64,000 bases of DNA, from the NCBI RefSeq assembly GCF_003148685.1, contig NZ_QGGR01000004.1, positions 310,001 through 374,000 of the forward strand, written 5' to 3'. Position numbers and translations under genes: made by a program. The DNA is from Actinoplanes xinjiangensis (lineage in GTDB: Bacteria; Actinomycetota; Actinomycetes; Mycobacteriales; Micromonosporaceae). Shown here piece after piece: positions 1-64,000 of the stretch. Each line of letters begins with the position of its first letter. The first letter of the stretch is position 1. The notes below the pieces were generated by a model. That model was not told the DNA's origin. It worked only from the letters and a program-made list of their open reading frames with translations, and ran no database searches.

Positions 1-419
1 CGGGCCTCGGTGGAGACGTTGACCAGGTGCCGCAGCGCGGTGACGTTCTGCTGGGCGGCGTCCATCCACATGTCCAGGTAGGCCAGCGTCTCGCCGGGAC
101 CCATCTTCAGGAACGCGTCCCGGGCGGCCGGCGACTGCCACGACTCGTCGCGCAGCACGTTGCTCTGCCCGATCAGGAAACCGCGGACGTCGGCCAGGAA
201 CGCCCACGCGTTCTGCCACTGGTCGGCGAGCGCCGCCATCTCCTCCGGGTGCATGTTCCGGATCCGTACCGAGATCTGCTCGACGGTGTCCGGGTTGCCC
301 GGTCCGGGCGGCGCCGTGTACGGCAGCGTCGACGGCGGATAGCTGCCGTAGTGGGTCTGCCCGCTGTACGGGCTGTACCCGTAGTTCGGGTTGGCGGTGA
401 AACCGTAGTGGTCAGCCAT
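1..419 (-). CDS. ESX-associated WXG/PPE-like protein, C-terminus cut by window edge
   Basis: Only the first 139 residues are inside the window. Residues 1-45 are rich in Pro, Gly and Tyr (for example NPNYGYSPYSGQTHYG). After that the chain looks helical, with a W-x-S turn (SWQSPAARDAF, Trp about residue 94) between two helices, as in the helical hairpin of WXG100 and PPE-type secreted proteins. It starts 4 nt after the stop of the upstream ESX-associated gene, so the two are probably co-transcribed. The position beside esx-like genes and a mycosin suggests a secreted substrate or partner of the ESX system. No family could be named with certainty. Start is the ATG at 419. Confidence 0.7.
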   Translation of the reverse strand, partial: MADHYGFTANPNYGYSPYSGQTHYGSYPPSTLPYTAPPGPGNPDTVEQISVRIRNMHPEEMAALADQWQNAWAFLADVRGFLIGQSNVLRDESWQSPAARDAFLKMGPGETLAYLDMWMDAAQQNVTALRHLVNVSTEA

Positions 420-423
420 CGTC

Positions 424-1404
424 TCAGCCGATCGCCTGGTGCCGGCCACCACTGGTGGCGATGCCGGTCACGATCCGGTTCTTCTCCACGAGGTCGCCCT
501 CCTCATCACGTTCCGAGACGACCTGGACCTGCTCGCGGGTCGCCGGGTCGGTGCTCTCCACCGTCCGGTGCACGGTCTCGCCCGCCCCGTCGCGGACCTC
601 GGTGCTGTGGCCGACCACCCGGTCACCGTCGAACTCGGTGCGTGTCTCGGTCGTACCGGTCGGTCTGCCGTCGGCCCCGAAGCTCTCCTGAACGGTGATC
701 TCCGCACCGCCGGTGACCCGGGTCGACGTGCGGGTGGTCACCGACGACACCGTCTCGCCGTCGCGGCCGAAGATCGTGGTCGTGACCGTCGTCGCCCCGC
801 CCGGCGGCGTGAACGTCAGCACCTCGCGGCGCTCCCCGCTCGGGCCGGTCGCCGTCTGCATCGACTGGTAGGCCGAGAGCGGGACGTTCGCGGTCACCGT
901 CCAGTCGCGGCTGTCCGCGGCCGGGGGCAGTGCGGCCAGCGCCGACTGCTGCTCCCGGAACGTGGTGCCGACCCCGGCGGGAAGCCCGGCCGGGCGCGGG
1001 ACCGTCACGTCGCCGTACGCGAAGAGAACGTCGTTGAGCGAGGCCGCACCGACCGCGTCGCCGGATCCGTAGCTGTCCGCGACCGTGCGCGCGGCACTGC
1101 CGATGTTGCCGACCGACTCGGCCAGCTTCTGCAGGTAGACGGTCAGCTCGCCGGCGTTCGCCACCAGCCGGGCCCGGACCGCGTCCGCCTCGCCCAGCAC
1201 CTCACCGGTGAACGCCTGCCCCGGAATCTCACCGAGCGGCCGCAGATACGCCGCGCGGGCCGCGACGTCGGCCTGCTGACCCGCCAGAGAGGCCGCGTAC
1301 GCCCGGAGCCCGTCCAGGTCCACGTCGACCGCCGGCCCGCCGCCCAGCCACGGCGCGCCCATGTTCTTCGCGGTCTGCTCCGCGTAGGGATTGTCTGCGG
1401 CCAT
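424..1404 (-). CDS. ESX-associated protein: helical N-terminus, beta repeat C-terminus
   Basis: This 326-residue protein is not recognised as a named family. Residues 1-150 are predicted helical and Ala-rich, like a type VII secretion substrate domain (LGGGPAVDVDLDGLRAYAAS start). From about residue 195 it turns Thr/Val/Glu-rich with alternating charged strands (VTTTIFGRDGETVSSVTTRT), resembling short RHS/YD-type beta repeats. No signal peptide or membrane helix is seen, consistent with an ESX rather than Sec substrate. The ATG at 1404 is chosen because a GGGGGAGG ribosome site precedes it; an in-frame start nine codons upstream (1431) lacks one. It is divergent from the two WXG100 genes and probably co-expressed with the gene ending at the window edge. 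Confidence 0.7.
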   Translation of the reverse strand: MAADNPYAEQTAKNMGAPWLGGGPAVDVDLDGLRAYAASLAGQQADVAARAAYLRPLGEIPGQAFTGEVLGEADAVRARLVANAGELTVYLQKLAESVGNIGSAARTVADSYGSGDAVGAASLNDVLFAYGDVTVPRPAGLPAGVGTTFREQQSALAALPPAADSRDWTVTANVPLSAYQSMQTATGPSGERREVLTFTPPGGATTVTTTIFGRDGETVSSVTTRTSTRVTGGAEITVQESFGADGRPTGTTETRTEFDGDRVVGHSTEVRDGAGETVHRTVESTDPATREQVQVVSERDEEGDLVEKNRIVTGIATSGGRHQAIG

Positions 1405-1423
1405 CACGCCCTCCCCCGTCGAT

Positions 1424-1461
1424 AACGTCACCGCAATTGATCAATTGATTCTGGTGACGTT
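1424..1461. promoter_or_regulatory. Nested inverted repeat in ESX divergent promoter region
   Basis: AACGTCACC (1424-1432) and GGTGACGTT (1453-1461) are perfect inverted copies. Between them lies the AT-rich perfect palindrome CAATTGATCAATTG (1434-1447). AT-rich palindromes are rare in this GC-rich sequence. The element lies 20-57 nt upstream of the ATG at 1404 and about 145 nt upstream of the first WXG100 gene. It could be an operator for the divergent ESX genes or a 5'UTR hairpin; the sequence alone cannot decide. Confidence 0.5.
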
Positions 1462-1606
1462 GGAGAGTACGCGCGCATCCCGGATCAGGTTCGACGAGAT
1501 TCATTTGAAAAAGCTTCGAACCGACTCCGGACCGATGGCGTACGGAGAGGCATAACCCACTGGCGGACCGGACCGGAACGCCGGACACGAGAATCGGGGA
1601 GAGATC

Positions 1607-1966
1607 GTGGCAGGAACGCCGGGCATGGGTCAGGTCCATGCCACTCAGGAACAGCTCAACTCCATGGCGACCCGGTGCTCCGACACCGGTCAGAACATCT
1701 CGCGGGGCATGACCCAGTTGCTCGGCCAGATCCAGGGCCTCAGCGGCGGCGCCTTCGCCGGTACCGCGAACAACGCCCTCCAGGACGTCTCGGCGCAGCT
1801 CAACGACGGTCTCGCCAAGATCATGCAGGCGCTGGACGAGCTCGGCGGCAAGATGTCGTCCGCCTCGCAGACGTACGGCGTCAACGACGACGAGGCCGCG
1901 CAGGCCATCCGTGGCGCCGCTACCGGTGGTGGCGACAGCGCCGTTCTCAGTGCCCTTCGCGGCTGA
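1607..1966 (+). CDS. WXG100-family ESX secretion protein (first of pair)
   Basis: 119 residues, the usual size for WXG100/EsxA-B-like proteins, which form helical-hairpin dimers exported by ESX systems. Two amphipathic helices (about residues 12-45 and 58-92) flank a turn reading LSGGAFAG. The conserved Trp-x-Gly is therefore replaced by a Gly/Ala/Phe turn, as often seen in one partner of an EsxAB pair. GTG start with GGGGAGAG 6-7 nt upstream. The second WXG100 gene follows 20 nt later, so they are very likely an operon and a heterodimer. No signal peptide. Confidence 0.85.
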   Translation: MAGTPGMGQVHATQEQLNSMATRCSDTGQNISRGMTQLLGQIQGLSGGAFAGTANNALQDVSAQLNDGLAKIMQALDELGGKMSSASQTYGVNDDEAAQAIRGAATGGGDSAVLSALRG

Positions 1967-1986
1967 CCCGAATCGGAGACAGAATC

Positions 1987-2271
1987 ATGAACATCACCTA
2001 CAACTTCGGACAGATCGCCGACACCTCGGCCTCCATCAACAGCTTCCAGGGCCAGATGGACCAGCAGCTCAACGACCTGTACACCGCCTTCACCCAGCTC
2101 TTCGCCCAGGACTGGACCGGCGCGGCCGGCACCGCCTGCGACGAGGCCCGGCAGAAGTGGAACCAGGGCGCCACCGAGATCAAGCAGGCACTGGCCAGCG
2201 TCGGCGTCAAACTCGGCGCCTCAGCCGAGCGGATGCAGCAGGTCGACGCACAGATCGCCGCCAACATGTGA
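1987..2271 (+). CDS. WXG100-family ESX secretion protein (second of pair)
   Basis: 94 residues with a canonical W-x-G turn (DWTGAAG, Trp about residue 38) between two helices, and a C-terminal helix ending QQVDAQIAANM. This is the typical EsxA/EsxB substrate fold. It is predicted to pair with the 119-residue protein encoded just upstream and to be recognised by the EccC ATPase encoded at 8.2-12.2 kb. ATG start with GGAGACAGA upstream. The downstream mycosin-like gene starts 154 nt later on the same strand. Confidence 0.9.
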   Translation: MNITYNFGQIADTSASINSFQGQMDQQLNDLYTAFTQLFAQDWTGAAGTACDEARQKWNQGATEIKQALASVGVKLGASAERMQQVDAQIAANM

Positions 2272-2425
2272 CCATTCCACTGCGCTTCCCCGATCGGCCG
2301 CCGGAAATCCACCGGCGGCCGATCATCGGCATTTTCGCGCGAATTTCAGAAGGTGCACGAGGCTGTTCGTAAACAAGATCTTCCGGGTGGGTGAATGCCC
2401 GTACCGATGGCGGAGGATTCATGCC

Positions 2426-4024
2426 ATGAGAACCGCGACGCTTCTTTCGGCCCGGCCGCTGCTCTCGATCATCCTCACCTTTTCCGCCGCCACCCTGACC
2501 CCCGTCGCGGCCCGGCCGGCCGCCGCCCCCTTCCCGCCGGCCGCCGCCCTCTCCCCGCCGGCGACCCCGGTCATGGCTTCACCGGCCCGCGCGGCGGCGG
2601 GCCTCGCAGCGCCGCCTCCGGAGCCGCCGCGTCTGGTGGTGTCCGGTCCCGTTGCACCGGTTCGGGCCGCATCGGCTCACGCGGTGCCCGGTGTCGTGGC
2701 GTCCGGTCTTGTGGCGTCGGGTCTTGTGGCGTCCGGTCTTGTGGCGTCCGGTCTCACGGTTCCCGGTCTCGTGGGGGCCGGTCGTGACGCGTCGGGTCTC
2801 GTGGCATCCCGTCTCGACGCGTCGGGTCTCGGGGCGTCGGGCCTTGTCGTGTCCCGTCTCGTTGCGCCGGGGCAGAACTGTGCGCAGCCGGGGCAGGATC
2901 GGGTCAACGGGTCGTGGGCTCGCGTCATGTTGCAGGCCGACGCGATCCGGGCGCTGGCGGACCGTGGGCCTACCCGGGTCGCGGTGCTCTCCACCGGTGT
3001 CGACAGTGGGCAGCCGCAGCTCGGCGACCGGGTGCTGACCGGAGCCGACACCGTCGACAACGCGGGCGGTGCCGATCAGGACTGCACCGGAACCGGCACC
3101 CAGGTGGCCGGCACCGTCAGCGGCCGGCCGGACGGCGGGGAGGGCGACGCCGCCGGCCTCGCACCGGGCGCCACGATCCTGCCGATACGGGTGATGCCCG
3201 ACGACCCGGCCGGCTCCGAACCCACCGCCGGCACCCTCGCCCGCGGCATCCTCACCGCCGTCGAGAACGATGCCGACGTGGTGGTCGTGGCCGCGCCGGT
3301 CTACCAGGACGACCCCACCCTCGCATCGGCCGTCGAAACAGCCCTCGCTCAGGACGTCGTCATCGTGGCCGCCGCCGGTGACCTGGGCTCCCGGGACGAC
3401 GGCAACCCCGACCCGTACCCCGCTTCCTATCCCGGCGTAATCGGCGTCGGCGCCATCGACCAGACCGGCCAGATCTGGTCGAAATCCCAGTTCGGGGAGT
3501 ACGTAGACCTGGTCGCCCCCGGCGTCGCAGTGCCCACTCTCCAAACCGGGCGCGGCGTGGTCGAGGCCGACGGCACCGCGATCGCCGCCGGTTTCGTCGG
3601 AGCCGCCGCCGCCCTGCTCCGGGCCGGTGACCGCGACCTGCCACCCGCCGAGGTGACCCGCCGCCTGATCGCGACCGCGAGTCCCGCTCCCGCCGGGCCC
3701 GCCTTCGGCGCCGGAGTGGTCAACCCCTACGCGGCCCTGACCGCCCGGGTGGTCGACACCGACGCCCGCCGCCTCCCCGCCCTCGAACCGGCCCCCGTCC
3801 CCGACAACACCCCTGAACTGCGCCGCCGTGCCATCGCCGTCAACACCGCCGTCGTAGCCGCCGTCCTGGTCACCGCGCTGCTCCTGACCGCCGCCGCGTT
3901 CCGCCGAAGCCGCCGCCGAACCTGGCGTCCCGGTCTGCCCCCCGACCTGCCGACCCCAGCCGAGCCCCTCGAACCCGGCCCTCCCGTCATGCTCCTAGAC
4001 ACCCCACCCCGACCCCGGAAGTAA
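2426..4024 (+). CDS. Mycosin-like (MycP) subtilase pseudoprotease, membrane anchored
   Basis: 532 residues with mycosin layout: N-terminal signal/hydrophobic segment, S8 subtilisin-like domain (about 175-450), a C-terminal membrane helix (about 470-495) and an Arg-rich tail. Every catalytic position is replaced. The Asp motif reads VAVLSTGVD (Ser189), the His motif TGTQVAG (Thr223 for His), the Ser motif GTAIAAGFV (Ala385 for Ser, Gly for Pro), and the oxyanion Asn motif AAAGDLG (Asp319). The fold motifs survive and the frame is open, so it looks like a maintained non-catalytic protein, not decay. In mycobacteria, mycosin presence stabilises the ESX membrane complex even without protease activity, which fits. 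Residues about 91-149 are a 15-bp DNA repeat giving VASGL-type pentapeptides. The ATG at 2426 has CGGAGG 9 nt upstream. Confidence 0.85.
   Translation: MRTATLLSARPLLSIILTFSAATLTPVAARPAAAPFPPAAALSPPATPVMASPARAAAGLAAPPPEPPRLVVSGPVAPVRAASAHAVPGVVASGLVASGLVASGLVASGLTVPGLVGAGRDASGLVASRLDASGLGASGLVVSRLVAPGQNCAQPGQDRVNGSWARVMLQADAIRALADRGPTRVAVLSTGVDSGQPQLGDRVLTGADTVDNAGGADQDCTGTGTQVAGTVSGRPDGGEGDAAGLAPGATILPIRVMPDDPAGSEPTAGTLARGILTAVENDADVVVVAAPVYQDDPTLASAVETALAQDVVIVAAAGDLGSRDDGNPDPYPASYPGVIGVGAIDQTGQIWSKSQFGEYVDLVAPGVAVPTLQTGRGVVEADGTAIAAGFVGAAAALLRAGDRDLPPAEVTRRLIATASPAPAGPAFGAGVVNPYAALTARVVDTDARRLPALEPAPVPDNTPELRRRAIAVNTAVVAAVLVTALLLTAAAFRRSRRRTWRPGLPPDLPTPAEPLEPGPPVMLLDTPPRPRK
2696..2870 (+). 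repeat. 15-bp tandem repeat inside the mycosin-like gene
   Basis: About a dozen degenerate 15-bp units of the type GTGGCGTCCGGTCTT run in frame and encode VASGL pentapeptides with variants (DASGL, VASRL, VAPGQ). They sit between the signal region and the subtilase domain, where mycosins have an N-terminal extension. Copy number could vary between strains. Confidence 0.85.
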
Positions 4025-4331
4025 ACCCACGTCCCGCCGTCAGCCCCCTCCGAGCGGTGACCCGCCAGCCACTGATCCACCCACCGTCCCGCCTGCCGTG
4101 CCTCCGCCGCCCCATCGCCCGGGGCGCCGCTGCCTCTCATGCGGTTCCGTTGCCCGGGCGCCGCTGGCTTCCGTGCGATCCTGCTGTTCGGGTGCTGTTG
4201 TCCTTCGTGCGGTTCTGCTGCGTGGGTGCAGTGCCCGCTCCGATGGTGCTGCTGCTCGGTGAGCGAGGTGCAGCACCATCCGCCGGAGACGTCAGCTCGC
4301 GTCCGCGCGACGGGTCAAGATCTTGTCTGGT

Positions 4332-4378
4332 TGGTCGTGGCCGCTGTCTCAAGGACGCTGAGACAGCGGCCACGACCA
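4332..4378. repeat. Palindromic repeat, CCGCTGTCTC/GAGACAGCGG family, single copy
   Basis: Perfect 20-bp inverted arms (TGGTCGTGGCCGCTGTCTCA at 4332-4351 and its complement at 4359-4378) with a 7-nt loop. The core CCGCTGTCTC...GAGACAGCGG and outer GGT/ACC flanks match the tandem copies at 38.2-38.5 kb and 54.8-55.1 kb, so this is a dispersed element rather than an ordinary terminator. Confidence 0.85.
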
Positions 4379-4559
4379 GCCGAGATCTACCGGCCGGAGA
4401 CCCCGTCGTCGACATGGCGCCATTTGCCGCTATCTGGCCTCTGCTTTCGGCGGATGATCTTGCGAATGGTGCCTGCACGAAGCATCCGCCCGCATGCGTT
4501 GACGGTTCTGCCTTGTGCCGATCGGACTCGTGGTCGTGGTCGTGGTCGTGGAGACCACA

Positions 4560-4582
4560 GCACACGATCGCCGATCGTGTGC
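4560..4582. repeat. Perfect palindrome GCACACGATCG-C-CGATCGTGTGC
   Basis: 11-bp arms with one central base. The related 12-mer GCGCACACGATC occurs at 4661-4672, inverted at 21312-21323 and, with one mismatch, at 21363-21374, that is only in the two long non-coding stretches of the window as far as I could read. Function unknown; possibly remnants of one element. Confidence 0.6.
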
Positions 4583-4923
4583 CTACATCGTCGCTATCAC
4601 GGTGATGAGAGTCCACGGTCTGACCTGTGTGGACGCGGGTCGTCGGTATGGCGATGGTCGGCGCACACGATCAGGCTGTGTGTGCTTCCGTCGCTGACTA
4701 CAGCTTCACGCTCGGGGAAGGCGGGTGATCTGCCCGACCGTTCGGCCTGGTTCTCACCGCGGCTCAAGGGTGTGAGGGCGCGCCTTGTGGGTGGCCGTTC
4801 GTGGGCTGGCTGCCAGGGGGCAACTCTGGGGGGACGGGCATCCCCACCAAGGAGAACGATCTCCACTGCGCCCGATCACGGCCATCGCGCCCGGCTATTT
4901 CGCAAGGCCGGACGACCTCGCCC

Positions 4924-5150
4924 ATGCCGGACGATACCTACAGTGCTGAATGATCCTTGTCGAACCGGACGGTCGCAGGCTTGCCGAACGGTCTCGACCA
5001 GGCCAGACGACCTCCGCAATGCCGACGGACTCGGTCACGTCGGACTATCTCTACAATGCCGGACGATCCTTATCTAACCGGACGCTCTCTAATCTGCCGA
5101 ACGGTCTCGGCCAGGCCAGACAACCTCCGCAATGCCGACAGTCTTTGCCA
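4924..5150. repeat. Imperfect direct repeat, offset about 113 bp
   Basis: TGCCGAACGGTCTCGACCAG at 4982 recurs with one change at 5095, and both copies run on through CCAGRCRACCTCCGCAATGCCGAC. Each copy is preceded by ATGCCGGACGAT and an ACCGGACG motif. Neither strand yields a plausible protein. Confidence 0.7.
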
Positions 5151-5389
5151 TGCCGGATGGTCTCGGCCGTTCAAACGGTCGGCCATGCGGAGGATCTCGG
5201 CCATGTGGAGGGTCTCTACCTGGCTTGGCTGGGGTGCGGGATTTGGGTTGGGTTCGGGTGGGGTGGTGGGGGCGGGATCGCAGCCCGGCGGGGGGGGTGT
5301 GGGGCGGGAGGGGGCGCCTGCCCGGCGCGGGAGCAGGTGGGGCGGGGTGGTGTGGTCGGGGAGGGGTGGTTCGTACCGGATGAGGGGTT

Positions 5390-6751
5390 TCAGTTGGGGT
5401 TGGCGGCGGGGAGGCCGGCGGCGGCCGGGTCCAGGGTGACGCCCGGCGGGATGGCGTTGATCAGGGCGGTGGGGATCTCGGCGGCCAGTGCGGGGGTGTA
5501 GCCGAGGCGGGCGAGAGCGTCGGGGTTCGGGATGGGGTGGCGCAGGCCCACGTCGGTGACCAGGGCGAAGCTGCCGGAACCGGGTACGCGGACGAGGGCG
5601 AACCGGCCGCCGCCGACCTGGATGCGGTCGGCGAGGAGGCGGCCGGAGCCGGCGGTGCCGCTGGTGGGGATGGCGGCGTCGTAGGCCGAGGCCGGGCCGC
5701 CGACGGTGAGGTCGGGTGGCTTGGCGGCGTCGCGGGTGACGGCGCAGGCGGATTCGTCGGCGGCCACGGCGGCCAGGCGGGGGACCTGGTCGGGGCCGCG
5801 GACGTTCGCGTCGCCGGTGTTCGGGGCGCGGCTCTCGGGGATGTCGGTGAGCTGGTCGACGGCGATCTTGCGGGGTTCGCCGAAGTCCGCCGAGGCGCTG
5901 AGGACGACCTGCTGCACCGAGGTGATCGGGGCGCGGCCGTCGTCGAGGATCAGGTTGAACTGGCGGCCGCTGCCGGTGTCGGTGACCAGGATGTCGCCGA
6001 TGTCGAAGCCGGGGGCCGCCTCGGACGCGTCGCCGAGGTCGTCGACGGTGATCGGGGCGATGTCGGTGCCGGACGGGAGGGCGTTGAGCCAGGCGGTGCC
6101 GATGCGGGTGGGTGCCTGGTTGCCGAAGAGGGCGACGACCGTGGTGCGTTCCGGGATGCGGTGTTTGCGGCCCTGCCAGATCAGGTGGGTGGCGGTGTCG
6201 TCGGTGACCAGCAGCGCCCGGTCGCCGAGCGGGGTGCCGGCCGGGCCGGTGGCCCCGACCAGCAGGATCGACGTGGGGCGGTCGCCGGGGATCGCGCAGA
6301 TCGCCCACGGGAGTCCGGCCTGGCGGGCCGGTTCGGGCAGCGAGGCGGGAGCGCCGGCGATGCCGATGGTGACGCCGCGGGGGGTGCCGGCCAGGGATTT
6401 CGCGGCGATCCGGAAGACCGGTGGGTTGGGGCGGCCGGACGCCAGTTTCGCCGAGGTGAAGTTGAGTGCCGGGTTGAGGCGGCCGCGCAGGTAGACGAAG
6501 CTGGCGCCGGTCTCCCGCTCGACGACGACCGAGCCGTCCTGCTGCCACTGGCCGGCGCCGGTACGGGTGAGCAGGCCGTAGATGCCGAACCCGGCGGCCA
6601 CCAGGACCGCCACCATCAGGCCGCCGAACAGGGCGCCGATGCCGCGGCGCAGCGGGGACTGGGCCGGGTCGGTCTCCCGCATCACGAACGCCGAGATCAC
6701 CCGCTGGTTCATGAACTGGTACGACTGCAACTGATCGCGGCGGGAGATCAT
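5390..6751 (-). CDS. eccB: EccB, type VII secretion membrane core protein
   Basis: 453 residues, the usual EccB length. The N-terminal cytosolic segment (SRRDQLQSYQFMNQRVISAF) is the family signature and is followed by one membrane helix (about 40-62). The large extracellular domain (from about 75) is built of the EccB repeats and contains Cys pairs (AICAIPG, ESACAV). EccB is part of the hexameric EccBCDE channel, sitting on the outer face of the cytoplasmic membrane and contacting mycosin. The ATG at 6751 lies 7 nt after the eccD stop, so eccD-eccB form a minus-strand operon divergent from eccC. A G-rich repeat tract follows the stop codon. Confidence 0.95.
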   Translation of the reverse strand: MISRRDQLQSYQFMNQRVISAFVMRETDPAQSPLRRGIGALFGGLMVAVLVAAGFGIYGLLTRTGAGQWQQDGSVVVERETGASFVYLRGRLNPALNFTSAKLASGRPNPPVFRIAAKSLAGTPRGVTIGIAGAPASLPEPARQAGLPWAICAIPGDRPTSILLVGATGPAGTPLGDRALLVTDDTATHLIWQGRKHRIPERTTVVALFGNQAPTRIGTAWLNALPSGTDIAPITVDDLGDASEAAPGFDIGDILVTDTGSGRQFNLILDDGRAPITSVQQVVLSASADFGEPRKIAVDQLTDIPESRAPNTGDANVRGPDQVPRLAAVAADESACAVTRDAAKPPDLTVGGPASAYDAAIPTSGTAGSGRLLADRIQVGGGRFALVRVPGSGSFALVTDVGLRHPIPNPDALARLGYTPALAAEIPTALINAIPPGVTLDPAAAGLPAANPN

Positions 6752-6758
6752 CCCCGGT

Positions 6759-8168
6759 TCACCCGCCGATCGAGGCGAACAGGCCCCGGATGCCGTCGAA
6801 GACGCCGGCCACCGCGCAGGCCAGCGGAATCAGCGCCATGATCGCGATGATGTCGAGGATGTCGCCGGCACGCCCCAGGTAGGGCGACGGCGCCTTGCGG
6901 CTGTAGATCAGCGCGGACGGCAGGGCCACCGCGGTGACCACGGCGGCCAGCACGACCAGGACCACCCCGGAGACGGCGCCGGTGACGACCGGCCCGACGC
7001 CCAGACCGGCCAGGCCGAGCAGGCCTGCGGTCAGCAGCGGCACCCGCTGCTGCGGGGTCGGCAGCAGACGGGCCCGCAGCAGGAGGGCGACGATCGCCGC
7101 GATCATCAGGAGTACGGCCGCCGTGCCCGGCCCGGACAGGGCCAGCCAGGTCATCGCCGCGATGCTGCACACCGCCGCGGACAGGATGAACCCGGTCAGC
7201 ACCTCGGACGCGCGCACCACGGCCGCGAACACGTCCGCCCGGCGCGGCATCTGCTGGTCCTGGAGGATCTCCTCGGCCCGGTTCGGCAGGTCCGGGAAGG
7301 GCAGCCGGCCGATCCCGCCGGCCAGCACCGGATAGGCCGGAAGCAGGCCGATCACCGTGGTCAGGGCCACCGCGGCGGCGCCGTCGGCGGACACCCCGGC
7401 CAATGCCAGGGTCGCCGCGAGCAGGCCGGTCAGGGCGGCCGCCATCCCCGCCACGAAGAACCGGGTCGGCCCGGCCACCCCGGCATGCCCGAGCACACTG
7501 ATCACCAGCAGCGCGGACGAGCCGAGGACCAGCCCGGCGGCACCGACGTCGAGGAAACCGCCGCCGGGTTCGGTGAGCAGCCAGGCGCCGCCGAAGAACG
7601 CGTACGGCAGACCGCTCGCCGCGACCACCCCGCCCGCGCTCGCGTCCTTGAACGCCCGCGACAGCAGGATGCCGAGCACCGCGCACGCCAGGGAGACGAC
7701 GAGCGCGATCACGCCGGGCAGCACCCAGCCGGGGCCGGTGGCGGCCAGCCCGGCCAGACCGAGCAGCAGGGCTCCGGCGGTGACGGCGAGGCCGCAGTGC
7801 CGGGTGGCGGCCGGGCTCCACGTGCGGCCGGCCCGCCGGGAACCGCTGGCGATCACCTCGACGACGTCGTCGTACGCCAGCTCGGGCCAGTCCTCCCGGG
7901 CCGGGTCCAGGTGCAGCAACTCGCCGTCGCGCACACCCTGCGAGGCCAGATTGCGGCCGGGTTCCAGGGTGGTGCCGGTGGCCCGGCGCAGCACCCAGCC
8001 GCCGTAACGCTCGGACGGTTCGCCCAGGGCGCCCTCGGCGTGCCGCAGCAGATGCGGCAGCAACTCGGCGACGAGCATGTTGTCGGGCAGGGCGAGATCG
8101 AGGCGGCGGGTCGGCGCCGCGATGGTCACCCGGGCCAGGGAGGGCCCGCTTGCTGCGGGTGCGCTCAC
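6759..8168 (-). CDS. eccD: EccD, type VII secretion integral membrane protein
   Basis: 469 residues: an N-terminal ubiquitin-like domain (about 12-90, including LARVTIAAPTRRLDLALPDN and DGELLHLDPA), then about eleven hydrophobic helices to the C-terminus. This is the EccD design; EccD dimers form most of the ESX membrane pore wall. I place the start at GTG 8168 (protein begins with Ser-Ala-Pro-Ala), which leaves a short N-terminus before the first strand. The frame continues open further upstream only as antisense of eccC. Divergent from eccC with 75 bp between the starts, and followed by eccB. Confidence 0.92.
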   Translation of the reverse strand: MSAPAASGPSLARVTIAAPTRRLDLALPDNMLVAELLPHLLRHAEGALGEPSERYGGWVLRRATGTTLEPGRNLASQGVRDGELLHLDPAREDWPELAYDDVVEVIASGSRRAGRTWSPAATRHCGLAVTAGALLLGLAGLAATGPGWVLPGVIALVVSLACAVLGILLSRAFKDASAGGVVAASGLPYAFFGGAWLLTEPGGGFLDVGAAGLVLGSSALLVISVLGHAGVAGPTRFFVAGMAAALTGLLAATLALAGVSADGAAAVALTTVIGLLPAYPVLAGGIGRLPFPDLPNRAEEILQDQQMPRRADVFAAVVRASEVLTGFILSAAVCSIAAMTWLALSGPGTAAVLLMIAAIVALLLRARLLPTPQQRVPLLTAGLLGLAGLGVGPVVTGAVSGVVLVVLAAVVTAVALPSALIYSRKAPSPYLGRAGDILDIIAIMALIPLACAVAGVFDGIRGLFASIGG

Positions 8169-8243
8169 AGTGGACAACGTAGCAGGATCGCCCACCGATG
8201 ACGGATAGGATGATGTCGCTACGTCACACGCGGGGAGCCCAGA
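8169..8243. promoter_or_regulatory. Divergent eccD/eccC promoter region with inverted repeat
   Basis: The 75-bp gap must carry promoters for eccD (minus) and eccC (plus). ACGTAGC (8177-8183) and GCTACGT (8218-8224) are inverted copies near each gene start, and TAGGAT (8206-8211) could be a -10 box for eccC. GGGGAG (8232-8237) is the eccC ribosome site. Promoter placement is inference. Confidence 0.4.
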
Positions 8244-11200
8244 GTGACAGTAACGATCATCAAGCGGCCACCGCGCCGGCCCGCGCCCGTGATGCCGTCC
8301 GGCGAGGTCCCGCTCGATCCGCCGCCGGAGATCCCGCCGCCGCAGGGCAAGGGCTGGAGCCGGATGCTGATGATCCTGCCGATGGGTGCGGGCGCCGCGG
8401 CCATGGGCCTGATGATGGGCGCGCAGCGGGGCGGCCCGATCACCTACGTGGCCGGTGCGATGTACGGGGTGTCCATCCTCGGCATGTTCGCGATGATGCT
8501 GACCAACACCTCCGGCCCCGGCAAACGCGAGATGATCGAGGCCCGCCGGCAGTATCTGCGGCATCTGTCCCAGCTGCGGGCCCAGGTGCGCAACACGATC
8601 CGGCAGCAGCGGGAGGCGCTCTACTACCGCAACCCCGACCCGGAGACGCTGTGGACGTTCACCGACAGCGGTCGCCTGTGGGAGCGCCGCCGTGGTGACG
8701 CCGACTTCACCGTGGTCCGGATCGCGGTCGGCCCGCAGGAGGTGGCCACCCGGCTCGTCCCGCCGCAGACCCGCCCGGTCGACGATCTGGAGCCCCTGTG
8801 CACGATGGCGCTGCGCCGCTTCCTGAACACCTACTCGGTGGTGCCGGACCTGCCGGTGTCGGTGGCGCTGCGCGACTTCTCGCACATCTACGTGCGGGGC
8901 GCCGGCCGCCCGGCACACGACTTCACCCGCGCCCTGCTCGCCCAGATGGTCACCTTCCACGCCCCCGACGACCTGCGCATCGGCGTCTGCGTGCCGGACC
9001 ACGAGCGCGCCCGGTGGGAGTGGGTGAAGTGGCTGCCGCACACCCAGCACCCGGGCAAGACCGACGCGGTCGGGCCGGTGCGCCTGGTCGCGCCGAGCGT
9101 GCCCGCGCTGGAGGCGATGCTCGACGACGTGCTGGTCAACCGGTCCCGGTTCGACCCGGCCGGTGCGCCCGGCGGCGGCCCGCACGTCATGGTGATCATC
9201 GACGGTGGGTCGACGGCCGGTTCCGACCATCTGATGACCGAGGGCGGCGTCGCCGGTGTCACCATCGTCGACCTGTCGGTGCCCCCGCCCCGGCTGCTCG
9301 ACGACAGCTCGGTGGTGCTGGAGATCGCCGCCGACGGCGCGGTCACCGGCACCACGATGGACGGTCCCACCGAGGTGGGCCGGGCCGACGTGCTGAGCCT
9401 GCCCGAGGCCGAGGTGCTGGCCCGGGAGCTGGCGCCGCTGCGGCTCTCCGCGGCCTCCCAGGCGGATGCGCCGGCCATCTCGCAGGACACCGGGCTGGCC
9501 GACCTGCTGGAGCAGGACGATCCGTACGGGATCGATCTGAACGAACTGTGGGCGAGCCGGCCGAACCGGGACCGGCTGCGGGTGCCGATCGGGGTCGGTG
9601 CCGACGGCCGCCCGGTCGAGCTGGACCTCAAGGAGTCCGCGCAGGACGGCATGGGCCCGCACGGCCTGCTCGTCGGCGCGACCGGCTCCGGCAAGTCGGA
9701 ACTGCTGCGCACGCTGGTACTGGCGCTGGCCATGACCCACAGCCCGGAGATCCTCAACCTGCTGCTGGTCGACTTCAAGGGCGGCGCCACGTTCGCCTCC
9801 CTGGACCGGCTGCCGCACACCGCCGCGATGATCACCAACCTGGAGGACGAGCTGCCCCTGGTGGACCGGATGCTCGGCGCCATCCAGGGCGAGCTGACCC
9901 GGCGGCAGGAGCTGCTGCGCAAGGCCGGCAACTACGCGTCCCAGCGCGACTACGAGCGGGCCCGGTCGGCGGGGGTGCCGTTGGCTCCGCTGCCCAGCCT
10001 GCTCTTCATCGTCGACGAGTTCTCCGAGCTGCTCAGCGCCCGCCCGGACTTCATCGACATGTTCGTCCAGATCGGACGGGTCGGGCGGTCCCTCGGCATC
10101 CATCTGCTGCTGGCCTCGCAGAAACTCGAGGAGGGGCGGCTGCGCGGGCTGGAGTCGCACCTGTCGTACCGGATCGGCCTGCGGACGTTCTCGTCGATGG
10201 AGAGCCGGGCCGTGCTCGGTGTGCCGGACGCGTACGAGCTGCCCCGGTCACCGGGGCACGGCTATCTGCGGACCGGCACCGAGGGGCTGATCCGGTTGAA
10301 GGCGGCGTACGTCTCCGGGGCGGTCCGGCAGAACGGTGACCTGCCCGGCGCCGGCAGCCGCGGAGGGAACCCGGTCCGGGACTTCTCCACGTTCTATGTG
10401 GCTCCGCTGCTCACCACGTCGGAGGAGGACGCCGCGCCGGTGGAGGAGACCACGGTCGGGGACACCCTGATCGAGGTACTGGTCCGGCAGATGGAGGGCA
10501 AGGGCGCGCCCGCCCACGAGGTGTGGCTGCCGCCGCTGGACAAGGCGTCCACGCTGGGGCAGATGCTGCCGCCCGCGATCACCGTCCCGGAGCGGGGGCT
10601 GACCGTCGACGCCGAGGACCGGTACGGGGCGTTGCACGCGCTCGGCGGGATCATCGACAAGCCGTACGACCAGCGGCGCGATCCGATGTGGCTGGATCTC
10701 TCCGGCGCGGCCGGCAACGTGATGATCGTCGGGGCGTCCCAGTCCGGCAAGTCGAACCTGCTGCGTACCCTCGTGGTCAGCCTGGCACTGACGCACACCC
10801 CGCGGGAGGCGCAGTTCTACGGGCTCGACTTCGGTGGCGGTCCGCTCAGCGCGCTGGCCGACCTGCCGCACGTCGGCGGGGTGGCCACCCGGCGCGACGT
10901 CGACAAGGTGCGGCGCACCATCGCCGAGCTGCACGGGCTGATGCGGGCCCGGGAGGAACTGTTCGCCACCGAGAACGTGGAGGGCGCGGCGGCGTACCGG
11001 CGGGCCCGTTCGCAGGGCCGGTTCGCCGACGACGCGTTCGGTGACGTGTTCCTGGTCGTCGACGGCTGGGCGACGTTGCGCACCGAATTCGAGGACCTCG
11101 AGACGACCGTGCACGAGCTGGCCAACCGGGGTCTCGGCTTCGGCATCCACGTGCTGGCCGCCACGAACCGGTGGATGGACGTGCGCCCGCAGATCCGGGA

Positions 11201-12191
11201 CGTCTTCGGCACCCGGATCGAGCTGCGTCTCGGTGAGGCCGCCGACTCGGTGATCAACCGGCGGGAGGCGGTCAACGTGCCCGAGGGCGCACCCGGCCGC
11301 GGTCTCACCCCCGACGGTTTCCACTTCCTCGCCGCGCTGCCCCGGATCGACCGGGAGCAGCGCGCCGAAGACCTCGCCGAGGCGGTCGCCGAACTGGTCC
11401 GCAGCGTCGCCGAGCAGTGGACGGCGGCCCCCGCCCCCCGGGTCCGACTGCTGCCGGCCGAGCTGCCGTTCGAGGCCCTGCCCGCGGCCCGCGGCGGTCT
11501 GGTGCCGGTCGGTATCGCCGAGGCCGACCTGCAACCGGTCGCGCTGGACTTCGACGCCGAGCCGCACGCGCTGCTCTTCGGTGACGTGGAGAGCGGCAAG
11601 AGTTCGTTCCTGCGCAGCCTGGCCCGCTCGATCGCGGCCGCGCACAGCCCGTCCGAGGCGCGGCTGCTGCTGGTGGACCTGCGGCGCAGCCTGCTCGGCT
11701 GCGTCCCGCCGGAGAAGACCATCGGGTACGGCACGTCGCACCAGGTCACCGCCGATCTGATCAATCAGGTGGCGGTGGCGATGCGGGAGCGGCTGCCCGG
11801 CCCCGACGTCACCCCGGAGATGCTCAGGAACCGCAGCTGGTGGAAGGGCCCCGAGCTGTACGTGCTGGTCGACGACTTCGACCTGATCGCGTCGGCCAAT
11901 CCGAACCCGCTCACCCCGCTGCTGGAGTTCCTGCCGCAGGCCCGCGACATCGGCCTGCACGTGGTGATCACCCGGCGGATCGGCGGCGCCGGCCGGGCCC
12001 TGTTCGACCCGGTGATCGGCCGGATCCGGGAGCTGGCGTCGCCGGGGATCATGATGTCCGGGCAGCGGGAGGAGGGCCCGCTCTTCGGCAACCTCAAGCC
12101 GCAGCCGCTGCCGCCCGGCCGCGCCTGGTTGATCACCCGGAAGCACGGTGCCCGGCTGGTTCAGCTCGCCTGGTCCCCGCCGGCCCGGTGA
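8244..12191 (+). CDS. eccC: EccC, FtsK/SpoIIIE-type ATPase of the ESX system (single chain)
   Basis: 1315 residues, full EccC rather than a split EccCa/EccCb. Two membrane helices lie near residues 35-85, followed by a DUF region and three FtsK-like ATPase domains. The Walker A motifs are GATGSGKSE (about 478), GASQSGKSN (about 830) and GDVESGKSS (about 1112). Only domain 1 has a canonical Walker B ending DE (LLFIVDEFSELL, about 587); domain 2 has VVDGW and domain 3 VDDFD. This is the family pattern in which domain 1 hydrolyses ATP and domains 2-3 bind substrate or regulate. EccC recognises the C-terminal signal of EsxB-like substrates. GTG start at 8244 with GGGGAG 7 nt upstream. Convergent with the next minus-strand gene (3-nt gap). 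Confidence 0.96.
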   Translation: MTVTIIKRPPRRPAPVMPSGEVPLDPPPEIPPPQGKGWSRMLMILPMGAGAAAMGLMMGAQRGGPITYVAGAMYGVSILGMFAMMLTNTSGPGKREMIEARRQYLRHLSQLRAQVRNTIRQQREALYYRNPDPETLWTFTDSGRLWERRRGDADFTVVRIAVGPQEVATRLVPPQTRPVDDLEPLCTMALRRFLNTYSVVPDLPVSVALRDFSHIYVRGAGRPAHDFTRALLAQMVTFHAPDDLRIGVCVPDHERARWEWVKWLPHTQHPGKTDAVGPVRLVAPSVPALEAMLDDVLVNRSRFDPAGAPGGGPHVMVIIDGGSTAGSDHLMTEGGVAGVTIVDLSVPPPRLLDDSSVVLEIAADGAVTGTTMDGPTEVGRADVLSLPEAEVLARELAPLRLSAASQADAPAISQDTGLADLLEQDDPYGIDLNELWASRPNRDRLRVPIGVGADGRPVELDLKESAQDGMGPHGLLVGATGSGKSELLRTLVLALAMTHSPEILNLLLVDFKGGATFASLDRLPHTAAMITNLEDELPLVDRMLGAIQGELTRRQELLRKAGNYASQRDYERARSAGVPLAPLPSLLFIVDEFSELLSARPDFIDMFVQIGRVGRSLGIHLLLASQKLEEGRLRGLESHLSYRIGLRTFSSMESRAVLGVPDAYELPRSPGHGYLRTGTEGLIRLKAAYVSGAVRQNGDLPGAGSRGGNPVRDFSTFYVAPLLTTSEEDAAPVEETTVGDTLIEVLVRQMEGKGAPAHEVWLPPLDKASTLGQMLPPAITVPERGLTVDAEDRYGALHALGGIIDKPYDQRRDPMWLDLSGAAGNVMIVGASQSGKSNLLRTLVVSLALTHTPREAQFYGLDFGGGPLSALADLPHVGGVATRRDVDKVRRTIAELHGLMRAREELFATENVEGAAAYRRARSQGRFADDAFGDVFLVVDGWATLRTEFEDLETTVHELANRGLGFGIHVLAATNRWMDVRPQIRDVFGTRIELRLGEAADSVINRREAVNVPEGAPGRGLTPDGFHFLAALPRIDREQRAEDLAEAVAELVRSVAEQWTAAPAPRVRLLPAELPFEALPAARGGLVPVGIAEADLQPVALDFDAEPHALLFGDVESGKSSFLRSLARSIAAAHSPSEARLLLVDLRRSLLGCVPPEKTIGYGTSHQVTADLINQVAVAMRERLPGPDVTPEMLRNRSWWKGPELYVLVDDFDLIASANPNPLTPLLEFLPQARDIGLHVVITRRIGGAGRALFDPVIGRIRELASPGIMMSGQREEGPLFGNLKPQPLPPGRAWLITRKHGARLVQLAWSPPAR

Positions 12192-12194
12192 CGC

Positions 12195-13124
12195 CTACCG
12201 GCGGGGCGGGCCCACATACTGCTGCTCGACACCGGTCTGATGCAGGAACACATAGCGGTCGTCGCCGTCCCCGATCAGGGCCATCATGTCGTCGTTCATC
12301 GACTGGAGGAGCTGCCCGCTCTGCGGCCGCAGCCGCAGCGCCGCCGAGGCCAGGGCCGCCTCGTCGCCGCCGAGCCGTTGCAGGACCACGAGACCCGCCT
12401 CCTGCACCGCCGCCACGCCCGGCCGGTCCAGTTGCCGCAGGATCGTCAGCTGCGTGTGCCAGGGGCCCAGCGGTGGGCTCGTCATCGGCCCGGACACCCC
12501 CAGGTCGTAGACGGTCAGCAGCGGGGTCTGCGCGGTCCCGCCGTACGGCCCACCGGCCTCCCCGGCGACCACGGTCAGCCGGTTCTGCTGCCCGGTGGCG
12601 CGTTCGCCGAAGCCCGTCCACGCCCGCGGCTCGGTCGTCACCACGACCACCCGCACCCCCACCGAGAACGCCCGGAAGATCAGCAGCTGGGCCGCCCACA
12701 CCCCGCCGATCAGGGCCACCCGCACCGGCTCCGGCGCGAAGAGCCGCAACGGCACCGGCACCTGCTGCTGATCGCGGCCCAGCAGCAGCCCCGCCGACGG
12801 GGACGGCAGGGCCGTCACCCGGCGCAGCCCGGACCGCGGCACGGTGTGCCAGCCGATCCGCAGCCGGCTCGTCTGCCCGGACGGGCCGGTCCGGTCCCGT
12901 GGGCGATCGCCGTCCGGCCCCGGCGGCGGGCCGCCCGGCTGGTCCGGCGGGTGGGTGAGCGGGGACGGCGTGGCCAGCGGGGCGGACGTGACCGCGGGCG
13001 CCACCGGGGTCCGGGCGATCGGCACGGCGGCCCGGGCGACGGCGGGCGGTGGCGGGGCCGGCTGCGGTGCCGGTGCCTGCTCCTGGACGGCGCGTTCCTC
13101 CGGGTACGGCATCGGATGGCTCAT
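12195..13124 (-). CDS. ESX-locus accessory protein of unknown function
   Basis: 309 residues with a Pro/Ala-rich disordered N-terminus (1-95). From about residue 95 there is a folded part with strand-rich segments (ALIGGVWAAQLLIFRAFSVG) and a C-terminus rich in Asp/Met/Leu (SMNDDMMALIGDGDDRYVFL). No signal peptide or clear membrane helix, so probably cytosolic. Its ATG overlaps the eccE stop (ATGA), so it is translationally coupled to eccE and very likely part of the secretion machinery or its regulation. I do not recognise a named family. Start chosen by the ATGA overlap. Confidence 0.75.
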   Translation of the reverse strand: MSHPMPYPEERAVQEQAPAPQPAPPPPAVARAAVPIARTPVAPAVTSAPLATPSPLTHPPDQPGGPPPGPDGDRPRDRTGPSGQTSRLRIGWHTVPRSGLRRVTALPSPSAGLLLGRDQQQVPVPLRLFAPEPVRVALIGGVWAAQLLIFRAFSVGVRVVVVTTEPRAWTGFGERATGQQNRLTVVAGEAGGPYGGTAQTPLLTVYDLGVSGPMTSPPLGPWHTQLTILRQLDRPGVAAVQEAGLVVLQRLGGDEAALASAALRLRPQSGQLLQSMNDDMMALIGDGDDRYVFLHQTGVEQQYVGPPRR

Positions 13125-14338
13125 CCGGCGCCACCCCCGGTCGGTGCCGTCGCGTACGCCGCCGGCCCCTGCTCCCCGTCGAGCGGCTGCAACTCGCCAC
13201 CGGCCCGCCGGACACCCTCGACCAGCACCCGGTCCAGCGCCCGCAGGTCCGCGTCGGGCCGGGTCGCCAGCCGGATGAACGCCCGCACCGGGACGTCGTC
13301 GGCGCCCGTGTGGGGAGCGGAGGCGCCGAGCACCAGCGCCACACTCGTCTGTGCGGCCGGGGCGGTCGACGCCCACGCGAACAGCGACCCGATCTCGGTT
13401 GCCGACGCCGGCCAGGTGTGCAGCCAGTACGTCCGGTGCACCAGCCGCGCCGACCGCCAGTGGGTCCACGCCTCGTCCACGCCGGGCCCGTCGGCGAGCG
13501 CCCACGGCTCCACGTCGCAGGAGCGGGCCAGCAACGCCAGCAGCCGCTCCGTGTCGAGGGCCCGCCCGGTCACGCCGAGCCGCCGCAGGCTGGTCACCAT
13601 CTTGCGGGCCAGACCGGCGACGAGCGTGGCGGCGGCCTCCGGGTCGGCGGTGTGATCGAGCAGTGCCTCGGCGAGCGCCTGCGCGTCGACCCGGATGCTG
13701 ACCGACGACTCGCGGTAGGACGGGACCGGCCCGGCGCCGGTCGCCTCGGTCAACTGCCGGTAGGAGGCACCGGACGGCGAGGCCGCCGGCACGTCCGGGC
13801 TGGGCGCCGGCACCGTGTGCGTGACCAGCTCCAGCACCAGGCCGGGCTGGCCGGTGCCGGCGAGGATGCCGAGCAGCGCGTCCAGCGGCAGCGGCGCGGC
13901 GGCCGGGTCGAGCATGACGACGCTGAACCACCCCGCCTCGTCCCGGGCCACGCCGACCGTCCCGTCGGAGGCCGTCACGTCCTGCACGGTCAGGCCCGGC
14001 GCCACCGTGCGCAGGGCGGCCAGCACCGGACCGGGCCGCGCGTCGATCCGGGCGGCGCGGCGGCGCCGATGGTCCCGGGCCACCTGCCGGTGCTCCAGCC
14101 ACCAACGGTGCTGCCGGCGGGAGAAGAAGGCGAACAGCAGCGCCGCGGAGGCCGCACCGGCCGGCAGCAGCACCGCCGGGCCGGCGGCCAGGGACGCGGC
14201 CAGCGCGAGCAGCACGCCCTCGGCGACCAGGATCTGCGCGAGGCTCAGTGACCCGAGATACCCGCGCCGGGGCACCGCACGGACCGGGACCGGGGGCGGC
14301 GGCGCTGCCCGGTAGGTCATTCCTTCACCACGGTGCAC
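13121..14338 (-). CDS. eccE: EccE, type VII secretion membrane component
   Basis: About 405 residues. Two hydrophobic helices near the N-terminus (LAQILVAEGVLLALAASLAA and GAASAALLFAFF, about 30-72), then a basic loop (RRQHRWWLEHRQVARDHRRR) and a long cytosolic alpha/beta domain. This is the EccE layout; EccE sits at the periphery of the EccBCDE complex. The GTG at 14338 has AGGGGGTGAG upstream; the ATG at 14320 is an alternative six codons in. It lies 17 nt after the ATPase gene and overlaps the next gene by 4 nt. Confidence 0.85.
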   Translation of the reverse strand: MHRGEGMTYRAAPPPPVPVRAVPRRGYLGSLSLAQILVAEGVLLALAASLAAGPAVLLPAGAASAALLFAFFSRRQHRWWLEHRQVARDHRRRRAARIDARPGPVLAALRTVAPGLTVQDVTASDGTVGVARDEAGWFSVVMLDPAAAPLPLDALLGILAGTGQPGLVLELVTHTVPAPSPDVPAASPSGASYRQLTEATGAGPVPSYRESSVSIRVDAQALAEALLDHTADPEAAATLVAGLARKMVTSLRRLGVTGRALDTERLLALLARSCDVEPWALADGPGVDEAWTHWRSARLVHRTYWLHTWPASATEIGSLFAWASTAPAAQTSVALVLGASAPHTGADDVPVRAFIRLATRPDADLRALDRVLVEGVRRAGGELQPLDGEQGPAAYATAPTGGGAG

Positions 14339-14355
14339 GTCTCACCCCCTGCCGC

Positions 14356-16014
14356 TCAGCGTGTCGCCATCCGCAGATCGGCGAGCATCAGTGTCCGAAG
14401 GTCGTCCCGGCTGGGCATCCGCCCCATCGCCCGCAGCCGTCCCGACTGCGCCTTGCGCATGCCCTCCAGCAGCTTGCGGGCCTCCCGCGCGTTACCGAAG
14501 TTGCGATCCCGTTCGAGCCGCCCGAAGTGCTCCCACAGCGCCTCCGGCAGCCCGTCGGCGAACACGTAGTCGTCGTGCCGGGCGATCCGCCCGGCGATCA
14601 GCACCAACTCGTCCGGGCCGTAGTTCGCGAACTCCATGGTCTTGGCGAACCGGGAGGCCAGACCCGAGTTCGCGTCCAGGAAATCGGACATCTCCCGGGT
14701 GTAGCCGGCGACGATCACCGCGACCTGATCGCGGTGGTCCTCCATCAGCTTCACCAGGGTGTCGATCGCCTCCTGGCCGAAGTCGGCGGCCGCCCCACCG
14801 GCCCGGGCCAGCGTGTACGCCTCGTCGATGAACAGCACCCCGCCCATCGCCTCCTCGAACACCGACGTCGTCTTCTCCGCGGTGTGCCCGATGTACTGCC
14901 CGACCAGGTCCCGCCGGGACACCTCGCGAAACTGCCCGTTCGGCAGCACACCCAGCGCCTTCAGCAACTGTCCGTAGATCCGGGCGACCGTCGTCTTCCC
15001 CGTCCCCGGGGCCCCCGTGAAGATCAGATGATGGCTGACCGCGCCGACCGACAGGCCCGCACTGCGCCGCCACTCGTTCACCTGGATCTCGTCGATCAGG
15101 GACCGGACCTCGTCCTTCACCCCGCCCAGCCCGATCATCGAGTCCAACTCGGTGAGCAGCCGTTCCACCTCGGCGGCGTCCTGCGCGGCACCGGCCGCCA
15201 GCAGCCCGGCCTGCGGCAGCCCGCCGGCGTCGCTCAGCGTCACCGTCGCCTCGGCGCGCGGATCGACCTGCACCGGTGGGTCGGCGGTCTCCTCCACCCG
15301 GCACCGCTCGACCACCGCCGTACAGCCGGCGCCGATCACGATGCCCGGACCGGAGGTCTGATGCACCCACGTCTCGACGATCCGCGGCGCGCTCGCATAG
15401 GCGGCCACGATGCCCGCGCCGCCTGTACCGGACACGTCACAGCGCTCGATCAGCGGGCGCCCCGACTGGTAGACGTAGACACCCCGATGGCCGCAATCGC
15501 TGATCCGGGTGCCGCGGATCACCGGATCCGCGCCGAGCCGGACGATCACGCCGTCGTCCGAGACGCCGCGGATCTCACACGAATCCACCGTGCCGCCGGC
15601 GTCGGAGAAGACGAGACCGTGCTGGCCGGCGACCACCCGGACCTCCGTGGCGTCGACCGTCGCGCCACCCTCGGCCTGCAGGCCCGCGCCGTAACCCGCG
15701 GACAGCTCACAGCGCCGCAACCGCACCCGCCCGCCACCGATCGCCACCGCCGGATAGTCGTCCGACACCAGCGCCAGCCCGTCCACCTCCACGTCGCCGG
15801 ACGCGACCGTCAGCGCCGGACCGTCCAGACCGGACGCGTCCACCACCGCCGAACCGGGATCACCGGACGCACGCACCGCCAGACGCCGGCCGGCCAGGTC
15901 GATGCGCTCCCGGTAGGTGCCCGGGGCCAGCGTGACGACGGCCCCGTCCGGCGCCACCTCGAGAGCGTCGCGCAGCGTCGGATAGGTGCCCGGAACCGCC
16001 AGGGTGCTGACCAC
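14356..16014 (-). CDS. EccA-like AAA+ ATPase with N-terminal right-handed beta-helix
   Basis: 552 residues in two parts. Residues 1-270 are tandem strand repeats of the right-handed parallel beta-helix type, with Gly/Val/Asp periodicity and segments such as CGHRGVYVYQSGRPLIERCD. From about 285 comes a CbxX/CfqX-type AAA+ module with Walker A TGAPGTGKTTVA (about 333), Walker B GVLFIDEAYTLA (about 390) and sensor/arginine-finger region SGLASRFAKTMEF. EccA proteins of ESX systems carry this AAA module after TPRs; here the beta-helix takes the TPR place. Probably a cytosolic chaperone-like ATPase acting on ESX substrates. GTG at 16014 with AAGGAG 8 nt upstream. First gene of the minus-strand operon leading into eccE. 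Confidence 0.88.
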   Translation of the reverse strand: MVSTLAVPGTYPTLRDALEVAPDGAVVTLAPGTYRERIDLAGRRLAVRASGDPGSAVVDASGLDGPALTVASGDVEVDGLALVSDDYPAVAIGGGRVRLRRCELSAGYGAGLQAEGGATVDATEVRVVAGQHGLVFSDAGGTVDSCEIRGVSDDGVIVRLGADPVIRGTRISDCGHRGVYVYQSGRPLIERCDVSGTGGAGIVAAYASAPRIVETWVHQTSGPGIVIGAGCTAVVERCRVEETADPPVQVDPRAEATVTLSDAGGLPQAGLLAAGAAQDAAEVERLLTELDSMIGLGGVKDEVRSLIDEIQVNEWRRSAGLSVGAVSHHLIFTGAPGTGKTTVARIYGQLLKALGVLPNGQFREVSRRDLVGQYIGHTAEKTTSVFEEAMGGVLFIDEAYTLARAGGAAADFGQEAIDTLVKLMEDHRDQVAVIVAGYTREMSDFLDANSGLASRFAKTMEFANYGPDELVLIAGRIARHDDYVFADGLPEALWEHFGRLERDRNFGNAREARKLLEGMRKAQSGRLRAMGRMPSRDDLRTLMLADLRMATR

Positions 16015-16325
16015 GAGCGGAACTCCTTCGTGCCCAGGGTGCAGGTCGGCGTCACTGTCCGGCGTGGACCGCCGGAGAGCGGCGTAGACCCGAGGCTATC
16101 GCCCCGGACCGATCATGGAGGCCCCTGTCGATGAATCCGGCCCGGTCACCCTCTTCCGGGGTCCCTCTTCACCCCGGCTCATCCGGTACGGCCACACATG
16201 CACGCCCCGGGCGGACAACGGCAGGCCGCACCGCGAACGGGCGGAGAAAACGCCGATGCCCGTCCCAGCGGGACGGGCATCGTTGTGCGGGGCGGCCTCA
16301 CCCCGTACCCCATGAAGGTCTTTGA
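16015..16325. other. Intergenic region with terminator hairpin
   Basis: No gene is supported here. The upstream part must hold the promoter of the EccA-like operon (minus strand). The other end holds the hairpin at 16254-16282. A possible plus-strand frame near 16115-16315 has no family resemblance and no ribosome site. Confidence 0.6.
16254..16282 (-). terminator. Strong hairpin downstream of DUF4191 gene
   Basis: 13-bp perfect stem (CGATGCCCGTCCC at 16254-16266 pairing with 16270-16282) and a 3-nt loop, 44 nt beyond the stop of the DUF4191 gene on the minus strand. GC-rich stem with no long U-tract, as common in actinomycetes. Confidence 0.7.
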
Positions 16326-17018
16326 TCAGCGCGGACGCTGCTGGCGGAACGCGCCCTTGCTCGGCCGCATGTTCTTGGGGATCGCGCCCTTGGGCATCTG
16401 CGGCCGCGACATCAGCGCGCCGAGCCGCTTGTCCAGCGAGTTGACGTCCTTGCCGGTCAGGTTCTTCGGCAGGCGCAGCATCGTCGAGCGCAGCTTGCGG
16501 ATCGACAGCTGACCCTCGTCGGGGCCGATCACGAAGTCGTAGATCGGCGCGTTGCCGATCACCTTGACCAGCCGCTTCTTCTCCTGGCTGAGCAGGCTCC
16601 GCACCCGCTGCGGGTCACCCTCGGCCAGCAGGATCACACCGGGCTTGCCGACCACCACGTGCACCATGTCGAACTGCGTGGTGGAGCTCGCGGCCGGGCG
16701 CACCCGCCAGTCGCCGCGCATGTTCTCCATCAGCGAGGCGGCGGCGCCGGGCTGGCCCTCCGCCACGTTCATCATCGCGGTGTTGGAACGCAGGTTGAGC
16801 ACGATCAGCACGGCCAGCAGCGTGAACAGGATGCCGACCGGAATCCACAGCCAGCCACCGGTCAGGAGCACGACCGTCACGGTGATCGCGATCGGGATCG
16901 CGATCGCGGCGACGACCAGCGGGACGAACCACTTGTCCTGCTTGGCGGTGAACGAGAACACCTGGCCGATCTGCTTCAGGCGCTCGCCGAACGACACCTT
17001 CTCCTGGGGTTTTGCCAT
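16326..17018 (-). CDS. DUF4191 family membrane protein
   Basis: 230 residues: a cytosolic N-terminus (MAKPQEKVSFGERLKQIGQV), two adjacent membrane helices (about 32-78), then a cytosolic domain with strands (FDMVHVVVGKPGVILLAEGD) and a basic C-terminal tail (MRPSKGAFRQQRPR). This matches DUF4191, an actinobacterial family whose gene usually sits next to lipA (Rv2219 in M. tuberculosis). Here lipA lies 5 kb away, separated by a regulator and a repeat region. Function unknown. ATG at 17018 is the natural start; upstream in-frame codons encode no conserved sequence. Confidence 0.88.
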   Translation of the reverse strand: MAKPQEKVSFGERLKQIGQVFSFTAKQDKWFVPLVVAAIAIPIAITVTVVLLTGGWLWIPVGILFTLLAVLIVLNLRSNTAMMNVAEGQPGAAASLMENMRGDWRVRPAASSTTQFDMVHVVVGKPGVILLAEGDPQRVRSLLSQEKKRLVKVIGNAPIYDFVIGPDEGQLSIRKLRSTMLRLPKNLTGKDVNSLDKRLGALMSRPQMPKGAIPKNMRPSKGAFRQQRPR

Positions 17019-17155
17019 GCCCGGAAGTGTAGTGGGGCTCAGGTACCTTACGGCGTCCCGGGGACCTCGGCGGCCGTGTGTAAGGAGGGACCGGCGCGAG
17101 AGATGAGGCGGCGGCCCCATGCCCGGGGGCCGGCTGCGGGCGAAGAGTCGTCCTC

Positions 17156-17320
17156 ATGATTCCTTTCAGCGACCCCGGCACCCACTTCCAGCTCGCCCGT
17201 TTCCGGATCGACGGCATGCTCCAGGACGCGTCGGCCCACCGTGTCGCCCATCCGGAGAAGGCCGACCGGCCACCGCGCCGCCGGCTCTTCCGGGTCAGGC
17301 CGCGCCCTCTCGCATCGTGA
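17156..17320 (+). CDS. Possible small protein, 54 residues
   Basis: Begins ATG-ATT-CCT and reads SDPGTHFQLARFRIDGMLQD, then turns Arg/Pro-rich before the stop at 17320. The first 33 residues resemble the short actinomycete proteins with a pattern of the type 'P-x-T-x-x-x-L-A-x-x-R-x-x-x-x-L-x-x-A', which are often annotated as hypothetical. The ribosome site is weak. It lies between the divergent DUF4191 gene and the LAL regulator, on the regulator strand. Low confidence that it is translated. Confidence 0.4.
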   Translation: MIPFSDPGTHFQLARFRIDGMLQDASAHRVAHPEKADRPPRRRLFRVRPRPLAS

Positions 17321-17361
17321 GCGACACGATCGGGTCGGAGATCCTGTCGTACACGCGTGGC

Positions 17362-20300
17362 ATGCTCGACCTCATGACGGGGAGCGTGCACAGCACGGTC
17401 ATGGTCGGGCGCGATCCCGACCTCGCCGCGCTGCGCGAGGCCCTCAAACGCGCGCACGGCGACGAGCCGGCCACCGTGCTGATCGGGGGCGAGGCCGGCG
17501 TCGGCAAGACCCGCCTCGTCGAGGAGTTCTGCCGTGGCCTCGACGCCCGTGTCCTCCTCGGCCAGTGCCTGGAGCTGGGCGAGGAGGGCCTGCCGTTCGC
17601 GCCGTTCGCGGCCGCACTGCGCGAGTTGTGCCGCCGCGAGGGGCGGGCCGTCCTCGGCGGGCGGGAGGCCGAGTTCGCCCGGCTGCTGCCCGAGCTGGGC
17701 CCGACACCGGAGCCCGGCGAGACCCGCCGTGGCCACCTGTTCGAGCTGGTCGGCTCGCTCTTCGCCCGGCTCGGTGAGGAGCGCCCGGTCGTCCTGATCG
17801 TCGAGGACCTGCACTGGGCCGACCGGTCCACCCGCGACCTGATCGCCTTCCTGGTCCGCTCGGCCCGTGTGCCCCGGCTGCTGCTGATCGCCACCTACCG
17901 CACCGACGAGCTGCACCGCGGCCACCCGCTGCGCCCGTTCCTGGCCGAGCTGGAGCGGGTCCGCGGCGTCCAACGGCACGACCTCGACCGGCTCGACCGC
18001 GACGGCACCGCCGAGTTGCTCGGCCACCTTCTCGGCGCCGAGCCCGACCCGCCCACCGTCGACGCGATCAGCCGGCGGGCCCAGGGCATCCCGTTCTTCA
18101 TCGAGCAGTTCGCCGCCTCCGCCGACCCCCGCTGCGGCGACATCCCCGACACCCTGCGCGACCTGCTGCTCTCCCGCGCCGACCAGCTGCCCGACCCGGC
18201 CCAGCGGGTGCTGCGCGTCGCCGCGGTCGGCGGCATCCGCTTCGGCCACGAGCTGCTCACCCGGGTCGCCGGCGTCGACGAGACCACCCTGGAGTCCGCG
18301 CTGCGCGCCGCCGTCGCCGCCCAGCTGATCGTCACCGACCCGCACGGCGGCTACGAGTTCCGGCACGCCCTGGTCCGCGAGGCCGTCCACGACGACCTGC
18401 TGCCCGGTGAGCGGGCCCGCCTGCACGCCCGCTACGCGCAGGCCATCGAGACCGAGCCGCACCTCGTCGAGGCCGACCGTGCCCCCGCCGAGATCGCCCA
18501 CCACTGGTTCTCCGCCCGCGACCACGCCCGCGCCCTGGTCGCCGCCCACCGGGCCGCCGACGCCGCCGGCTGCCGTTACGCGTTCGCCGAGCGGGCCCGC
18601 CTCCTCGACCGCATGCTCGAGCTGTGGGACCAGGTGCCCGACCCGGCGCCCCTGGTCGGCGTCGGCCACCTCGACCTGCTGGAGGAGGCCGCACTCGCCG
18701 CCATCGACTCCGGCGAGCACATGCGCGCCCTCACCCTCACCCGGGTCACCCTCGCCGACCTCGACTTCGAGGCCCAGCCGGTCCGCGCCGCCCGCCTGCT
18801 GATCCGCCGCGCCAAACTGCTGCGCAACGCCGGCAAGAGCGACGGCGCCGCCGAGGCCCGCGAGGCCTGCCGCCTGCTCAGCGCCGTGCCCCGCGACCAC
18901 ACCTGGCTCAAACTGTTCAGCGACGTCGTCCACGTCCTGTCCGCCGTCGACGGTCCCGAAGCCGACCGGATCGCCCAGATGGTGCTCACCGCCGCCGCCG
19001 AGCTGGGTGACGAGGCCGCCCAGGTGGCCGCCGAGATCACGTACAGCAAGGTGTGCAGCGGCCGTCTCCCCGCCGCCGAGAGCGTGCCCACGATGCGCCG
19101 CTCCGTCGACCGTAGCCGTGCCTCCGGCGACGTCCCCAACCTGGCCGCGGCCCTGGTCAACCTCTCCGACGCCCTCTTCGAACTGGGCGACTACGCCGCC
19201 TCCGCCGCAGCCGCCGCCGAGGGCGTCCCGCTGGCCGACCGCGTCGGCGTCAGCCGCACCACCGGCGTCTACCTGCTGGCCAACCATGCCGAGGCGCTGA
19301 TGGCCCTGCGCCGCTGGGACGAGGCCGACACCCTCCTGGCCCAGGCCGCCCGCCACGACCCACCCGGCACCCTGGCCCTCCCCGGCCTCCGCCTCCGCGC
19401 CCGCCTGCGCCTGGCCCGCGGCCACGACGGTGCCGCCCCGGTCGTCGCGCAGGCGGTCACGTTCCTGGCGAAACCGTTCCTGACCCACGAGGCCCGCATC
19501 TCCCTGCTGGAGCTGCGCATCGTCGCCGCCCTCGCCGCGGGCGACACCACCACCGCCGGCGCCGCGGCCGACGCCGCCCTGCACGACGCCGCCCTCACCC
19601 AACGCCCCCGCTACAGCTGGCCGGCTCTGGCGGCCGCCGCTCGGACCCTCCCACCCGCCTCGACACCCGCGGCCGGGCCCGCGCCGTCTTCGTCGGTGCG
19701 GAGTGGTCCGTCTTCTTCGGTGTCTGCGGTGGGAGGCGGGTCGCTTCCTTCGATCTCCGGGGTCGGGGGCGAGCCGTCTTCGGTGTCTGCTGTCCGGGGT
19801 GATCCGCTTTCTTCGGTGTCTGTAGTCGGGGGCGAGCCGTCTTCGGTGTCTCCGGTCGGGGGCGTGCCGCTTTTGGTGTCTGCTGTCCGGGGTGGTCTGC
19901 TTTCTTCGGCCTCTGTGGTCGACGGTGGGCCGCTTTCCTCGACGCCTGCGGCCGGGGGCGTTTCGGTCTCCGCGACACCCGCCGCCCGGGCGGGGGCGAT
20001 CCGCGCGGTCGCTGATCGGCTGCCCCAGCGGTATCCCGCCGAGCGTGCCTATGCCGCGCAGGTGGCCGCCATTCTGGACGGCGGCGCCGACCGTTGGCGG
20101 GCGGCGGTCGAGGCATGGCGGGCCGACGGGCAGCCCTACCAGGTGGCCGGCGCGCTCCTCGATCTCGCCGAGGCATCAGCCGCCGACCGGTCGGCCGCGA
20201 CCGCCGCACTCGCCGAGGCCGCCGCGATCGCGAACACCCTCGCAGCCCGTCCGCTCCGCGAGGCCACCGACGTCCTGGCCCGCCGACTGGGCATCCGGAA

Positions 20301-20523
20301 CGCCGCGTCCGCCACCGCGGGCACCGATCTCCTGACCGCCCGGGAACGCGAGGTCCTCCGTCTGGTTGCCGAAGGCCACAGCAACGGCCGCATCGCCGAG
20401 CGCCTGTTCATCTCCCCGAAAACGGCGAGCGTCCACGTCTCCCGGATCATCGCCAAGCTGGAGGTCACCAACCGGGTCGAAGCTGCCGCAGTGGCGCATC
20501 GCCTCGGGTACCTCGACATCTGA
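17362..20523 (+). CDS. Large LAL-type (LuxR family) ATP-binding transcriptional regulator
   Basis: About 1050 residues. An N-terminal AAA ATPase domain has Walker A GGEAGVGKTRLVEE (about 41-55) and Walker B VVLIVEDLHWADRST. A long helical TPR/MalT-like middle follows. The C-terminal LuxR helix-turn-helix is LTAREREVLRLVAEGHSNG onward (about 988-1050). Such LAL regulators activate catabolic or biosynthetic genes in actinomycetes; no target is evident here. Residues about 763-876 are an inserted Ser/Val/Gly repeat, described separately. Start uncertain: ATG 17362 or 17374 place the conserved MVGRDPDL motif near the N-terminus, while GTG 17317 is also in frame; none has a clear ribosome site. 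It is monocistronic, divergent from DUF4191. Confidence 0.88.
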   Translation: MLDLMTGSVHSTVMVGRDPDLAALREALKRAHGDEPATVLIGGEAGVGKTRLVEEFCRGLDARVLLGQCLELGEEGLPFAPFAAALRELCRREGRAVLGGREAEFARLLPELGPTPEPGETRRGHLFELVGSLFARLGEERPVVLIVEDLHWADRSTRDLIAFLVRSARVPRLLLIATYRTDELHRGHPLRPFLAELERVRGVQRHDLDRLDRDGTAELLGHLLGAEPDPPTVDAISRRAQGIPFFIEQFAASADPRCGDIPDTLRDLLLSRADQLPDPAQRVLRVAAVGGIRFGHELLTRVAGVDETTLESALRAAVAAQLIVTDPHGGYEFRHALVREAVHDDLLPGERARLHARYAQAIETEPHLVEADRAPAEIAHHWFSARDHARALVAAHRAADAAGCRYAFAERARLLDRMLELWDQVPDPAPLVGVGHLDLLEEAALAAIDSGEHMRALTLTRVTLADLDFEAQPVRAARLLIRRAKLLRNAGKSDGAAEAREACRLLSAVPRDHTWLKLFSDVVHVLSAVDGPEADRIAQMVLTAAAELGDEAAQVAAEITYSKVCSGRLPAAESVPTMRRSVDRSRASGDVPNLAAALVNLSDALFELGDYAASAAAAAEGVPLADRVGVSRTTGVYLLANHAEALMALRRWDEADTLLAQAARHDPPGTLALPGLRLRARLRLARGHDGAAPVVAQAVTFLAKPFLTHEARISLLELRIVAALAAGDTTTAGAAADAALHDAALTQRPRYSWPALAAAARTLPPASTPAAGPAPSSSVRSGPSSSVSAVGGGSLPSISGVGGEPSSVSAVRGDPLSSVSVVGGEPSSVSPVGGVPLLVSAVRGGLLSSASVVDGGPLSSTPAAGGVSVSATPAARAGAIRAVADRLPQRYPAERAYAAQVAAILDGGADRWRAAVEAWRADGQPYQVAGALLDLAEASAADRSAATAALAEAAAIANTLAARPLREATDVLARRLGIRNAASATAGTDLLTAREREVLRLVAEGHSNGRIAERLFISPKTASVHVSRIIAKLEVTNRVEAAAVAHRLGYLDI
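19655..19990 (+). repeat. Ser-rich tandem repeat insertion in the LAL regulator gene
   Basis: In-frame units of about 30-33 bp encode variants of GGEPSSVSAV (RGDPLSSVSVV, GGEPSSVSPV, GGVPLLVSAV, RGGLLSSASVV). The DNA is visibly less GC-rich in third positions (TCTTCGGTGTCT) than the flanking gene. It lies between the helical repeat region and the segment before the DNA-binding domain, so it probably acts as a flexible spacer. Confidence 0.8.
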
Positions 20524-20727
20524 AGTCCATCGCCCGGCGCCATCTGGTCACGGGCATGGCTCGCGCGCGGCTGGTTGTCTCGTGGGCGGGGAGCCCTGTC
20601 CGACGGCTCGGGCGGTGGGCCAGGCGGCGGGTGGAAAGGCTAATGGCGGCGGCCGGGGGTCCGATATTGGGGTCCGAAGCACGGGAGGGCGCCTTGCCTG
20701 ACCTGAGCATGTCGTCCCCGGAGGCAG
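20524..20727. other. Short intergenic region, nothing recognised
   Basis: Between the LAL regulator and the 78-residue protein, both on plus. CGGAGG at 20719 serves as the ribosome site of the next gene. No other feature seen. Confidence 0.5.
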
Positions 20728-20964
20728 ATGATGGATACCGCAGTCGAGGTGAGTTACGGCGTCGTCGACATGTTGATGGGCCCCGACTCCCTGGTGCCGT
20801 GGTGGGCCTGGCTGGCGCCGCTCGCCATGGTCTTTCTGAAGCTGCTGTCGCCGGTGCTCGTTCCGGAGGTCGCCGAGTCCCGGTGGGGATCCGAGAAGAG
20901 TGGCAAGTCCGGCAAGGGCAGCAAGAAGAGCAAGAAGGCAGCCAAGGTCAAGAAGAAGAAGTAG
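20728..20964 (+). CDS. Small membrane protein with Lys-rich tail
   Basis: 78 residues: one or two hydrophobic stretches (WWAWLAPLAMVFLKLLSPVL, about 26-45), then a Gly/Ser/Lys tail that is almost wholly KSGKSGKGSKKSKKAAKV and lysines. The tail should be cytosolic and bind nucleic acid or acidic lipid. Two adjacent ATG codons are available, preceded by CGGAGG. Followed by a clear hairpin terminator. No named family; similar short proteins occur in Micromonosporaceae as far as I recall (inference). Confidence 0.65.
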   Translation: MMDTAVEVSYGVVDMLMGPDSLVPWWAWLAPLAMVFLKLLSPVLVPEVAESRWGSEKSGKSGKGSKKSKKAAKVKKKK

Positions 20965-20979
20965 CCACCCGGAACCTGT

Positions 20980-21016
20980 GTGAAAGCCCCGCGCCGGATC
21001 GGCGTGGGGCTTTCAC
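20980..21016 (+). terminator. Rho-independent-like terminator
   Basis: GTGAAAGCCCC (20980-20990) pairs perfectly with GGGGCTTTCAC (21006-21016), loop of 15 nt, 15 nt after the stop of the small membrane protein gene. Confidence 0.75.
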
Positions 21017-21428
21017 GATTCCCGGCGAGTAGACCCGGGTTTTGCCCGCCGCTCGTGGAGAGTTGCGGCGGAATCTTTCGGCGACGCGTCTGGAGAACCC
21101 TCGGCGGTCAGGGTTTCGTATCTGTGTGGCCTCCGGGGCGCGAGCGGCGGTGAGCTGCACCCATCCGGCCGGTACTGACCGCAGGGGTGGTCCTGCTCGG
21201 TATCGGCTGCATCGCCGGGGCCAGTGGTTTTCGAGCGACGGTGGGAGCGCACGTAACGGGTATGTGGGCTGCTGTCGTCGCCATGACCTCGATGAACGCG
21301 CACGGTTTTCGGATCGTGTGCGCCCGTGTGTGCCAGGGCGCCATTGAGAGCACACGTTGAGTGATTGTGTGCGCTGATCAACGTCGCCGATGCCGCAGTC
21401 GGCGAACTACGGCAGCCGACCATCCCGG

Positions 21429-21800
21429 CCGGGGCCAGCGGAACTGGCAGCGAGGCAGGCTCGGCGGAACCGACGACCCAGTGGGACGGCGGGGCCGGCG
21501 GCCAGCGGAACCTGTCCCGGCGGAATTGGTGGCGTGGGGAACCGACGAGCCAGTGGGACGGCGGGGTCGGCGGAACCTGTCCCAGTAGAGCTGGTGGCGT
21601 GGGGGAACCGAGGACCCGGCAGGACGGCGGGGTCGGTGGCCAGCGGAACCTGTCCCGGCGGAGCTGGTGGCGTGGGGAACCGAGGACCCGGCGGGACGGT
21701 GGGGTCGGTGGCCAGCGGAACTTGCCCCGGCGGAACGGGCGGTGCGGGAAACCGACGATCCAGCGGGACGACGACCCAGCGGCCCGGCGGAACTGGCGGC
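21429..21800. repeat. Tandem array, units of about 65-73 bp
   Basis: The phrase CGGAACCTGTCCC or close variants begins at 21506, 21571, 21644 and 21716, with a diverged first copy near 21439. Each unit continues with GGTGGCGTGGGGAACCGA, a CCCGG/CCAGT-GGGACGG segment and GGGGTCGGTGGCCAG. About five to six units in total. Confidence 0.85.
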
Positions 21801-22010
21801 CTGACGGCGCGGCCGGATCGGTGACGCGCACTGTAAGGCGGGTCACCACGAATAAGGCGGGCTACCGGAAATCGGCTACCCAGCGCGCCGGACACCGGCG
21901 GGCTGGGTAGCCATCGGAGAACCAGCCGACGAGGAGGTCGGCTCGCGGTGAGTCGAGGTCGGTGTTCCGGGAACGGGCCGTTCATCGACCGCGAGCCTTC
22001 GCTCAGCCAT

Positions 22011-22070
22011 CGATCCCGTTACCGACCAGGCGATCCCGCTACCGACCAGGCGATCCCGTTACCGACCAGG
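22011..22070. repeat. Three tandem copies of a 20-bp unit
   Basis: CGATCCCGTTACCGACCAGG is repeated at 22011, 22031 and 22051; the middle copy differs by one base. A recent expansion, about 120 bp beyond the lipA stop on its downstream side. Confidence 0.9.
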
Positions 22071-22156
22071 CTGGGGTACGGCCGACGGACCCGCGAGATG
22101 CCGCCGCTGAGCGGGAGAATGCGGCGTCTGGGCCCGGAATGGCGTGAAGCGGGTAC

Positions 22157-22179
22157 CCGGGCGCGGGGGCCGCGCCCGG
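22157..22179 (-). terminator. Hairpin downstream of lipA
   Basis: CCGGGCGCGG (22157-22166) pairs perfectly with CCGCGCCCGG (22170-22179), 3-nt loop, 7 nt after the lipA stop on the minus strand. No U-tract. Confidence 0.6.
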
Positions 22180-22185
22180 CGTGGG

Positions 22186-23109
22186 TCAGCCGCGGGCTTC
22201 GAGGGCCTGCTTGTAGAGGCGGCCTGCCCGGTAGGAGGAGCGGACCAGCGGCCCGCTCATCACGCCGGCGAAGCCGATCTGCTCGGCCTCCTCGCTGAGC
22301 TCGACGAACTCTTCCGGCTTCACCCAGCGCTCGACCGGGTGGTGGCGTGGGGTGGGGCGGAGGTACTGCGTGATGGTGATCAGCTCACAGCCGGCCGCGT
22401 GGAGGTCGCGGAGGGCGGAGGTCACCTCGGCGCGGTCTTCGCCCATGCCGAGGATCAGGTTGCTCTTGGTGACGAGGCCGGCGGCGCGGGCCTGGGTGAT
22501 CACGTCGAGGGAGCGCTCGTAGCGGAAACCGGGACGGATGCGCTTGAAGATGCGCGGCACGGTCTCCAGGTTGTGGGCGAGCACCTCGGGTGCGGCACCG
22601 AAGACCTCGGCGAGCTGGGCCGGGTCGGCGTTGAAGTCGGGGATCAGCAGCTCGACGCCGCAGCCGGGCATCAGCTTGTGGATCTGGCGGACCGTCTCCG
22701 CGTAGAGCCAGGCGCCGCCGTCGGGCAGGTCGTCGCGGGCGACGCCGGTGACGGTGGCGTAGCGCAGGCCCATCGTGGCGACCGACTCGCCGACGCGGCG
22801 GGGCTCGTCGGCGTCGAACTCGGCCGGCTTACCGGTGTCGATCTGGCAGAAGTCGCAGCGGCGGGTGCACTGGTCACCGCCGATGAGGAAGGTGGCCTCG
22901 CGGTCTTCCCAGCACTCGTAGATGTTGGGGCAGCCGGCCTCCTGGCAGACCGTGTGCAGGCCTTCCTTCTGGACGCGGCCGCGCATCTCGGTGTACTCAG
23001 GGCCCATCTTGGCCTTGACCTTGATCCACGGGGGTTTCCGCTCGATGGGAGTCTCGGCGTTGCGCGCTTCGATGCGCAGCATGCGGCGGCCCTCGGGAGC
23101 AATAGTCAC
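22186..23109 (-). CDS. lipA: Lipoyl synthase
   Basis: Radical-SAM enzyme that inserts two sulfurs into octanoyl groups on lipoyl domains. Both cluster motifs are present: the auxiliary cluster motif [12 protein letters not shown] and the SAM-cluster motif CTRRCDFC. The C-terminus has the conserved Ser that ligates the auxiliary cluster (VRSSYRAG). About 307 residues, normal length. The GTG at 23109 (giving [16 protein letters not shown], the usual actinobacterial N-terminus) is preferred over GTG 23130. Works with LipB (26.2 kb) to modify SucB (31.7 kb). Cytosolic. Confidence 0.96.
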
Positions 23110-23215
23110 ACCTCGAAGATACGCCCGCACAGGCCGGGCACAGCGCAGGGGCGACGAGGCTCACGTGACCATTCCTGTGAGCGCTGTCACCCATAATTCA
23201 GGAGATCGCCGCAAC

Positions 23216-23460
23216 GGTGACTGTTAGCGTTCGGCCTCACGGTGTTGATGGGACCGAGTAGCGCTTCGATCCGCCGGCCGAGAGAGCCACCCGGCAGCTG
23301 GGAAGGGTGGCCCGGGCGCCGGAGCGTGAAGACACCCCGGAGCCGCAGTACGACAAAGAGGCGCTCGCGAGCAGTGAGCGCGAAGGTGCGGTGGTACCGC
23401 GAGGATCCCGCTCGCCCGCACCTCCCTGGGGCCGCGTTGCAGTCACCAGAGGAGGTCCCG
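23216..23460 (+). ncRNA. T-box riboswitch leader, Asp (GAC) specifier, translational type
   Basis: The conserved T-box AAGGTGCGGTGGTACCGCG is at 23383-23401, with TGGT as the tRNA-acceptor-binding bulge. Upstream lies the actinobacterial leader pattern GGACCGAGTAGCGC, GGCCGAGAGAGCC and GCGTGAAGACACCCCGGAGC. In actinobacterial ileS T-boxes, as I remember them, the same position reads GTGAAGATCACCCC with specifier ATC; here it is GAC (23331-23333) followed by A. AGGTGCGG (23384-23391) can pair with CCGCACCT (23416-23423). The competing helix pairs ACCTCCCTGG (23420-23429) with CCAGAGGAGGT (23446-23456), which hides the aspS ribosome site GGAGGT. So uncharged tRNA-Asp should free the ribosome site. 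tRNA binding is inference; the pairing is visible in the sequence. Confidence 0.92.
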
Positions 23461-23462
23461 CC

Positions 23463-24719
23463 ATGCAACGCATCCTCTCCACCGAACTGGCCACGCAGGA
23501 ACCGGGCTGCGAGGTCACCATCGCCGGGTGGATCCATCGCCGCCGGCTGCTCAAGTCGGTCGCTTTCCTGATCGTCCGGGACACCGCCGGGTTCAGTCAG
23601 GTGGTCGTCACCGAGCCGGCCGCCCGCGAGCGGCTGGAGCAGCTCACCGAGGAGAGCGTCGTCGAGGTGACCGCCGTGGTCACCGCCAACGAGCAGGCGC
23701 CATACGGAGTGGAGCTGACGTCTCCCTCTTTCCGCGAACTGAGCCGGGTGGCCGTACCCCTGCCGTTTGAAATGCATCGTCCCGCGCTGAGCGCGGGCCT
23801 TTCCGCCCAGCTGGACCATGCTGCTCTGGCTCTGCGGCATCCGAGCCGGGCGGCGAGCCTGCGGGTCGCGGCCGCCGCGACGAAGGGTTTCCGGGAGGCG
23901 CTGGAGGCGCAGCGGTTCGTCGAGATCCACACTCCGAAGATCGTCGGGTCGGCGACCGAGTCCGGGGCGAACGTCTTCAAGATCGACTATTTCGGGCGGC
24001 CGGGTTATCTGGCGCAGTCGCCGCAGTTCTACAAGCAGTTGATGGTCGGGGTGTTCGAGCGCGTCTACGAGGTGGGGCCGGTGTTCCGGGCCGAGCCGAG
24101 CGACACCGCGCGGCATCTGGCGCAGTACACGTCGCTGGACGCGGAGATGGGTTTCATCACCGACCACCGGGACGTGATGGCCGCGCTCACCCGAACGATC
24201 AAGGGAATGCTCGGCGAGATCGGCACCCTGGAAACGGAGATCAGGGACGAGATCCCGGCGGTGCACTTCAGTGAGGCGCTGCGGATCGCCGGCGCGCCCG
24301 CGGACGAGCCCGACCTGGCCCCGGCACACGAGCGGGCGCTGGGGGAGTGGGCGCTGCGCGAGCACGGTTCGGAGTTCCTGTTCGTGACCGGCTACCCGAT
24401 GCGCAAACGGCCGTTCTACACCCATCCCGACCCGGCCGACCCGACCTGGTCGAACGGTTTCGACCTGCTGTTCCGTGGTCTGGAGATCGTGACCGGCGGG
24501 CAGCGCCTGCACCGGTACGAGGACTACGTCGCGGCCCTCACCAGACAGGGTGAGCCGCTCGAACCGTACGCGGGTTATCTCGACGGGTTCCGCTACGGCA
24601 TGCCGCCGCACGGTGGCTGGGCGATCGGACTGGAGCGGTTCGTGGCGCGGCTGACCGGGATCGGGAACGTCCGCGAGACGACCGCGTTCCCCCGCGACCT
24701 GAACCGGATCGCGCCCTAG
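23463..24719 (+). CDS. aspS: Short archaeal-type aspartyl-tRNA synthetase (AspS2-like)
   Basis: 418 residues, much shorter than the roughly 590-residue bacterial AspRS because the GAD insertion is absent. An N-terminal OB-fold anticodon domain (VTIAGWIHRRRLLKSVAFLI) is followed by a class II catalytic core. Motif 2 is FRAEPSDTARHLAQYTSLDA and motif 3 is WAIGLERFVARLTGIGN...FPRD, both as in archaeal AspRS. It charges tRNA-Asp, and in this subclass often tRNA-Asn too. The ATG at 23463 lies 7 nt after GGAGGT, which the T-box leader can sequester. A housekeeping long AspRS is probably elsewhere, making this an inducible second copy (inference). Confidence 0.92.
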   Translation: MQRILSTELATQEPGCEVTIAGWIHRRRLLKSVAFLIVRDTAGFSQVVVTEPAARERLEQLTEESVVEVTAVVTANEQAPYGVELTSPSFRELSRVAVPLPFEMHRPALSAGLSAQLDHAALALRHPSRAASLRVAAAATKGFREALEAQRFVEIHTPKIVGSATESGANVFKIDYFGRPGYLAQSPQFYKQLMVGVFERVYEVGPVFRAEPSDTARHLAQYTSLDAEMGFITDHRDVMAALTRTIKGMLGEIGTLETEIRDEIPAVHFSEALRIAGAPADEPDLAPAHERALGEWALREHGSEFLFVTGYPMRKRPFYTHPDPADPTWSNGFDLLFRGLEIVTGGQRLHRYEDYVAALTRQGEPLEPYAGYLDGFRYGMPPHGGWAIGLERFVARLTGIGNVRETTAFPRDLNRIAP

Positions 24720-24744
24720 ACGCCGGCCGGGGTTGAATGCCGGT

Positions 24745-25887
24745 GTGATCATCGATCTCGACCGGGCCGCCCCGCCCTCCCGCCCCGCGCCGCCGGTGCC
24801 GCGTGTGCTGCCGGCGGCGCTGGTCGTGGTCCTGATGCTCCTGCTCGGGCCGTCGGCGCCGATGCCGCGGGTCCGGGACCTGCCGCAGGTGGCCGCGACC
24901 GCCGGGCCGTCCGGGACGTGGCTGCTCACCGACACCACGCTGTACAGCACCTCCACCCGGACGGGCGGCCGGATGGACGTCGTCGCCTGGTCGCTCGACT
25001 CCGGGACGGCGCTCTGGCAGCGGGATCTCGACTGGTTCGCCGGGATCCCGGCCCTCACCGAGAGCGGTCCGGTGCTCGTCGTGTCCGGCAACGAGGACAC
25101 CCGGATCCTCGACGCCGGGACCGGTGCGGACCGGGTCGATCCGCGGACGTACTCGGTGGCCCGTCCGGCCGCCGACCGGGTCGCCCTCTGGGACGGCACG
25201 GCGGGAACGCTCGCGCTCTACGACCCGGCGACCGACCGGATCGTCTGGAAACGCCGCTTCCCGGACCGGCTCCACACCGTCGCGGCCACCGCCGACGACC
25301 TGCTCGCGGTGACCGATACCGGTGTTGTCAGCATCGCCATGAGCAGCGGTGACGTGGCCGCCGCCACCCGGGAGGCGGTCCCCGCCGGAGGTGCGCCGAG
25401 GGCCCGGGTGATCGGCGGCCGGGCCTACCTGCTCGGCGACAACTCGGTGACCATGATCGACATGGCCCGGGCGCGCGCCATGTGGACGGTCCGGATGCTC
25501 CTGCCCCGGGCGGTGGTGCCGTGCGGCACCCGGATCTGCGTCTCCGGCGGACCCGGCCTGTTGGCTCTCGATCCGATCAGCGGCGACCCGGTCTGGACCA
25601 ACGTCGACTGGATCGGCGGCGAGAACGGCATCGTCCGGACCGCCGCCGGCGACGTGCTGCGGATCGACCCGGACAGCGGCGTGGTCCGGCGTGCTCTCGG
25701 TCACGGCCTGCCCGCCGGCGACCTGCTGATCCGGCCCGACGGTGCCGGGCTCAGCGTGGTCGAATGGGCGACCGGCCAGGTCCGCGGCCGCCTCCCGGAC
25801 ACCACCCCCAACGGCTGCCGCCGCACCGGCGAACACCTCGCGTGCCAACATGCCGGCGGTCAGGTCAGGGTCTGGCGGCTTTTCTGA
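24745..25887 (+). CDS. Membrane-anchored PQQ-like beta-propeller protein
   Basis: About 380 residues. A Pro-rich cytosolic N-terminus and a hydrophobic segment (VLPAALVVVLMLLLGPSAP, about 20-38) are followed by beta-propeller repeats with W-x-x-D/W-x-R patterns (VVAWSLDSGTALWQRDLDW, IVWKRRF, MWTVRM, VWTNVDW), as in PQQ-binding-like or YncE-type proteins. The propeller should lie outside the membrane. Two Cys pairs (PCGTRICVSGG and NGCRRTGEHLACQ) could form disulfides. Start is GTG 24745 or TTG 24733. It follows aspS by 25 nt and may be co-transcribed with it, though no functional link is evident. Ligand unknown. Confidence 0.75.
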   Translation: MIIDLDRAAPPSRPAPPVPRVLPAALVVVLMLLLGPSAPMPRVRDLPQVAATAGPSGTWLLTDTTLYSTSTRTGGRMDVVAWSLDSGTALWQRDLDWFAGIPALTESGPVLVVSGNEDTRILDAGTGADRVDPRTYSVARPAADRVALWDGTAGTLALYDPATDRIVWKRRFPDRLHTVAATADDLLAVTDTGVVSIAMSSGDVAAATREAVPAGGAPRARVIGGRAYLLGDNSVTMIDMARARAMWTVRMLLPRAVVPCGTRICVSGGPGLLALDPISGDPVWTNVDWIGGENGIVRTAAGDVLRIDPDSGVVRRALGHGLPAGDLLIRPDGAGLSVVEWATGQVRGRLPDTTPNGCRRTGEHLACQHAGGQVRVWRLF

Positions 25888-26010
25888 TCGTACGGCCACC
25901 GGAAGCACCGGAAGCCACCCGCGGTGGAGGCCGGCACCCGGCCCGCGAACCGTACCGAAGGGGGTCGGTGTCCCGCGGATCCGCTCCTGCCCTCGTTCGC
26001 GAACCGCTCG

Positions 26011-26175
26011 CTAGAGGAAGACCGCGACGGTGACCACCGTGACGATCACGAACGGGATGACCGTCATGCACATGAGGATGGCCCAGGCGATCGGGTGACC
26101 GAAGTTGAGCACCACGCTGCCGTTCGGGCGGGGGACGAAGATCCGCTTGTCGCGCGGATTGCGGTAGAGGGCCAT
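26011..26175 (-). CDS. Small DUF5808-like membrane protein
   Basis: 54 residues: [20 protein letters not shown], then VVLNFGHPIAW, then one membrane helix to the C-terminus. The 'Y-R-x-P-x-D-x-R-x-F/W-V-P-x-x-x-G ... N-F-G/A-H-P' pattern is what I associate with DUF5808. Its ATG overlaps the lipB stop (TGATG), so translation should be coupled to lipB. The 123 bp beyond its stop show nothing recognisable. Confidence 0.75.
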   Translation of the reverse strand: MALYRNPRDKRIFVPRPNGSVVLNFGHPIAWAILMCMTVIPFVIVTVVTVAVFL

Positions 26176-26804
26176 CAGAGCAGTGTGGTGAGGTGGCGCT
26201 CGACCACGGGCAGGACCTCGGTGACCGGGATCGGGCGGCCGACCTCGGCACTGAGGGAGGTGACGCCGGCGTCCCGGATACCGCACGGGACGAACCGGTT
26301 GAAGTTGGACAGATCGCAGTCACAGTTCAGCGCGAAGCCGTGCAGGGTGACGCCGCGCGACACCCGGATCCCGATCTGTGCGATCTTGCGGTCCAGTCCG
26401 CCCTCGGTCGCCCGCACCCAGGCGCCGCTGCGGCCCTCGACCCGCTCGGCCACCACCCCGAACTCGGCGCAGACGTCGATCAGCAACTGCTCGGTCCGGC
26501 GGACGTAGGCCACCACGTCCACCGGGTCCGGCAGCTTGAGGATCGGGTAGCCGACGATCTGACCCGGACCGTGCCAGGTGATCCGCCCGCCCCGGTCGAC
26601 GTCGACCACGGGGGTGCCGTCGAACGGGCGGTCGGCCGGTTCGGTCCGTTTGCCGGCGGTGAAGACGCTCGGGTGTTCCAGCAGCAGCACCGTGCCCGGC
26701 TGGGTACCGGCGACCACACCCTCGTGCAGGCGCTTCTGCTCCTCCCAGGCCTCCAGGTAGTCGACCAGGCCGGGACGGAGGACGGTGAGTACGGAAGAGG
26801 TCAC
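26175..26804 (-). CDS. lipB: Octanoyltransferase LipB
   Basis: 209 residues. Moves octanoyl from acyl-carrier protein to lipoyl domains, the first step of lipoate synthesis. Family motifs: [37 protein letters not shown], catalytic Lys in [17 protein letters not shown], and catalytic Cys in [17 protein letters not shown] at 26804 gives the usual N-terminus just before [13 protein letters not shown]. It lies 10 nt after the stop of the tandem membrane-protein gene, so may be read from the same transcript. Overlaps the small DUF5808-like gene by 1 nt. Confidence 0.96.
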
Positions 26805-26814
26805 GACGGCAAGC

Positions 26815-28764
26815 CTAATCCTCGTCCCACTGGTCGACCGGATCCACTCCGGGACGGATCCGCCACACCAGCACGTCGTCCACCTGCTCCGGCTCACCGA
26901 GCATCTGGGTGGCGACCTGGAGCAGTGCGTCCCGGTTGAGGGGTCCCTTGGGGCCGGTCAGCTCCGTGGGCAGGAAGATCGTCTCGACCTTCCAGTACGC
27001 GAAGTCGACCCGGGCCTGCGCCCGGTCCAGGTTGCTCATTTTCGGGGTGTTGCCCCATCGGGCGGCCCGGTAGAACAGCTTGGCGGTCGGCCGCTCCGGC
27101 GGGCCCAGGCGGCCGGTCTCGTGCCGGCCGGTGTCCGTGTAGTCGCGCGGGCCGAGCCAGTACCCCGCGGGGATGCGGAACAGTTTGTCGCCGCCGCGGG
27201 CCATCGTGTACGCCTGCCAGCGCATGGCGTCCACCGCGACCTCGCTGGAGAGGGGCAGCGAGGTCATCACCCCGTTGTCGGAGACGTAGTCCTGCCAGCG
27301 CCCGCTGGAGATGAAGACCGGCTCGGCGGAGCGCTCCATGGCGCGCAGCGGCACCGGGGCGATCGGAGCGAGCGCGGCCACGATCGCCACGCCGAGCGCG
27401 ATCCGCCCGGCCCGGCTGCGGATCAGGCTGTCGCGGCTGCGCACCACCTCGTCGGTGAGCATCGCGATGATCAGCGCGAACACGATGACCACGACGAGCG
27501 CGTAGCGGACCGGGAGCGCCGAGTCGAACAGCGGCACTTCGGTGAGCAGCGCGTACAGCAGGGGGATGTTCGAGTGCTCCTCGCCGACGAACTGGAGTCG
27601 CGGGCCGAGCGAGAGCAGGAAGAAGACCAGCGCGACGACGGTCAGCGCCCGCAGGGTGACCCGCCGCTCCGGGGCCGACCGGCGCCACAGCAGAGCCGTC
27701 GCCACGAAGAAGAGCAGGATCAGCGGCAGGCCCAGGAACGAGGTCGCCTCGGTCGCGTTCGGCGCGAGGTCGGCGCCCCACCCGAACTTCCCGGCCACCG
27801 ACTGCATCGGGAACGCCACGTAGGCGACCAGGTCCTCGGAGAACTGCCGCATCCCGAACCCGGTGCCGGAGAACTTCAGCGGCCCGGCGAAGTGCATGTA
27901 GAGCGGCCAGGCCAGCAGCGCACCGGCCACCACGGCGGTCACGCCCAGCGAGGCCAGGATCGGCCTGATCGCGGTTCTGGCCTCCCGCAGGCCCGGCCGC
28001 GACAGCAGCCACACGAGCAGGAAGAGGCCACTGGCCTGGGCGGCGAAGAACAGCGCCTCGGCGGCGACCGAGAAGCCCATGGTGCAGAGCAGGCCCAGGA
28101 CGATGCCGTTACGCAGCCAGTGATCACGCTCCGGCAGTTTCAGCACCCACCACGCGACGATGCCGACCATCCAGCCGGACGTCCAGTTGAGGTGGCCGTT
28201 GGCGTGCGAGACCAGACCGGGGGAGAAGCCGAAGAGCAGACCGCCGACCGCTGCCGCGACACTGCTGCGGACCAGCCAGCGGCGGAGGAACAGATACCAC
28301 ACGAAGGCGGAGCCGGCCAGGTTCAGCGTCATGATGGTCGCGAACGTGACCTGCGGTCCGGCGAAGTAGGTCAGCGGGGCGAACACCACGGCGTAGAACG
28401 TGCTCGACGTGTTCATCGCCAGGTTCACGCCGCGTGGCGCGTTCAGCAGGTCGGTGAAGAACGGGTTGCTCAGGTTCTGCAGCAGATGGACGCCGTACGA
28501 CAGCATCCACTCGAACTGGCCCTGGTCGCTGACGTTCTCGGCGACCACGTTGCGGTACGGCGCGGCCCACAGGCCCTGCACCACGTAGACGGCGCAGGCC
28601 AGCGACAGCACCGCCATCACCAGGTGGGCCGGCCAGGCACGGGCACGCCTGGTGCCGGCCTCCTCCGGCGTGATCTCTTCGTCGGGTGTTGCGGTCGTCA
28701 GGTCCGTTTCCGGGGCGGGCGCGGCGATCGTCACGCCGCGGAGATTATCCAGCCCCGAATTCAT
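26815..28764 (-). CDS. GT-C/YfhO-like multi-pass membrane protein, copy 2
   Basis: 649 residues: an N-terminal cytosolic tail, about 12 membrane helices, then a C-terminal soluble domain. After the first helix comes [19 protein letters not shown], an acidic loop placed like the catalytic loop of GT-C glycosyltransferases (inference). Another conserved segment is [19 protein letters not shown]. It shares these segments and the C-terminal [18 protein letters not shown] with its upstream neighbour, so the pair arose by tandem duplication. The ATG at 28764 overlaps the upstream stop (ATGA). Likely role: polyprenyl-sugar-dependent glycosylation of envelope polymer or protein; substrate unknown. 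Confidence 0.78.
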
Positions 28765-30632
28765 CGGTCGATCGGGTCCACGCCAGGACGAATGCGCCAC
28801 ACCAGAACGTCGTCGACCTGTTCCGGCGGACCGAGCAGATCGGTGGCCGTCATGAGGACCGCGTTACGGAACAGGGTCATGTGGTCGGAGCCGGTGATCT
28901 GCTCGGGCAGGAACACGGCCTCCACTCCCCAGTACGCGAAATCAGCGCGGGCCTGGGCCCGGTCACCGTCGCTGAGCTCGGTGACATAGCCGTACAGCGC
29001 GGCGCGGGTGAACAGCCAGTCGGTCGGCAGCGGGGGCGCGCCGATCCGCCCGATCTGCTTGCGGCCCTCCTCGGTGTGGGTCATCGGGCCGAGGAAGTAG
29101 CCGTCGGGAATCCGGAACTGCGGGCCGCCGCGGGCCATCGTGTACGCCTGCCAGCGCTGCCCGTCGGCCGTGACGTTCAGCGCGAACGGCAGGGCGGAGA
29201 TCACACCGTGGTCCGACACGTAGCGCTGCCAGGTGCCGTCGGCGATGAAGTCCGGCTCGGGCGCCCGCTCCTGGTGCCGCACCGGCAGCGGGAGGATCGG
29301 CAGCAGCGCCGCGACGATCGCCGCGGTCATGCCGGTCTGCACCGACGGGGAGAGCCGCCGGTCCAGCAGCTCCTGGGTGATCAGCGCCAGCACCACGCCG
29401 AAGACCACGGCCACGACCAGGGCCAGGCGCAACGGCAGTGCCGCGTCGAAGAGCGGCAGGTGCGAGAGCAACGTGTACGGCATGGGGACGGGCAGTTCCG
29501 CGTCCATCCAGTTGAGCTGCGGGCCCAGCGACAGCACCAGGAAGATGAAGCCGACCACCATGATCGCCCGCAGGGTGGCCCGGCGGCCCTTGTCGGCCTG
29601 CCGGAAGACCAGCACCAGCGACACGAGGATCAGGGCGACCAGCGGCACGCCGAAGAACGACGTCTCCTCGGTGCGGTTGGGGGCGAGGTCGGAGCCGTAC
29701 CCGAAGAACCCGGCCACCGAGCGGCTCGGGAACGAGAGGTAGGCGGCCGCGTCCTCGGCGAAGTAGCGCTGGTTGAACCCGGTCCCGGAGAACGTCTGCG
29801 GACCGGAGAAGTGCATGTACAGCGGGTACGCCAGGAGGGCGCCGGCCACCACCGCGGTCACCCCGAGCGCCCGCAGCACCGTGGTGAAGGCGGCTTTCAC
29901 CTCGGCCCGTACCGCCTTGGCCAGCGACCACGTGATGACGAAGAGACCGCTGGCCAGAGCGGTGTAGAAGAGCCCCTCGGCGGCGATCGTGAAGAACGCG
30001 GCGAGCATCAGCCCCAGCACCAGGCCGTTGCGCAACCAGCGGCCCGGCTGCCGCAGCCGCAGCACCTGCCACACCACGAGCGGCGCCACCCACCCGGCCG
30101 TCCAGTTGAGGTGGCCGTTGGCGTGCGAGATGAAGCCGGGCGCGAAGCCGCAGAAGATGCCGCCCAGTCCGGCGGCCAGCGGGCTGCGGACCAGCCAGCG
30201 GTTGAGGAACAGATACCAGGCGAAAGCGGACCCGGCGAGATTCAGTGTGAGGATGGTCACATAACTGACCTGTGGTCCGGCCAGATAGGTCAACGGGGCG
30301 AACAGGATCGTGTAGACCGAGATGGAGGTGTTCGCCGCCAGGTTCACCCCCCACGGCACGTTCAGCAGGTCGGTGAAGAACGGATCCGAGCCGTGCCCCA
30401 GCGTGTAGACGCCGTAACCCAGCAGCCACTCGAAGAATGCCTGGTCACCGATGTTGTCGGAGAGACCGTTGCCATAGGGGTCACGCCACAGACCGTTGGT
30501 CACGTAGACGGCGAGACCGAGAGCGAGCAGGGCGACGGCCAGATGGGCACGCCAAGGGCCGGCGCGGGAGGGCGCCTGGGGCTCGACGGGCGGATCGGCG
30601 GACGCGGCGGGGGCGGGGGCGGCGACGGACAT
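28761..30632 (-). CDS. GT-C/YfhO-like multi-pass membrane protein, copy 1
   Basis: 623 residues with the same plan as the next gene: helix 1 at about 28-48, acidic loop (GLSDNIGDQAFFEWLLGYG), about 12 helices, conserved [19 protein letters not shown], and a periplasm-side C-terminal domain ending [18 protein letters not shown]. The two proteins are clearly homologous along their whole length. ATG start at 30632. Translationally coupled to the second copy by a 4-nt overlap. No DUF can be assigned with certainty; YfhO-like or GT-C glycosyltransferase is the best guess. Confidence 0.78.
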   Translation of the reverse strand: MSVAAPAPAASADPPVEPQAPSRAGPWRAHLAVALLALGLAVYVTNGLWRDPYGNGLSDNIGDQAFFEWLLGYGVYTLGHGSDPFFTDLLNVPWGVNLAANTSISVYTILFAPLTYLAGPQVSYVTILTLNLAGSAFAWYLFLNRWLVRSPLAAGLGGIFCGFAPGFISHANGHLNWTAGWVAPLVVWQVLRLRQPGRWLRNGLVLGLMLAAFFTIAAEGLFYTALASGLFVITWSLAKAVRAEVKAAFTTVLRALGVTAVVAGALLAYPLYMHFSGPQTFSGTGFNQRYFAEDAAAYLSFPSRSVAGFFGYGSDLAPNRTEETSFFGVPLVALILVSLVLVFRQADKGRRATLRAIMVVGFIFLVLSLGPQLNWMDAELPVPMPYTLLSHLPLFDAALPLRLALVVAVVFGVVLALITQELLDRRLSPSVQTGMTAAIVAALLPILPLPVRHQERAPEPDFIADGTWQRYVSDHGVISALPFALNVTADGQRWQAYTMARGGPQFRIPDGYFLGPMTHTEEGRKQIGRIGAPPLPTDWLFTRAALYGYVTELSDGDRAQARADFAYWGVEAVFLPEQITGSDHMTLFRNAVLMTATDLLGPPEQVDDVLVWRIRPGVDPIDR

Positions 30633-30665
30633 CAGCCGCAGGTTAGCAAGAAACCCTGAAGCGGT

Positions 30666-31583
30666 TTACCCGGTCACCGCCGGTTCGGGTCGCAGAGCAG
30701 CCGCCAGGGCGTCCGCCATATCGGGGTACGCCCACCCGAATCCGGCATGGGACAGCACTCCCGGCAGCACCCGCTGGGACCGCTGCGCCTCCCCGGCCAA
30801 CTCCCCGATCGCCAGGTCCAGCACCGGCCCCGGCACCGAGAGCAGGGCCGGCCGGCGCAGCACCCGGGCCATGTCACGGGTGAACTCGGCGTTCGTCACC
30901 GGCTTGGGCGACACCATGTTGACAGGTCCGGCGACATCGTCACGGACCAGCAGGAACTCGGCCGCGCCCAGCCAGTCGGCCAGCGCGATCCAGGCCATCC
31001 ACTGGCGGCCGCCGCCGATCCGGGCACCGGCGCCCAGTTTGAAGGGCAGCAGCAGCGGCTTGATCAGCGAACCGCCGGCGTCGATCGTCGGAGCCGTGCG
31101 CATCAGCACCACCCGGGCACCGGCGTCCTCGGCCGGTCGGGCGGCCGCCTCCCACACCCGGCACAGGTCGGCCAGGAAGGTGTTCCCGGCCGGGGCCTCC
31201 TCGGTCACCGCCTGGTCACCGGTGTCGCCGTACCACCCCACGCCGGAACTCTGGAGCAGCGTGCGCGGCCGGTCACCCTCGGGCAGCTTGCTGATCGCCC
31301 GCGCCAGGGTGTCGGTGGTGTCGATCCGGCTGGACCGCAGCACCCGCTTGTACGCCGCCGTCCAGCGATGATCGCCGACGTTCGCCCCGGAGAGATTGAT
31401 CACCGCATCGGTGCCGGCGAGCACCGCGGTGTCCAGCCGGCCCTGCGCGGGATCCCAGGAGGCCTCGTCGGGCCGCTCGGTGGGCCGCCGGACCAGCCGG
31501 ACGATGTCGTGGCCGCTCTGGCGCAGCCGTTCGGCGAGCCTGGTACCCAGGAATCCGGACGCCCCGGCCATGACGATGCGCAT
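30666..31583 (-). CDS. TIGR01777-type SDR-fold epimerase
   Basis: 305 residues. N-terminal Rossmann motif GASGFLGTRLAERL, then RPTERPDEASWDPAQGRLD and SSGVGWYGDTGD, typical of the YfcH/TIGR01777 sugar-nucleotide-epimerase-like family. The C-terminal DUF1731 region has LPGVLSHAGFGWAYPD. The reaction is unknown. Rv2216 of M. tuberculosis lies in the same place between the E2 acyltransferase gene and lipB. ATG at 31583 follows AAAGAG. The protein is cytosolic. Confidence 0.92.
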   Translation of the reverse strand: MRIVMAGASGFLGTRLAERLRQSGHDIVRLVRRPTERPDEASWDPAQGRLDTAVLAGTDAVINLSGANVGDHRWTAAYKRVLRSSRIDTTDTLARAISKLPEGDRPRTLLQSSGVGWYGDTGDQAVTEEAPAGNTFLADLCRVWEAAARPAEDAGARVVLMRTAPTIDAGGSLIKPLLLPFKLGAGARIGGGRQWMAWIALADWLGAAEFLLVRDDVAGPVNMVSPKPVTNAEFTRDMARVLRRPALLSVPGPVLDLAIGELAGEAQRSQRVLPGVLSHAGFGWAYPDMADALAAALRPEPAVTG

Positions 31584-31621
31584 GATGTGCTCTTTCCCGA
31601 ACGTCGCACGATCCAAAACAA

Positions 31622-31656
31622 ACCGGGGGGTACGCCTTCACGGCGCACCCCCCGGT
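31622..31656 (-). terminator. Terminator after sucB
   Basis: ACCGGGGGG (31622-31630) pairs with CCCCCCGGT (31648-31656), 17-nt loop, 11 nt beyond the sucB stop on the minus strand. It also separates sucB from the epimerase gene. Confidence 0.75.
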
Positions 31657-31666
31657 CCGATGACGA

Positions 31667-33502
31667 CTACAGACCCAGGTCGGCCTCGAAGTGCCCGGCC
31701 TCCAGGCGCTCCTTGAGCGTGCCGAGGAAGCGGGCGGCGTCGGCGCCGTCCACGATCCGGTGGTCGTAGGAGAGCGCCAGGTAGACCATCGACCGCGGCA
31801 CGATGATCTCGCCCAGCTCCGGGTCGTTCACGATCACCGGGCGCTTGACGACCGCGCCGAGACCGAGGATGCCGACCTGCGGCTGGTTGATGATCGGCGT
31901 GTCGAAGAGCGCGCCCCGGCTGCCGGTGTTGGTCAGCGTGAAGGTGCCGCCACCGAGCTCGTCCGGACTGATCTTGTTGCTGCGGGTGCGGTCCGCCAGG
32001 TCCGCGATCCGCTTGGACAGACCGGCCAGGTTGAGGTCACCGGCGTCCTTGATGACCGGGACGACCAGGCCCTTCGGCGCGTCCACCGCGATGCCGAGGT
32101 GCTCGGAGCCGTGGTAGGTGACGGTGCCCGCCTCGACGTCGATCGAGGAGTTGACCACCGGGTGCTGCTGCAGCGCCTCGACCGTGGCCAGTGCGAAGAA
32201 CGGCAGGAAGGTGAGCTTCACGCCGTGCTTGGCCTGGAAGTCGGCCTTCGCCTTGTTCCGCAGGTTGGCGATCTTGGTCACGTCGACCTCGACCACCGTG
32301 GTGAGCTGAGCGGAGGTCTGCAGCGACTCCACCATGCGGCGGGCGATCGTGGCGCGGATCCGGGTCAGCTTCTCGGTACGGCCACGCAGCGGGCTCGGCT
32401 CCGCCTTGGGGGCCGCCTTCTCGGTCGGCGCGGCAGCCCTCTCGGCCTGGGCTGCCGGCGCCGGAGCCTTGGCCGCGGCGGCCTTCTCGGCGGCGTCGAT
32501 CACGTCCTGCTTACGGATGCGGCCACCCACACCGGTGCCGGACAGGGTGGACAGGTCCACGCCCTTCTCGGCGGCCAGCTTGCGGACCAGCGGAGTCACG
32601 TAACCGGCGTCGCCGGCTCCGTTGGACTTCGTGGCCTCGGCCGACGGCGCGGCCGGAGCGGCCGGGGCGGGCTGCGCCTCGGCCGGCTGAGCGGCCGGCT
32701 GGGAGGTCTCCGCGGCGGGCGAGGGGGTCGCGTAGGACTCGCCGGACAGGTTCGGCGCGGGCGCCGACTCGACCTGGGGCGCCGGGGCCTGCTGCGGCGC
32801 GGGGGCCGCGGCGGGCTTCTCCGGCTCCGGCTCCGGGGCGGGCGCGGCGGCCGGGGCGCTGCCCGGGGTGCCGACGATCGCCAGCACGGCACCGACCTCG
32901 GCGGTCTCGTCCTCGCCGACCTTGATCTCCAGCAGGGTGCCGGCGACCGGCGACGGAAGCTCCGTGTCGACCTTGTCCGTGGAGACCTCGACCAGCGGCT
33001 CGTCCGCCTCGACGGTGTCGCCGACAGCCTTCAGCCACCGGGTGACGGTGCCCTCGGTGACACTCTCGCCGAGTGCCGGCAGCTTCACCTCGGTGCCCTC
33101 GGCGGCGCCGCCCGGCGCGTCGGACGCGGTCTGCGGGGCCGGAGCCTCCTCCTCGACCGGCTTCTCGGTCGACGGGGTGGCCGGGGCGGCGGGCTCCGGC
33201 TCGGGCTCGGCCTCGGCCTGCTGCTCTTGGGCCGGCGCGGGCGCGGCCGAACCGGCGTCCTCGCCGTCACCCGCGATGACGGCCAGCTCGCTGCCCACCT
33301 CCGCGGTCTCGTCCTCGCCGACCACGATCCGCGAGAGGATGCCCGCGGCGGGCGACGGGATCTCCGTGTCGACCTTGTCGGTGGAGACCTCGAGCAGCGG
33401 CTCGTCCGCCTCGACGCGCTCGCCCTCCTGCTTGAGCCAGCGCGTCACGGTTCCCTCGGTGACACTCTCACCCAGCCGCGGCATGGTTACCGATGTCGGC
33501 AT
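31667..33502 (-). CDS. sucB: 2-oxoglutarate/pyruvate dehydrogenase E2, two lipoyl domains
   Basis: 611 residues, the actinobacterial SucB/DlaT form. Two lipoyl domains (about 1-80 and 138-215), each with the lipoylated Lys in VSTDKVDTE. Ala/Pro/Glu linkers follow, then an E3/E1-binding domain ([20 protein letters not shown]), then a catalytic domain with the active-site [15 protein letters not shown] near the C-terminus. It transfers acyl groups from lipoamide to CoA. Depends on LipB and LipA encoded at 22-27 kb. ATG at 33502, 56 nt downstream of lpdA. Terminator follows. Confidence 0.96.
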
Positions 33503-33536
33503 CTCTTCCCAAACTCCTTATGACGTCAGAACGCGG

Positions 33537-33568
33537 TCGAAATCAGCTGTGCTCGAAATCAGCTGTGC
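33537..33568. repeat. 16-bp perfect tandem duplication at lpdA end
   Basis: TCGAAATCAGCTGTGC occurs twice, back to back (33537-33552, 33553-33568). The second copy contains the lpdA stop and last two codons, so the stop-containing tail is duplicated in the lpdA-sucB spacer. Confidence 0.9.
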
Positions 33569-34950
33569 GCGTGCAGCGGCTTGCCCGCGAGCGCGAGGAA
33601 GGCCTCGCCCAGCGCCTCGTTCTGCGTCGGGTGGGCGTGTACGAGCTGGGCGACCTCCTCGGGGAAGGCCTCCCAGTTGGTGATCAGCTGGGCTTCGCCG
33701 ACGAGTTCGCCGACCCGTGCGCCGACCATGTGGACACCGACGACCGGGCCGTCGTTGACCCGGACCAGCTTGATGAAGCCCGCGGTCTTGAGGATCTGGC
33801 TCTTGCCGTTGCCGCCGAGGTTGTAGTTGTACGTCGAGACCTTGTCCGCGCCGTACTGCTCCTTGGCCCTGGCCTCGGTGATGCCGACCGACGCGACCTC
33901 GGGGTCGGAGTAGGTGACCCGCGGGATGCCGGCCTCGTCGATGACCGCCGGGTTCTTGCCGGCGATCTCCTCGGCCACGAAGATGCCCTGCTGGAAGCCG
34001 CGGTGCGCGAGCTGGAGGCCGGGGACGATGTCACCGACGGCGTAGATGTTGCCGACACCGGTGCGCAGGCGCTCGTCGACGATCACGAAGCCCCGGTCGA
34101 GCGTGATGCCCTGCTGCTCATACCCCAGGTTGGCGGTCGTCGGGCCGCGGCCGACCGCGACCAGCAGCACCTCGGCCTCGAGGGTCTCGCCGCCGGCGAT
34201 GGTGACCTTGACACCGTTGTCGGTGTGCTCCACCTTCTCGAACGGCTTGCCGACCTTGAAGTTGATCTTCCGCTTGCGGAAGGCGCGCTCGACCTGCTTC
34301 GAGATCTCCTCGTCCTCCGCGGCGACCAGGCGGGGCAGGGCCTCGATGATCGTGACGTCGGCGCCGAACGACTTCCACACGCTGGCGAACTCGACACCGA
34401 TGACACCGCCGCCGAGCACGATCGCCGAGGACGGCACCCGGTCCAGCTTGAGGGCGTGCTCACTGGTCAGCACCCGCTTGCCGTCGACCTCGAGGCCGGG
34501 CAGCGAGCGCGAGTAGGAACCGGTGGCGAGGATGACGTTGCGGCCGGTGTAGCGCTGGCCGGCGACCTCGACCGTGTCCTTGCTGACGAGCTTGCCCTCG
34601 CCCTGGACGATCGTGATGTTCTTGTTGTGCCCGAGCAGGCCGGTCAGGCCCTTGTACAGGCGGCCGACCACCCCGTCCTTGTACGCGTTGACGCCCGCCA
34701 TGTCGATGCCGACGAGGTCGGCCTTCACACCGAACTGCTCGCTCTCGCGCGTCTGGTCGGCGATCTCCGCCGCGTGCAGGAGCGCCTTCGTCGGGATGCA
34801 CCCGCGGTGCAGGCAGGTGCCGCCGAGCTCGGCCTTGTCGATCAGCGCGACCTTGAGGTCGAACTGAGCGGCACGCAGGGCGGCCGCATAGCCACCACTG
34901 CCGGCGCCGAGAATGACGATGTCGAAGGTTCCGCCGTTGGGCTGGCTCAC
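33559..34950 (-). CDS. lpdA: Dihydrolipoyl dehydrogenase (E3)
   Basis: 463 residues. FAD-binding motif GAGSGGYAAALRAAQ, redox disulfide GGTCLHRGCIPTKAL, NAD-binding GGGVIGVEFASVWKSFGADV and C-terminal base motif HAHPTQNEALGEA. It reoxidises dihydrolipoamide for the 2-oxoacid dehydrogenases and the glycine cleavage system. GTG at 34950 is chosen because TGGAG lies 6-9 nt upstream and it gives a normal length; GTG 34989 adds 13 residues without a ribosome site. Operon with sucB. Confidence 0.95.
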   Translation of the reverse strand: MSQPNGGTFDIVILGAGSGGYAAALRAAQFDLKVALIDKAELGGTCLHRGCIPTKALLHAAEIADQTRESEQFGVKADLVGIDMAGVNAYKDGVVGRLYKGLTGLLGHNKNITIVQGEGKLVSKDTVEVAGQRYTGRNVILATGSYSRSLPGLEVDGKRVLTSEHALKLDRVPSSAIVLGGGVIGVEFASVWKSFGADVTIIEALPRLVAAEDEEISKQVERAFRKRKINFKVGKPFEKVEHTDNGVKVTIAGGETLEAEVLLVAVGRGPTTANLGYEQQGITLDRGFVIVDERLRTGVGNIYAVGDIVPGLQLAHRGFQQGIFVAEEIAGKNPAVIDEAGIPRVTYSDPEVASVGITEARAKEQYGADKVSTYNYNLGGNGKSQILKTAGFIKLVRVNDGPVVGVHMVGARVGELVGEAQLITNWEAFPEEVAQLVHAHPTQNEALGEAFLALAGKPLHAHS

Positions 34951-35114
34951 GTTGACTCCAGTGGTCGCATCGTCTCCGGTGTGGGTCACACAATGGAAAC
35001 GGTCACAGTCCCGTCACCGACATCTTGTCACTTCGCGACCCGGTCAATGCAGTCAGGTGCCCCACGACACGTCGGTCCGACGTACCCTTGCGGGATCGAA
35101 CGCGAGGAGGAGCA

Positions 35115-35435
35115 GTGGCTTGGTTTCGGCGGCGTCCCCGATCCGGCGGGCCCGGCGGACGGTCGGTCAACCAGGCCGATCTGGAGCATCTTACGCAATT
35201 CTTCCGGACGAAGCAGGGAGTCGAGGCATTCATCGAGCCACAGACGACAGTGACCGAGACCACCCTGTTGCTTGTGGCACACGACGGTGAATGGACCCGG
35301 CGGCGCATCGGCTCACCCGACGTGGCCTGGAAATTCGCGCACCAGCTCAGCATGCCGGTCTACGACGTGAAACTGCTCGGCTATCCACAGCGGATGCGCG
35401 ACTACAACGAACGGCAGCGGCGCCGCCCGGTCTGA
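35115..35435 (+). CDS. Conserved actinobacterial 106-residue protein
   Basis: Arg-rich start ([13 protein letters not shown]), then a compact alpha/beta segment: LEHLTQFFRTKQGVEAFIEP, TTVTETTLLLVAHDGEWTRR and PVYDVKLLGYPQRMRDYNER. I recall this pattern from a small, widely conserved actinobacterial family with no known function. GTG at 35115 preceded by GAGGAGG. Cytosolic. Convergent with pepA, 20 nt apart. Confidence 0.8.
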   Translation: MAWFRRRPRSGGPGGRSVNQADLEHLTQFFRTKQGVEAFIEPQTTVTETTLLLVAHDGEWTRRRIGSPDVAWKFAHQLSMPVYDVKLLGYPQRMRDYNERQRRRPV

Positions 35436-35455
35436 TCCGGACGGCGCCCACCGCG

Positions 35456-36991
35456 TCAGGACAGGTCGTCGACCAGCTTGAGGAAGGTCCGGACCGGGAC
35501 CCCGGTGCCGCCCTTCGTCCAGTAACCGTTCGCCTCACCGGTGTGGTAACTGGGGCCCGCGATGTCGATGTGCGCCCACTCCACCCCCTCGGCCACGAAC
35601 TCGCGCAGGAACACGCCGCCCTGCAGCATGTGGCCGGCCCGGTCCAGGTTGGCGTTGGTCTGGCAGATGTCGGCGATCTCCGACTCCATGCCCTTGCGCA
35701 CGTCGTCCGGCAGCGGCATCCGCCAGGACGGCTCGCCGACCGCCTTGCCGGCCGCCTCGACCAGCGCGGTCGCCTCGTCCGAACCCATCAGGCCGGCGAT
35801 CCGCTTGCCCAGCGCGATCACCTGCCCACCGGTCAGCGTCGACGTCTCGAACAGGTAGTCGGCGCCGTCCTCGCAGGCCCGCGTGATCGCGTCGGCCAGC
35901 ACCATCCGGCCCTCGGCGTCGGTGTTGAACACCTCGACCCGCTTGCCGCCGTACATGGTGATCACGTCGCCCGGCCGGTACGCCGACCCGGACGGCATGT
36001 TCTCCGCGATCGCCAGGTAACCGGAGACCGCCACGCCCGGCTTGAGCTGCGCGATAGCGACCATCGTGGCGGCCACCGCGGCGGCACCCGCCATGTCGGA
36101 CTTCATCTCCCACATGCCGGCGGCCGGCTTGATGCTGACGCCACCGGTGTCGAAGGTGATGCCCTTACCGACCAGCGCCACCCGCTTCGGGTTCTCCACC
36201 CCGGCCGGCGTGTAGGTCAGCTTCACCAGCCGCGGCGGGGCCTCCGAGCCCTGGCCGACCGCCACGATGCCGCCGTAGCCCCCGGCCTTGAGCTGCTCGA
36301 AGTCGAGCACCTCGACACCGAGACCGACCTCGGTCGCGGCCGCCGCCACCTGGTCGGCCAGATCGGCCGGGCGCAGCGCGTTCGGCGGGGTGTTGACCCA
36401 GTCGCGGGTCAGGCGCACCGACCTGGCGACCACCTCGGCGCGGCGCAGCTCGGCCGCCGCCGCCTCGTCGGCCGCGTCCGGCACGTGCAGGCGCAGCTCC
36501 GCGACCGGGTCCCGGCGGCCCTTCTGCGGCTTCGTCTTGTAACCGGCGAAGCGGTAACCGCCGAGCAGGGCACCCTCCAGCACGGCGCGCAGCACCGGCG
36601 GGGCGTCCGCGTCGTCGGGCACCGGCAGGGCCAGCACCACGGTGGCGCTGCCGGCGAGCGCACGGACCGCCGCGCCGGCACCCCGGCGCAGGGTCTCCAG
36701 ATCGGGGGCGGGGCCGTCCGGCTCGGCGCCGAGGCCGACCGCCACCAGCAGCGGCGCGGCGATCGTGCCGAGGGTGGCCAGCTTGGTCACCTCGCCGGCG
36801 GCTCCGGTCGCGCCGAGCAGAGCCAGCGTCGAGATCAGCTTGCCGTCGAAGGCCGCGGTGATGCTCTCGGCACCCGCGGCCGGCAACAGGGTGCCGTCCT
36901 CGTCTGGCTGGCTGTGCAGGCCGATGATGATGGCATCGACCGCCGATTCGGCCGGGTCGGTGTCGACCAGGCTGAGGCTGGGCTGGGTCAC
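35456..36991 (-). CDS. pepA: Leucyl aminopeptidase, M17 family
   Basis: 511 residues. N-terminal domain, then a catalytic domain with [20 protein letters not shown], metal-binding Lys/Asp residues and the family signature [13 protein letters not shown]. Needs two divalent metals and forms hexamers; removes N-terminal Leu and similar residues in peptide turnover. GTG at 36991 with GGAGAG upstream. Corresponds to pepB Rv2213 in the M. tuberculosis neighbourhood. Divergent from gcvT. Confidence 0.95.
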
Positions 36992-37110
36992 TCGGACTCT
37001 CCGGACGTCTGGGCCGGAACGGCGCCGGTGGGCGCGCTCCCGGCTATTGGGAAAACGGTGTTGTCCCCGCGACTCTAAACAACCCCAAGGTCAACGGTAA
37101 GTTGAGTGTC

Positions 37111-38202
37111 ATGTCTTCCGCGCCGCTTCAGTCTCCCCTGCATGACCGCCACGTCGCACTCGGCGCGAAGTTCGCGGCGTTCGGCGGCTGGGACATGCCC
37201 CTGGAGTACGCCGGGGGAGGCGTCCTGAAGGAGCACGCGGCGGTCCGCGAGTCGGCCGGTGTCTTCGACGTGTCGCACCTGGGCAAGGCACGGGTCCGGG
37301 GTGCCGGGGCCGCCGCCTTCGTCAACGCGTGCCTCACCAACGACCTCGGCCGGATCACCCCCGGCAAGGCGCAGTACACGCTGTGCTGCGACGAGAGCGG
37401 CGGAGTCGTCGACGACCTGATCGCCTATCTGCACGGCGACGACCACGTCTTCCTGATCCCGAACGCGGCGAACACCGCCGAGGTGGTCCGCCGGCTCGCC
37501 GGGGCCGCCCCGGCCGGGCTGACCGTCACCGGCGAGCACCGCGACTACGCGATCCTCGCCGTCCAGGGCCCGCAGTCCGCGGAGATCCTCGGCAAGCTCG
37601 GCCTGCCCACCGGGCACGGCTACATGTCGTTCACCACCGCGTCGTTCCGGGGCGCCGAGCTGACCGTCTGCCGTACCGGATACACCGGCGAGCACGGCTA
37701 CGAACTCGTCGTCGGCTGGGACGACGCGGCCACCGTGTGGGACGCGGTGGTCGACGCCCGCGTCCGCCCCTGTGGGCTCGGCGCCCGGGACACGCTGCGC
37801 ACCGAGATGGGCTATCCGCTGCACGGCCAGGAGCTGAGCCTCGACATCAGCCCGGTCCAGGCCCGCTCCGGCTGGGCGGTCGGCTGGGACAAACCGGCCT
37901 TCTGGGGGCGGGCGGCCCTGCAGGCCGAGAAGACCGCCGGCCCGCGTCGGCAACTGCGGGGCCTGGAACTCACCGGCCGCGGCGTCCCCCGGGGACACAT
38001 GCGGGTGTACGCGGGGGAGACTCCCGTGGGAGAGATCACCAGCGGCACCTTCTCCCCGACGAAGAAGATCGGCATCGCACTGGCCCTCATCGACACCGCG
38101 GCCGCCCTCGCCGACGGCGACCTGGTCGAGATCGACATCCGCGGCCGCCGCACCGAGGCGCGCCTCGTCAAGCCGCCCTTCGTCACCCCATCCGTCCGCT
38201 GA
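37111..38202 (+). CDS. gcvT: Glycine cleavage system T protein (aminomethyltransferase)
   Basis: 363 residues. Starts [20 protein letters not shown], with the folate-binding core [15 protein letters not shown], the conserved Asp motif [17 protein letters not shown] and the C-terminal barrel [19 protein letters not shown]. It takes the aminomethyl group from lipoylated GcvH to tetrahydrofolate, giving ammonia and methylene-THF. Start is the ATG at 37111; an in-frame TTG lies 9 nt upstream. Ends just before the 68-bp tandem repeats. Other gcv genes are not in the window. Confidence 0.95.
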
Positions 38203-38212
38203 CCCGCCCCTG

Positions 38213-38480
38213 ATCTTCACGGCTGGCTCTCACCGCTGTCTCCAGCGCGCTGAGGCAGCGGTGGCGTCCAGCTGGTCCGGATCTTCACGGCTGGCTCTCA
38301 CCGCTGTCTCCGGCTTGCTGAGGCAGCGGTGGCGTCCAGCCGGTCCGGATCTTTGTAGCTGGCTCTCACCGCTGTCTCCGGCGCGCTGAGACAGTGGTGG
38401 CGTCCAGCTGGTCCGGATCTTCACGGCTGGTTCTCACCGCTGTCTCCGGCGCGCTGAGGCAGCGGTGGGGGCCAGCCGCG
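38213..38480. repeat. Four tandem 68-bp palindromic repeats (CCGCTGTCTC family)
   Basis: Units start at 38213, 38281, 38349 and 38417 and are exactly 68 bp apart. Each begins ATCTT, reads GGCTGGCTCTCACCGCTGTC, then a GCGCGCTGAGGCAGCGGTGG arm complementary to it, and ends CCAGCYGGTCCGG. Each can fold into a long hairpin. They sit between the 3' ends of gcvT (plus) and cobS (minus). Confidence 0.92.
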
Positions 38481-38484
38481 GGGG

Positions 38485-39219
38485 TCAGGCCAGGGTCACG
38501 AGCACGAGCGTCAGCGTCACGGCCAGCTCGACGGCCGCTCCCAGCACGTCGCCGGTGATGCCGCCGAACCGTCGTACCGCATGCCGCAGAAGCAGCACCA
38601 CCGCGAACAGGGAGGCGGCGACGGCGGCCGGCCCCTGCCACGGACGGCCCGGAACCGCGGCCAGCGCGAGAGCACCGACGAGCGCCGCGCCCACCGCCAC
38701 GGCCGCGAACGGCACCGTGGACGCCACCATCGCACCCAGACCCTCCGGGCGGGCCGCCGGCACGCCCCGGCGGCAGGCGACACTCACCGCGAGCCGCCCG
38801 GCCGCCCAGGCCGTCATGACGGCCCACGGTCCGGCCGCGGTCAGCGCGGCGGCCTGAACGAGCACGGTGGCGCAGAGCGCCACCACACCGAACGGCCCGA
38901 TGTCCGGCTTCTTCATGATCTCCAGGGCGGCGGGACCCGAGCGGTACGACCCGAGCGCGTCCACCGTGTCCGCGAGCCCGTCCAGATGCAGCCCGCGGGT
39001 GAGCAGAGCACCCGCCGCGACGGTCAGCCCGGCCGCGACCAGCTCGGGAGATCCGGCCGCCCGCAGCCCGGCGTGCAGCCCGGCCAGCGCCAGCCCCAGC
39101 AGCGCCCCCACGGCCGGTGCCACGGACATCGCCACCGCCGCGGTGGACCGGTCCACCCGGCCCGCCCGCAGTGGCAGCACGGTCAGCGTGGTGACCGCCA
39201 GCCGTACCCCGTCAAGCAC
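38485..39219 (-). CDS. cobS: Cobalamin synthase (adenosylcobinamide-GDP ribazoletransferase)
   Basis: 244 residues, all-helical membrane protein. The acidic signature RGLHLDGLADTVDALG (about 77-92) and the KKPDIGPFGVVAL segment are typical of CobS/CobV. It joins adenosylcobinamide-GDP to alpha-ribazole in the last steps of B12 assembly. GTG at 39219, overlapping the upstream cobU-cobT stop by 8 nt, so the two are coupled. Corresponds to Rv2208. Confidence 0.94.
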   Translation of the reverse strand: MLDGVRLAVTTLTVLPLRAGRVDRSTAAVAMSVAPAVGALLGLALAGLHAGLRAAGSPELVAAGLTVAAGALLTRGLHLDGLADTVDALGSYRSGPAALEIMKKPDIGPFGVVALCATVLVQAAALTAAGPWAVMTAWAAGRLAVSVACRRGVPAARPEGLGAMVASTVPFAAVAVGAALVGALALAAVPGRPWQGPAAVAASLFAVVLLLRHAVRRFGGITGDVLGAAVELAVTLTLVLVTLA

Positions 39220-41089
39220 CCCGGTCCGTGCGCGGACTCAGCGTGTTGAAAGCGGCGGTGTTGAACGGCAGATCCGGCCCGTCATCGTCGAGATCCTCAT
39301 CGAGGTCCTCGTCGACATCGTCATCGGGCTCGTCGTCGAGCCCGTCGTCGCCGACCTCACCGAGCAGCGCCGGGTGCACCGGCATCGCCGCCGCCAGCCC
39401 CACCGCGGTCCGCACCACCGGCAGGACGGTCAGCGCGTTCGCGCCTTCGCCCAGATCCAGGCCGACCTGGAGCACCGGCGTCAGCCCGAGCACGTCGGCA
39501 CCCTGCCGGACCAACGCGAGCGTGCCCGCCTCCGGCAGCAGGCACCAGTGCCGGGTCTGGCTGGCCAGGTCGCGGGCCACCAGCCCGGCGGCGATCCCGA
39601 GCGGGCCGTCCACCAGCACCGGGATGCGGCGGGCCGCGGCGCCCAGGAGCAGACCGGTGGCGACCGCCACGTCCAGGCCGCCGACCTGCCGCAGGATGTC
39701 GACGGCGCCGCGCGGCTCCTGCCGGATCCGGTGCAGCGCGTCGCGGACCGCGGCGCAGCGGGCCATCCAGGCGGTGTCGTCGAAGCGGGCGCCCGGCACC
39801 TGCACCCGGGGCAGGGTGGCGACCGGCTCGGCTCCGGTGGTGGCGGCCAGCACCGCCGTCGCGGCGGCCTCGATGCCGGCGGAGATGGCGGCCAGCACGA
39901 TCACGTCCCGGCCGGCGTCGGCGGCGCCGTCGGCGAGTTTCCAGCCGTCGCGGAGTGCGGCCTCGACCTCGCGCTCCCCGGTGACCGGGCCGTCCTCCAT
40001 CGCACCGGTCGCGGGGGTACGCAGCACCGCGATGTCGGCGCCGGCCTGCCCGGCCAGCCGGCCGATCAGCCCGGTGCCCAGTTCGGCCTCGGCGATGCGG
40101 CGTTCCACATCGGCGGTGTCGGTGCCGGCCACCGCCCCACCGGTACGCCGCCCGCCGATCACCACCACCCGGACGCCCGTCCAGGCGTGCGGGGTGACCG
40201 AGTTCTGGGTGGCCGCGGCGAACTCGACGGCCTCGCCGAGCGCACCCAGCCCGCCGCCCGGCAGGTCCAGGCCGGCGAGTCGCTCCCGCGCGTCCGGCCC
40301 GGCGTCGGCGCTGGGCAGCGGCAGGTCCATGCCCGGTTTGATCTCGGTGAGCCCGGAGGCGACGAGCGGCAGCGTCATCGTGGCGCCGCTCAGCGCGCTG
40401 ACCGGCGCCGGCTCGGGCTCGGGCGCCGCGACGGGGGCGACCACAGTGGCCGGCGGTGGCGGGGGAGCCGGCGTCGCCGGGGTCGGCACGGCGATCGGCC
40501 GGGAGGCGACCCGTGGTGCCTCGGCGACCGGCGGGATCGGGGCGGCGTGCCCCTTCAGCCAGGTGGTCTGCCCGGCGACCACCAGCGCGACCGCGTCACT
40601 GGCCTCGGCCAGCGCCTGATTGGTGGTGCCGAGCGCGTCCGCGAAGGCCCGCCCGACCGGCGTCACCGGCACCAGCGACAGCCCCACCTCGGGGCTGACC
40701 AGCACCACCCGCGCCGCGGTGTCGCGGACGGCCGCGGCGAGCGCCGTCACGTCGGCCTCGTCGTTGTTGGGCTGCCGTGCCGGATTGAGCACGGCGGCCA
40801 CCCAGCCGCCGAGGTCGTCGACGAGTACGGTCTCGTCGGGTCCGGCCTGGAGCAGCAGCTCGATGAGCGCGGCCGGGTCGGCGCCGGTCTCCTCGGTCGT
40901 CCAGGACTGTGGGCGCCGTCGTTGATGCGCCTCGATCCGGTCCTGCCACTCGGGGTCGTCCTCGCCGCCGACGGCGGTCGCCACGTACCGCACGGAGGGG
41001 GCGCCGGAGATGAGTGACTCGGCGAACCCGGACTTGCCGGAGCGGATCCCACCGAGCACCAGAACCGTGTTCCACCGATCTTCGGACAT
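39212..41089 (-). CDS. CobU-CobT fusion for nucleotide-loop assembly of cobalamin
   Basis: 625 residues. Residues 1-170: CobU-type adenosylcobinamide kinase/guanylyltransferase, with P-loop GGIRSGKSGFAES, VRYVATAVGGEDDPEWQDRI and VLVDDLGGWV. A Pro/Ala linker (about 175-245) follows. Residues 250-600 are CobT-like phosphoribosyltransferase, retaining the LDLGEGANALTVLP segment with the C-terminal catalytic-type Glu. The GEMGIGNTT loop of stand-alone CobT is replaced here by AISAGIEAAATAVL, so activity of the CobT half should not be assumed. The tail is acidic (DDEPDDDVDEDLDEDL). Start ATG 41089 with AAGGTACGGGG upstream. Coupled to cobS. Confidence 0.88.
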   Translation of the reverse strand: MSEDRWNTVLVLGGIRSGKSGFAESLISGAPSVRYVATAVGGEDDPEWQDRIEAHQRRRPQSWTTEETGADPAALIELLLQAGPDETVLVDDLGGWVAAVLNPARQPNNDEADVTALAAAVRDTAARVVLVSPEVGLSLVPVTPVGRAFADALGTTNQALAEASDAVALVVAGQTTWLKGHAAPIPPVAEAPRVASRPIAVPTPATPAPPPPPATVVAPVAAPEPEPAPVSALSGATMTLPLVASGLTEIKPGMDLPLPSADAGPDARERLAGLDLPGGGLGALGEAVEFAAATQNSVTPHAWTGVRVVVIGGRRTGGAVAGTDTADVERRIAEAELGTGLIGRLAGQAGADIAVLRTPATGAMEDGPVTGEREVEAALRDGWKLADGAADAGRDVIVLAAISAGIEAAATAVLAATTGAEPVATLPRVQVPGARFDDTAWMARCAAVRDALHRIRQEPRGAVDILRQVGGLDVAVATGLLLGAAARRIPVLVDGPLGIAAGLVARDLASQTRHWCLLPEAGTLALVRQGADVLGLTPVLQVGLDLGEGANALTVLPVVRTAVGLAAAMPVHPALLGEVGDDGLDDEPDDDVDEDLDEDLDDDGPDLPFNTAAFNTLSPRTDRGA

Positions 41090-41172
41090 GCCCCGTACCT
41101 TAGAGCCGGGTCGCACACGCGGACGCCGTAGGGTGGAAGCCCACCGAGGTACTGACGTGAGGGGGCGGCTGT

Positions 41173-41370
41173 ATGCCGTGGAGTTGGCGGTACGAGGACG
41201 TCGACGGCAAGCCTGTCGACGGCCCGGACGAGTCGTTCAGCAGCCAGGCCGACGCCGAGTCCTGGATCGGCCAGGAGTGGCGGCAGTTGCAGGCCACCGG
41301 GGTCAGCACGGTCACCCTCGTCGAGGACGACCGGGTCGACTACCAGATGAGCCTGCTCCCGGCCGAGTGA
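41173..41370 (+). CDS. Conserved small protein, 65 residues
   Basis: MPWSWRYEDVDGKPVDGPDE, then SFSSQADAESWIGQEWRQL and VSTVTLVEDDRVDYQMSLLP. It looks like a compact alpha/beta domain with no membrane helix or signal. I recall similar short proteins across actinobacteria, without function. ATG with GAGGGGG about 9 nt upstream. It ends 10 nt before the site-2 protease gene, so probably an operon. Confidence 0.8.
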   Translation: MPWSWRYEDVDGKPVDGPDESFSSQADAESWIGQEWRQLQATGVSTVTLVEDDRVDYQMSLLPAE

Positions 41371-41380
41371 GCGGGCTGCC

Positions 41381-42202
41381 GTGACGTACGAACCGGTCTA
41401 CACCCGCACACCACGCAACGCCTTCGTGCCGAGCCCGATCTTCGCCGGCATCGTCGCGGTCTTCGTCGTGACCGGCGTGATGACGTGGACGAATTTCGGC
41501 AACGTCGGTTTCGACGTGTTCCTGTTCGTGATCTCGGGCTGGATCATCTCGCTCTGCCTGCACGAGTACGCGCATGCCGTCACCGGCTACTTCTCCGGCG
41601 ACCTGACCGTCGCCGAGCGGGGCTACCTGCGGCTCAACCCGCTGAAGTACACCCATCCGCTGCTCTCGATCGTGCTGCCGGTGATCGTGGTGATCCTCGG
41701 CGGCATCGGCCTGCCCGGCGGCGCCGTCTGGATCGACCACCGGTACATCCAGAGCAAGCTGAAGGACTCGCTGATCAGCGCGGCCGGCCCGCTCACCAAC
41801 GTGGTGCTGGCGGTGGTGGTGGCGATGCCGTTCCTGCTCGGCCTGGCGCCGGAGGTGGTGGTGACCGGGCTGGGCCAGGCCTCCCTCACCGACGACAGTC
41901 ACGTCGCGTTCTGGGCGGCGCTGGCCCTGCTCGCCTTCCTTCAGGTGACCGCGAGTGTGCTCAACTTCCTACCGGTCCCCGGGCTGGACGGGGGCAGCAT
42001 CATCTCCCCGTGGTTCAGCCCCGCCTATCAGCGCGCGTGGAACCTGATGGCGCCCTGGGGCTTCCTGGTGCTGTTCCTGCTGCTGTGGCAGACCCAGGTG
42101 GGCGAGTGGTTCTTCACGCTCGTCGACTGGCTGGCCGGCCTGATCGGCATCGACGCACGCCTCTACGGGGCCGGCTTCGGCCTGATGCGGTTCTGGGAGT
42201 AG
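41381..42202 (+). CDS. Site-2 protease family (M50) membrane metalloprotease
   Basis: 273 residues, about six membrane helices. The zinc motif HEYAH lies in helix 2 (SLCLHEYAHAVTGYFSGDL, about residue 60) and the second motif is NFLPVPGLDGG (about 197-207). These are the two signatures of intramembrane S2P/SpoIVFB-like proteases. No PDZ domain, so it belongs to the compact subfamily. Substrate unknown; such enzymes usually release membrane-bound regulators. GTG start at 41381. It ends 1 nt from the convergent aldo/keto reductase. Confidence 0.9.
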   Translation: MTYEPVYTRTPRNAFVPSPIFAGIVAVFVVTGVMTWTNFGNVGFDVFLFVISGWIISLCLHEYAHAVTGYFSGDLTVAERGYLRLNPLKYTHPLLSIVLPVIVVILGGIGLPGGAVWIDHRYIQSKLKDSLISAAGPLTNVVLAVVVAMPFLLGLAPEVVVTGLGQASLTDDSHVAFWAALALLAFLQVTASVLNFLPVPGLDGGSIISPWFSPAYQRAWNLMAPWGFLVLFLLLWQTQVGEWFFTLVDWLAGLIGIDARLYGAGFGLMRFWE

Positions 42203-42203
42203 G

Positions 42204-43202
42204 TCACGGGCGCACGGCCGGGCTGGAGGTGAGCGACGGGTCGCGGGTCACGACCGGCTCCACGATCTCGTCGATCGCCTTCAGCAGGCCGTCGTCCAGT
42301 TTCACCCCGGACGCCTTGACGTTGTCCCGGACCTGCTCGGGCCGGGACGCGCCGATGATCGCCGCGGAGACGTTCGGGTTCTGCAGCACCCACGCCACGG
42401 CCAGCTGAGCCAGGGTCAGCCCGGCCTCGGCGGCCAGCGGCTGGAGCCGGGCGACCGCGTTCAGCACGTCGTCCTCCAGCCACCGGGCGATGAACCCGGC
42501 ACCGGACTTCTCGTCGGTGGCCCGCGACCCGGCCGGTGGCTGCTCCCCGGCCTTGTACTTGCCGGTCAGCACCCCCTGCGCGAGCGGCGACCAGACGATC
42601 TGGCCCAGCCCCAGCTCCTGCGACGCCGGCACCACCTCGGCCTCGATCACCCGCCAGAGCATCGAGTACTGCGGCTGGTTGGACACCAGCCGGACGTGCA
42701 GTTCGTCGGCGAGCGGCTTCGCGGCCCGGATCTGCTCGGCGCTCCACTCGGAGACGCCGATGTAGTGCGCCTTGCCCTGCCGGACCACGTCGGCGAACGC
42801 CTCCATGGTCTCCTCGAGCGGCGTGTGATGGTCGAACCGGTGCGCCTGGTAGAGGTCGACGTAGTCGGTGCCGAGCCGGCGCAGCGAGCCGTTGATCGAC
42901 TCCAGGATGTGTTTACGGGACAGGCCGCTGTCGTTGGCGCCCGGACCGGTCCGCCAGAACACCTTCGTGAAGATCTCCAGGCCTTCGCGGCGCTCGTCCT
43001 TCAGCGCCCGGCCCAGCACCTCCTCGGCGCGGGTCCCCGCGTACACGTCGGCGGTGTCGAAGGTGGTGATGCCGGAGTCGAGGGCCGCGCGCACACACGC
43101 GAGCGCGGCCTCCTCCTCCACCTGCGAACCGTGGGTGATCCAGTTTCCGTAGGCGATCTCGCTGACCAGCAGGCCGGAACGGCCGAGATGACGAAACTCC
43201 AT
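42204..43202 (-). CDS. Aldo/keto reductase
   Basis: 332 residues, NADPH-dependent (beta/alpha)8 oxidoreductase. Catalytic residues are visible in DTADVYAGTRAEEVLG (Asp, Tyr), EIFTKVFW (Lys) and LYQAHRFDHH (His), with the cofactor motif IIGASRPEQVRDNV. It is closest in pattern to the YajO/Kv-beta-like group. ATG at 43202. Ordinary single gene in this setting; substrate unknown. Confidence 0.93.
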   Translation of the reverse strand: MEFRHLGRSGLLVSEIAYGNWITHGSQVEEEAALACVRAALDSGITTFDTADVYAGTRAEEVLGRALKDERREGLEIFTKVFWRTGPGANDSGLSRKHILESINGSLRRLGTDYVDLYQAHRFDHHTPLEETMEAFADVVRQGKAHYIGVSEWSAEQIRAAKPLADELHVRLVSNQPQYSMLWRVIEAEVVPASQELGLGQIVWSPLAQGVLTGKYKAGEQPPAGSRATDEKSGAGFIARWLEDDVLNAVARLQPLAAEAGLTLAQLAVAWVLQNPNVSAAIIGASRPEQVRDNVKASGVKLDDGLLKAIDEIVEPVVTRDPSLTSSPAVRP

Positions 43203-43211
43203 CCCCTCAGG

Positions 43212-46200
43212 TTAGAGAACCGGCCGCGTCTCCTCCGGCAGCGCGTCGACCAGTGCGGAAAGATCGCGGTCGCCCATGCCGGCCATCGGCGCGCCGGACC
43301 GGTCCAGCGCAGCCCACAGCCCGGCCGCGTCACGCACCAGGAACGCCACCGGATGGATCACCACCGCCGCGTGCACCGGCTCGACCAGCAGCCGCCCGGA
43401 CCGGTCCACCACCCCGAACCGGTCCCCGGCGCCGACGACCGCCAGTCCCTCGTCGGTGAACCCGTCGACCGTCCCGCCGAAGTGCAGCGCCGTCACGAAC
43501 CGCTGGTACCGCGGCGGCACCGTGACCCGCCCGTGCCGGTCGACGGCACCCCAGACACCGCCCTGCCGCACCACGGCCAGACCACGGCGGAACGGCCGCA
43601 CGTCCTCGAACCCGCCGGCCGGCACGACCAGCCGGTTCTCCCGGTCGATTGCGAACCAGCCACCCTGATCCGGCCGGCTCACCCAGGCCAGCCCCTCGGC
43701 GAACCGGGTCACCCCGGTATAACCGTGCGCCGCCGCGATGATCAGCTCACCGTGCGCGTCGATCAGCTCCCACGCCGCCGAATCCGGCCGCCGCACCCAG
43801 GCCGCACCCTCGGAGAACGGCTGCGCCTCGGCGAACCGCGGCTCGATCGCGGCGGCGTACCCCCACAGCCCGGCCCCGTCGTCGAGCAGCGGCACCGGCG
43901 CCTCCGGCCGCCCCAGCACCTCGTCCCGGTTGCGCGGATACGGACCCCACCCGGCCGCCCCGGAACGCCGGGTGATCGCATCGAGCGCCAGTTCGATCCG
44001 CTCCACCAGCTCCGGATCCTCACCGCGGCGTACGTCCAGCGCCCGTTCGAAGTGGTTCACCGCCTCCAGGTAGCGGCCCTGCTCGTACGCCGACCGCCCG
44101 GCCAGCTCCCGGATCTCCGCCCGCGTCCGCGGCGGCAGCTCCACCGAATCGGCCTCCGCATACAGCCGGTCCGCCTCCTCGAACTCGCCCCGCCACTGGA
44201 GCACGTGCGCCAGCCGGGCCTGCGCGATCGCCACCGTCCGCAACTCACCGGCCGCCTCCGCGTGCCGCAGCCCGTCCCGCCCGTCGGCGAGCGCATCATC
44301 CAGCTCCCCGACGATCCGGTGCACCACGGCCCGCAGACTCAGCAGCCCCGCCCGCACGTTGTCCCGCTCGGCGAACTCCAGGCGGTCGGTCAGCCGGTCC
44401 GCGACATCCCACAGCCGGTCCGGGTCGTCCACCTGCTCCCGCAGCGTCTGCGGGTCATAGGCCCACGGATACGCCGCCAGGATCTGCTCCGGATCGGCCC
44501 GCCGCCGGTCCGCCGGGGCCCGCTGATCCCGCCGCTGCCGCACCGGTTCGACCCGCCCGCCGTCCGCGGTCGCCGCCGCACCCTCGCCCGGACCTCCGGC
44601 CGTACTCTCGGCCTCGGGTTTCGCCTCCGGCGGTCCGCTTCGCGACGCGGTCTCCGCAGCGGCCTCGGCCGCGCTTCCGCTCGTCGTCTCCGACGTCACC
44701 CCTTGCAGTGGTACGCCCGGAGCACCGCCCGCCGGCCCTCCCAGCCTCTCGTCGTCCCCCACCGCAGCCGGCCCGGCCTCCACCTCGCCGGCCACGGCCG
44801 TCGCCGTCTCGCCGGGATCTCCGTCCCCGTCGGCCTCAGTCCGCACATCCGGCACCTCTACGCCACCGTCGGCAGCACTCACCGCTCCCGCAGCCACGTC
44901 TGCCGCCGCGGCGTTCTCAGGTCGCTCGACCGTCTCGGTCTTCACCGCGAAGGCGGCGGTCTCCGGCTCCCCGTCAACCTCGCCGGTCTCGGTTTCGGTG
45001 TTGAGTGCGGCGGTCTCTGCTTCTGTGTCGACCGCGTCGGTCTGGGTTTCGGTGTTGAACGCGGCGGTCTCCGGCTCCCCATCGACTGCGCCGGTCCCGG
45101 ACTCCGTGTTGAGCGCGGCGGTTTCCGGCTCTGCACTGAAGAGGACGGTGTCCGGTTCTGATTCCGTGTGGAACATGACGGTGTCCGGCTCTGCGACGAG
45201 CATGCCGGTCTCGGGTTTGGCGCGAAGGAGGACGGTGTCCGGCTCCGTCCCCAGAACGGTCGTCTCCGGCTCTGCGGAAAGCACGACGGTGTCCGGCTCG
45301 ATGACCAGGGCGGCAGTCTCCGGCTCCGGCTCCGGCTCCGGCTCCGCAGTGAACAGGACGGTGTCCGGCTCGGCATTGATCAGGACGGTCGCCGGTTCTC
45401 CCGCGATGACGACGGTGTCGGGTTCCACCGCGTCTTCGGCATTCGCTGCGGTGTTCGACGGCAGGACCGCGTCACTCACTACGACGGCTGACATCTCGGT
45501 GATCTCGTCGTTCGTGGACTCCGTCACCACGGCGTCATGCTCAGCGGCTGATCCGTCGTCCGCCGTGCCGACGTCGTGGGACGGTGTCTCCCGGACCGGT
45601 GCAGCCTTGAGCCGGACGATCCGCATGGTCTGAGTGAGATCCGACTCCTCATCGGATCCGCCACCCACCTGCGTGGCAGCCTCCACCGAATCGCCGTCCG
45701 TAGCCGAGACAACCTGGACCGAGTCATCGGCCTCCGGGCGGACAGCATCGCTGTCGGCGGTGGTTGCCGGTTGCTCAAGCCCGGACCGGTCCAACACGGC
45801 GGTCAGGTCCTCGCCGTCGTCGGACGCGACAGCGGACTCGCCCGAGCTACCCGGCTCGCCGTGACGTCCGGCGTCCACCCGGTCCCCATCCGAGCCGCCA
45901 CCATCGAACGACGTCTCCTCGACCTCAGCGAACGCCCCAGCCGGCACACCGGCCGACATCCCGCCCGCAGCCGCCGCGAAGTCCGCCTCACCGATCCCTG
46001 CCGAAGCCTCATCCGACCCGCCCGACGCCTCATCCGAAGCAAACGCGGCAGTCTGATCTGCCGGATCCCACGCCCCAGAGACGGACTCATCGGCCGCGCC
46101 GGGCCACCCTGACCCATCGCCGGGGGCAACCGTCATCCCGGCAGATTCCCCGCCACGTGCCGTTTCGGCGTCGCCGGCTCCGGTTTCCACCGCGGGGGAA

Positions 46201-49200
46201 GTGCTGGTGTCGCCGGTCCGGGTCTCCGTCCCGGTATTACCGGTCCCGAATTCCCTCTCGGCGGAGCCGGTGGATTCGCCGCCGACGGTGTCTGTTTCGC
46301 TGCCCCCCGTGACTGTCTCGCTGGTCCGGGTGGCCGCGCTGCTCTCGGTATCCGTCTCGCCGGAACCGGTGGTGTCACCGGTCCCTGGCTGCGTGTCGGT
46401 GAAGCTATTCGTGGCGTCGAACTTCGGGGCCGCCGAGGTATGCGCAGCCTCATGGCCGCCGTCACCCTCCGCTCGGGGGAGCGCTTGCCCGTCTTCCGTC
46501 CCGTCCTCGGCGGGCTGCCGAGGCTGCGGCACCAACGTGCCAGTATTGCCCGCTTCTGTAACCGGTTTGGCAGCATCGCCCAGTGCGGTAGCCGCACCTG
46601 CCGGGCTGTCGCCACCAGTACCGAAATCGGCAGATCCTTCGGCGCCAGAACGACCCTCGGCCGCGCTGTCGTCCGCCGAGGAGAAGTCCACAGGGGCCGC
46701 GCCCTCAGCGGCCGGGACCGTACCGGCAGTCGCGCTGAAGGTCTCCGCAGGAGTGAACCCAGGCGGCGTCGGAACAGCTTGGGCCGCGGCGGTCACGAAC
46801 GTTGCCGAGACATCCCGGTTCACGCCGACCGGCTGTGTCGTCGAAACGTCCTGGTTCGGACGGGCCTCTGGCGTTACCGAAACGTTCTGGTTCGGAGTGA
46901 CTTCTGGGGTTGCCGAATCGTCCTGGCTCGGACTGGCGTCTGGTGTTGCCGAAATGTCCTGGTTCGCAGTGGCCTCTGGCGTTACCGGACCGTCCTCGTT
47001 CGAAGTGATCCCTGGCGTTGCCGAGACGTCCTCGTTCGGAGTGGTTTCGGACGGCGCCGGAACGGCTTGGAGGAGGGGGGCCGTAGGTGGTGCCGAACTG
47101 TCCTGGGCCGGGATGGTCGGTGACGTTGCCGGAATACCGGCCTGGGGGTCGTCGTCGGTGTCGACCGGCGCGAACCAGCCCAGCGGCCGGATTTCCGGTT
47201 CGACGCTCTCGACAGGTGCGGCCGGTTCGGCCTCGGGGACCGGGGTGGTCGCTCCAAGCCCACTCAGAGACAGCAGCCATCCGAGGCCGTGGGTCTCCGG
47301 CTCGTCCGAGGTGGGCCCAGTTGCGGGCGGCTCACTGGCCACCGAGGCACCGGCGTCCTCCGCCGCGAACGGCCGCGCCGCCCCCGACGCGACCGACTGC
47401 CGACCGGGCTCGGCCGACGTCTGCTGCTCGCTCTGAGATCCGGGGGCCCAGCCACCGGCATAGCCTCGCTCAGCGGCAGCCTGCCGCTCCCCGGGCTGAG
47501 CCGGCGCGGAGGACGCAGCCTGCCACGGAGCCGTCTGGGCACCGTACTGACCGGCCTCGGGACGTTGCCCGGCCTCGGGACGTTGCCCGGCCTCGGGACG
47601 CTGCTGGGCCTCTGGGCGTTGCCCGGCCTCGGGACGGTGGACCGCCTCCGGACGGTGCTCCGGCGTGTTCCGAGCAGTCGGCGCCGCCCTACGTGGATCG
47701 ATGACACGGGTGCGCTCTTCAGCGTCTCCGAGCCCTTCGCTCCCGGGCCGCCGCCGCAGCCCGAACGGCCGCGTCGGGTCGTCAGGGTCCGAGACGCCGT
47801 CGTGGCGTCCGCTTGAGGGAGCACCGTGCCCGAGCCGCCGCGGGTCGAGCGGGCGAGTCGGATCCTGCTCATCGTTGCCGCCGTCACCGTTCGGCACCTG
47901 ACCACGCGGGAAGGACGCCCTGGCCTCGGCCTCCGGCGCATAACCGGCTGCCGAAGCGGCCCCCACCGGTCCGGAGGCAGGCGCGGCACCCGGCGCGACC
48001 TGCGGGTCCCGTCCGGCGACCGGCGTGGTGAACGACTGCGTGGTCTCCGGCGTCTCCAAAGCCCGCGGATACTGCCCGCCGGACCCGGCCGGCGCACTGA
48101 CCGGCGCGCTGCCGGTCCGGGCATACGAATCCTGCCCCGCCGATCCGGAAGCGCCCGGATTTCCGGCGCGCGGGTCGAATCCACCCGGTCCGGAGCCAGG
48201 GCCGAATCCACCCCGTCCAGAAGTCGGAGATGTTCCGGTTCCAGGCACTCCGGCCGGTCCGGAGGCCGGGGGCGTTGCGGTACCGGATCCGAATCCGGCC
48301 GATCCTGAGGTCTGAGTTGTTCCCGTTCCAGGCCCGAATCCGGCCGCTCCGGAAGACGGGGATGTCGCGGTACCGGGCCCGAATCCGGGCGGCCCGGAAG
48401 ACGGGGATGTCGCGGTACCGGGCCCGGATCCGGGCGGCCCGGAGGGCGAGGATGCCGCGGTACCGGGTCCGAATCCGGCCGGTCCGGAGGTCGGCGAAGG
48501 CCCGGCTTCGGGGCGGAATGCGGCCGGCGCGGAAACAGGAGCGGCACCGGAGCGCTGATCCCGGACCGCAGGGCTCGAAACCGGGGCGACGCCGGGCGCG
48601 GCATACGGGACCGGCCCGGAGACCGGAGCAGACGAGTCGGGTCCCCGCAGCCCCTGAGTGGCTTCAGAGCCGGGATGCGCGTGCGGGAACGGGGCACCCG
48701 GCCCGGAAACCGGACGACCCGCGCCCGGCGGGGTCTCTCGGAAGCCGGGTCCGCCTTGGCCGTAGGGCACGACCGGCCCGGAGACCGGCGCGACACCCCC
48801 GCCCACGCCGCGGCTCTGAGCGGGAACGGACGTACCGCTGGCCGGGTAGACGGCGGCGGGCGCCACCGACTGCGACGGTGTGACACGGGTCGGCTGCGGT
48901 GCCGGGCGGGCCGGTGCCGGCGAGTTCCGGTCCTGGGGCGCCGGGCGCAGGTCGAACGGGGCGTCCGGCGTGCGGCCTTCGCGGGGCGTGCGACGGTCGT
49001 CGGCGTACGCGGGGAAGGCGTCGGCGGGCGCCGGGCGCGCGGCACCGTAGGTGGGTCCAGCGGGCGACGTCGGTCCGGAGGCCGGGCGAGCCTCACCACC
49101 CTGCCGCGGAATCTGCTGCTCGGGACTCTGCCGGCGGCCCTGGTAGCCGGGCTCCTGATCGGGCCGAACCCGGCCGGGCACATATCCGGCCGACGCTGCG

Positions 49201-50222
49201 GGCGCCACCGGGCCACCGAACCGGCCGGCCGCGCCCGGCTCGTGCCGACCGGGCTGCCCTTCGTGCCGACCGGGCACACCCTCGTGCCGCCCCGGCCCAC
49301 CACGCCCGGCCGCACCGGGAGCCCCCGGCCCACCGTGACCGGCCTGCCCGGAGGATCCGGGACCGCTGTAACCGGGCTGACCAGATGCACCTGGGCCGCC
49401 GTGACCGGGTTGGCCGGGACCGCCGGAAGCGCCAGAAGCGCCGGGACCGCCGTAACCGGGACGACCGGAAACGCCCGGCCCTCCAGACGATGCGGAACCC
49501 CCCGAACCGCTGCCAGGCCGTCCGGAGGCTCCCGCCCCGGGGAACGCACCCCCGGAAGCCTGCCCGGCGAACTGACCACCAGGCGGAACAGCCCCGCGGG
49601 ACCCGTGCGCCCCCCGGTCATCGGGTGTCTGCGGACCACGCCCTCCCGGCCCACCCGAGACCGGCGGGTTACCGAAGCCGCCACCCTGTTGCGGCCCACG
49701 GCCCCAGCCGCCCGCCTCAGCCGCCGGGGCCTGGGGCGCACGTCCCGCGGCCGGCCGACCACCGTGCCCTGGCGAGACCGGGGCCGACGACGGATGCCCG
49801 GGTGCGGGGGAGGAGGGACCCGCCGAGCCGTAGACGGGAACGCCACGGCGCTGGTCCGGCGGCGGGTTGGGCATGGGTACGGGCCGGTTCCAGGACGGTT
49901 CGTCCCGGGGCGGTTGCGGCGCGGCGCCCGGTCCGCGGGAGTCGGGGCGCGTTTCCTCGTACCGTGACTGATTTTGATCGGCAGGCCCGGACCGCGACGA
50001 ACCGGGGACCGACGCGCGGCCCGCGGGGCTCACCGGCGTGGAGCTGGCCGGCGCCGAACCGCCGCGCGACGCCTCGTAGACCGGTGTGTGCACGGCCTTG
50101 CGCCGCCCGGGGTCGCCGGGATAGCGCTGCCCGGGCAGCGGTTCCCATTCCCAGGTGATCTCGTAGACCCAGGCGGGCTCGTCCTCCCAGCTGTCGCCCG
50201 GCCGGGAGCCCCATCCGTTCAT
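43212..50222 (-). CDS. Giant disordered protein with C-terminal TPR and WG repeats
   Basis: 2336 residues. Residues 1-60 form a short motif-like N-terminus (WEDEPAWVYEITWEWEPLP). Residues 60 to about 1890 are low-complexity: Gly/Ser/Pro/Gln-rich, then Glu/Thr/Ala/Asp-rich, with several repeat families. From about 1905 come a folded helical TPR-like part (ILAAYPWAYDPQTLREQVDD; YEQGRYLEAVNHFERALDV) and then WG repeats (GLWGYAAAIEPRFAEAQPFS, GVWGAVDRHGRVTVPPRYQR, DRFGVVDRSGRLLVEPVH). No signal peptide or membrane helix is seen. WG repeats occur in actinobacterial proteins of unknown role. ATG 50222 or GTG 50234 is the start, neither with a strong ribosome site. The frame is open throughout, so it is kept under selection. 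Divergent from an ABC exporter. Confidence 0.82.
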   Translation of the reverse strand: MNGWGSRPGDSWEDEPAWVYEITWEWEPLPGQRYPGDPGRRKAVHTPVYEASRGGSAPASSTPVSPAGRASVPGSSRSGPADQNQSRYEETRPDSRGPGAAPQPPRDEPSWNRPVPMPNPPPDQRRGVPVYGSAGPSSPAPGHPSSAPVSPGHGGRPAAGRAPQAPAAEAGGWGRGPQQGGGFGNPPVSGGPGGRGPQTPDDRGAHGSRGAVPPGGQFAGQASGGAFPGAGASGRPGSGSGGSASSGGPGVSGRPGYGGPGASGASGGPGQPGHGGPGASGQPGYSGPGSSGQAGHGGPGAPGAAGRGGPGRHEGVPGRHEGQPGRHEPGAAGRFGGPVAPAASAGYVPGRVRPDQEPGYQGRRQSPEQQIPRQGGEARPASGPTSPAGPTYGAARPAPADAFPAYADDRRTPREGRTPDAPFDLRPAPQDRNSPAPARPAPQPTRVTPSQSVAPAAVYPASGTSVPAQSRGVGGGVAPVSGPVVPYGQGGPGFRETPPGAGRPVSGPGAPFPHAHPGSEATQGLRGPDSSAPVSGPVPYAAPGVAPVSSPAVRDQRSGAAPVSAPAAFRPEAGPSPTSGPAGFGPGTAASSPSGPPGSGPGTATSPSSGPPGFGPGTATSPSSGAAGFGPGTGTTQTSGSAGFGSGTATPPASGPAGVPGTGTSPTSGRGGFGPGSGPGGFDPRAGNPGASGSAGQDSYARTGSAPVSAPAGSGGQYPRALETPETTQSFTTPVAGRDPQVAPGAAPASGPVGAASAAGYAPEAEARASFPRGQVPNGDGGNDEQDPTRPLDPRRLGHGAPSSGRHDGVSDPDDPTRPFGLRRRPGSEGLGDAEERTRVIDPRRAAPTARNTPEHRPEAVHRPEAGQRPEAQQRPEAGQRPEAGQRPEAGQYGAQTAPWQAASSAPAQPGERQAAAERGYAGGWAPGSQSEQQTSAEPGRQSVASGAARPFAAEDAGASVASEPPATGPTSDEPETHGLGWLLSLSGLGATTPVPEAEPAAPVESVEPEIRPLGWFAPVDTDDDPQAGIPATSPTIPAQDSSAPPTAPLLQAVPAPSETTPNEDVSATPGITSNEDGPVTPEATANQDISATPDASPSQDDSATPEVTPNQNVSVTPEARPNQDVSTTQPVGVNRDVSATFVTAAAQAVPTPPGFTPAETFSATAGTVPAAEGAAPVDFSSADDSAAEGRSGAEGSADFGTGGDSPAGAATALGDAAKPVTEAGNTGTLVPQPRQPAEDGTEDGQALPRAEGDGGHEAAHTSAAPKFDATNSFTDTQPGTGDTTGSGETDTESSAATRTSETVTGGSETDTVGGESTGSAEREFGTGNTGTETRTGDTSTSPAVETGAGDAETARGGESAGMTVAPGDGSGWPGAADESVSGAWDPADQTAAFASDEASGGSDEASAGIGEADFAAAAGGMSAGVPAGAFAEVEETSFDGGGSDGDRVDAGRHGEPGSSGESAVASDDGEDLTAVLDRSGLEQPATTADSDAVRPEADDSVQVVSATDGDSVEAATQVGGGSDEESDLTQTMRIVRLKAAPVRETPSHDVGTADDGSAAEHDAVVTESTNDEITEMSAVVVSDAVLPSNTAANAEDAVEPDTVVIAGEPATVLINAEPDTVLFTAEPEPEPEPETAALVIEPDTVVLSAEPETTVLGTEPDTVLLRAKPETGMLVAEPDTVMFHTESEPDTVLFSAEPETAALNTESGTGAVDGEPETAAFNTETQTDAVDTEAETAALNTETETGEVDGEPETAAFAVKTETVERPENAAAADVAAGAVSAADGGVEVPDVRTEADGDGDPGETATAVAGEVEAGPAAVGDDERLGGPAGGAPGVPLQGVTSETTSGSAAEAAAETASRSGPPEAKPEAESTAGGPGEGAAATADGGRVEPVRQRRDQRAPADRRRADPEQILAAYPWAYDPQTLREQVDDPDRLWDVADRLTDRLEFAERDNVRAGLLSLRAVVHRIVGELDDALADGRDGLRHAEAAGELRTVAIAQARLAHVLQWRGEFEEADRLYAEADSVELPPRTRAEIRELAGRSAYEQGRYLEAVNHFERALDVRRGEDPELVERIELALDAITRRSGAAGWGPYPRNRDEVLGRPEAPVPLLDDGAGLWGYAAAIEPRFAEAQPFSEGAAWVRRPDSAAWELIDAHGELIIAAAHGYTGVTRFAEGLAWVSRPDQGGWFAIDRENRLVVPAGGFEDVRPFRRGLAVVRQGGVWGAVDRHGRVTVPPRYQRFVTALHFGGTVDGFTDEGLAVVGAGDRFGVVDRSGRLLVEPVHAAVVIHPVAFLVRDAAGLWAALDRSGAPMAGMGDRDLSALVDALPEETRPVL
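44940..45440 (-). repeat. EPDTV/EPETA repeat block inside the giant gene
   Basis: More than 20 in-frame units of about 7-10 residues, such as AEPDTVLF, EPETAALN and GEPETAAF, including a run of GAGCCG codons giving EPEPEPE. DNA words TCCGGCTC and GTGTCCGGCTCTGC recur on the plus strand. A Glu-rich, probably extended, acidic segment. Confidence 0.85.
46790..47080 (-). repeat. Thr-Pro-Glu/Asn-Gln-Asp repeat block inside the giant gene
   Basis: About nine units of roughly 10-11 residues, with variants ATPEVTPNQNVSV, TPEATANQDIS, ATPDASPSQDDS and TQPVGVNRDVSA. Diverged copies, hence older than the RPEAGQ block. Confidence 0.8.
47551..47653 (-). repeat. RPEAGQ hexapeptide repeats inside the giant gene
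   Basis: Six to seven tandem 18-bp units encode RPEAGQ or close variants (RPEAVH, RPEAQQ). Some copies are identical in DNA (GGACGTTGCCCGGCCTCG), which suggests recent expansion. Confidence 0.88.
48190..48500 (-). repeat. SGPPGFGPGTATSP repeats inside the giant gene
   Basis: About seven units of roughly 14-15 residues (about 42-45 bp) such as SGPPGFGPGTATSPS and SGRGGFGPGSG. At 48354-48440 neighbouring units are nearly identical at DNA level. Confidence 0.85.
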
Positions 50223-50365
50223 CGGGCGGCCCACGGGTTACCCGTCGAATGGCAACGCTCCGTCACGGCGAACTCCACCTTGTCAGAAAATGAGCCGCGC
50301 CCGGCCGGGGACCCGCGTAGAGTCGCCCGGCTCCGTCGCGAGGGTCTGTAAAGGAGATTAACGGC

Positions 50366-51226
50366 GTGGACCAGCGAGACGCCAGCGTGCCGACGATCTC
50401 TCGAATCGGTCCGTTCCGCGCTTCAGTCACTACTTTCGGCGCGCTGACCGGGTCGGGTTTCCGGCGGTACGCCACCTACCGGCAAGCCACCATAGCCGGA
50501 ACGTTCACCAACATCGTGTTCGGCTTCCTTCGCTGTTACGTGCTGCTAGCGGTGGCTGAGGAGGCGGCCGGGCAGCGGCCCGGAGGGTACGACGCCGGAC
50601 AGCTCGCGCTCTACGTCTGGGTCGGTCAGGGTCTACTGAGTGTCATCGGCATCTGGGGCTGGACCGAACTGGCCGATCGGATCCGTTCCGGCGACATCGC
50701 GGCCGACCTGTTACGTCCGATCGCTCCGGTGACCGGCTATCTGGCGGCCGATCTGGGCCGGGCGCTGTATTGCATGCTGACCAGGTTCGGTCCGCCGCTG
50801 CTGGCCGGTGCGCTGTTCTTCCCGTTGCACACCCCGGCCCGGTGGCAGACGGTGCCGCTGTTCGCGGTCTCGGTGATTCTGGCCGTGGTGATCTGCTTCG
50901 GCTGCCGTTATGTCGTGAACGCGACGGCCTACTGGCTGCAGGACGCGCGCGGCCCGATCACCTTGTGGACGCTGGGTTCCGGTGTGCTGGGCGGCCTGTA
51001 CTTCCCGTTGCGCCTGCTCCCGGAGGAGATCGTGCTGGTGTTGTGGGTGGCGACGCCGCTGCCGAGCCTGTTGCAGACGCCACTGGACGTGATCGCCGAG
51101 CGGGACGGCCCGGCGCTCCAGGCCGCCCTGGTGGGTCTCCAGGTCCTCTGGGCGGCGGTGCTTCTGGGGCTGGCCGGGCTGGTGCAGCGGCGGGCCGAGA
51201 AACGCCTGGTGGTGCAGGGTGGGTGA
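50366..51226 (+). CDS. ABC-2 type permease, first subunit
   Basis: 286 residues with six predicted membrane helices. Layout and motifs (RYATYRQATIAGTFTNIVFG, SGDIAADLLRPI, GGLYFPLRLLP) fit the ABC-2 permease group usually encoded as two permeases plus one ATPase (COG4587/COG3694/COG4586). GTG at 50366 with AAAGGAG 10 nt upstream. Overlaps the second permease gene by 8 nt. Substrate unknown; exporters of this type are linked to efflux. Divergent from the giant WG-repeat gene. Confidence 0.88.
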   Translation: MDQRDASVPTISRIGPFRASVTTFGALTGSGFRRYATYRQATIAGTFTNIVFGFLRCYVLLAVAEEAAGQRPGGYDAGQLALYVWVGQGLLSVIGIWGWTELADRIRSGDIAADLLRPIAPVTGYLAADLGRALYCMLTRFGPPLLAGALFFPLHTPARWQTVPLFAVSVILAVVICFGCRYVVNATAYWLQDARGPITLWTLGSGVLGGLYFPLRLLPEEIVLVLWVATPLPSLLQTPLDVIAERDGPALQAALVGLQVLWAAVLLGLAGLVQRRAEKRLVVQGG

Positions 51227-52019
51227 GCTGCGGGCGTTCGCGGCGCTCGGGGCGGCGCAGTGGCGGTCGGCCACCTCGTACCGGGCGTCGTTCCTGGTGG
51301 AGATGCTCGGGAACGCGGGCGCGACGGTCTTCGACGTGCTGACCGTGCTGGTGCTGTTCCAGGCGACCCCGGAGGTCGGCGGTTTCCGGCTGCGGGAGGC
51401 GATGCTGATCGTGGGGCTGAGTGCGGCCGGGTTCGCGCTGGCCGATCTCACCGTCGGCAATGTGGACCGGCTGAAGACCTACGTGCGTGCCGGCACCCTG
51501 GACGCGGTGCTGGTCCGGCCGCTGCCCGCGCTGCCGCAGCTGCTGCTGATGGATCTGCCGGTGCGCAAGCTGCTGCGCGTGCTGTTCGGGTTCACGGTGC
51601 TGGGTCTGGCGGTCGCCGCCAACCCCATCGACTGGACGCCGGGCCGGGTCCTGCTGATGGTGATCACCCCGATCGCGGCGGCGGTCTTCTTCGGCTCGAT
51701 CTTCGTGGTCAGCGCGAGCCTGGCGTTCTGGTGGGTCGACTCCGGGGAGATCGGCGCCGCCTTCACCTACGGCGGGCGCGACTTCACCTCGTACCCCATC
51801 TCGGTTTACGGCAGCTGGTTCCGCAACGTGTTCGCGTACGGCCTCGGTTTCGGTTTCGTCGCCTACCAGCCGGCGCTCGCGCTGCTCGGCCGGGCCGATC
51901 CGCTCGGCCTGCCGGCCTGGGCCGGTTTCCTGTCTCCGCTGGTCGCGCTCTGCGCGGCGGCCATCGCCGCCGGCGTCTGGCGCACCGGCATCCGTCACTA
52001 CCGGAGTACCGGCTCATGA
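51219..52019 (+). CDS. ABC-2 type permease, second subunit
   Basis: 266 residues, six membrane helices (for example FGFTVLGLAVAAN and VFFGSIFVVSASLAFWWVDSGE). It contains TYVRAGTLDAVLVRPLPALP, the counterpart of the SGDIAADLLRPI segment in its partner, marking the two as a heterodimer. GTG start at 51219 inside the end of the first permease gene; its stop overlaps the ATPase start (ATGA). All three genes are thus translationally coupled. Confidence 0.9.
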   Translation: MGELRAFAALGAAQWRSATSYRASFLVEMLGNAGATVFDVLTVLVLFQATPEVGGFRLREAMLIVGLSAAGFALADLTVGNVDRLKTYVRAGTLDAVLVRPLPALPQLLLMDLPVRKLLRVLFGFTVLGLAVAANPIDWTPGRVLLMVITPIAAAVFFGSIFVVSASLAFWWVDSGEIGAAFTYGGRDFTSYPISVYGSWFRNVFAYGLGFGFVAYQPALALLGRADPLGLPAWAGFLSPLVALCAAAIAAGVWRTGIRHYRSTGS

Positions 52020-52996
52020 TCAGAATGCAGGACCTCAAAAAAGATTTCACGGTACGGATCAAGGCCGGCCGTCTTCGACGCAAGAAGCGGACGGTAGCGG
52101 CCGTGGACGGGGTCAGCCTGACGATCGATCGGGGTGAGATGGTCGGCTACATCGGCCCGAACGGTGCCGGGAAGTCGACCACCCTGAAGATGCTCACCGG
52201 CGTGCTGACCCCGTCGTCGGGCGAGGTGTCGGTGTGCGGGCTGGCTCCGGTGCCGCAGCGCACGAAACTCGCGCTGCGCATCGGTGTGGTCTTCGGCCAG
52301 CGTTCGCAACTGTGGTGGGACCTGCCGTTGCGGGAGTCGTTCGAGCTGCTCCGGCACATCTACCGGGTGCCGCCGGCGGATCATGCCGCCCGTCTGAAGC
52401 GCTGCCGGGCCCTGCTCGACCTGGACGACTTCCTGGACACCCCGGTCCGGCAGCTGTCGCTGGGCCAGCGGATGCGCGGCGAACTGACCGCGGCCCTGTT
52501 GCACGGACCCGAGGTGCTGTTCCTGGACGAGCCGACGATCGGCCTGGACGTGGTCAGCAAGCAGGCGGTCCGCTCGTTCCTGGCCGAGTTGGGCGCGACC
52601 GGCGACGTGACCCTGGTGCTGACCACCCACGACCTCGCCGACATCGAGCGGCTCTGCGAGCGTCTCGTGGTGATCGATCACGGCCGGGTGGTGCACGACG
52701 GCAGCATCGATGCGCTGCACGCCCGGTACGGTTCCCGCCGCAGCCTGGTCGCCGATCTCGAACAGCCTCTGCCGCCGGACTTCGCGCTCCCGGGCGCCGT
52801 GCTGACCGCGGTGACCGCGAATGGTCATCGGGTGACGTTCGCGCTGGAGTCCACGACGGCGGCCGCCGCCGTGGCCGCCCTGGTCGCCGCGGTCCCGGTT
52901 CGCGACCTGTCGCTCCTCGAGCCGGACATCGAGGACGTGGTGGCCCGCCTCTACACCGCCCGCGACGGGGATCCGCCGCCCACCGGCACCGTGTGA
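52016..52996 (+). CDS. ABC transporter ATPase for the ABC-2 permease pair
   Basis: 326 residues. Walker A GPNGAGKSTTLKML (about 46), Q-loop GQRSQLWWDLPLRESF, signature LSLGQRMRGELTAALLHGP, Walker B VLFLDEPTIGLDV and H-loop TTHDLADIERLC. The QRSQLWWDLP stretch is typical of the COG4586 group. A C-terminal 80-residue extension (from about 245) is found in this group. ATG at 52016 overlaps the permease stop by 4 nt. Confidence 0.95.
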   Translation: MIRMQDLKKDFTVRIKAGRLRRKKRTVAAVDGVSLTIDRGEMVGYIGPNGAGKSTTLKMLTGVLTPSSGEVSVCGLAPVPQRTKLALRIGVVFGQRSQLWWDLPLRESFELLRHIYRVPPADHAARLKRCRALLDLDDFLDTPVRQLSLGQRMRGELTAALLHGPEVLFLDEPTIGLDVVSKQAVRSFLAELGATGDVTLVLTTHDLADIERLCERLVVIDHGRVVHDGSIDALHARYGSRRSLVADLEQPLPPDFALPGAVLTAVTANGHRVTFALESTTAAAAVAALVAAVPVRDLSLLEPDIEDVVARLYTARDGDPPPTGTV

Positions 52997-53004
52997 GCCG
53001 GGGT

Positions 53005-53562
53005 CTACCGGTGCTCCATGATCAGGACCGCCCACGACCCCGGCTCCAGTGCCTCGTAGCTGTGCGGCACATCACCGGCGAACGTCACATAGTCACCCGG
53101 CCCCACCTCGACCAGTTCGTCGGCCGGCCCGGTACGGATCCGGCCGGCCGACACCACCATGTGCTCGACGCTGCCCGGAATGTGTGGTTCGGCGTCACGC
53201 CGTGCTCCCGGCTCCAGTTCGAGCACGTAGACGTCCCGGCGGGTGCCCGGTACACCGGCGGCCAGCAGGGTGCCGTAGAAGTCGGCCCCCTCGGCGCGCA
53301 GCCGGGGACCGCTGCCGGCCCGGACCACGCGCACCGGTGACGGCGGCGGCTCGACCAGCCGGCTGAACGGGACACCGAGGGCCACGCCGAGCGCCCAGAG
53401 CGTCTCGATGCTCGGGTTCCCGGCGCCGGACTCCAGCTGGGACAGCGTCGACTTGGCCAGCCCGGCGCGACGGGCCAGCTCGGCGAGGGAGATCCCGGCC
53501 CGGTCCCGTTCCCGGCGCAGGGCGGCGGCGATGACGGCCAGCGGCGGTGCCGGTTGCTGCAT
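53005..53562 (-). CDS. XRE-family regulator with cupin domain
   Basis: 185 residues. N-terminal helix-turn-helix: SLAELARRAGLAKSTLSQLE followed by SGAGNPSIETLWALGVALGV. C-terminal cupin (about 110-180): PHIPGSVEHMVVSAG and GPGDYVTFAGDVPHSYEALE. Such one-component regulators sense a small ligand in the cupin. ATG at 53562 has GGAGCG upstream; ATG 53574 would add four residues. It is divergent from azlCD and separated by two GTTC-N8-GAAC dyads, so it probably controls azlCD and itself. Confidence 0.92.
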   Translation of the reverse strand: MQQPAPPLAVIAAALRRERDRAGISLAELARRAGLAKSTLSQLESGAGNPSIETLWALGVALGVPFSRLVEPPPSPVRVVRAGSGPRLRAEGADFYGTLLAAGVPGTRRDVYVLELEPGARRDAEPHIPGSVEHMVVSAGRIRTGPADELVEVGPGDYVTFAGDVPHSYEALEPGSWAVLIMEHR

Positions 53563-53584
53563 TGTTCGCTCCATCGGTCCAAGT

Positions 53585-53628
53585 GTTCGGTTTGACGAAC
53601 GCCTTGCCAGTCGTTCAGCATGTCGAAC
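53585..53628. promoter_or_regulatory. Two GTTC-N8-GAAC operator candidates
   Basis: GTTCGGTTTGACGAAC (53585-53600) and GTTCAGCATGTCGAAC (53613-53628) share the GTTC-N8-GAAC dyad, centres 28 bp apart. They lie in the short gap between the XRE-cupin gene and azlC and reach to 1 nt before the azlC ATG. Likely operators for the regulator; binding is inference. Confidence 0.65.
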
Positions 53629-53629
53629 T

Positions 53630-54499
53630 ATGGGGACGTTATATCGAACGCGCGCCCAACTACGTGACATCGGTGCGCTGGCCGCCGCGTCACTGGCGGT
53701 CGGCGCCTCCTTCGGGGCCATCGCGATCGCGTACGGATTGCCCGCCTGGGTCCCGGTCGTCATGTCGGTGCTGATCTTCGCCGGTGGTGCCCAGTTCCTG
53801 GCGGTCGGCCTGCTCGCCGCCGGCAACCCGGTCGCCGCCGTCCTGGCCGGCCTGCTGCTCAACGCCCGCCACCTGCCCTTCGGCCTGGCCGTCGCCGACA
53901 CCATCGGCACCCGCTGGCGGGACCGTCTCGTCGGCAGCCACCTGATGACCGACGAGACCGTCGCCTTCGCCTTGGCCGAATCCGACCCGGCCGCCCGCCG
54001 CCGCGTCTACTGGCTGGTCGGCGGAAGCCTGTTCGTCGCCTGGAACACCGGCGTGCTCCTCGGCGTCCTGCTGGGCGGTGCCACCGGCGACCCGGACGCC
54101 CTCGGCCTCGACGCCGCCTTCCCCGCCGGCCTGATCGCCCTGATCCTGCCGTCACTCCGCGACCGCGAAACCCGCCTGGTGGCCCTCACCGGCGCGGCCC
54201 TCGCCGTCCTGCTGACCCCCGTACTCCCCGCCGGCCTCCCAGTGATGTGCGCCCTCCTAGGCCTCCTGGTCCTCCTCCGCCCCACCCCCCGAAACCACCC
54301 CGCCGCGGCCGCCGCACCCCCAGCACCCACCGCCGACAGCGGCCCCACCGCCACCCATAGTTCCGAGCCCACCGCCGGTAACCGCCCTACCGCCGCCCCG
54401 GAATCTGCGGCCGCCGGCCCGGAATCTGCGGCCGCGGGCCCGGCGCGTGCGGCCACCACATCCGCTGACGGTGACGTCTCTGAGGGGGAGCGATGCTGA
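53630..54499 (+). CDS. azlC: AzlC-family amino acid exporter, large subunit
   Basis: 289 residues. Core AzlC domain with about seven membrane helices: ALAAASLAVGASFGAIAIAY, then FAGGAQFLAVGLL and LNARHLPFGLA, the family signature. AzlCD exports branched-chain amino acids or analogues. The last 65 residues (from about 225) are a Pro/Ala/Thr tail with a short PESAAAG repeat, not part of the family fold. ATG at 53630. Overlaps azlD by 7 nt. Confidence 0.92.
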   Translation: MGTLYRTRAQLRDIGALAAASLAVGASFGAIAIAYGLPAWVPVVMSVLIFAGGAQFLAVGLLAAGNPVAAVLAGLLLNARHLPFGLAVADTIGTRWRDRLVGSHLMTDETVAFALAESDPAARRRVYWLVGGSLFVAWNTGVLLGVLLGGATGDPDALGLDAAFPAGLIALILPSLRDRETRLVALTGAALAVLLTPVLPAGLPVMCALLGLLVLLRPTPRNHPAAAAAPPAPTADSGPTATHSSEPTAGNRPTAAPESAAAGPESAAAGPARAATTSADGDVSEGERC

Positions 54500-54801
54500 T
54501 CGCCGCCATCCTGGTGCTGGCCGCCGGCACCTACGCCTTCCGCCTGAGCGGTGTCCTGCTCCGCGACCGCCTGGAACTCTCCACGTCCCTGCAACGGATG
54601 CTGCCGATGTCAGCAGCCGCCCTGCTGGCGGCACTCGCCGCGACGGCCACGCTGATGGCCGGCAGCGAGTTCGCCGGTTTCGCCCGCCCGGCCGGCGTCC
54701 TGGCCGGCGCCCTGCTGGCATGGCGCAAGGCCCCGTTCGTCGTGGTGGTGATCGCCGCCGCCGCGGTGACCGCCCTGCTCCGCCTGGCCGGCCTCGACTG
54801 A
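54493..54801 (+). CDS. azlD: AzlD-family small subunit
   Basis: 102 residues, three to four helices, with the family motifs AGTYAFRLSGVLLRDRL near the N-terminus and LLAWRKAPFVVVVIAAAAV near the end. Partner of AzlC in amino acid export. ATG at 54493 lies inside the end of azlC. The palindromic repeat array begins 9 nt after its stop. Confidence 0.93.
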   Translation: MLIAAILVLAAGTYAFRLSGVLLRDRLELSTSLQRMLPMSAAALLAALAATATLMAGSEFAGFARPAGVLAGALLAWRKAPFVVVVIAAAAVTALLRLAGLD

Positions 54802-54809
54802 CCACCCCC

Positions 54810-55121
54810 GGCTGGTCCCCACCGCTGTCTCAGACGCACCGAGACAGCGGTGGGAACCAGCCGGAGGCCCTAGCTGGTCGCTACCGCTGTCTCAAGCGTG
54901 TTGAGACGACGGTGGGGAGGTGGGGACCAGCCGTGAAGTTGTGGCTGGTTGCTACCGCTGTCTCAAGCGTGTTGAGACGACGGTGGGAGCCAGCCGGGTG
55001 GTTGTGGCTGGCTGGTACCGCTGTTTCGGGCGTGTTGAGACGACGGTGGGGACCAGCCGTGAGGTTGTGGCTGGCTTCCACCGTTGTCTCAGGCGTGTTG
55101 AGACAGCGGTGGGCACCAGCT
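54810..55121. repeat. Five tandem palindromic repeats (CCGCTGTCTC family)
   Basis: Units begin near 54810, 54872, 54942, 55006 and 55069 (62-70 bp). Each reads GGCTGGT..ACCGCTGTCTCA, a GCGTGTTGAGAC loop, then AGACRRCGGTGGGNACCAGC, so arms of about 20 bp pair. Same core as at 4332 and 38213. Located between azlD (plus) and the DUF3043 gene (minus), which converge. Confidence 0.92.
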
Positions 55122-55127
55122 GAGAAA

Positions 55128-55151
55128 CGCGGAGGCCGTCAGGCCTCCGCG
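55128..55151 (-). terminator. Terminator hairpin after DUF3043 gene
   Basis: CGCGGAGGCC (55128-55137) pairs perfectly with GGCCTCCGCG (55142-55151), 4-nt loop, 30 nt beyond the stop on the minus strand. Confidence 0.7.
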
Positions 55152-55181
55152 TTCGGGAAGAGCGGATCAGACAGAGCGGAC

Positions 55182-55805
55182 TCAGACGCTGGCGCCCAGC
55201 TCGACCTTCGGCTTCGGGACCCGCATGCGGCGGAACGTCAGGCCACGCATGATGCCGTAGAAGTACAGCGAACCGAGCTTCTGCGTGGTGTCCGGGAAGC
55301 GGGTGCGGATCTGCTTCTTGATGCGCCGGCTGATGAAGATGCTGTCGACGAGGACGGCGAGCGCCAGACCGGCCCACAGCAGGTTGCTGGCGAGCTGCAC
55401 CGCCGGGATCGCGACCGACGAGCCGATCAGCACGATGACCGCACCGGCGATGAAATACGACCCCGCGGTACGCCGGGAGTCGACGAGGTCGCGAACGAGC
55501 GAGCGCTCCGGGCCGCGGTCACGGGCGAGCAGGTAGCGCTCGTCGCCGTTGCGCATGCCCTCGGACGCCTCGAGCCGCTCGGCCCGCTGCCGCTCACGGA
55601 GCTGCTTGTAGGCCTCTTTGCGGTTGGCGGGCGCCGGATCCTGGACGCGGCGGCCCTGGACGGTCCGTTTCGGGGTGACCACGCCCAGCTCTTTCTTGCT
55701 GGGGGTGTAGCCCTTGCGGTGGGCCGTGACGGACTCGTCCTCGGTCACCGAGGCGGTGGCGTCGGCGACGAGGTCAGCGGACTTGCGGCGAAACAGCGGG
55801 GACAC
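55182..55805 (-). CDS. DUF3043 family membrane protein
   Basis: 207 residues. Basic N-terminal half (KSADLVADATASV...KGYTPSKKELGVVTPKRTVQ), then two membrane helices (FIAGAVIVLIGSSVAIPAVQ and LLWAGLALAVLVDSIFI, about 118-160) and a basic C-terminus. This is DUF3043, conserved in actinobacteria (Rv2206 in M. tuberculosis); function unknown. GTG start at 55805. Confidence 0.92.
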   Translation of the reverse strand: MSPLFRRKSADLVADATASVTEDESVTAHRKGYTPSKKELGVVTPKRTVQGRRVQDPAPANRKEAYKQLRERQRAERLEASEGMRNGDERYLLARDRGPERSLVRDLVDSRRTAGSYFIAGAVIVLIGSSVAIPAVQLASNLLWAGLALAVLVDSIFISRRIKKQIRTRFPDTTQKLGSLYFYGIMRGLTFRRMRVPKPKVELGASV

Positions 55806-55823
55806 CCCAGAAGCGTAGCCAAA

Positions 55824-55850
55824 CGGCGCGGTGTGTCATACACCGCGCCG
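55824..55850 (-). terminator. Terminator after murA
   Basis: CGGCGCGGTGT (55824-55834) pairs perfectly with ACACCGCGCCG (55840-55850), 5-nt loop, 22 nt beyond the murA stop on the minus strand. Confidence 0.75.
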
Positions 55851-55872
55851 TCGATCGTGACGAAATCGCTGA

Positions 55873-57228
55873 TCAGGGCCGCTCGACGTGGGCGCCGAGG
55901 GCGGACAGCTTGGCTTCGAAGTCCTCGTAGCCGCGCTTGATCAGATCGACGCCGTAGACCCGCGAGGTGCCCTCGGCGGCCAGTGCGGCGATCAGGTGCG
56001 CGAACCCGGCCCGCAGGTCGGGGATGCGCAGGTCGGCCGCGTGCAGCTTGGACGGGCCGGCGATGACCGCGGAGTGCATGAAGTTGCGGCGGCCGAACCG
56101 GCACGGGGTACCGCCGAGGCAGTCCCGGTAGACCTGGATGGTGGCGCCCATCTGGTTCAGCGCCTCGGTGTAGCCGAGCCGCTGCTCGTACACCGTCTCG
56201 TGCATGATCGAGATGCCGCGGGCCTGGGTCAGCGCGACCACCAGGGGCTGCTGCCAGTCGGTCATGAAACCGGGGTGTACGTCGGTCTCCAGCGCGACGG
56301 CCTTGAGCTCGCCGCCGGGGTGCCAGAACTTGATGCCGCCCTCGGCTCCGCTGACGCCCTCACGGGCCACCCGGTCGTCGGTGATCTTCAGCTCACCACC
56401 GATGGAGCGGAAGACGTTCAGGAACGTCATCATGTCGGCCTGGCGGGCACCGACGACCTCGATCTCGCCACGGGTGGCGAGCGCGGCGGCGGCCCAGCTG
56501 GCGGCCTCGATCCGGTCCGGGATCGGCTTGTGCTCGTAGCCGTACAGCCGGGGCACGCCCTGGATCTCGATGACCCGGTCGGTGTGCACGGTGATGATGG
56601 CGCCCATCTTCTGCAGGATGCAGATGAGGTCCATGATCTCCGGCTCGATGGCGGCGTTGCGCAGCTCGGTGACGCCCTCCGCGCGGACCGCGGTGAGCAG
56701 CACCTGCTCGGTCGCGCCGACGCTCGGGTACGGCAGCTCCAGCTTGGCGCCGTGCAGACCGTTCGGGGCGCTCAGGTGCATGCCCTCGGGGGTCTTGTCG
56801 ACGACCGCGCCGAACTCGCGCAGTGCCTTGATGTGGAAGTCGATCGGGCGCGGGCCGATGTGGCAGCCACCCAGGTCCGGGATGAACGCGTGCCCGAGCC
56901 GGTGCAGCAGCGGGCCGCAGAGCAGGATCGGGATGCGGCTCGAACCCGCGTGCACGTTGATCTCGTCGGTGCTGGCGGACTCCACGTTGGTGGGGTCCAT
57001 CACCAGCTCGCCCTCCTCGATGCCGGCGGTGACCTTCACACCGTGCAGCTCGAGGAGACCGCTGACCACTTCCACGTCGCGGATGCGCGGAACGTCGAAG
57101 AGGCGGCTCGGCGACTCGCCGAGCAGCGCGGCCACCATGGCCTTGGATACGAGATTCTTGGCGCCACGGACCCGGATCTGTCCCTGCAGCGGCGTACCGC
57201 CGTGCACGATCAGGACGTCGTCGGTCAA
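55873..57228 (-). CDS. murA: UDP-N-acetylglucosamine 1-carboxyvinyltransferase
   Basis: 451 residues, slightly longer than usual (about 420). First committed step of peptidoglycan synthesis: adds enolpyruvate from PEP to UDP-GlcNAc. The active-site loop LGGCHIGPRPIDFHIKALRE keeps the Cys (residue 122) that fosfomycin alkylates in other MurA enzymes. Other motifs are GGTPLQGQIRVRGAKN and VHPGFMTDWQQPLVVALTQA. Start is TTG 57228 with GGAGG 5 nt upstream; earlier in-frame codons give non-conserved sequence. Cytosolic. A second murA may exist elsewhere. Confidence 0.93.
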   Translation of the reverse strand: MTDDVLIVHGGTPLQGQIRVRGAKNLVSKAMVAALLGESPSRLFDVPRIRDVEVVSGLLELHGVKVTAGIEEGELVMDPTNVESASTDEINVHAGSSRIPILLCGPLLHRLGHAFIPDLGGCHIGPRPIDFHIKALREFGAVVDKTPEGMHLSAPNGLHGAKLELPYPSVGATEQVLLTAVRAEGVTELRNAAIEPEIMDLICILQKMGAIITVHTDRVIEIQGVPRLYGYEHKPIPDRIEAASWAAAALATRGEIEVVGARQADMMTFLNVFRSIGGELKITDDRVAREGVSGAEGGIKFWHPGGELKAVALETDVHPGFMTDWQQPLVVALTQARGISIMHETVYEQRLGYTEALNQMGATIQVYRDCLGGTPCRFGRRNFMHSAVIAGPSKLHAADLRIPDLRAGFAHLIAALAAEGTSRVYGVDLIKRGYEDFEAKLSALGAHVERP

Positions 57229-57435
57229 CGTAACCTCCAGCCGGTGGGCGCGCGAACGCCCAGAAGACGAAAAGCAGAGCGCGGGCGGGGGTACCCGATC
57301 CTGCAACCGGGGAAGCATAGCGCTGAGTGACAACCACGGCAGCCTCGGCGAGCGTTGAAACGCCGTTTAAATGCTGTTGACTAAGGCGCGCTTAAAGAAT
57401 CAGCCATGTGGGTGGATTCGTTTGACTACCCACGG
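57229..57435. other. Intergenic region between nadA and murA
   Basis: 207 bp, locally AT-rich for this genome around 57350-57400 (AAACGCCGTTTAAATG, GCGCTTAAAGAATC). It should hold the murA promoter. AAACG-C-CGTTT at 57358-57368 is a small palindrome. No gene. Confidence 0.4.
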
Positions 57436-58614
57436 TTACGGCAGGGCGAGCATCTGGTCGAGCGCGATGCGCGCGTCGTGCGCGGTCTTCTCGTCGACCG
57501 TGATGACGTTCGGCACCCGCCCGGCGACGAGTTCCTCCAGCGTCCAGACCAGGTGGGGGAGGTCGATGCGGTTCATGGTGGAGCAGTAGCAGACCGTCCG
57601 GTCGAGGAACATGACCTGCTTGTCCGGGTGGGCGAGCGCGAGCCGGCGTACCAGATTGAGCTCGGTGCCCACCGCCCACGCCGAACCGGCCGGCGCCGCG
57701 TCGAGAGCCCTGATGATGTATTCGGTCGAGCCGACCTGGTCGGCGGCCCGGACCACCTCGTGCCGGCACTCGGGGTGGACCAGCACGTTGACGCCGGGGA
57801 CGCGCTCGCGGACCTCGCGGACGCTGTCGATGGTGAACCGGCCGTGCACCGAGCAGTGCCCGCGCCACAGGATCATCCGCGCGTTGATCAGCTGCTCGTC
57901 GGTGAGGCCACCGTTCGGCTTGTGCGGGTCGTAGAGGACGCAGTCGTCCAGCTCGAAACCCATCTCCAGCACGGCGGTGTTGCGGCCGAGGTGCTGGTCG
58001 GGCAGGAAGAACACCTTGGAACCCTGCTCGAACGACCAGTCCAGGGCGCGCTTGGCGTTGGACGAGGTGCAGACCACACCGGAGTTGCGGCCGACGAAGC
58101 CCTTGATGTCGGCCGAGGAGTTCATGTACGTCACGGGGACGATCTGGTCGACGATGCCGAGGTCCTGGAAGTGCTCCCAGGCCGTCTCGACCTGACCCAG
58201 CACGGCCATGTCGGCCATCGAGCAACCCGCGGCGAGGTCCGGCAGGATGACGCGTTGCGAAGGCTGAGTGAGGATGTCCGCGCTCTCGGCCATGAAGTGC
58301 ACACCACAGAACACGATGAACTCGGCGTCCGGGCGGGCCGCGGCCTGCTGGGCGAGCTTGAACGAGTCGCCGGTGACATCGGCGAACTGGATGACCTCGT
58401 CACGCTGGTAGTGGTGACCGAGCACGAACACCCGGTCGCCGAGCGCCGCCTTCGCCGCGGTGGCCCGGGCCACCAGATCCGGGTCGCTGGGGGCGGGCAG
58501 ATCACCGGGGCAGTCCACCCCGCGCTCGCTCGCCGGATCGGTGCCCTTGCCGAGCAGGAGCAGGGTGAGCGGGGTGTTCGAGGGTTCGGTCCAGGTCGAC
58601 GTCACGCCAGCCAT
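57436..58614 (-). CDS. nadA: Quinolinate synthase
   Basis: 392 residues. 4Fe-4S enzyme that condenses iminoaspartate with dihydroxyacetone phosphate in NAD synthesis. The three cluster Cys are in FCGVHFMAES, GVVCTSSNA and LVHPECRHE. Other motifs are VLGHHYQRDEVIQFAD and YDPHKPNGGL. ATG at 58614 is used; upstream in-frame codons overlap the divergent glycerate kinase promoter. nadB and nadC are not next to it here. Confidence 0.95.
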   Translation of the reverse strand: MAGVTSTWTEPSNTPLTLLLLGKGTDPASERGVDCPGDLPAPSDPDLVARATAAKAALGDRVFVLGHHYQRDEVIQFADVTGDSFKLAQQAAARPDAEFIVFCGVHFMAESADILTQPSQRVILPDLAAGCSMADMAVLGQVETAWEHFQDLGIVDQIVPVTYMNSSADIKGFVGRNSGVVCTSSNAKRALDWSFEQGSKVFFLPDQHLGRNTAVLEMGFELDDCVLYDPHKPNGGLTDEQLINARMILWRGHCSVHGRFTIDSVREVRERVPGVNVLVHPECRHEVVRAADQVGSTEYIIRALDAAPAGSAWAVGTELNLVRRLALAHPDKQVMFLDRTVCYCSTMNRIDLPHLVWTLEELVAGRVPNVITVDEKTAHDARIALDQMLALP

Positions 58615-58675
58615 CGTTGCACAGCGAATGAGACGGTAGCTGCGCCCCGGAGAGTGTGCTGCCACACTCGCGGGT

Positions 58676-59782
58676 GTGCGCGTACTGATCTGTCCGGACA
58701 AGTTCGCCGGGACCCTTTCCGCCCCCGATGTCGCCCGGGCCGTCGCCGACGGCTGGTCTGTTCCCTGTGACGTCCTCGTTCAGCGCCCGTTGGCCGACGG
58801 CGGCCCCGGTTTCGTCGAGGTGCTGGCCGCCGCCCTGGACGGCCGTCGCATCCCGGTCGACACGGTCGACCCGCTGGGCCGTCCGGCCAGCGGCGAGATC
58901 CTGCTGGCCGGCGGCGTCGCCTACGTCGAGAGCGCCCAGGCGTGCGGCCTGCACCTGCTGGCGCCCGAGGAGCGGGACCCGAGACGGACCACCTCGTACG
59001 GCCTGGGCCTGCTGCTCGCCGCCGCCGTGGAGTCCGGCGCCGCCGAGGTCGTCGTCGGCCTCGGCGGTTCGGCGGTCAACGACGGCGGCGCCGGCATGCT
59101 GGCCGCTCTGGGTGCCGCCCCGCTCGACGGGACCGGCTACGCCCTGCCGTACGGCGGTGCCGTCCTGATCGACGCGGCCTCGCTCGGCGGGGTGCCCCAG
59201 TTGCGCCAGGTTCGCCTGGTCGCCGCGACCGACGTCGACAACCCGCTGACCGGCCTGCACGGCGCCAGCAACGTCTTCGGCCCGCAGAAGGGCGCCTCCC
59301 GCGAGGACGTGCTGCTCCTGGACGCGGCGCTGGAACACTTCGCCGGGGTGCTGGAGCGCGCCTTCGACCTCAAGGACCTGGCCGTGCAGCCGGGCGGCGG
59401 CGCGGCCGGCGGGATCGGCGCGGCCCTGATCGCGCTCGGTGGCCGGGTGACCTCGGGTATCAACCTGGTCACGAATCTGATCGGCCTGGACCGGGAGCTG
59501 GACGCCGCCGACCTGGTGATCACCGGCGAGGGTTCGTTCGATCACCAGTCGCTGCGGGGCAAGGTGGTGGCCGGGATCGCGGCCGGTGCCCGCGACCGTG
59601 GCCTGCCGTGCGTGGTGCTGGCCGGGCGCAACGAGACCGGTCAGCGGGAGGCGTCGGCCGCCGGGGTCACCGAGACGCACACTCTCGTGGAGCATTTCGG
59701 CAGCGTCGAGACGGCTCTCGCCGAACCCGCCCGTGGGCTGCGGGAAATCGCCACGCGCCTGGCCGGGCAGTGGAGCAGGTAG
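58676..59782 (+). CDS. Glycerate kinase, class I
   Basis: 368 residues. N-terminal RVLICPDKFAGTLSAPDVAR, then PLADGGPGFVEVL and GLGGSAVNDGGAGMLAALG; C-terminal ITGEGSFDHQSLRGKVVAGI. These are the GlxK/GarK-type glycerate kinase signatures (phosphorylates D-glycerate, 2- or 3-position). GTG at 58676. Rv2205c is its counterpart in the M. tuberculosis neighbourhood. Divergent from nadA, 61 bp apart. Confidence 0.93.
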   Translation: MRVLICPDKFAGTLSAPDVARAVADGWSVPCDVLVQRPLADGGPGFVEVLAAALDGRRIPVDTVDPLGRPASGEILLAGGVAYVESAQACGLHLLAPEERDPRRTTSYGLGLLLAAAVESGAAEVVVGLGGSAVNDGGAGMLAALGAAPLDGTGYALPYGGAVLIDAASLGGVPQLRQVRLVAATDVDNPLTGLHGASNVFGPQKGASREDVLLLDAALEHFAGVLERAFDLKDLAVQPGGGAAGGIGAALIALGGRVTSGINLVTNLIGLDRELDAADLVITGEGSFDHQSLRGKVVAGIAAGARDRGLPCVVLAGRNETGQREASAAGVTETHTLVEHFGSVETALAEPARGLREIATRLAGQWSR

Positions 59783-59915
59783 GGGAGAAGGCTTTCATTC
59801 CGTTTCAGGGGTGGGGGCCGGGGCGGTCGACGGGTTCCCCGGATTGGGAATCCCGGGGATTGGGGTTAGCGTTGCCTGGTACGGCACATGACCGCACCTG
59901 GCAGGGAGATACCTA

Positions 59916-60284
59916 GTGACCACTGAAGCGCACACCGAGTCGACCGAGGCGACTGCCCCGTCCGGCATCAACCTCACCGACGTCGCCGCGGTGAAGGTCA
60001 AGGCCCTGATCGAGCAGGAAGGGCGCGATGACCTGCGCCTGCGTATCGCCGTACAGCCCGGTGGCTGCTCCGGCCTGCGCTACCAGCTCTTCTTCGACGA
60101 GCGGTCCCTCGACGGGGACGTCGTCAGCGACTTCGACGGCGTCGAGGTCGTGGTGGACCGGATGAGCGCTCCGTATCTTGCGGGCGCGACGATCGACTTC
60201 GCCGACCGGATCGACGCTCAGGGCTTCACGATCGACAACCCGAACGCGCAGAACTCCTGCGCCTGTGGTGACTCGTTCCACTGA
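59916..60284 (+). CDS. erpA: Iron-sulfur cluster insertion protein (ErpA/HesB type)
   Basis: 122 residues, A-type carrier. The three conserved Cys are in QPGGCSGLRYQLFF and SCACGDSF. It delivers Fe-S clusters to apo-proteins; clients such as NadA and LipA lie nearby. GTG at 59916 with AGGGAGA upstream. A strong terminator follows 11 nt after the stop. Counterpart of Rv2204c. Confidence 0.95.
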   Translation: MTTEAHTESTEATAPSGINLTDVAAVKVKALIEQEGRDDLRLRIAVQPGGCSGLRYQLFFDERSLDGDVVSDFDGVEVVVDRMSAPYLAGATIDFADRIDAQGFTIDNPNAQNSCACGDSFH

Positions 60285-61370
<1,086 letters not shown>

Positions 61371-61388
61371 GGGCGTAGACCTCAAGTC

Positions 61389-61889
61389 ATGGTTCTAGCG
61401 GTTTTCGCCGGTCTCCCCGGAGTCGGCAAGAGCACCCTGGCCGCCGCGGTCGCAGCCGAGCTGCCCGCGGCGGTCCTGGCGGTCGACATCGTCGACTTCA
61501 CCCTGCAGCGGTACGGGGTGCACGAACCCCGGCCCGGTCTCGCCGCCTACGGCGTCGTGGCCGCGCTCGCCGAGGAACAGATCAGAATCGGCCACCACGT
61601 GATCATCGACGCGGTGAACCCGGTCAAGGCGGCCCGGGAGCTGTGGACCGACCTGGCCGAGCGGATGGCGGTGCCGTTGCGGGTCGTCGAGGTGGTCTGC
61701 GGCGACGACATCGAGCACCGGCGCCGGGTCGAGGAGCGCTATCAGGCCCGCGACCACGAGGGCATCCCGGACTGGGTGCGGGTCCTGGAGCGCCAGGCCG
61801 AGTACGAGCCGTACCTGGGCCCGCGCCTGGTCGTCGACACCTACCTGGCCAAGGAGCCCGTGCCCCAGGTGATCGACTACCTCAGCTGA
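61389..61889 (+). CDS. P-loop kinase-like AAA protein, 166 residues
   Basis: Walker A FAGLPGVGKSTLAAAVA (about 6-22), then AVLAVDIVDFTLQRYG and GHHVIIDAVNPVKAARELW, in the pattern of zeta-toxin/AAA_33 small-molecule kinases. Substrate unknown. No antitoxin-like partner is adjacent, so a toxin role is unlikely. ATG at 61389. Its last 8 nt overlap the end of tusA on the opposite strand. Confidence 0.85.
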   Translation: MVLAVFAGLPGVGKSTLAAAVAAELPAAVLAVDIVDFTLQRYGVHEPRPGLAAYGVVAALAEEQIRIGHHVIIDAVNPVKAARELWTDLAERMAVPLRVVEVVCGDDIEHRRRVEERYQARDHEGIPDWVRVLERQAEYEPYLGPRLVVDTYLAKEPVPQVIDYLS

Positions 61890-62091
61890 GGCGGCGGACG
61901 TCGAAGGCGTGGCCGTCGGCCGCGACGAACTCCTGGCCCTTCATCCGGCACCAGGCGGGGATGTCGTTGGCCGCGGCCGGGTCGTCGGCGAGCACCCGCA
62001 CGATCTCGCCGACGGCGACCCCGGGCATCGCCTTGGCCAGCCGGATCACCGGGATCGGGCAGCGCAGCCCACGGCAGTCGAGGGTGATCAG
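61882..62091 (-). CDS. TusA-family sulfurtransferase with probable CTG start
   Basis: 69 residues: ITLDCRGLRCPIPVIRLAKA, with the TusA catalytic Cys in the RCP motif, and a C-terminal strand DIPAWCRMKGQEFVAADGHA. It accepts sulfur from a cysteine desulfurase and passes it on. No ATG, GTG or TTG lies in frame before the conserved region. The only plausible start is CTG at 62091, with AAGGAGG about 7 nt upstream, overlapping the desulfurase stop (CTGA). As far as I recall, actinobacteria often carry these two as one fused chain, so a split gene, a frameshift or a sequence error are alternatives. Confidence 0.8.
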   Translation of the reverse strand: MITLDCRGLRCPIPVIRLAKAMPGVAVGEIVRVLADDPAAANDIPAWCRMKGQEFVAADGHAFDVRRLS

Positions 62092-63233
62092 AACCCGGCC
62101 TCCTTCCGGATGTCCGCGACCAGACCCGGCAATACCGTGAGGAATCTCTCGACGTCGGCCGCGGTGGTGTCCCGGTGCAGCGACACCCGCACGTTGCCGT
62201 GGCTGAGCACCCCCATCGCCTCCAGCACGTGACTGGGCCGCAGCGTCGAGGACGTGCACGACGATCCCGACGAGACCGCGAAGCCGTGCCGGTCCAGGGC
62301 GTGCAGCAGCGCCTCGCCGTCCACGTACAGGCAGCTGAAGGTCACCAGGTGCGGCAGCCGGCCGACCGGGTCGCCGACGATCTCCACGTCCGGCACGGTC
62401 GCCGCGACGCGGTCCCGGATCCGGTCCACCAGCGCGCCCAGCCGTACCGCCTCGGCCGCCGCCTCACCCACCGCGGCGCGCAGGCTCGCGGCCGCCGCGA
62501 CCACCTGCGGCAGGCCGAGCGCGCCCGGGTTACCGGGGCGATGAAGATCATCCTGAGGGTACGGTGAGAGCCAGCGCACACCTTTGCGGACGGCCAGCAC
62601 ACCCACTCCGGGCGGGCCGCCCCACTTGTGCGCGCTGGCGCTCAGCAGCGACCAGCCGGCCGGCAGCTCCGCCCGGCCCACGGTCTGCGCCGCGTCCACG
62701 AACAGCGGCACCCCCGCCTCCGAGCACAGTTCCGCCGCGGCGGCCACCGGCTGAATCGTTCCCACTTCGTGACTGGCGCTGATCAGGCTCGCCAGGGCCA
62801 CCCCGTCGCCGGCGACCGCGGACGCCCAGGCCGCCAGGTCGAGCCGGCCGAGCCGGTCCACGCCGACCTCGACGGCCTCGGTGGTGCGGGCCGCGTGCAG
62901 CACGGCCGAGTGCTCGATCGCCGAGTGGACCAGGGTGCGGCCGGCCCGTTTCCGCCCGCCCAGTCCGCCGAGCACCGCCGCCTGCGCCGCCGCGGTCCCG
63001 GACGGCCAGAAGGTGAGCTCGTCCGGGCGTACCCCCAGAAGCTCGGCGACCACCGCGGTGGCCGCGTCGCGCAACTGCTGGGCCCGCCGCCCGGCCGCGT
63101 AGAGCCGGGAGGGGTCGGCCCACCCGTCGGCCAGGGAGGCGAGCAGGGCCTCGCGGGCTACCGGATGCAGAGGCGCCGCGGTAGCGGCGTCGAGGTAAGC
63201 ATGCGCCCCGGCCGGATCGCCTGTGTAATCCAC
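62088..63233 (-). CDS. Cysteine desulfurase, IscS/NifS-like
   Basis: 381 residues, class V aminotransferase fold with PLP. The PLP Lys is in SASAHKWGGPPGVGV and the active-site Cys in SSGSSCTSSTLRPSHVLEAM; other motifs are HSAIEHSAVL and SHEVGTIQPV. It removes sulfur from cysteine as a persulfide. GTG at 63233 chosen (DYTGDPAGAHAYLDAATAAP). The coupled tusA makes sulfur relay to tRNA or cofactor synthesis likely. Divergent from ctaC. Confidence 0.92.
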   Translation of the reverse strand: MDYTGDPAGAHAYLDAATAAPLHPVAREALLASLADGWADPSRLYAAGRRAQQLRDAATAVVAELLGVRPDELTFWPSGTAAAQAAVLGGLGGRKRAGRTLVHSAIEHSAVLHAARTTEAVEVGVDRLGRLDLAAWASAVAGDGVALASLISASHEVGTIQPVAAAAELCSEAGVPLFVDAAQTVGRAELPAGWSLLSASAHKWGGPPGVGVLAVRKGVRWLSPYPQDDLHRPGNPGALGLPQVVAAAASLRAAVGEAAAEAVRLGALVDRIRDRVAATVPDVEIVGDPVGRLPHLVTFSCLYVDGEALLHALDRHGFAVSSGSSCTSSTLRPSHVLEAMGVLSHGNVRVSLHRDTTAADVERFLTVLPGLVADIRKEAGF

Positions 63234-63390
63234 ACAGGGAACGGTATCGTCCGGTTGTCCGGGTGTTTTCCGCGACGGTCCCCCCGGTGGCGGGCGGGCC
63301 GTTCCTGGTCGAGTAGTGTGCGACCGTCGGTGAGCCTTGCCGCCAGGTGTCCGGTTTCGGCAGGCGGCGCTGCTAAGGAGGCAGAAGCAG

Positions 63391-64000
63391 GTGGGCGCAA
63401 GGAGTTCGGCCACGAGGCCGCGGGCAGTAGGCCGGGCGGCCGGGCTGGGTCTCGGCGGCGCGACGCTGCTGACGCTGCTCTCGGGCTGTTCGATCGCGGA
63501 CTGGGGAGATGCGTTCGGCCACTTCGGCTGGCCGAGCCGGGGCATCAGCCTCCAGGCACATGAGATGTATGACCTGTGGATCGCGTCGACGATCGCGGCC
63601 CTGGTGGTCGGGTTCGGCGTGTGGGGTCTGATCTTCTGGTGTGTGATCCGGTATCGGAAGCGCGGCGAAGAGCTGCCCGTGCAGACCCGGTTCAACATGC
63701 CGATGGAGATCCTCTACACGGTCACGCCGGTGCTGATCGTCGCGGTGCTCTTCTACTACACCGCGATCGTGCAGACCAATGTCGACAAGCTGTCGAAGAA
63801 CCCCGACCAGGTCGTCGAGGTCGTCGCGTTCAAGTGGAACTGGCAGTTCAACTACCGCGACGGGATGGGCGAGCAGGCCGAGACGGTCGCGTCGACCGTC
63901 GGTTCGTCCGACGTGATCCCGATCCTGGTGCTGCCGGTCGGTGAGACGATCCGGTTCGAGGAGACCAGCAGGGACGTCATCCACTCGTTCTGGGTGCCGG
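63391..64000 (+). CDS. ctaC: Cytochrome c oxidase subunit II, 3' end outside window
   Basis: First 203 residues. A lipoprotein signal with lipobox LLSGCS (Cys about 32) precedes two membrane helices (IASTIAALVVGFGVWGLIFW and ILYTVTPVLIVAVLFYYTAI). Then the start of the periplasmic CuA domain: FKWNWQFNYRD, VLPVGETIRFEETSRDVIHS, FWVP. The CuA Cys ligands lie beyond the window. Part of the aa3 oxidase that works with the bcc complex. GTG at 63391 with TAAGGAGG about 10 nt upstream. Counterpart of Rv2200c. Confidence 0.95.
   Translation, partial: MGARSSATRPRAVGRAAGLGLGGATLLTLLSGCSIADWGDAFGHFGWPSRGISLQAHEMYDLWIASTIAALVVGFGVWGLIFWCVIRYRKRGEELPVQTRFNMPMEILYTVTPVLIVAVLFYYTAIVQTNVDKLSKNPDQVVEVVAFKWNWQFNYRDGMGEQAETVASTVGSSDVIPILVLPVGETIRFEETSRDVIHSFWVP

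Follow-up and report, generated by a model that had tools for sequence, protein, structure and literature searches.

Within the stretch of Actinoplanes xinjiangensis DNA analysed here (64,000 nucleotides of contig NZ_QGGR01000004.1, hereafter the window), a gene for a short aspartyl-tRNA synthetase (AspRS) lies behind a leader with the appearance of a T-box. This raises the questions of which tRNA the leader reads, at what level it acts, and why this soil actinomycete would keep a further AspRS under such control. The first-pass annotation had proposed that a second AspRS is controlled by a translational T-box specific for Asp, a proposal that the sequence analyses described below support well. 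The reading that we consider very probable, judging from sequence comparison, is a translational tRNA-Asp-specific T-box riboswitch on a spare archaeal-type enzyme (AspRS2, encoded by aspS2), which would stand in for the long AspRS in an emergency.

For the Actinobacteria, only ileS T-boxes are reported in the excerpt of PMC1262725, a T-box of the his operon is mentioned for Corynebacterium glutamicum (PMC9413887), and actinobacterial genomes were scanned with a class II model for TBDB (PMC7778990), which may already list the Asp leaders described here. None of the literature matches listed mentions an actinobacterial Asp T-box in its title or in the opening of its abstract. The parts are known, but little seems to have been written on the pairing of a T-box with a spare AspRS or on how widely it occurs among actinobacteria.

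Detection of the leader

The features of the locus are compiled in Table 1. The covariance model RF00230 aligns to 23236-23422 on the forward strand with 48.6 bits (cmscan, E 8.1e-10, model positions 1-219). The Rfam gathering score is 93, which is why the standard Rfam scan of the window at the curated cut-off gave no match. Across the whole genome, the same model at E <= 0.01 finds two places, the aspS2 leader (5.4e-9) and an ileS leader (7.8e-6). All 20 sampled loci, ileS included, score under the curated cut-off, and routine scans therefore miss such leaders. At E <= 0.05, RF00230 recovers 6 of 12 sampled loci, mostly those with a long Stem I, and gives no match at the short Stem I aspS2 loci L027, L048, L056, L061 and L231, nor at L151; the T-box call at these missed loci rests on the model built here from 33 long Stem I leaders and on reading by eye.

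Table 1. Features of the aspS2 locus (window positions) and the second T-box of the genome.
Feature	Position	Strand	Basis or remark
CRP-like palindrome TGTGA-N6-TCAC, 5' of the presumed promoter	23176..23190	+	Pattern in 30/30 fetched genus loci
Conserved GTTARCGT, likely -10 region	23223..23230	+	Pattern in 26/30 fetched genus loci; role presumed
T-box leader of aspS2	23236-23456	+	In a 10.8-Mb genome
Stem I, long form; AGUA 23257-23260, AGAGA bulge 23281-23285, distal GCUG loop	23240..23345	+	cmscan alignment, covariation helices 1-5
Specifier GAC (Asp), after GUGAA	23331..23333	+	cmscan alignment; codon position is our reading, model line unlabelled
Stem III hairpin	23361..23381	+	Covariation helix 6, 3 pairs changed on both sides
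Antisequestrator	23385..23422	+	Helices 7-8, 100% of cells paired, 2 pairs changed on both sides
T-box bulge UGGUACC, within antisequestrator	23392-23398	+	Predicted base-pairing of UGGU with the NCCA end of the tRNA
Sequestrator hairpin ACCUCCCUGG / CCAGAGGAGGU, hiding the Shine-Dalgarno	23420..23456	+	88.4% of cells paired, no covariation; -15.9 kcal/mol
GCGUUGCA in sequestrator loop	23434..23441	+	Complementary to 23464-23471 at start codon
Shine-Dalgarno GGAGG, hidden by sequestrator	23451-23455	+	
aspS2, archaeal-type (short) AspRS, 418 aa, probably non-discriminating	23463..24719	+	NF003483, Pfam, PDB
ileS T-box, second T-box of the genome	G000:C4:14319-14494 (locus L167)		AUC, UGGU, ultrashort Stem I; read by eye

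The interval first annotated runs from about 20 nt ahead of the leader, close to the likely promoter, to the A of the start codon. A sigma-70 scan found no promoter. The distance from the CRP-like palindrome to the GTTAACGT box falls into two spacing classes, about 47 and 54-56 nt, which lie about one helical turn apart; the palindrome could act on aspS2 or on the lipA-like gene that runs divergently.

Covariation and structure of the leader

For the structure, 33 leaders with a long Stem I were aligned (alignment A2), comprising 29 loci of the genus, that of the window included, and 4 from other genera. The 42 pairs come from the Rfam alignment and the sequence of the window and were placed manually, which tilts the percentage of paired cells in favour of the drawing: 97.4% of the cells are paired, compared with 93.5% in shuffles and at most 51.9% when the pairs are slid. 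Changes on both sides were found in 15 of the 42 pairs across the 33 leaders; shuffles give 5.4, with 0 of 500 attaining 15, and slid pairs give no more than 5. This covariation excludes chance as the source of the leader structure. Examples are the antisequestrator, where GGUGCGG/CCGCACC becomes GGUGUGG/CCACACC, and the helix beside the specifier, where GGG/CCC becomes GGA/UCC. One drawn pair, at A2 columns 63/76, is paired in just 12 of the 33 rows and probably does not belong to the structure. Free-energy folding of the leader gave values no better than those of shuffles (z -0.03) and is uninformative as evidence. With the RF00230 match and this covariation, the T-box sequence, the antisequestrator and the helix hiding the Shine-Dalgarno (SD), all three of which had been noticed from the letters of the window, are present.

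Specifier codon and tRNA fit

It had also been claimed that the specifier is GAC instead of an Ile codon. The covariance alignment, set beforehand as the check on this point, places GAC and not another codon at the specifier position, and GAC is found in all 89 family loci that bear a T-box: 70 in the GAAGAC context (68 called by pattern, 2 by eye) and 19 in short Stem I loops (all by eye), so that 21 calls were made by eye. The codon agrees with the downstream gene, GAC standing ahead of an AspRS gene. The ileS T-box of the same genome, which serves as an internal control, shows AUC and not GAC. An Asn or Ile specifier for the aspS2 leader is ruled out by the 89 loci.

All 89 loci carry either UGGU or UGGC in the T-box bulge. 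The tRNAs were read by eye from fetched stretches of the genome, where the regular tRNA-Asp (GUC) and tRNA-Asn (GUU) genes end in G73 and tRNA-Ile in A73. The bulge therefore fits the discriminator base of tRNA-Asp, UGGU/UGGC facing G73, with UGGU-G73 being a wobble pair in this species. Because G73 is common to tRNA-Asp and tRNA-Asn, the acceptor end fits both, and it is the specifier that decides. At G000:C19:35397-38565 (within locus L095), a dense array was seen in which about 3.2 kb hold 19 matches to a tRNA model, not all of them strong.

Expression platform and proposed mechanism

The trinucleotide ACC at 23420-23422 is common to the antisequestrator and the sequestrator, and the UCC that follows at 23423-23425, outside the antisequestrator, is kept in at least 90% of the A2 rows. 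The absence of covariation in the sequestrator across the aligned leaders is to be expected from the invariance of its SD arm. No terminator-like site was found in 23100-23520. An SD sequestrator that excludes the antisequestrator through the shared ACC, with no terminator, is the class II arrangement, and these two characteristics indicate that control is probably at the translational level. A transcriptional, terminator-type T-box would be in keeping with the long Stem I, which is usual in transcriptional T-boxes; the lack of a terminator-like site and the SD-complementary arm found in its place make it very improbable.

Under translational control, the switching scheme can be modelled on the ileS T-boxes of Actinobacteria (PMC1262725, PMC7583486 and PMC10651847). 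Stem I would read the tRNA anticodon GUC through the specifier GAC, and the bulge UGGU (UGGC in many relatives) would probe the free G73-CCA end of the tRNA. When tRNA-Asp is charged, ACCUCC would pair with the SD and translation would be off; when it is uncharged, its end would stabilise the antisequestrator, ACC would be reclaimed, the SD would be freed and AspRS2 would be made. AspRS2 would thus be an emergency AspRS for times when tRNA-Asp is uncharged, and may also provide Asp-tRNA-Asn.

The ileS leaders, as described there, share with the aspS2 leader the T-box bulge, the antisequestrator and an SD-hiding hairpin without terminator, and their intermediate and ultrashort forms of Stem I recur in some aspS2 relatives. 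The aspS2 leader differs from them in its GAC specifier, in a tRNA of the G73 type and in controlling a second AspRS; in Actinoplanes it also has a long Stem I, with Stem II not seen.

Distribution of AspRS2 and its T-box

AspRS2 matches were found in 64 of 67 genomes of the genus (one of them, G009, at 41% identity) and in 294 of 354 genomes of the family, covering 34 of 44 genera, with some matches being weak. For the leaders, 90 family loci were fetched: the 30 best-scoring of the 64 genus places and 60 loci of other genera chosen with E <= 1e-90. A T-box is present at 89 of them, and none was found at L049. The distant copy of G009 (G009:C1:3635242-3636540, locus L249), the only one of its kind sampled, has no T-box, and no closer aspS2 is reported in that member of the genus. 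A few genomes of genus g23 have weak AspRS2 matches only. In genus g15, at least 13 genomes (G109-G121) carry the long AspRS and have no aspS2 at E <= 1e-50, which is likely to reflect a genus-wide loss.

Beyond the family, a class sample of 394 genomes gave an AspRS2 match in 22, of which 19 lie outside the family, in nine other families. A T-box precedes 18 of these 19 (17 recognised by motif, including the 40%-identical L165, and L148 by model); at L164, where the protein match starts at residue 93, none was found. A model built from the 33 leaders of A2 and applied at E <= 0.01 found 74 of the 76 aspS2 loci outside the building set, some only in part, and matched none of the 23 control loci, 22 of them from the genome under study and the ileS T-box among them. 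In a further set of named loci, the best 80 of 590 confirmed, a T-box was seen in 78: 70 by a strict pattern and 8 (L198, L205, L209, L215, L219, L230, L242, L243) by a relaxed pattern written after those loci had been viewed, with L201 and L208 lacking one. This set includes Nonomuraea, Kribbella, Nocardioides, Microbacterium, Amycolatopsis, Paractinoplanes, Micromonospora and four Chloroflexota records; it overlaps the family set (L168 is G041), so the counts are not additive.

AspRS2 as a second enzyme and its possible roles

The gene behind the leader had been described as a short archaeal-type AspRS, probably a second copy, and both parts of this description hold. AspRS2 scores 510.9 bits against NF003483 (cut-off 353), is a short form without the GAD domain, and contains only the Pfam domains PF01336 and PF00152. 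Its best PDB match is 1n9w/3kfu, a "non-discriminating and archaeal-type" AspRS; against TIGR00458 (aspS_nondisc) it reaches 340.7, below the cut-off of 368.4. The other check set beforehand, for a long-form aspS elsewhere in the genome, also bears the proposal out: this genome encodes a long AspRS, with 34% identity to AspRS2 over query residues 10-286. A long AspRS is present in 352 of 354 genomes of the family, and among the good-quality ones in 335 of 335, which rules out AspRS2 as the sole AspRS. The long enzyme is presumably the everyday one.

The same protein type occurs beside a long bacterial AspRS in Deinococcus-Thermus (1n9w/3kfu), for which the literature consulted describes no T-box control. 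In 2014, bacteria with an additional AspRS were considered rare, and Deinococcus-Thermus was given as the group with the archaeal type (PMC4206432). What is called rare there has a match in most genomes of this family, with its own tRNA sensor where sampled.

No AsnRS above the cut-off was found in the 20 genomes searched, this one included, and GatB is present. Asn-tRNA is apparently produced by transamidation here. AspRS2 therefore comes as an addition to a cell that seems to amidate, and it can probably supply Asp-tRNA-Asn as well. Residues H25 and P80 are invariant in 12 of 12 aligned AspRS2 proteins, as in 1n9w and unlike 3nel (W and K); these residues presumably mark whether an AspRS is non-discriminating or not. 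On these grounds AspRS2 would probably charge both tRNA-Asp and tRNA-Asn.

From here it might be argued that AspRS2 mainly supplies Asn-tRNA through tRNA-dependent amidation and that the T-box reads Asp only as a proxy; the AspRS2-GatCAB system of Clostridium acetobutylicum offers a comparison. The missing AsnRS, GatB and the residues of the presumed non-discriminating type speak for this role. The specifier, however, is GAC throughout the T-box-bearing family loci, aspS2 does not adjoin gat genes (gatB is on another contig), and the long AspRS has an RRDHGG motif like that of mycobacteria and may already serve tRNA-Asn; we consider this role quite unlikely. C. acetobutylicum resembles our organism in having a T-box on an extra AspRS gene together with tRNA-dependent amidation. 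It differs in that its aspS2-gatCAB system, in work by Saad from 2012 and 2013, reportedly has Asn/Glu-type specifiers, transcriptional control and an operon with gatCAB. In that species, one of three aspS genes is under T-box control (PMC2494555).

The need for the preferred emergency enzyme could arise from poor Asp charging in general or from compounds that poison the long AspRS, namely nucleoside sulfamates or those of the microcin C type; both are possibilities, as is the stress or inhibitor-resistance role first suggested for AspRS2. In the stricter form of the second, AspRS2 would mainly be inhibitor-tolerant: with the long AspRS blocked by a natural inhibitor, such as a nucleoside sulfamate (for example dealanylascamycin) or a compound of the microcin C type, the pool of uncharged tRNA-Asp would grow, and the same T-box would turn on AspRS2 so that translation continues. 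Resistance by way of an inducible spare synthetase that belongs to a different type is known, and the two AspRSs of this genome are strongly different. The Streptomyces compound dealanylascamycin gives an Asp adduct within Plasmodium AspRS (PMC12262901), and processed microcin C inhibits AspRS and increases uncharged tRNA-Asp (PMC7136475). Against this stand the family-wide carriage and the position of aspS2 between a lipA-like and a lipB-like gene. In addition, AspRS2 is nearer in sequence to eukaryotic cytoplasmic AspRS (4j15, 7e-67 in the PDB search) than to that of E. coli (1c0a, 5.5e-35); eukaryotic-type enzymes are those shown to be hijacked by dealanylascamycin (PMC12262901). We regard a mainly inhibitor-tolerant AspRS2 as possible, if somewhat unlikely. 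The self-resistance gene of a local gene cluster is not favoured either: the neighbours of aspS2 are the lipA-like gene, a PQQ-repeat protein, the lipB-like gene and two proteins lacking any Pfam match, and such a setting, with carriage across the genus and the family, does not resemble that of a producer's self-resistance gene. With this spread and a tRNA sensor of its own, AspRS2 makes it possible to test directly whether spare synthetases of this kind give protection from natural poisons of AspRS.

A possible start-codon lock

What is new at this locus is the match between GCGUUGCA in the leader and AUGCAACGC at the gene start, by which the SD and the start codon might be locked together. 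GCGUUGCA is the exact complement of UGCAACGC (23464-23471), which starts inside the start codon. Together with the sequestrator, the start-codon helix would form a pseudoknot of the H type whose loops measure 4, 4 and 7 nt. The start-codon hairpin alone has -11.9 kcal/mol and the sequestrator -15.9 kcal/mol; of the two, only the sequestrator appears in the nested minimum-energy fold.

Both GCGUUGC and GCAACGC are found in 59 of the 89 family loci, the gene side only in 6, the leader side only in 6, and neither in 18; a Fisher test on the leader-motif and gene-motif loci ignores their relatedness. Five of the leader-side-only loci (L028, L043, L045, L122, L126) have G-U-compatible partners on the gene side, and L035 loses an end pair. 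In 10 of the 18 loci with neither motif, the protein match begins after residue 1, so their start codon is not fixed. Of the 68 loci with Gln at codon 2, 67 use CAA; in the remainder of these genes, CAA accounts for 65 of 970 Gln codons. CAA at codon 2 would also be favoured by a gene start rich in A, and CAA is kept in 8 loci without the leader motif (6 with the full GCAACGC, plus L130 and L134), so the pairing is not proven. No double compensatory change in the GCGUUGCA/UGCAACGC pairing was found among the family loci, and a competing local hairpin, seen by eye in other genera, counts against the lock. Outside the family, no motif of the GCGUUGCA type was noticed in passing. From these sequence comparisons, the start-codon lock is a good hypothesis and not a result. 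The broader proposal, of an actinomycete-wide inducible Asp-charging back-up tuned against AspRS poisoning, combined in Micromonosporaceae with an H-type pseudoknot platform (GCGUUGCA/UGCAACGC and ACCUCC/SD) that would lock the SD and the start codon until uncharged tRNA-Asp binds, is speculative and, in our view, rather unlikely.

Variation of Stem I

The aspS2 leaders vary in Stem I, as read by eye. Those of Actinoplanes have a long Stem I with Stem II not seen; in others, such as L035, a long Stem I is followed by a Stem II-like stretch; and in L027 (within the genus), L037, L048 and L231 Stem I is short or ultrashort and GAC is kept. With one gene, one codon and a Stem I that ranges from long to ultrashort, these leaders form a natural series for asking what the role of Stem I is. 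Two Micromonospora leaders, L181 and L198, are without Stem I and specifier, yet the gene, the later stems and the T-box end are retained. In both (L181, Micromonospora sp. NBS 11-29; L198, CP22), inverted-repeat-like GTTAAC/GGAAGGGCCCC stretches stand in place of Stem I, and a natural loss of tRNA reading through a small repeat is possible.
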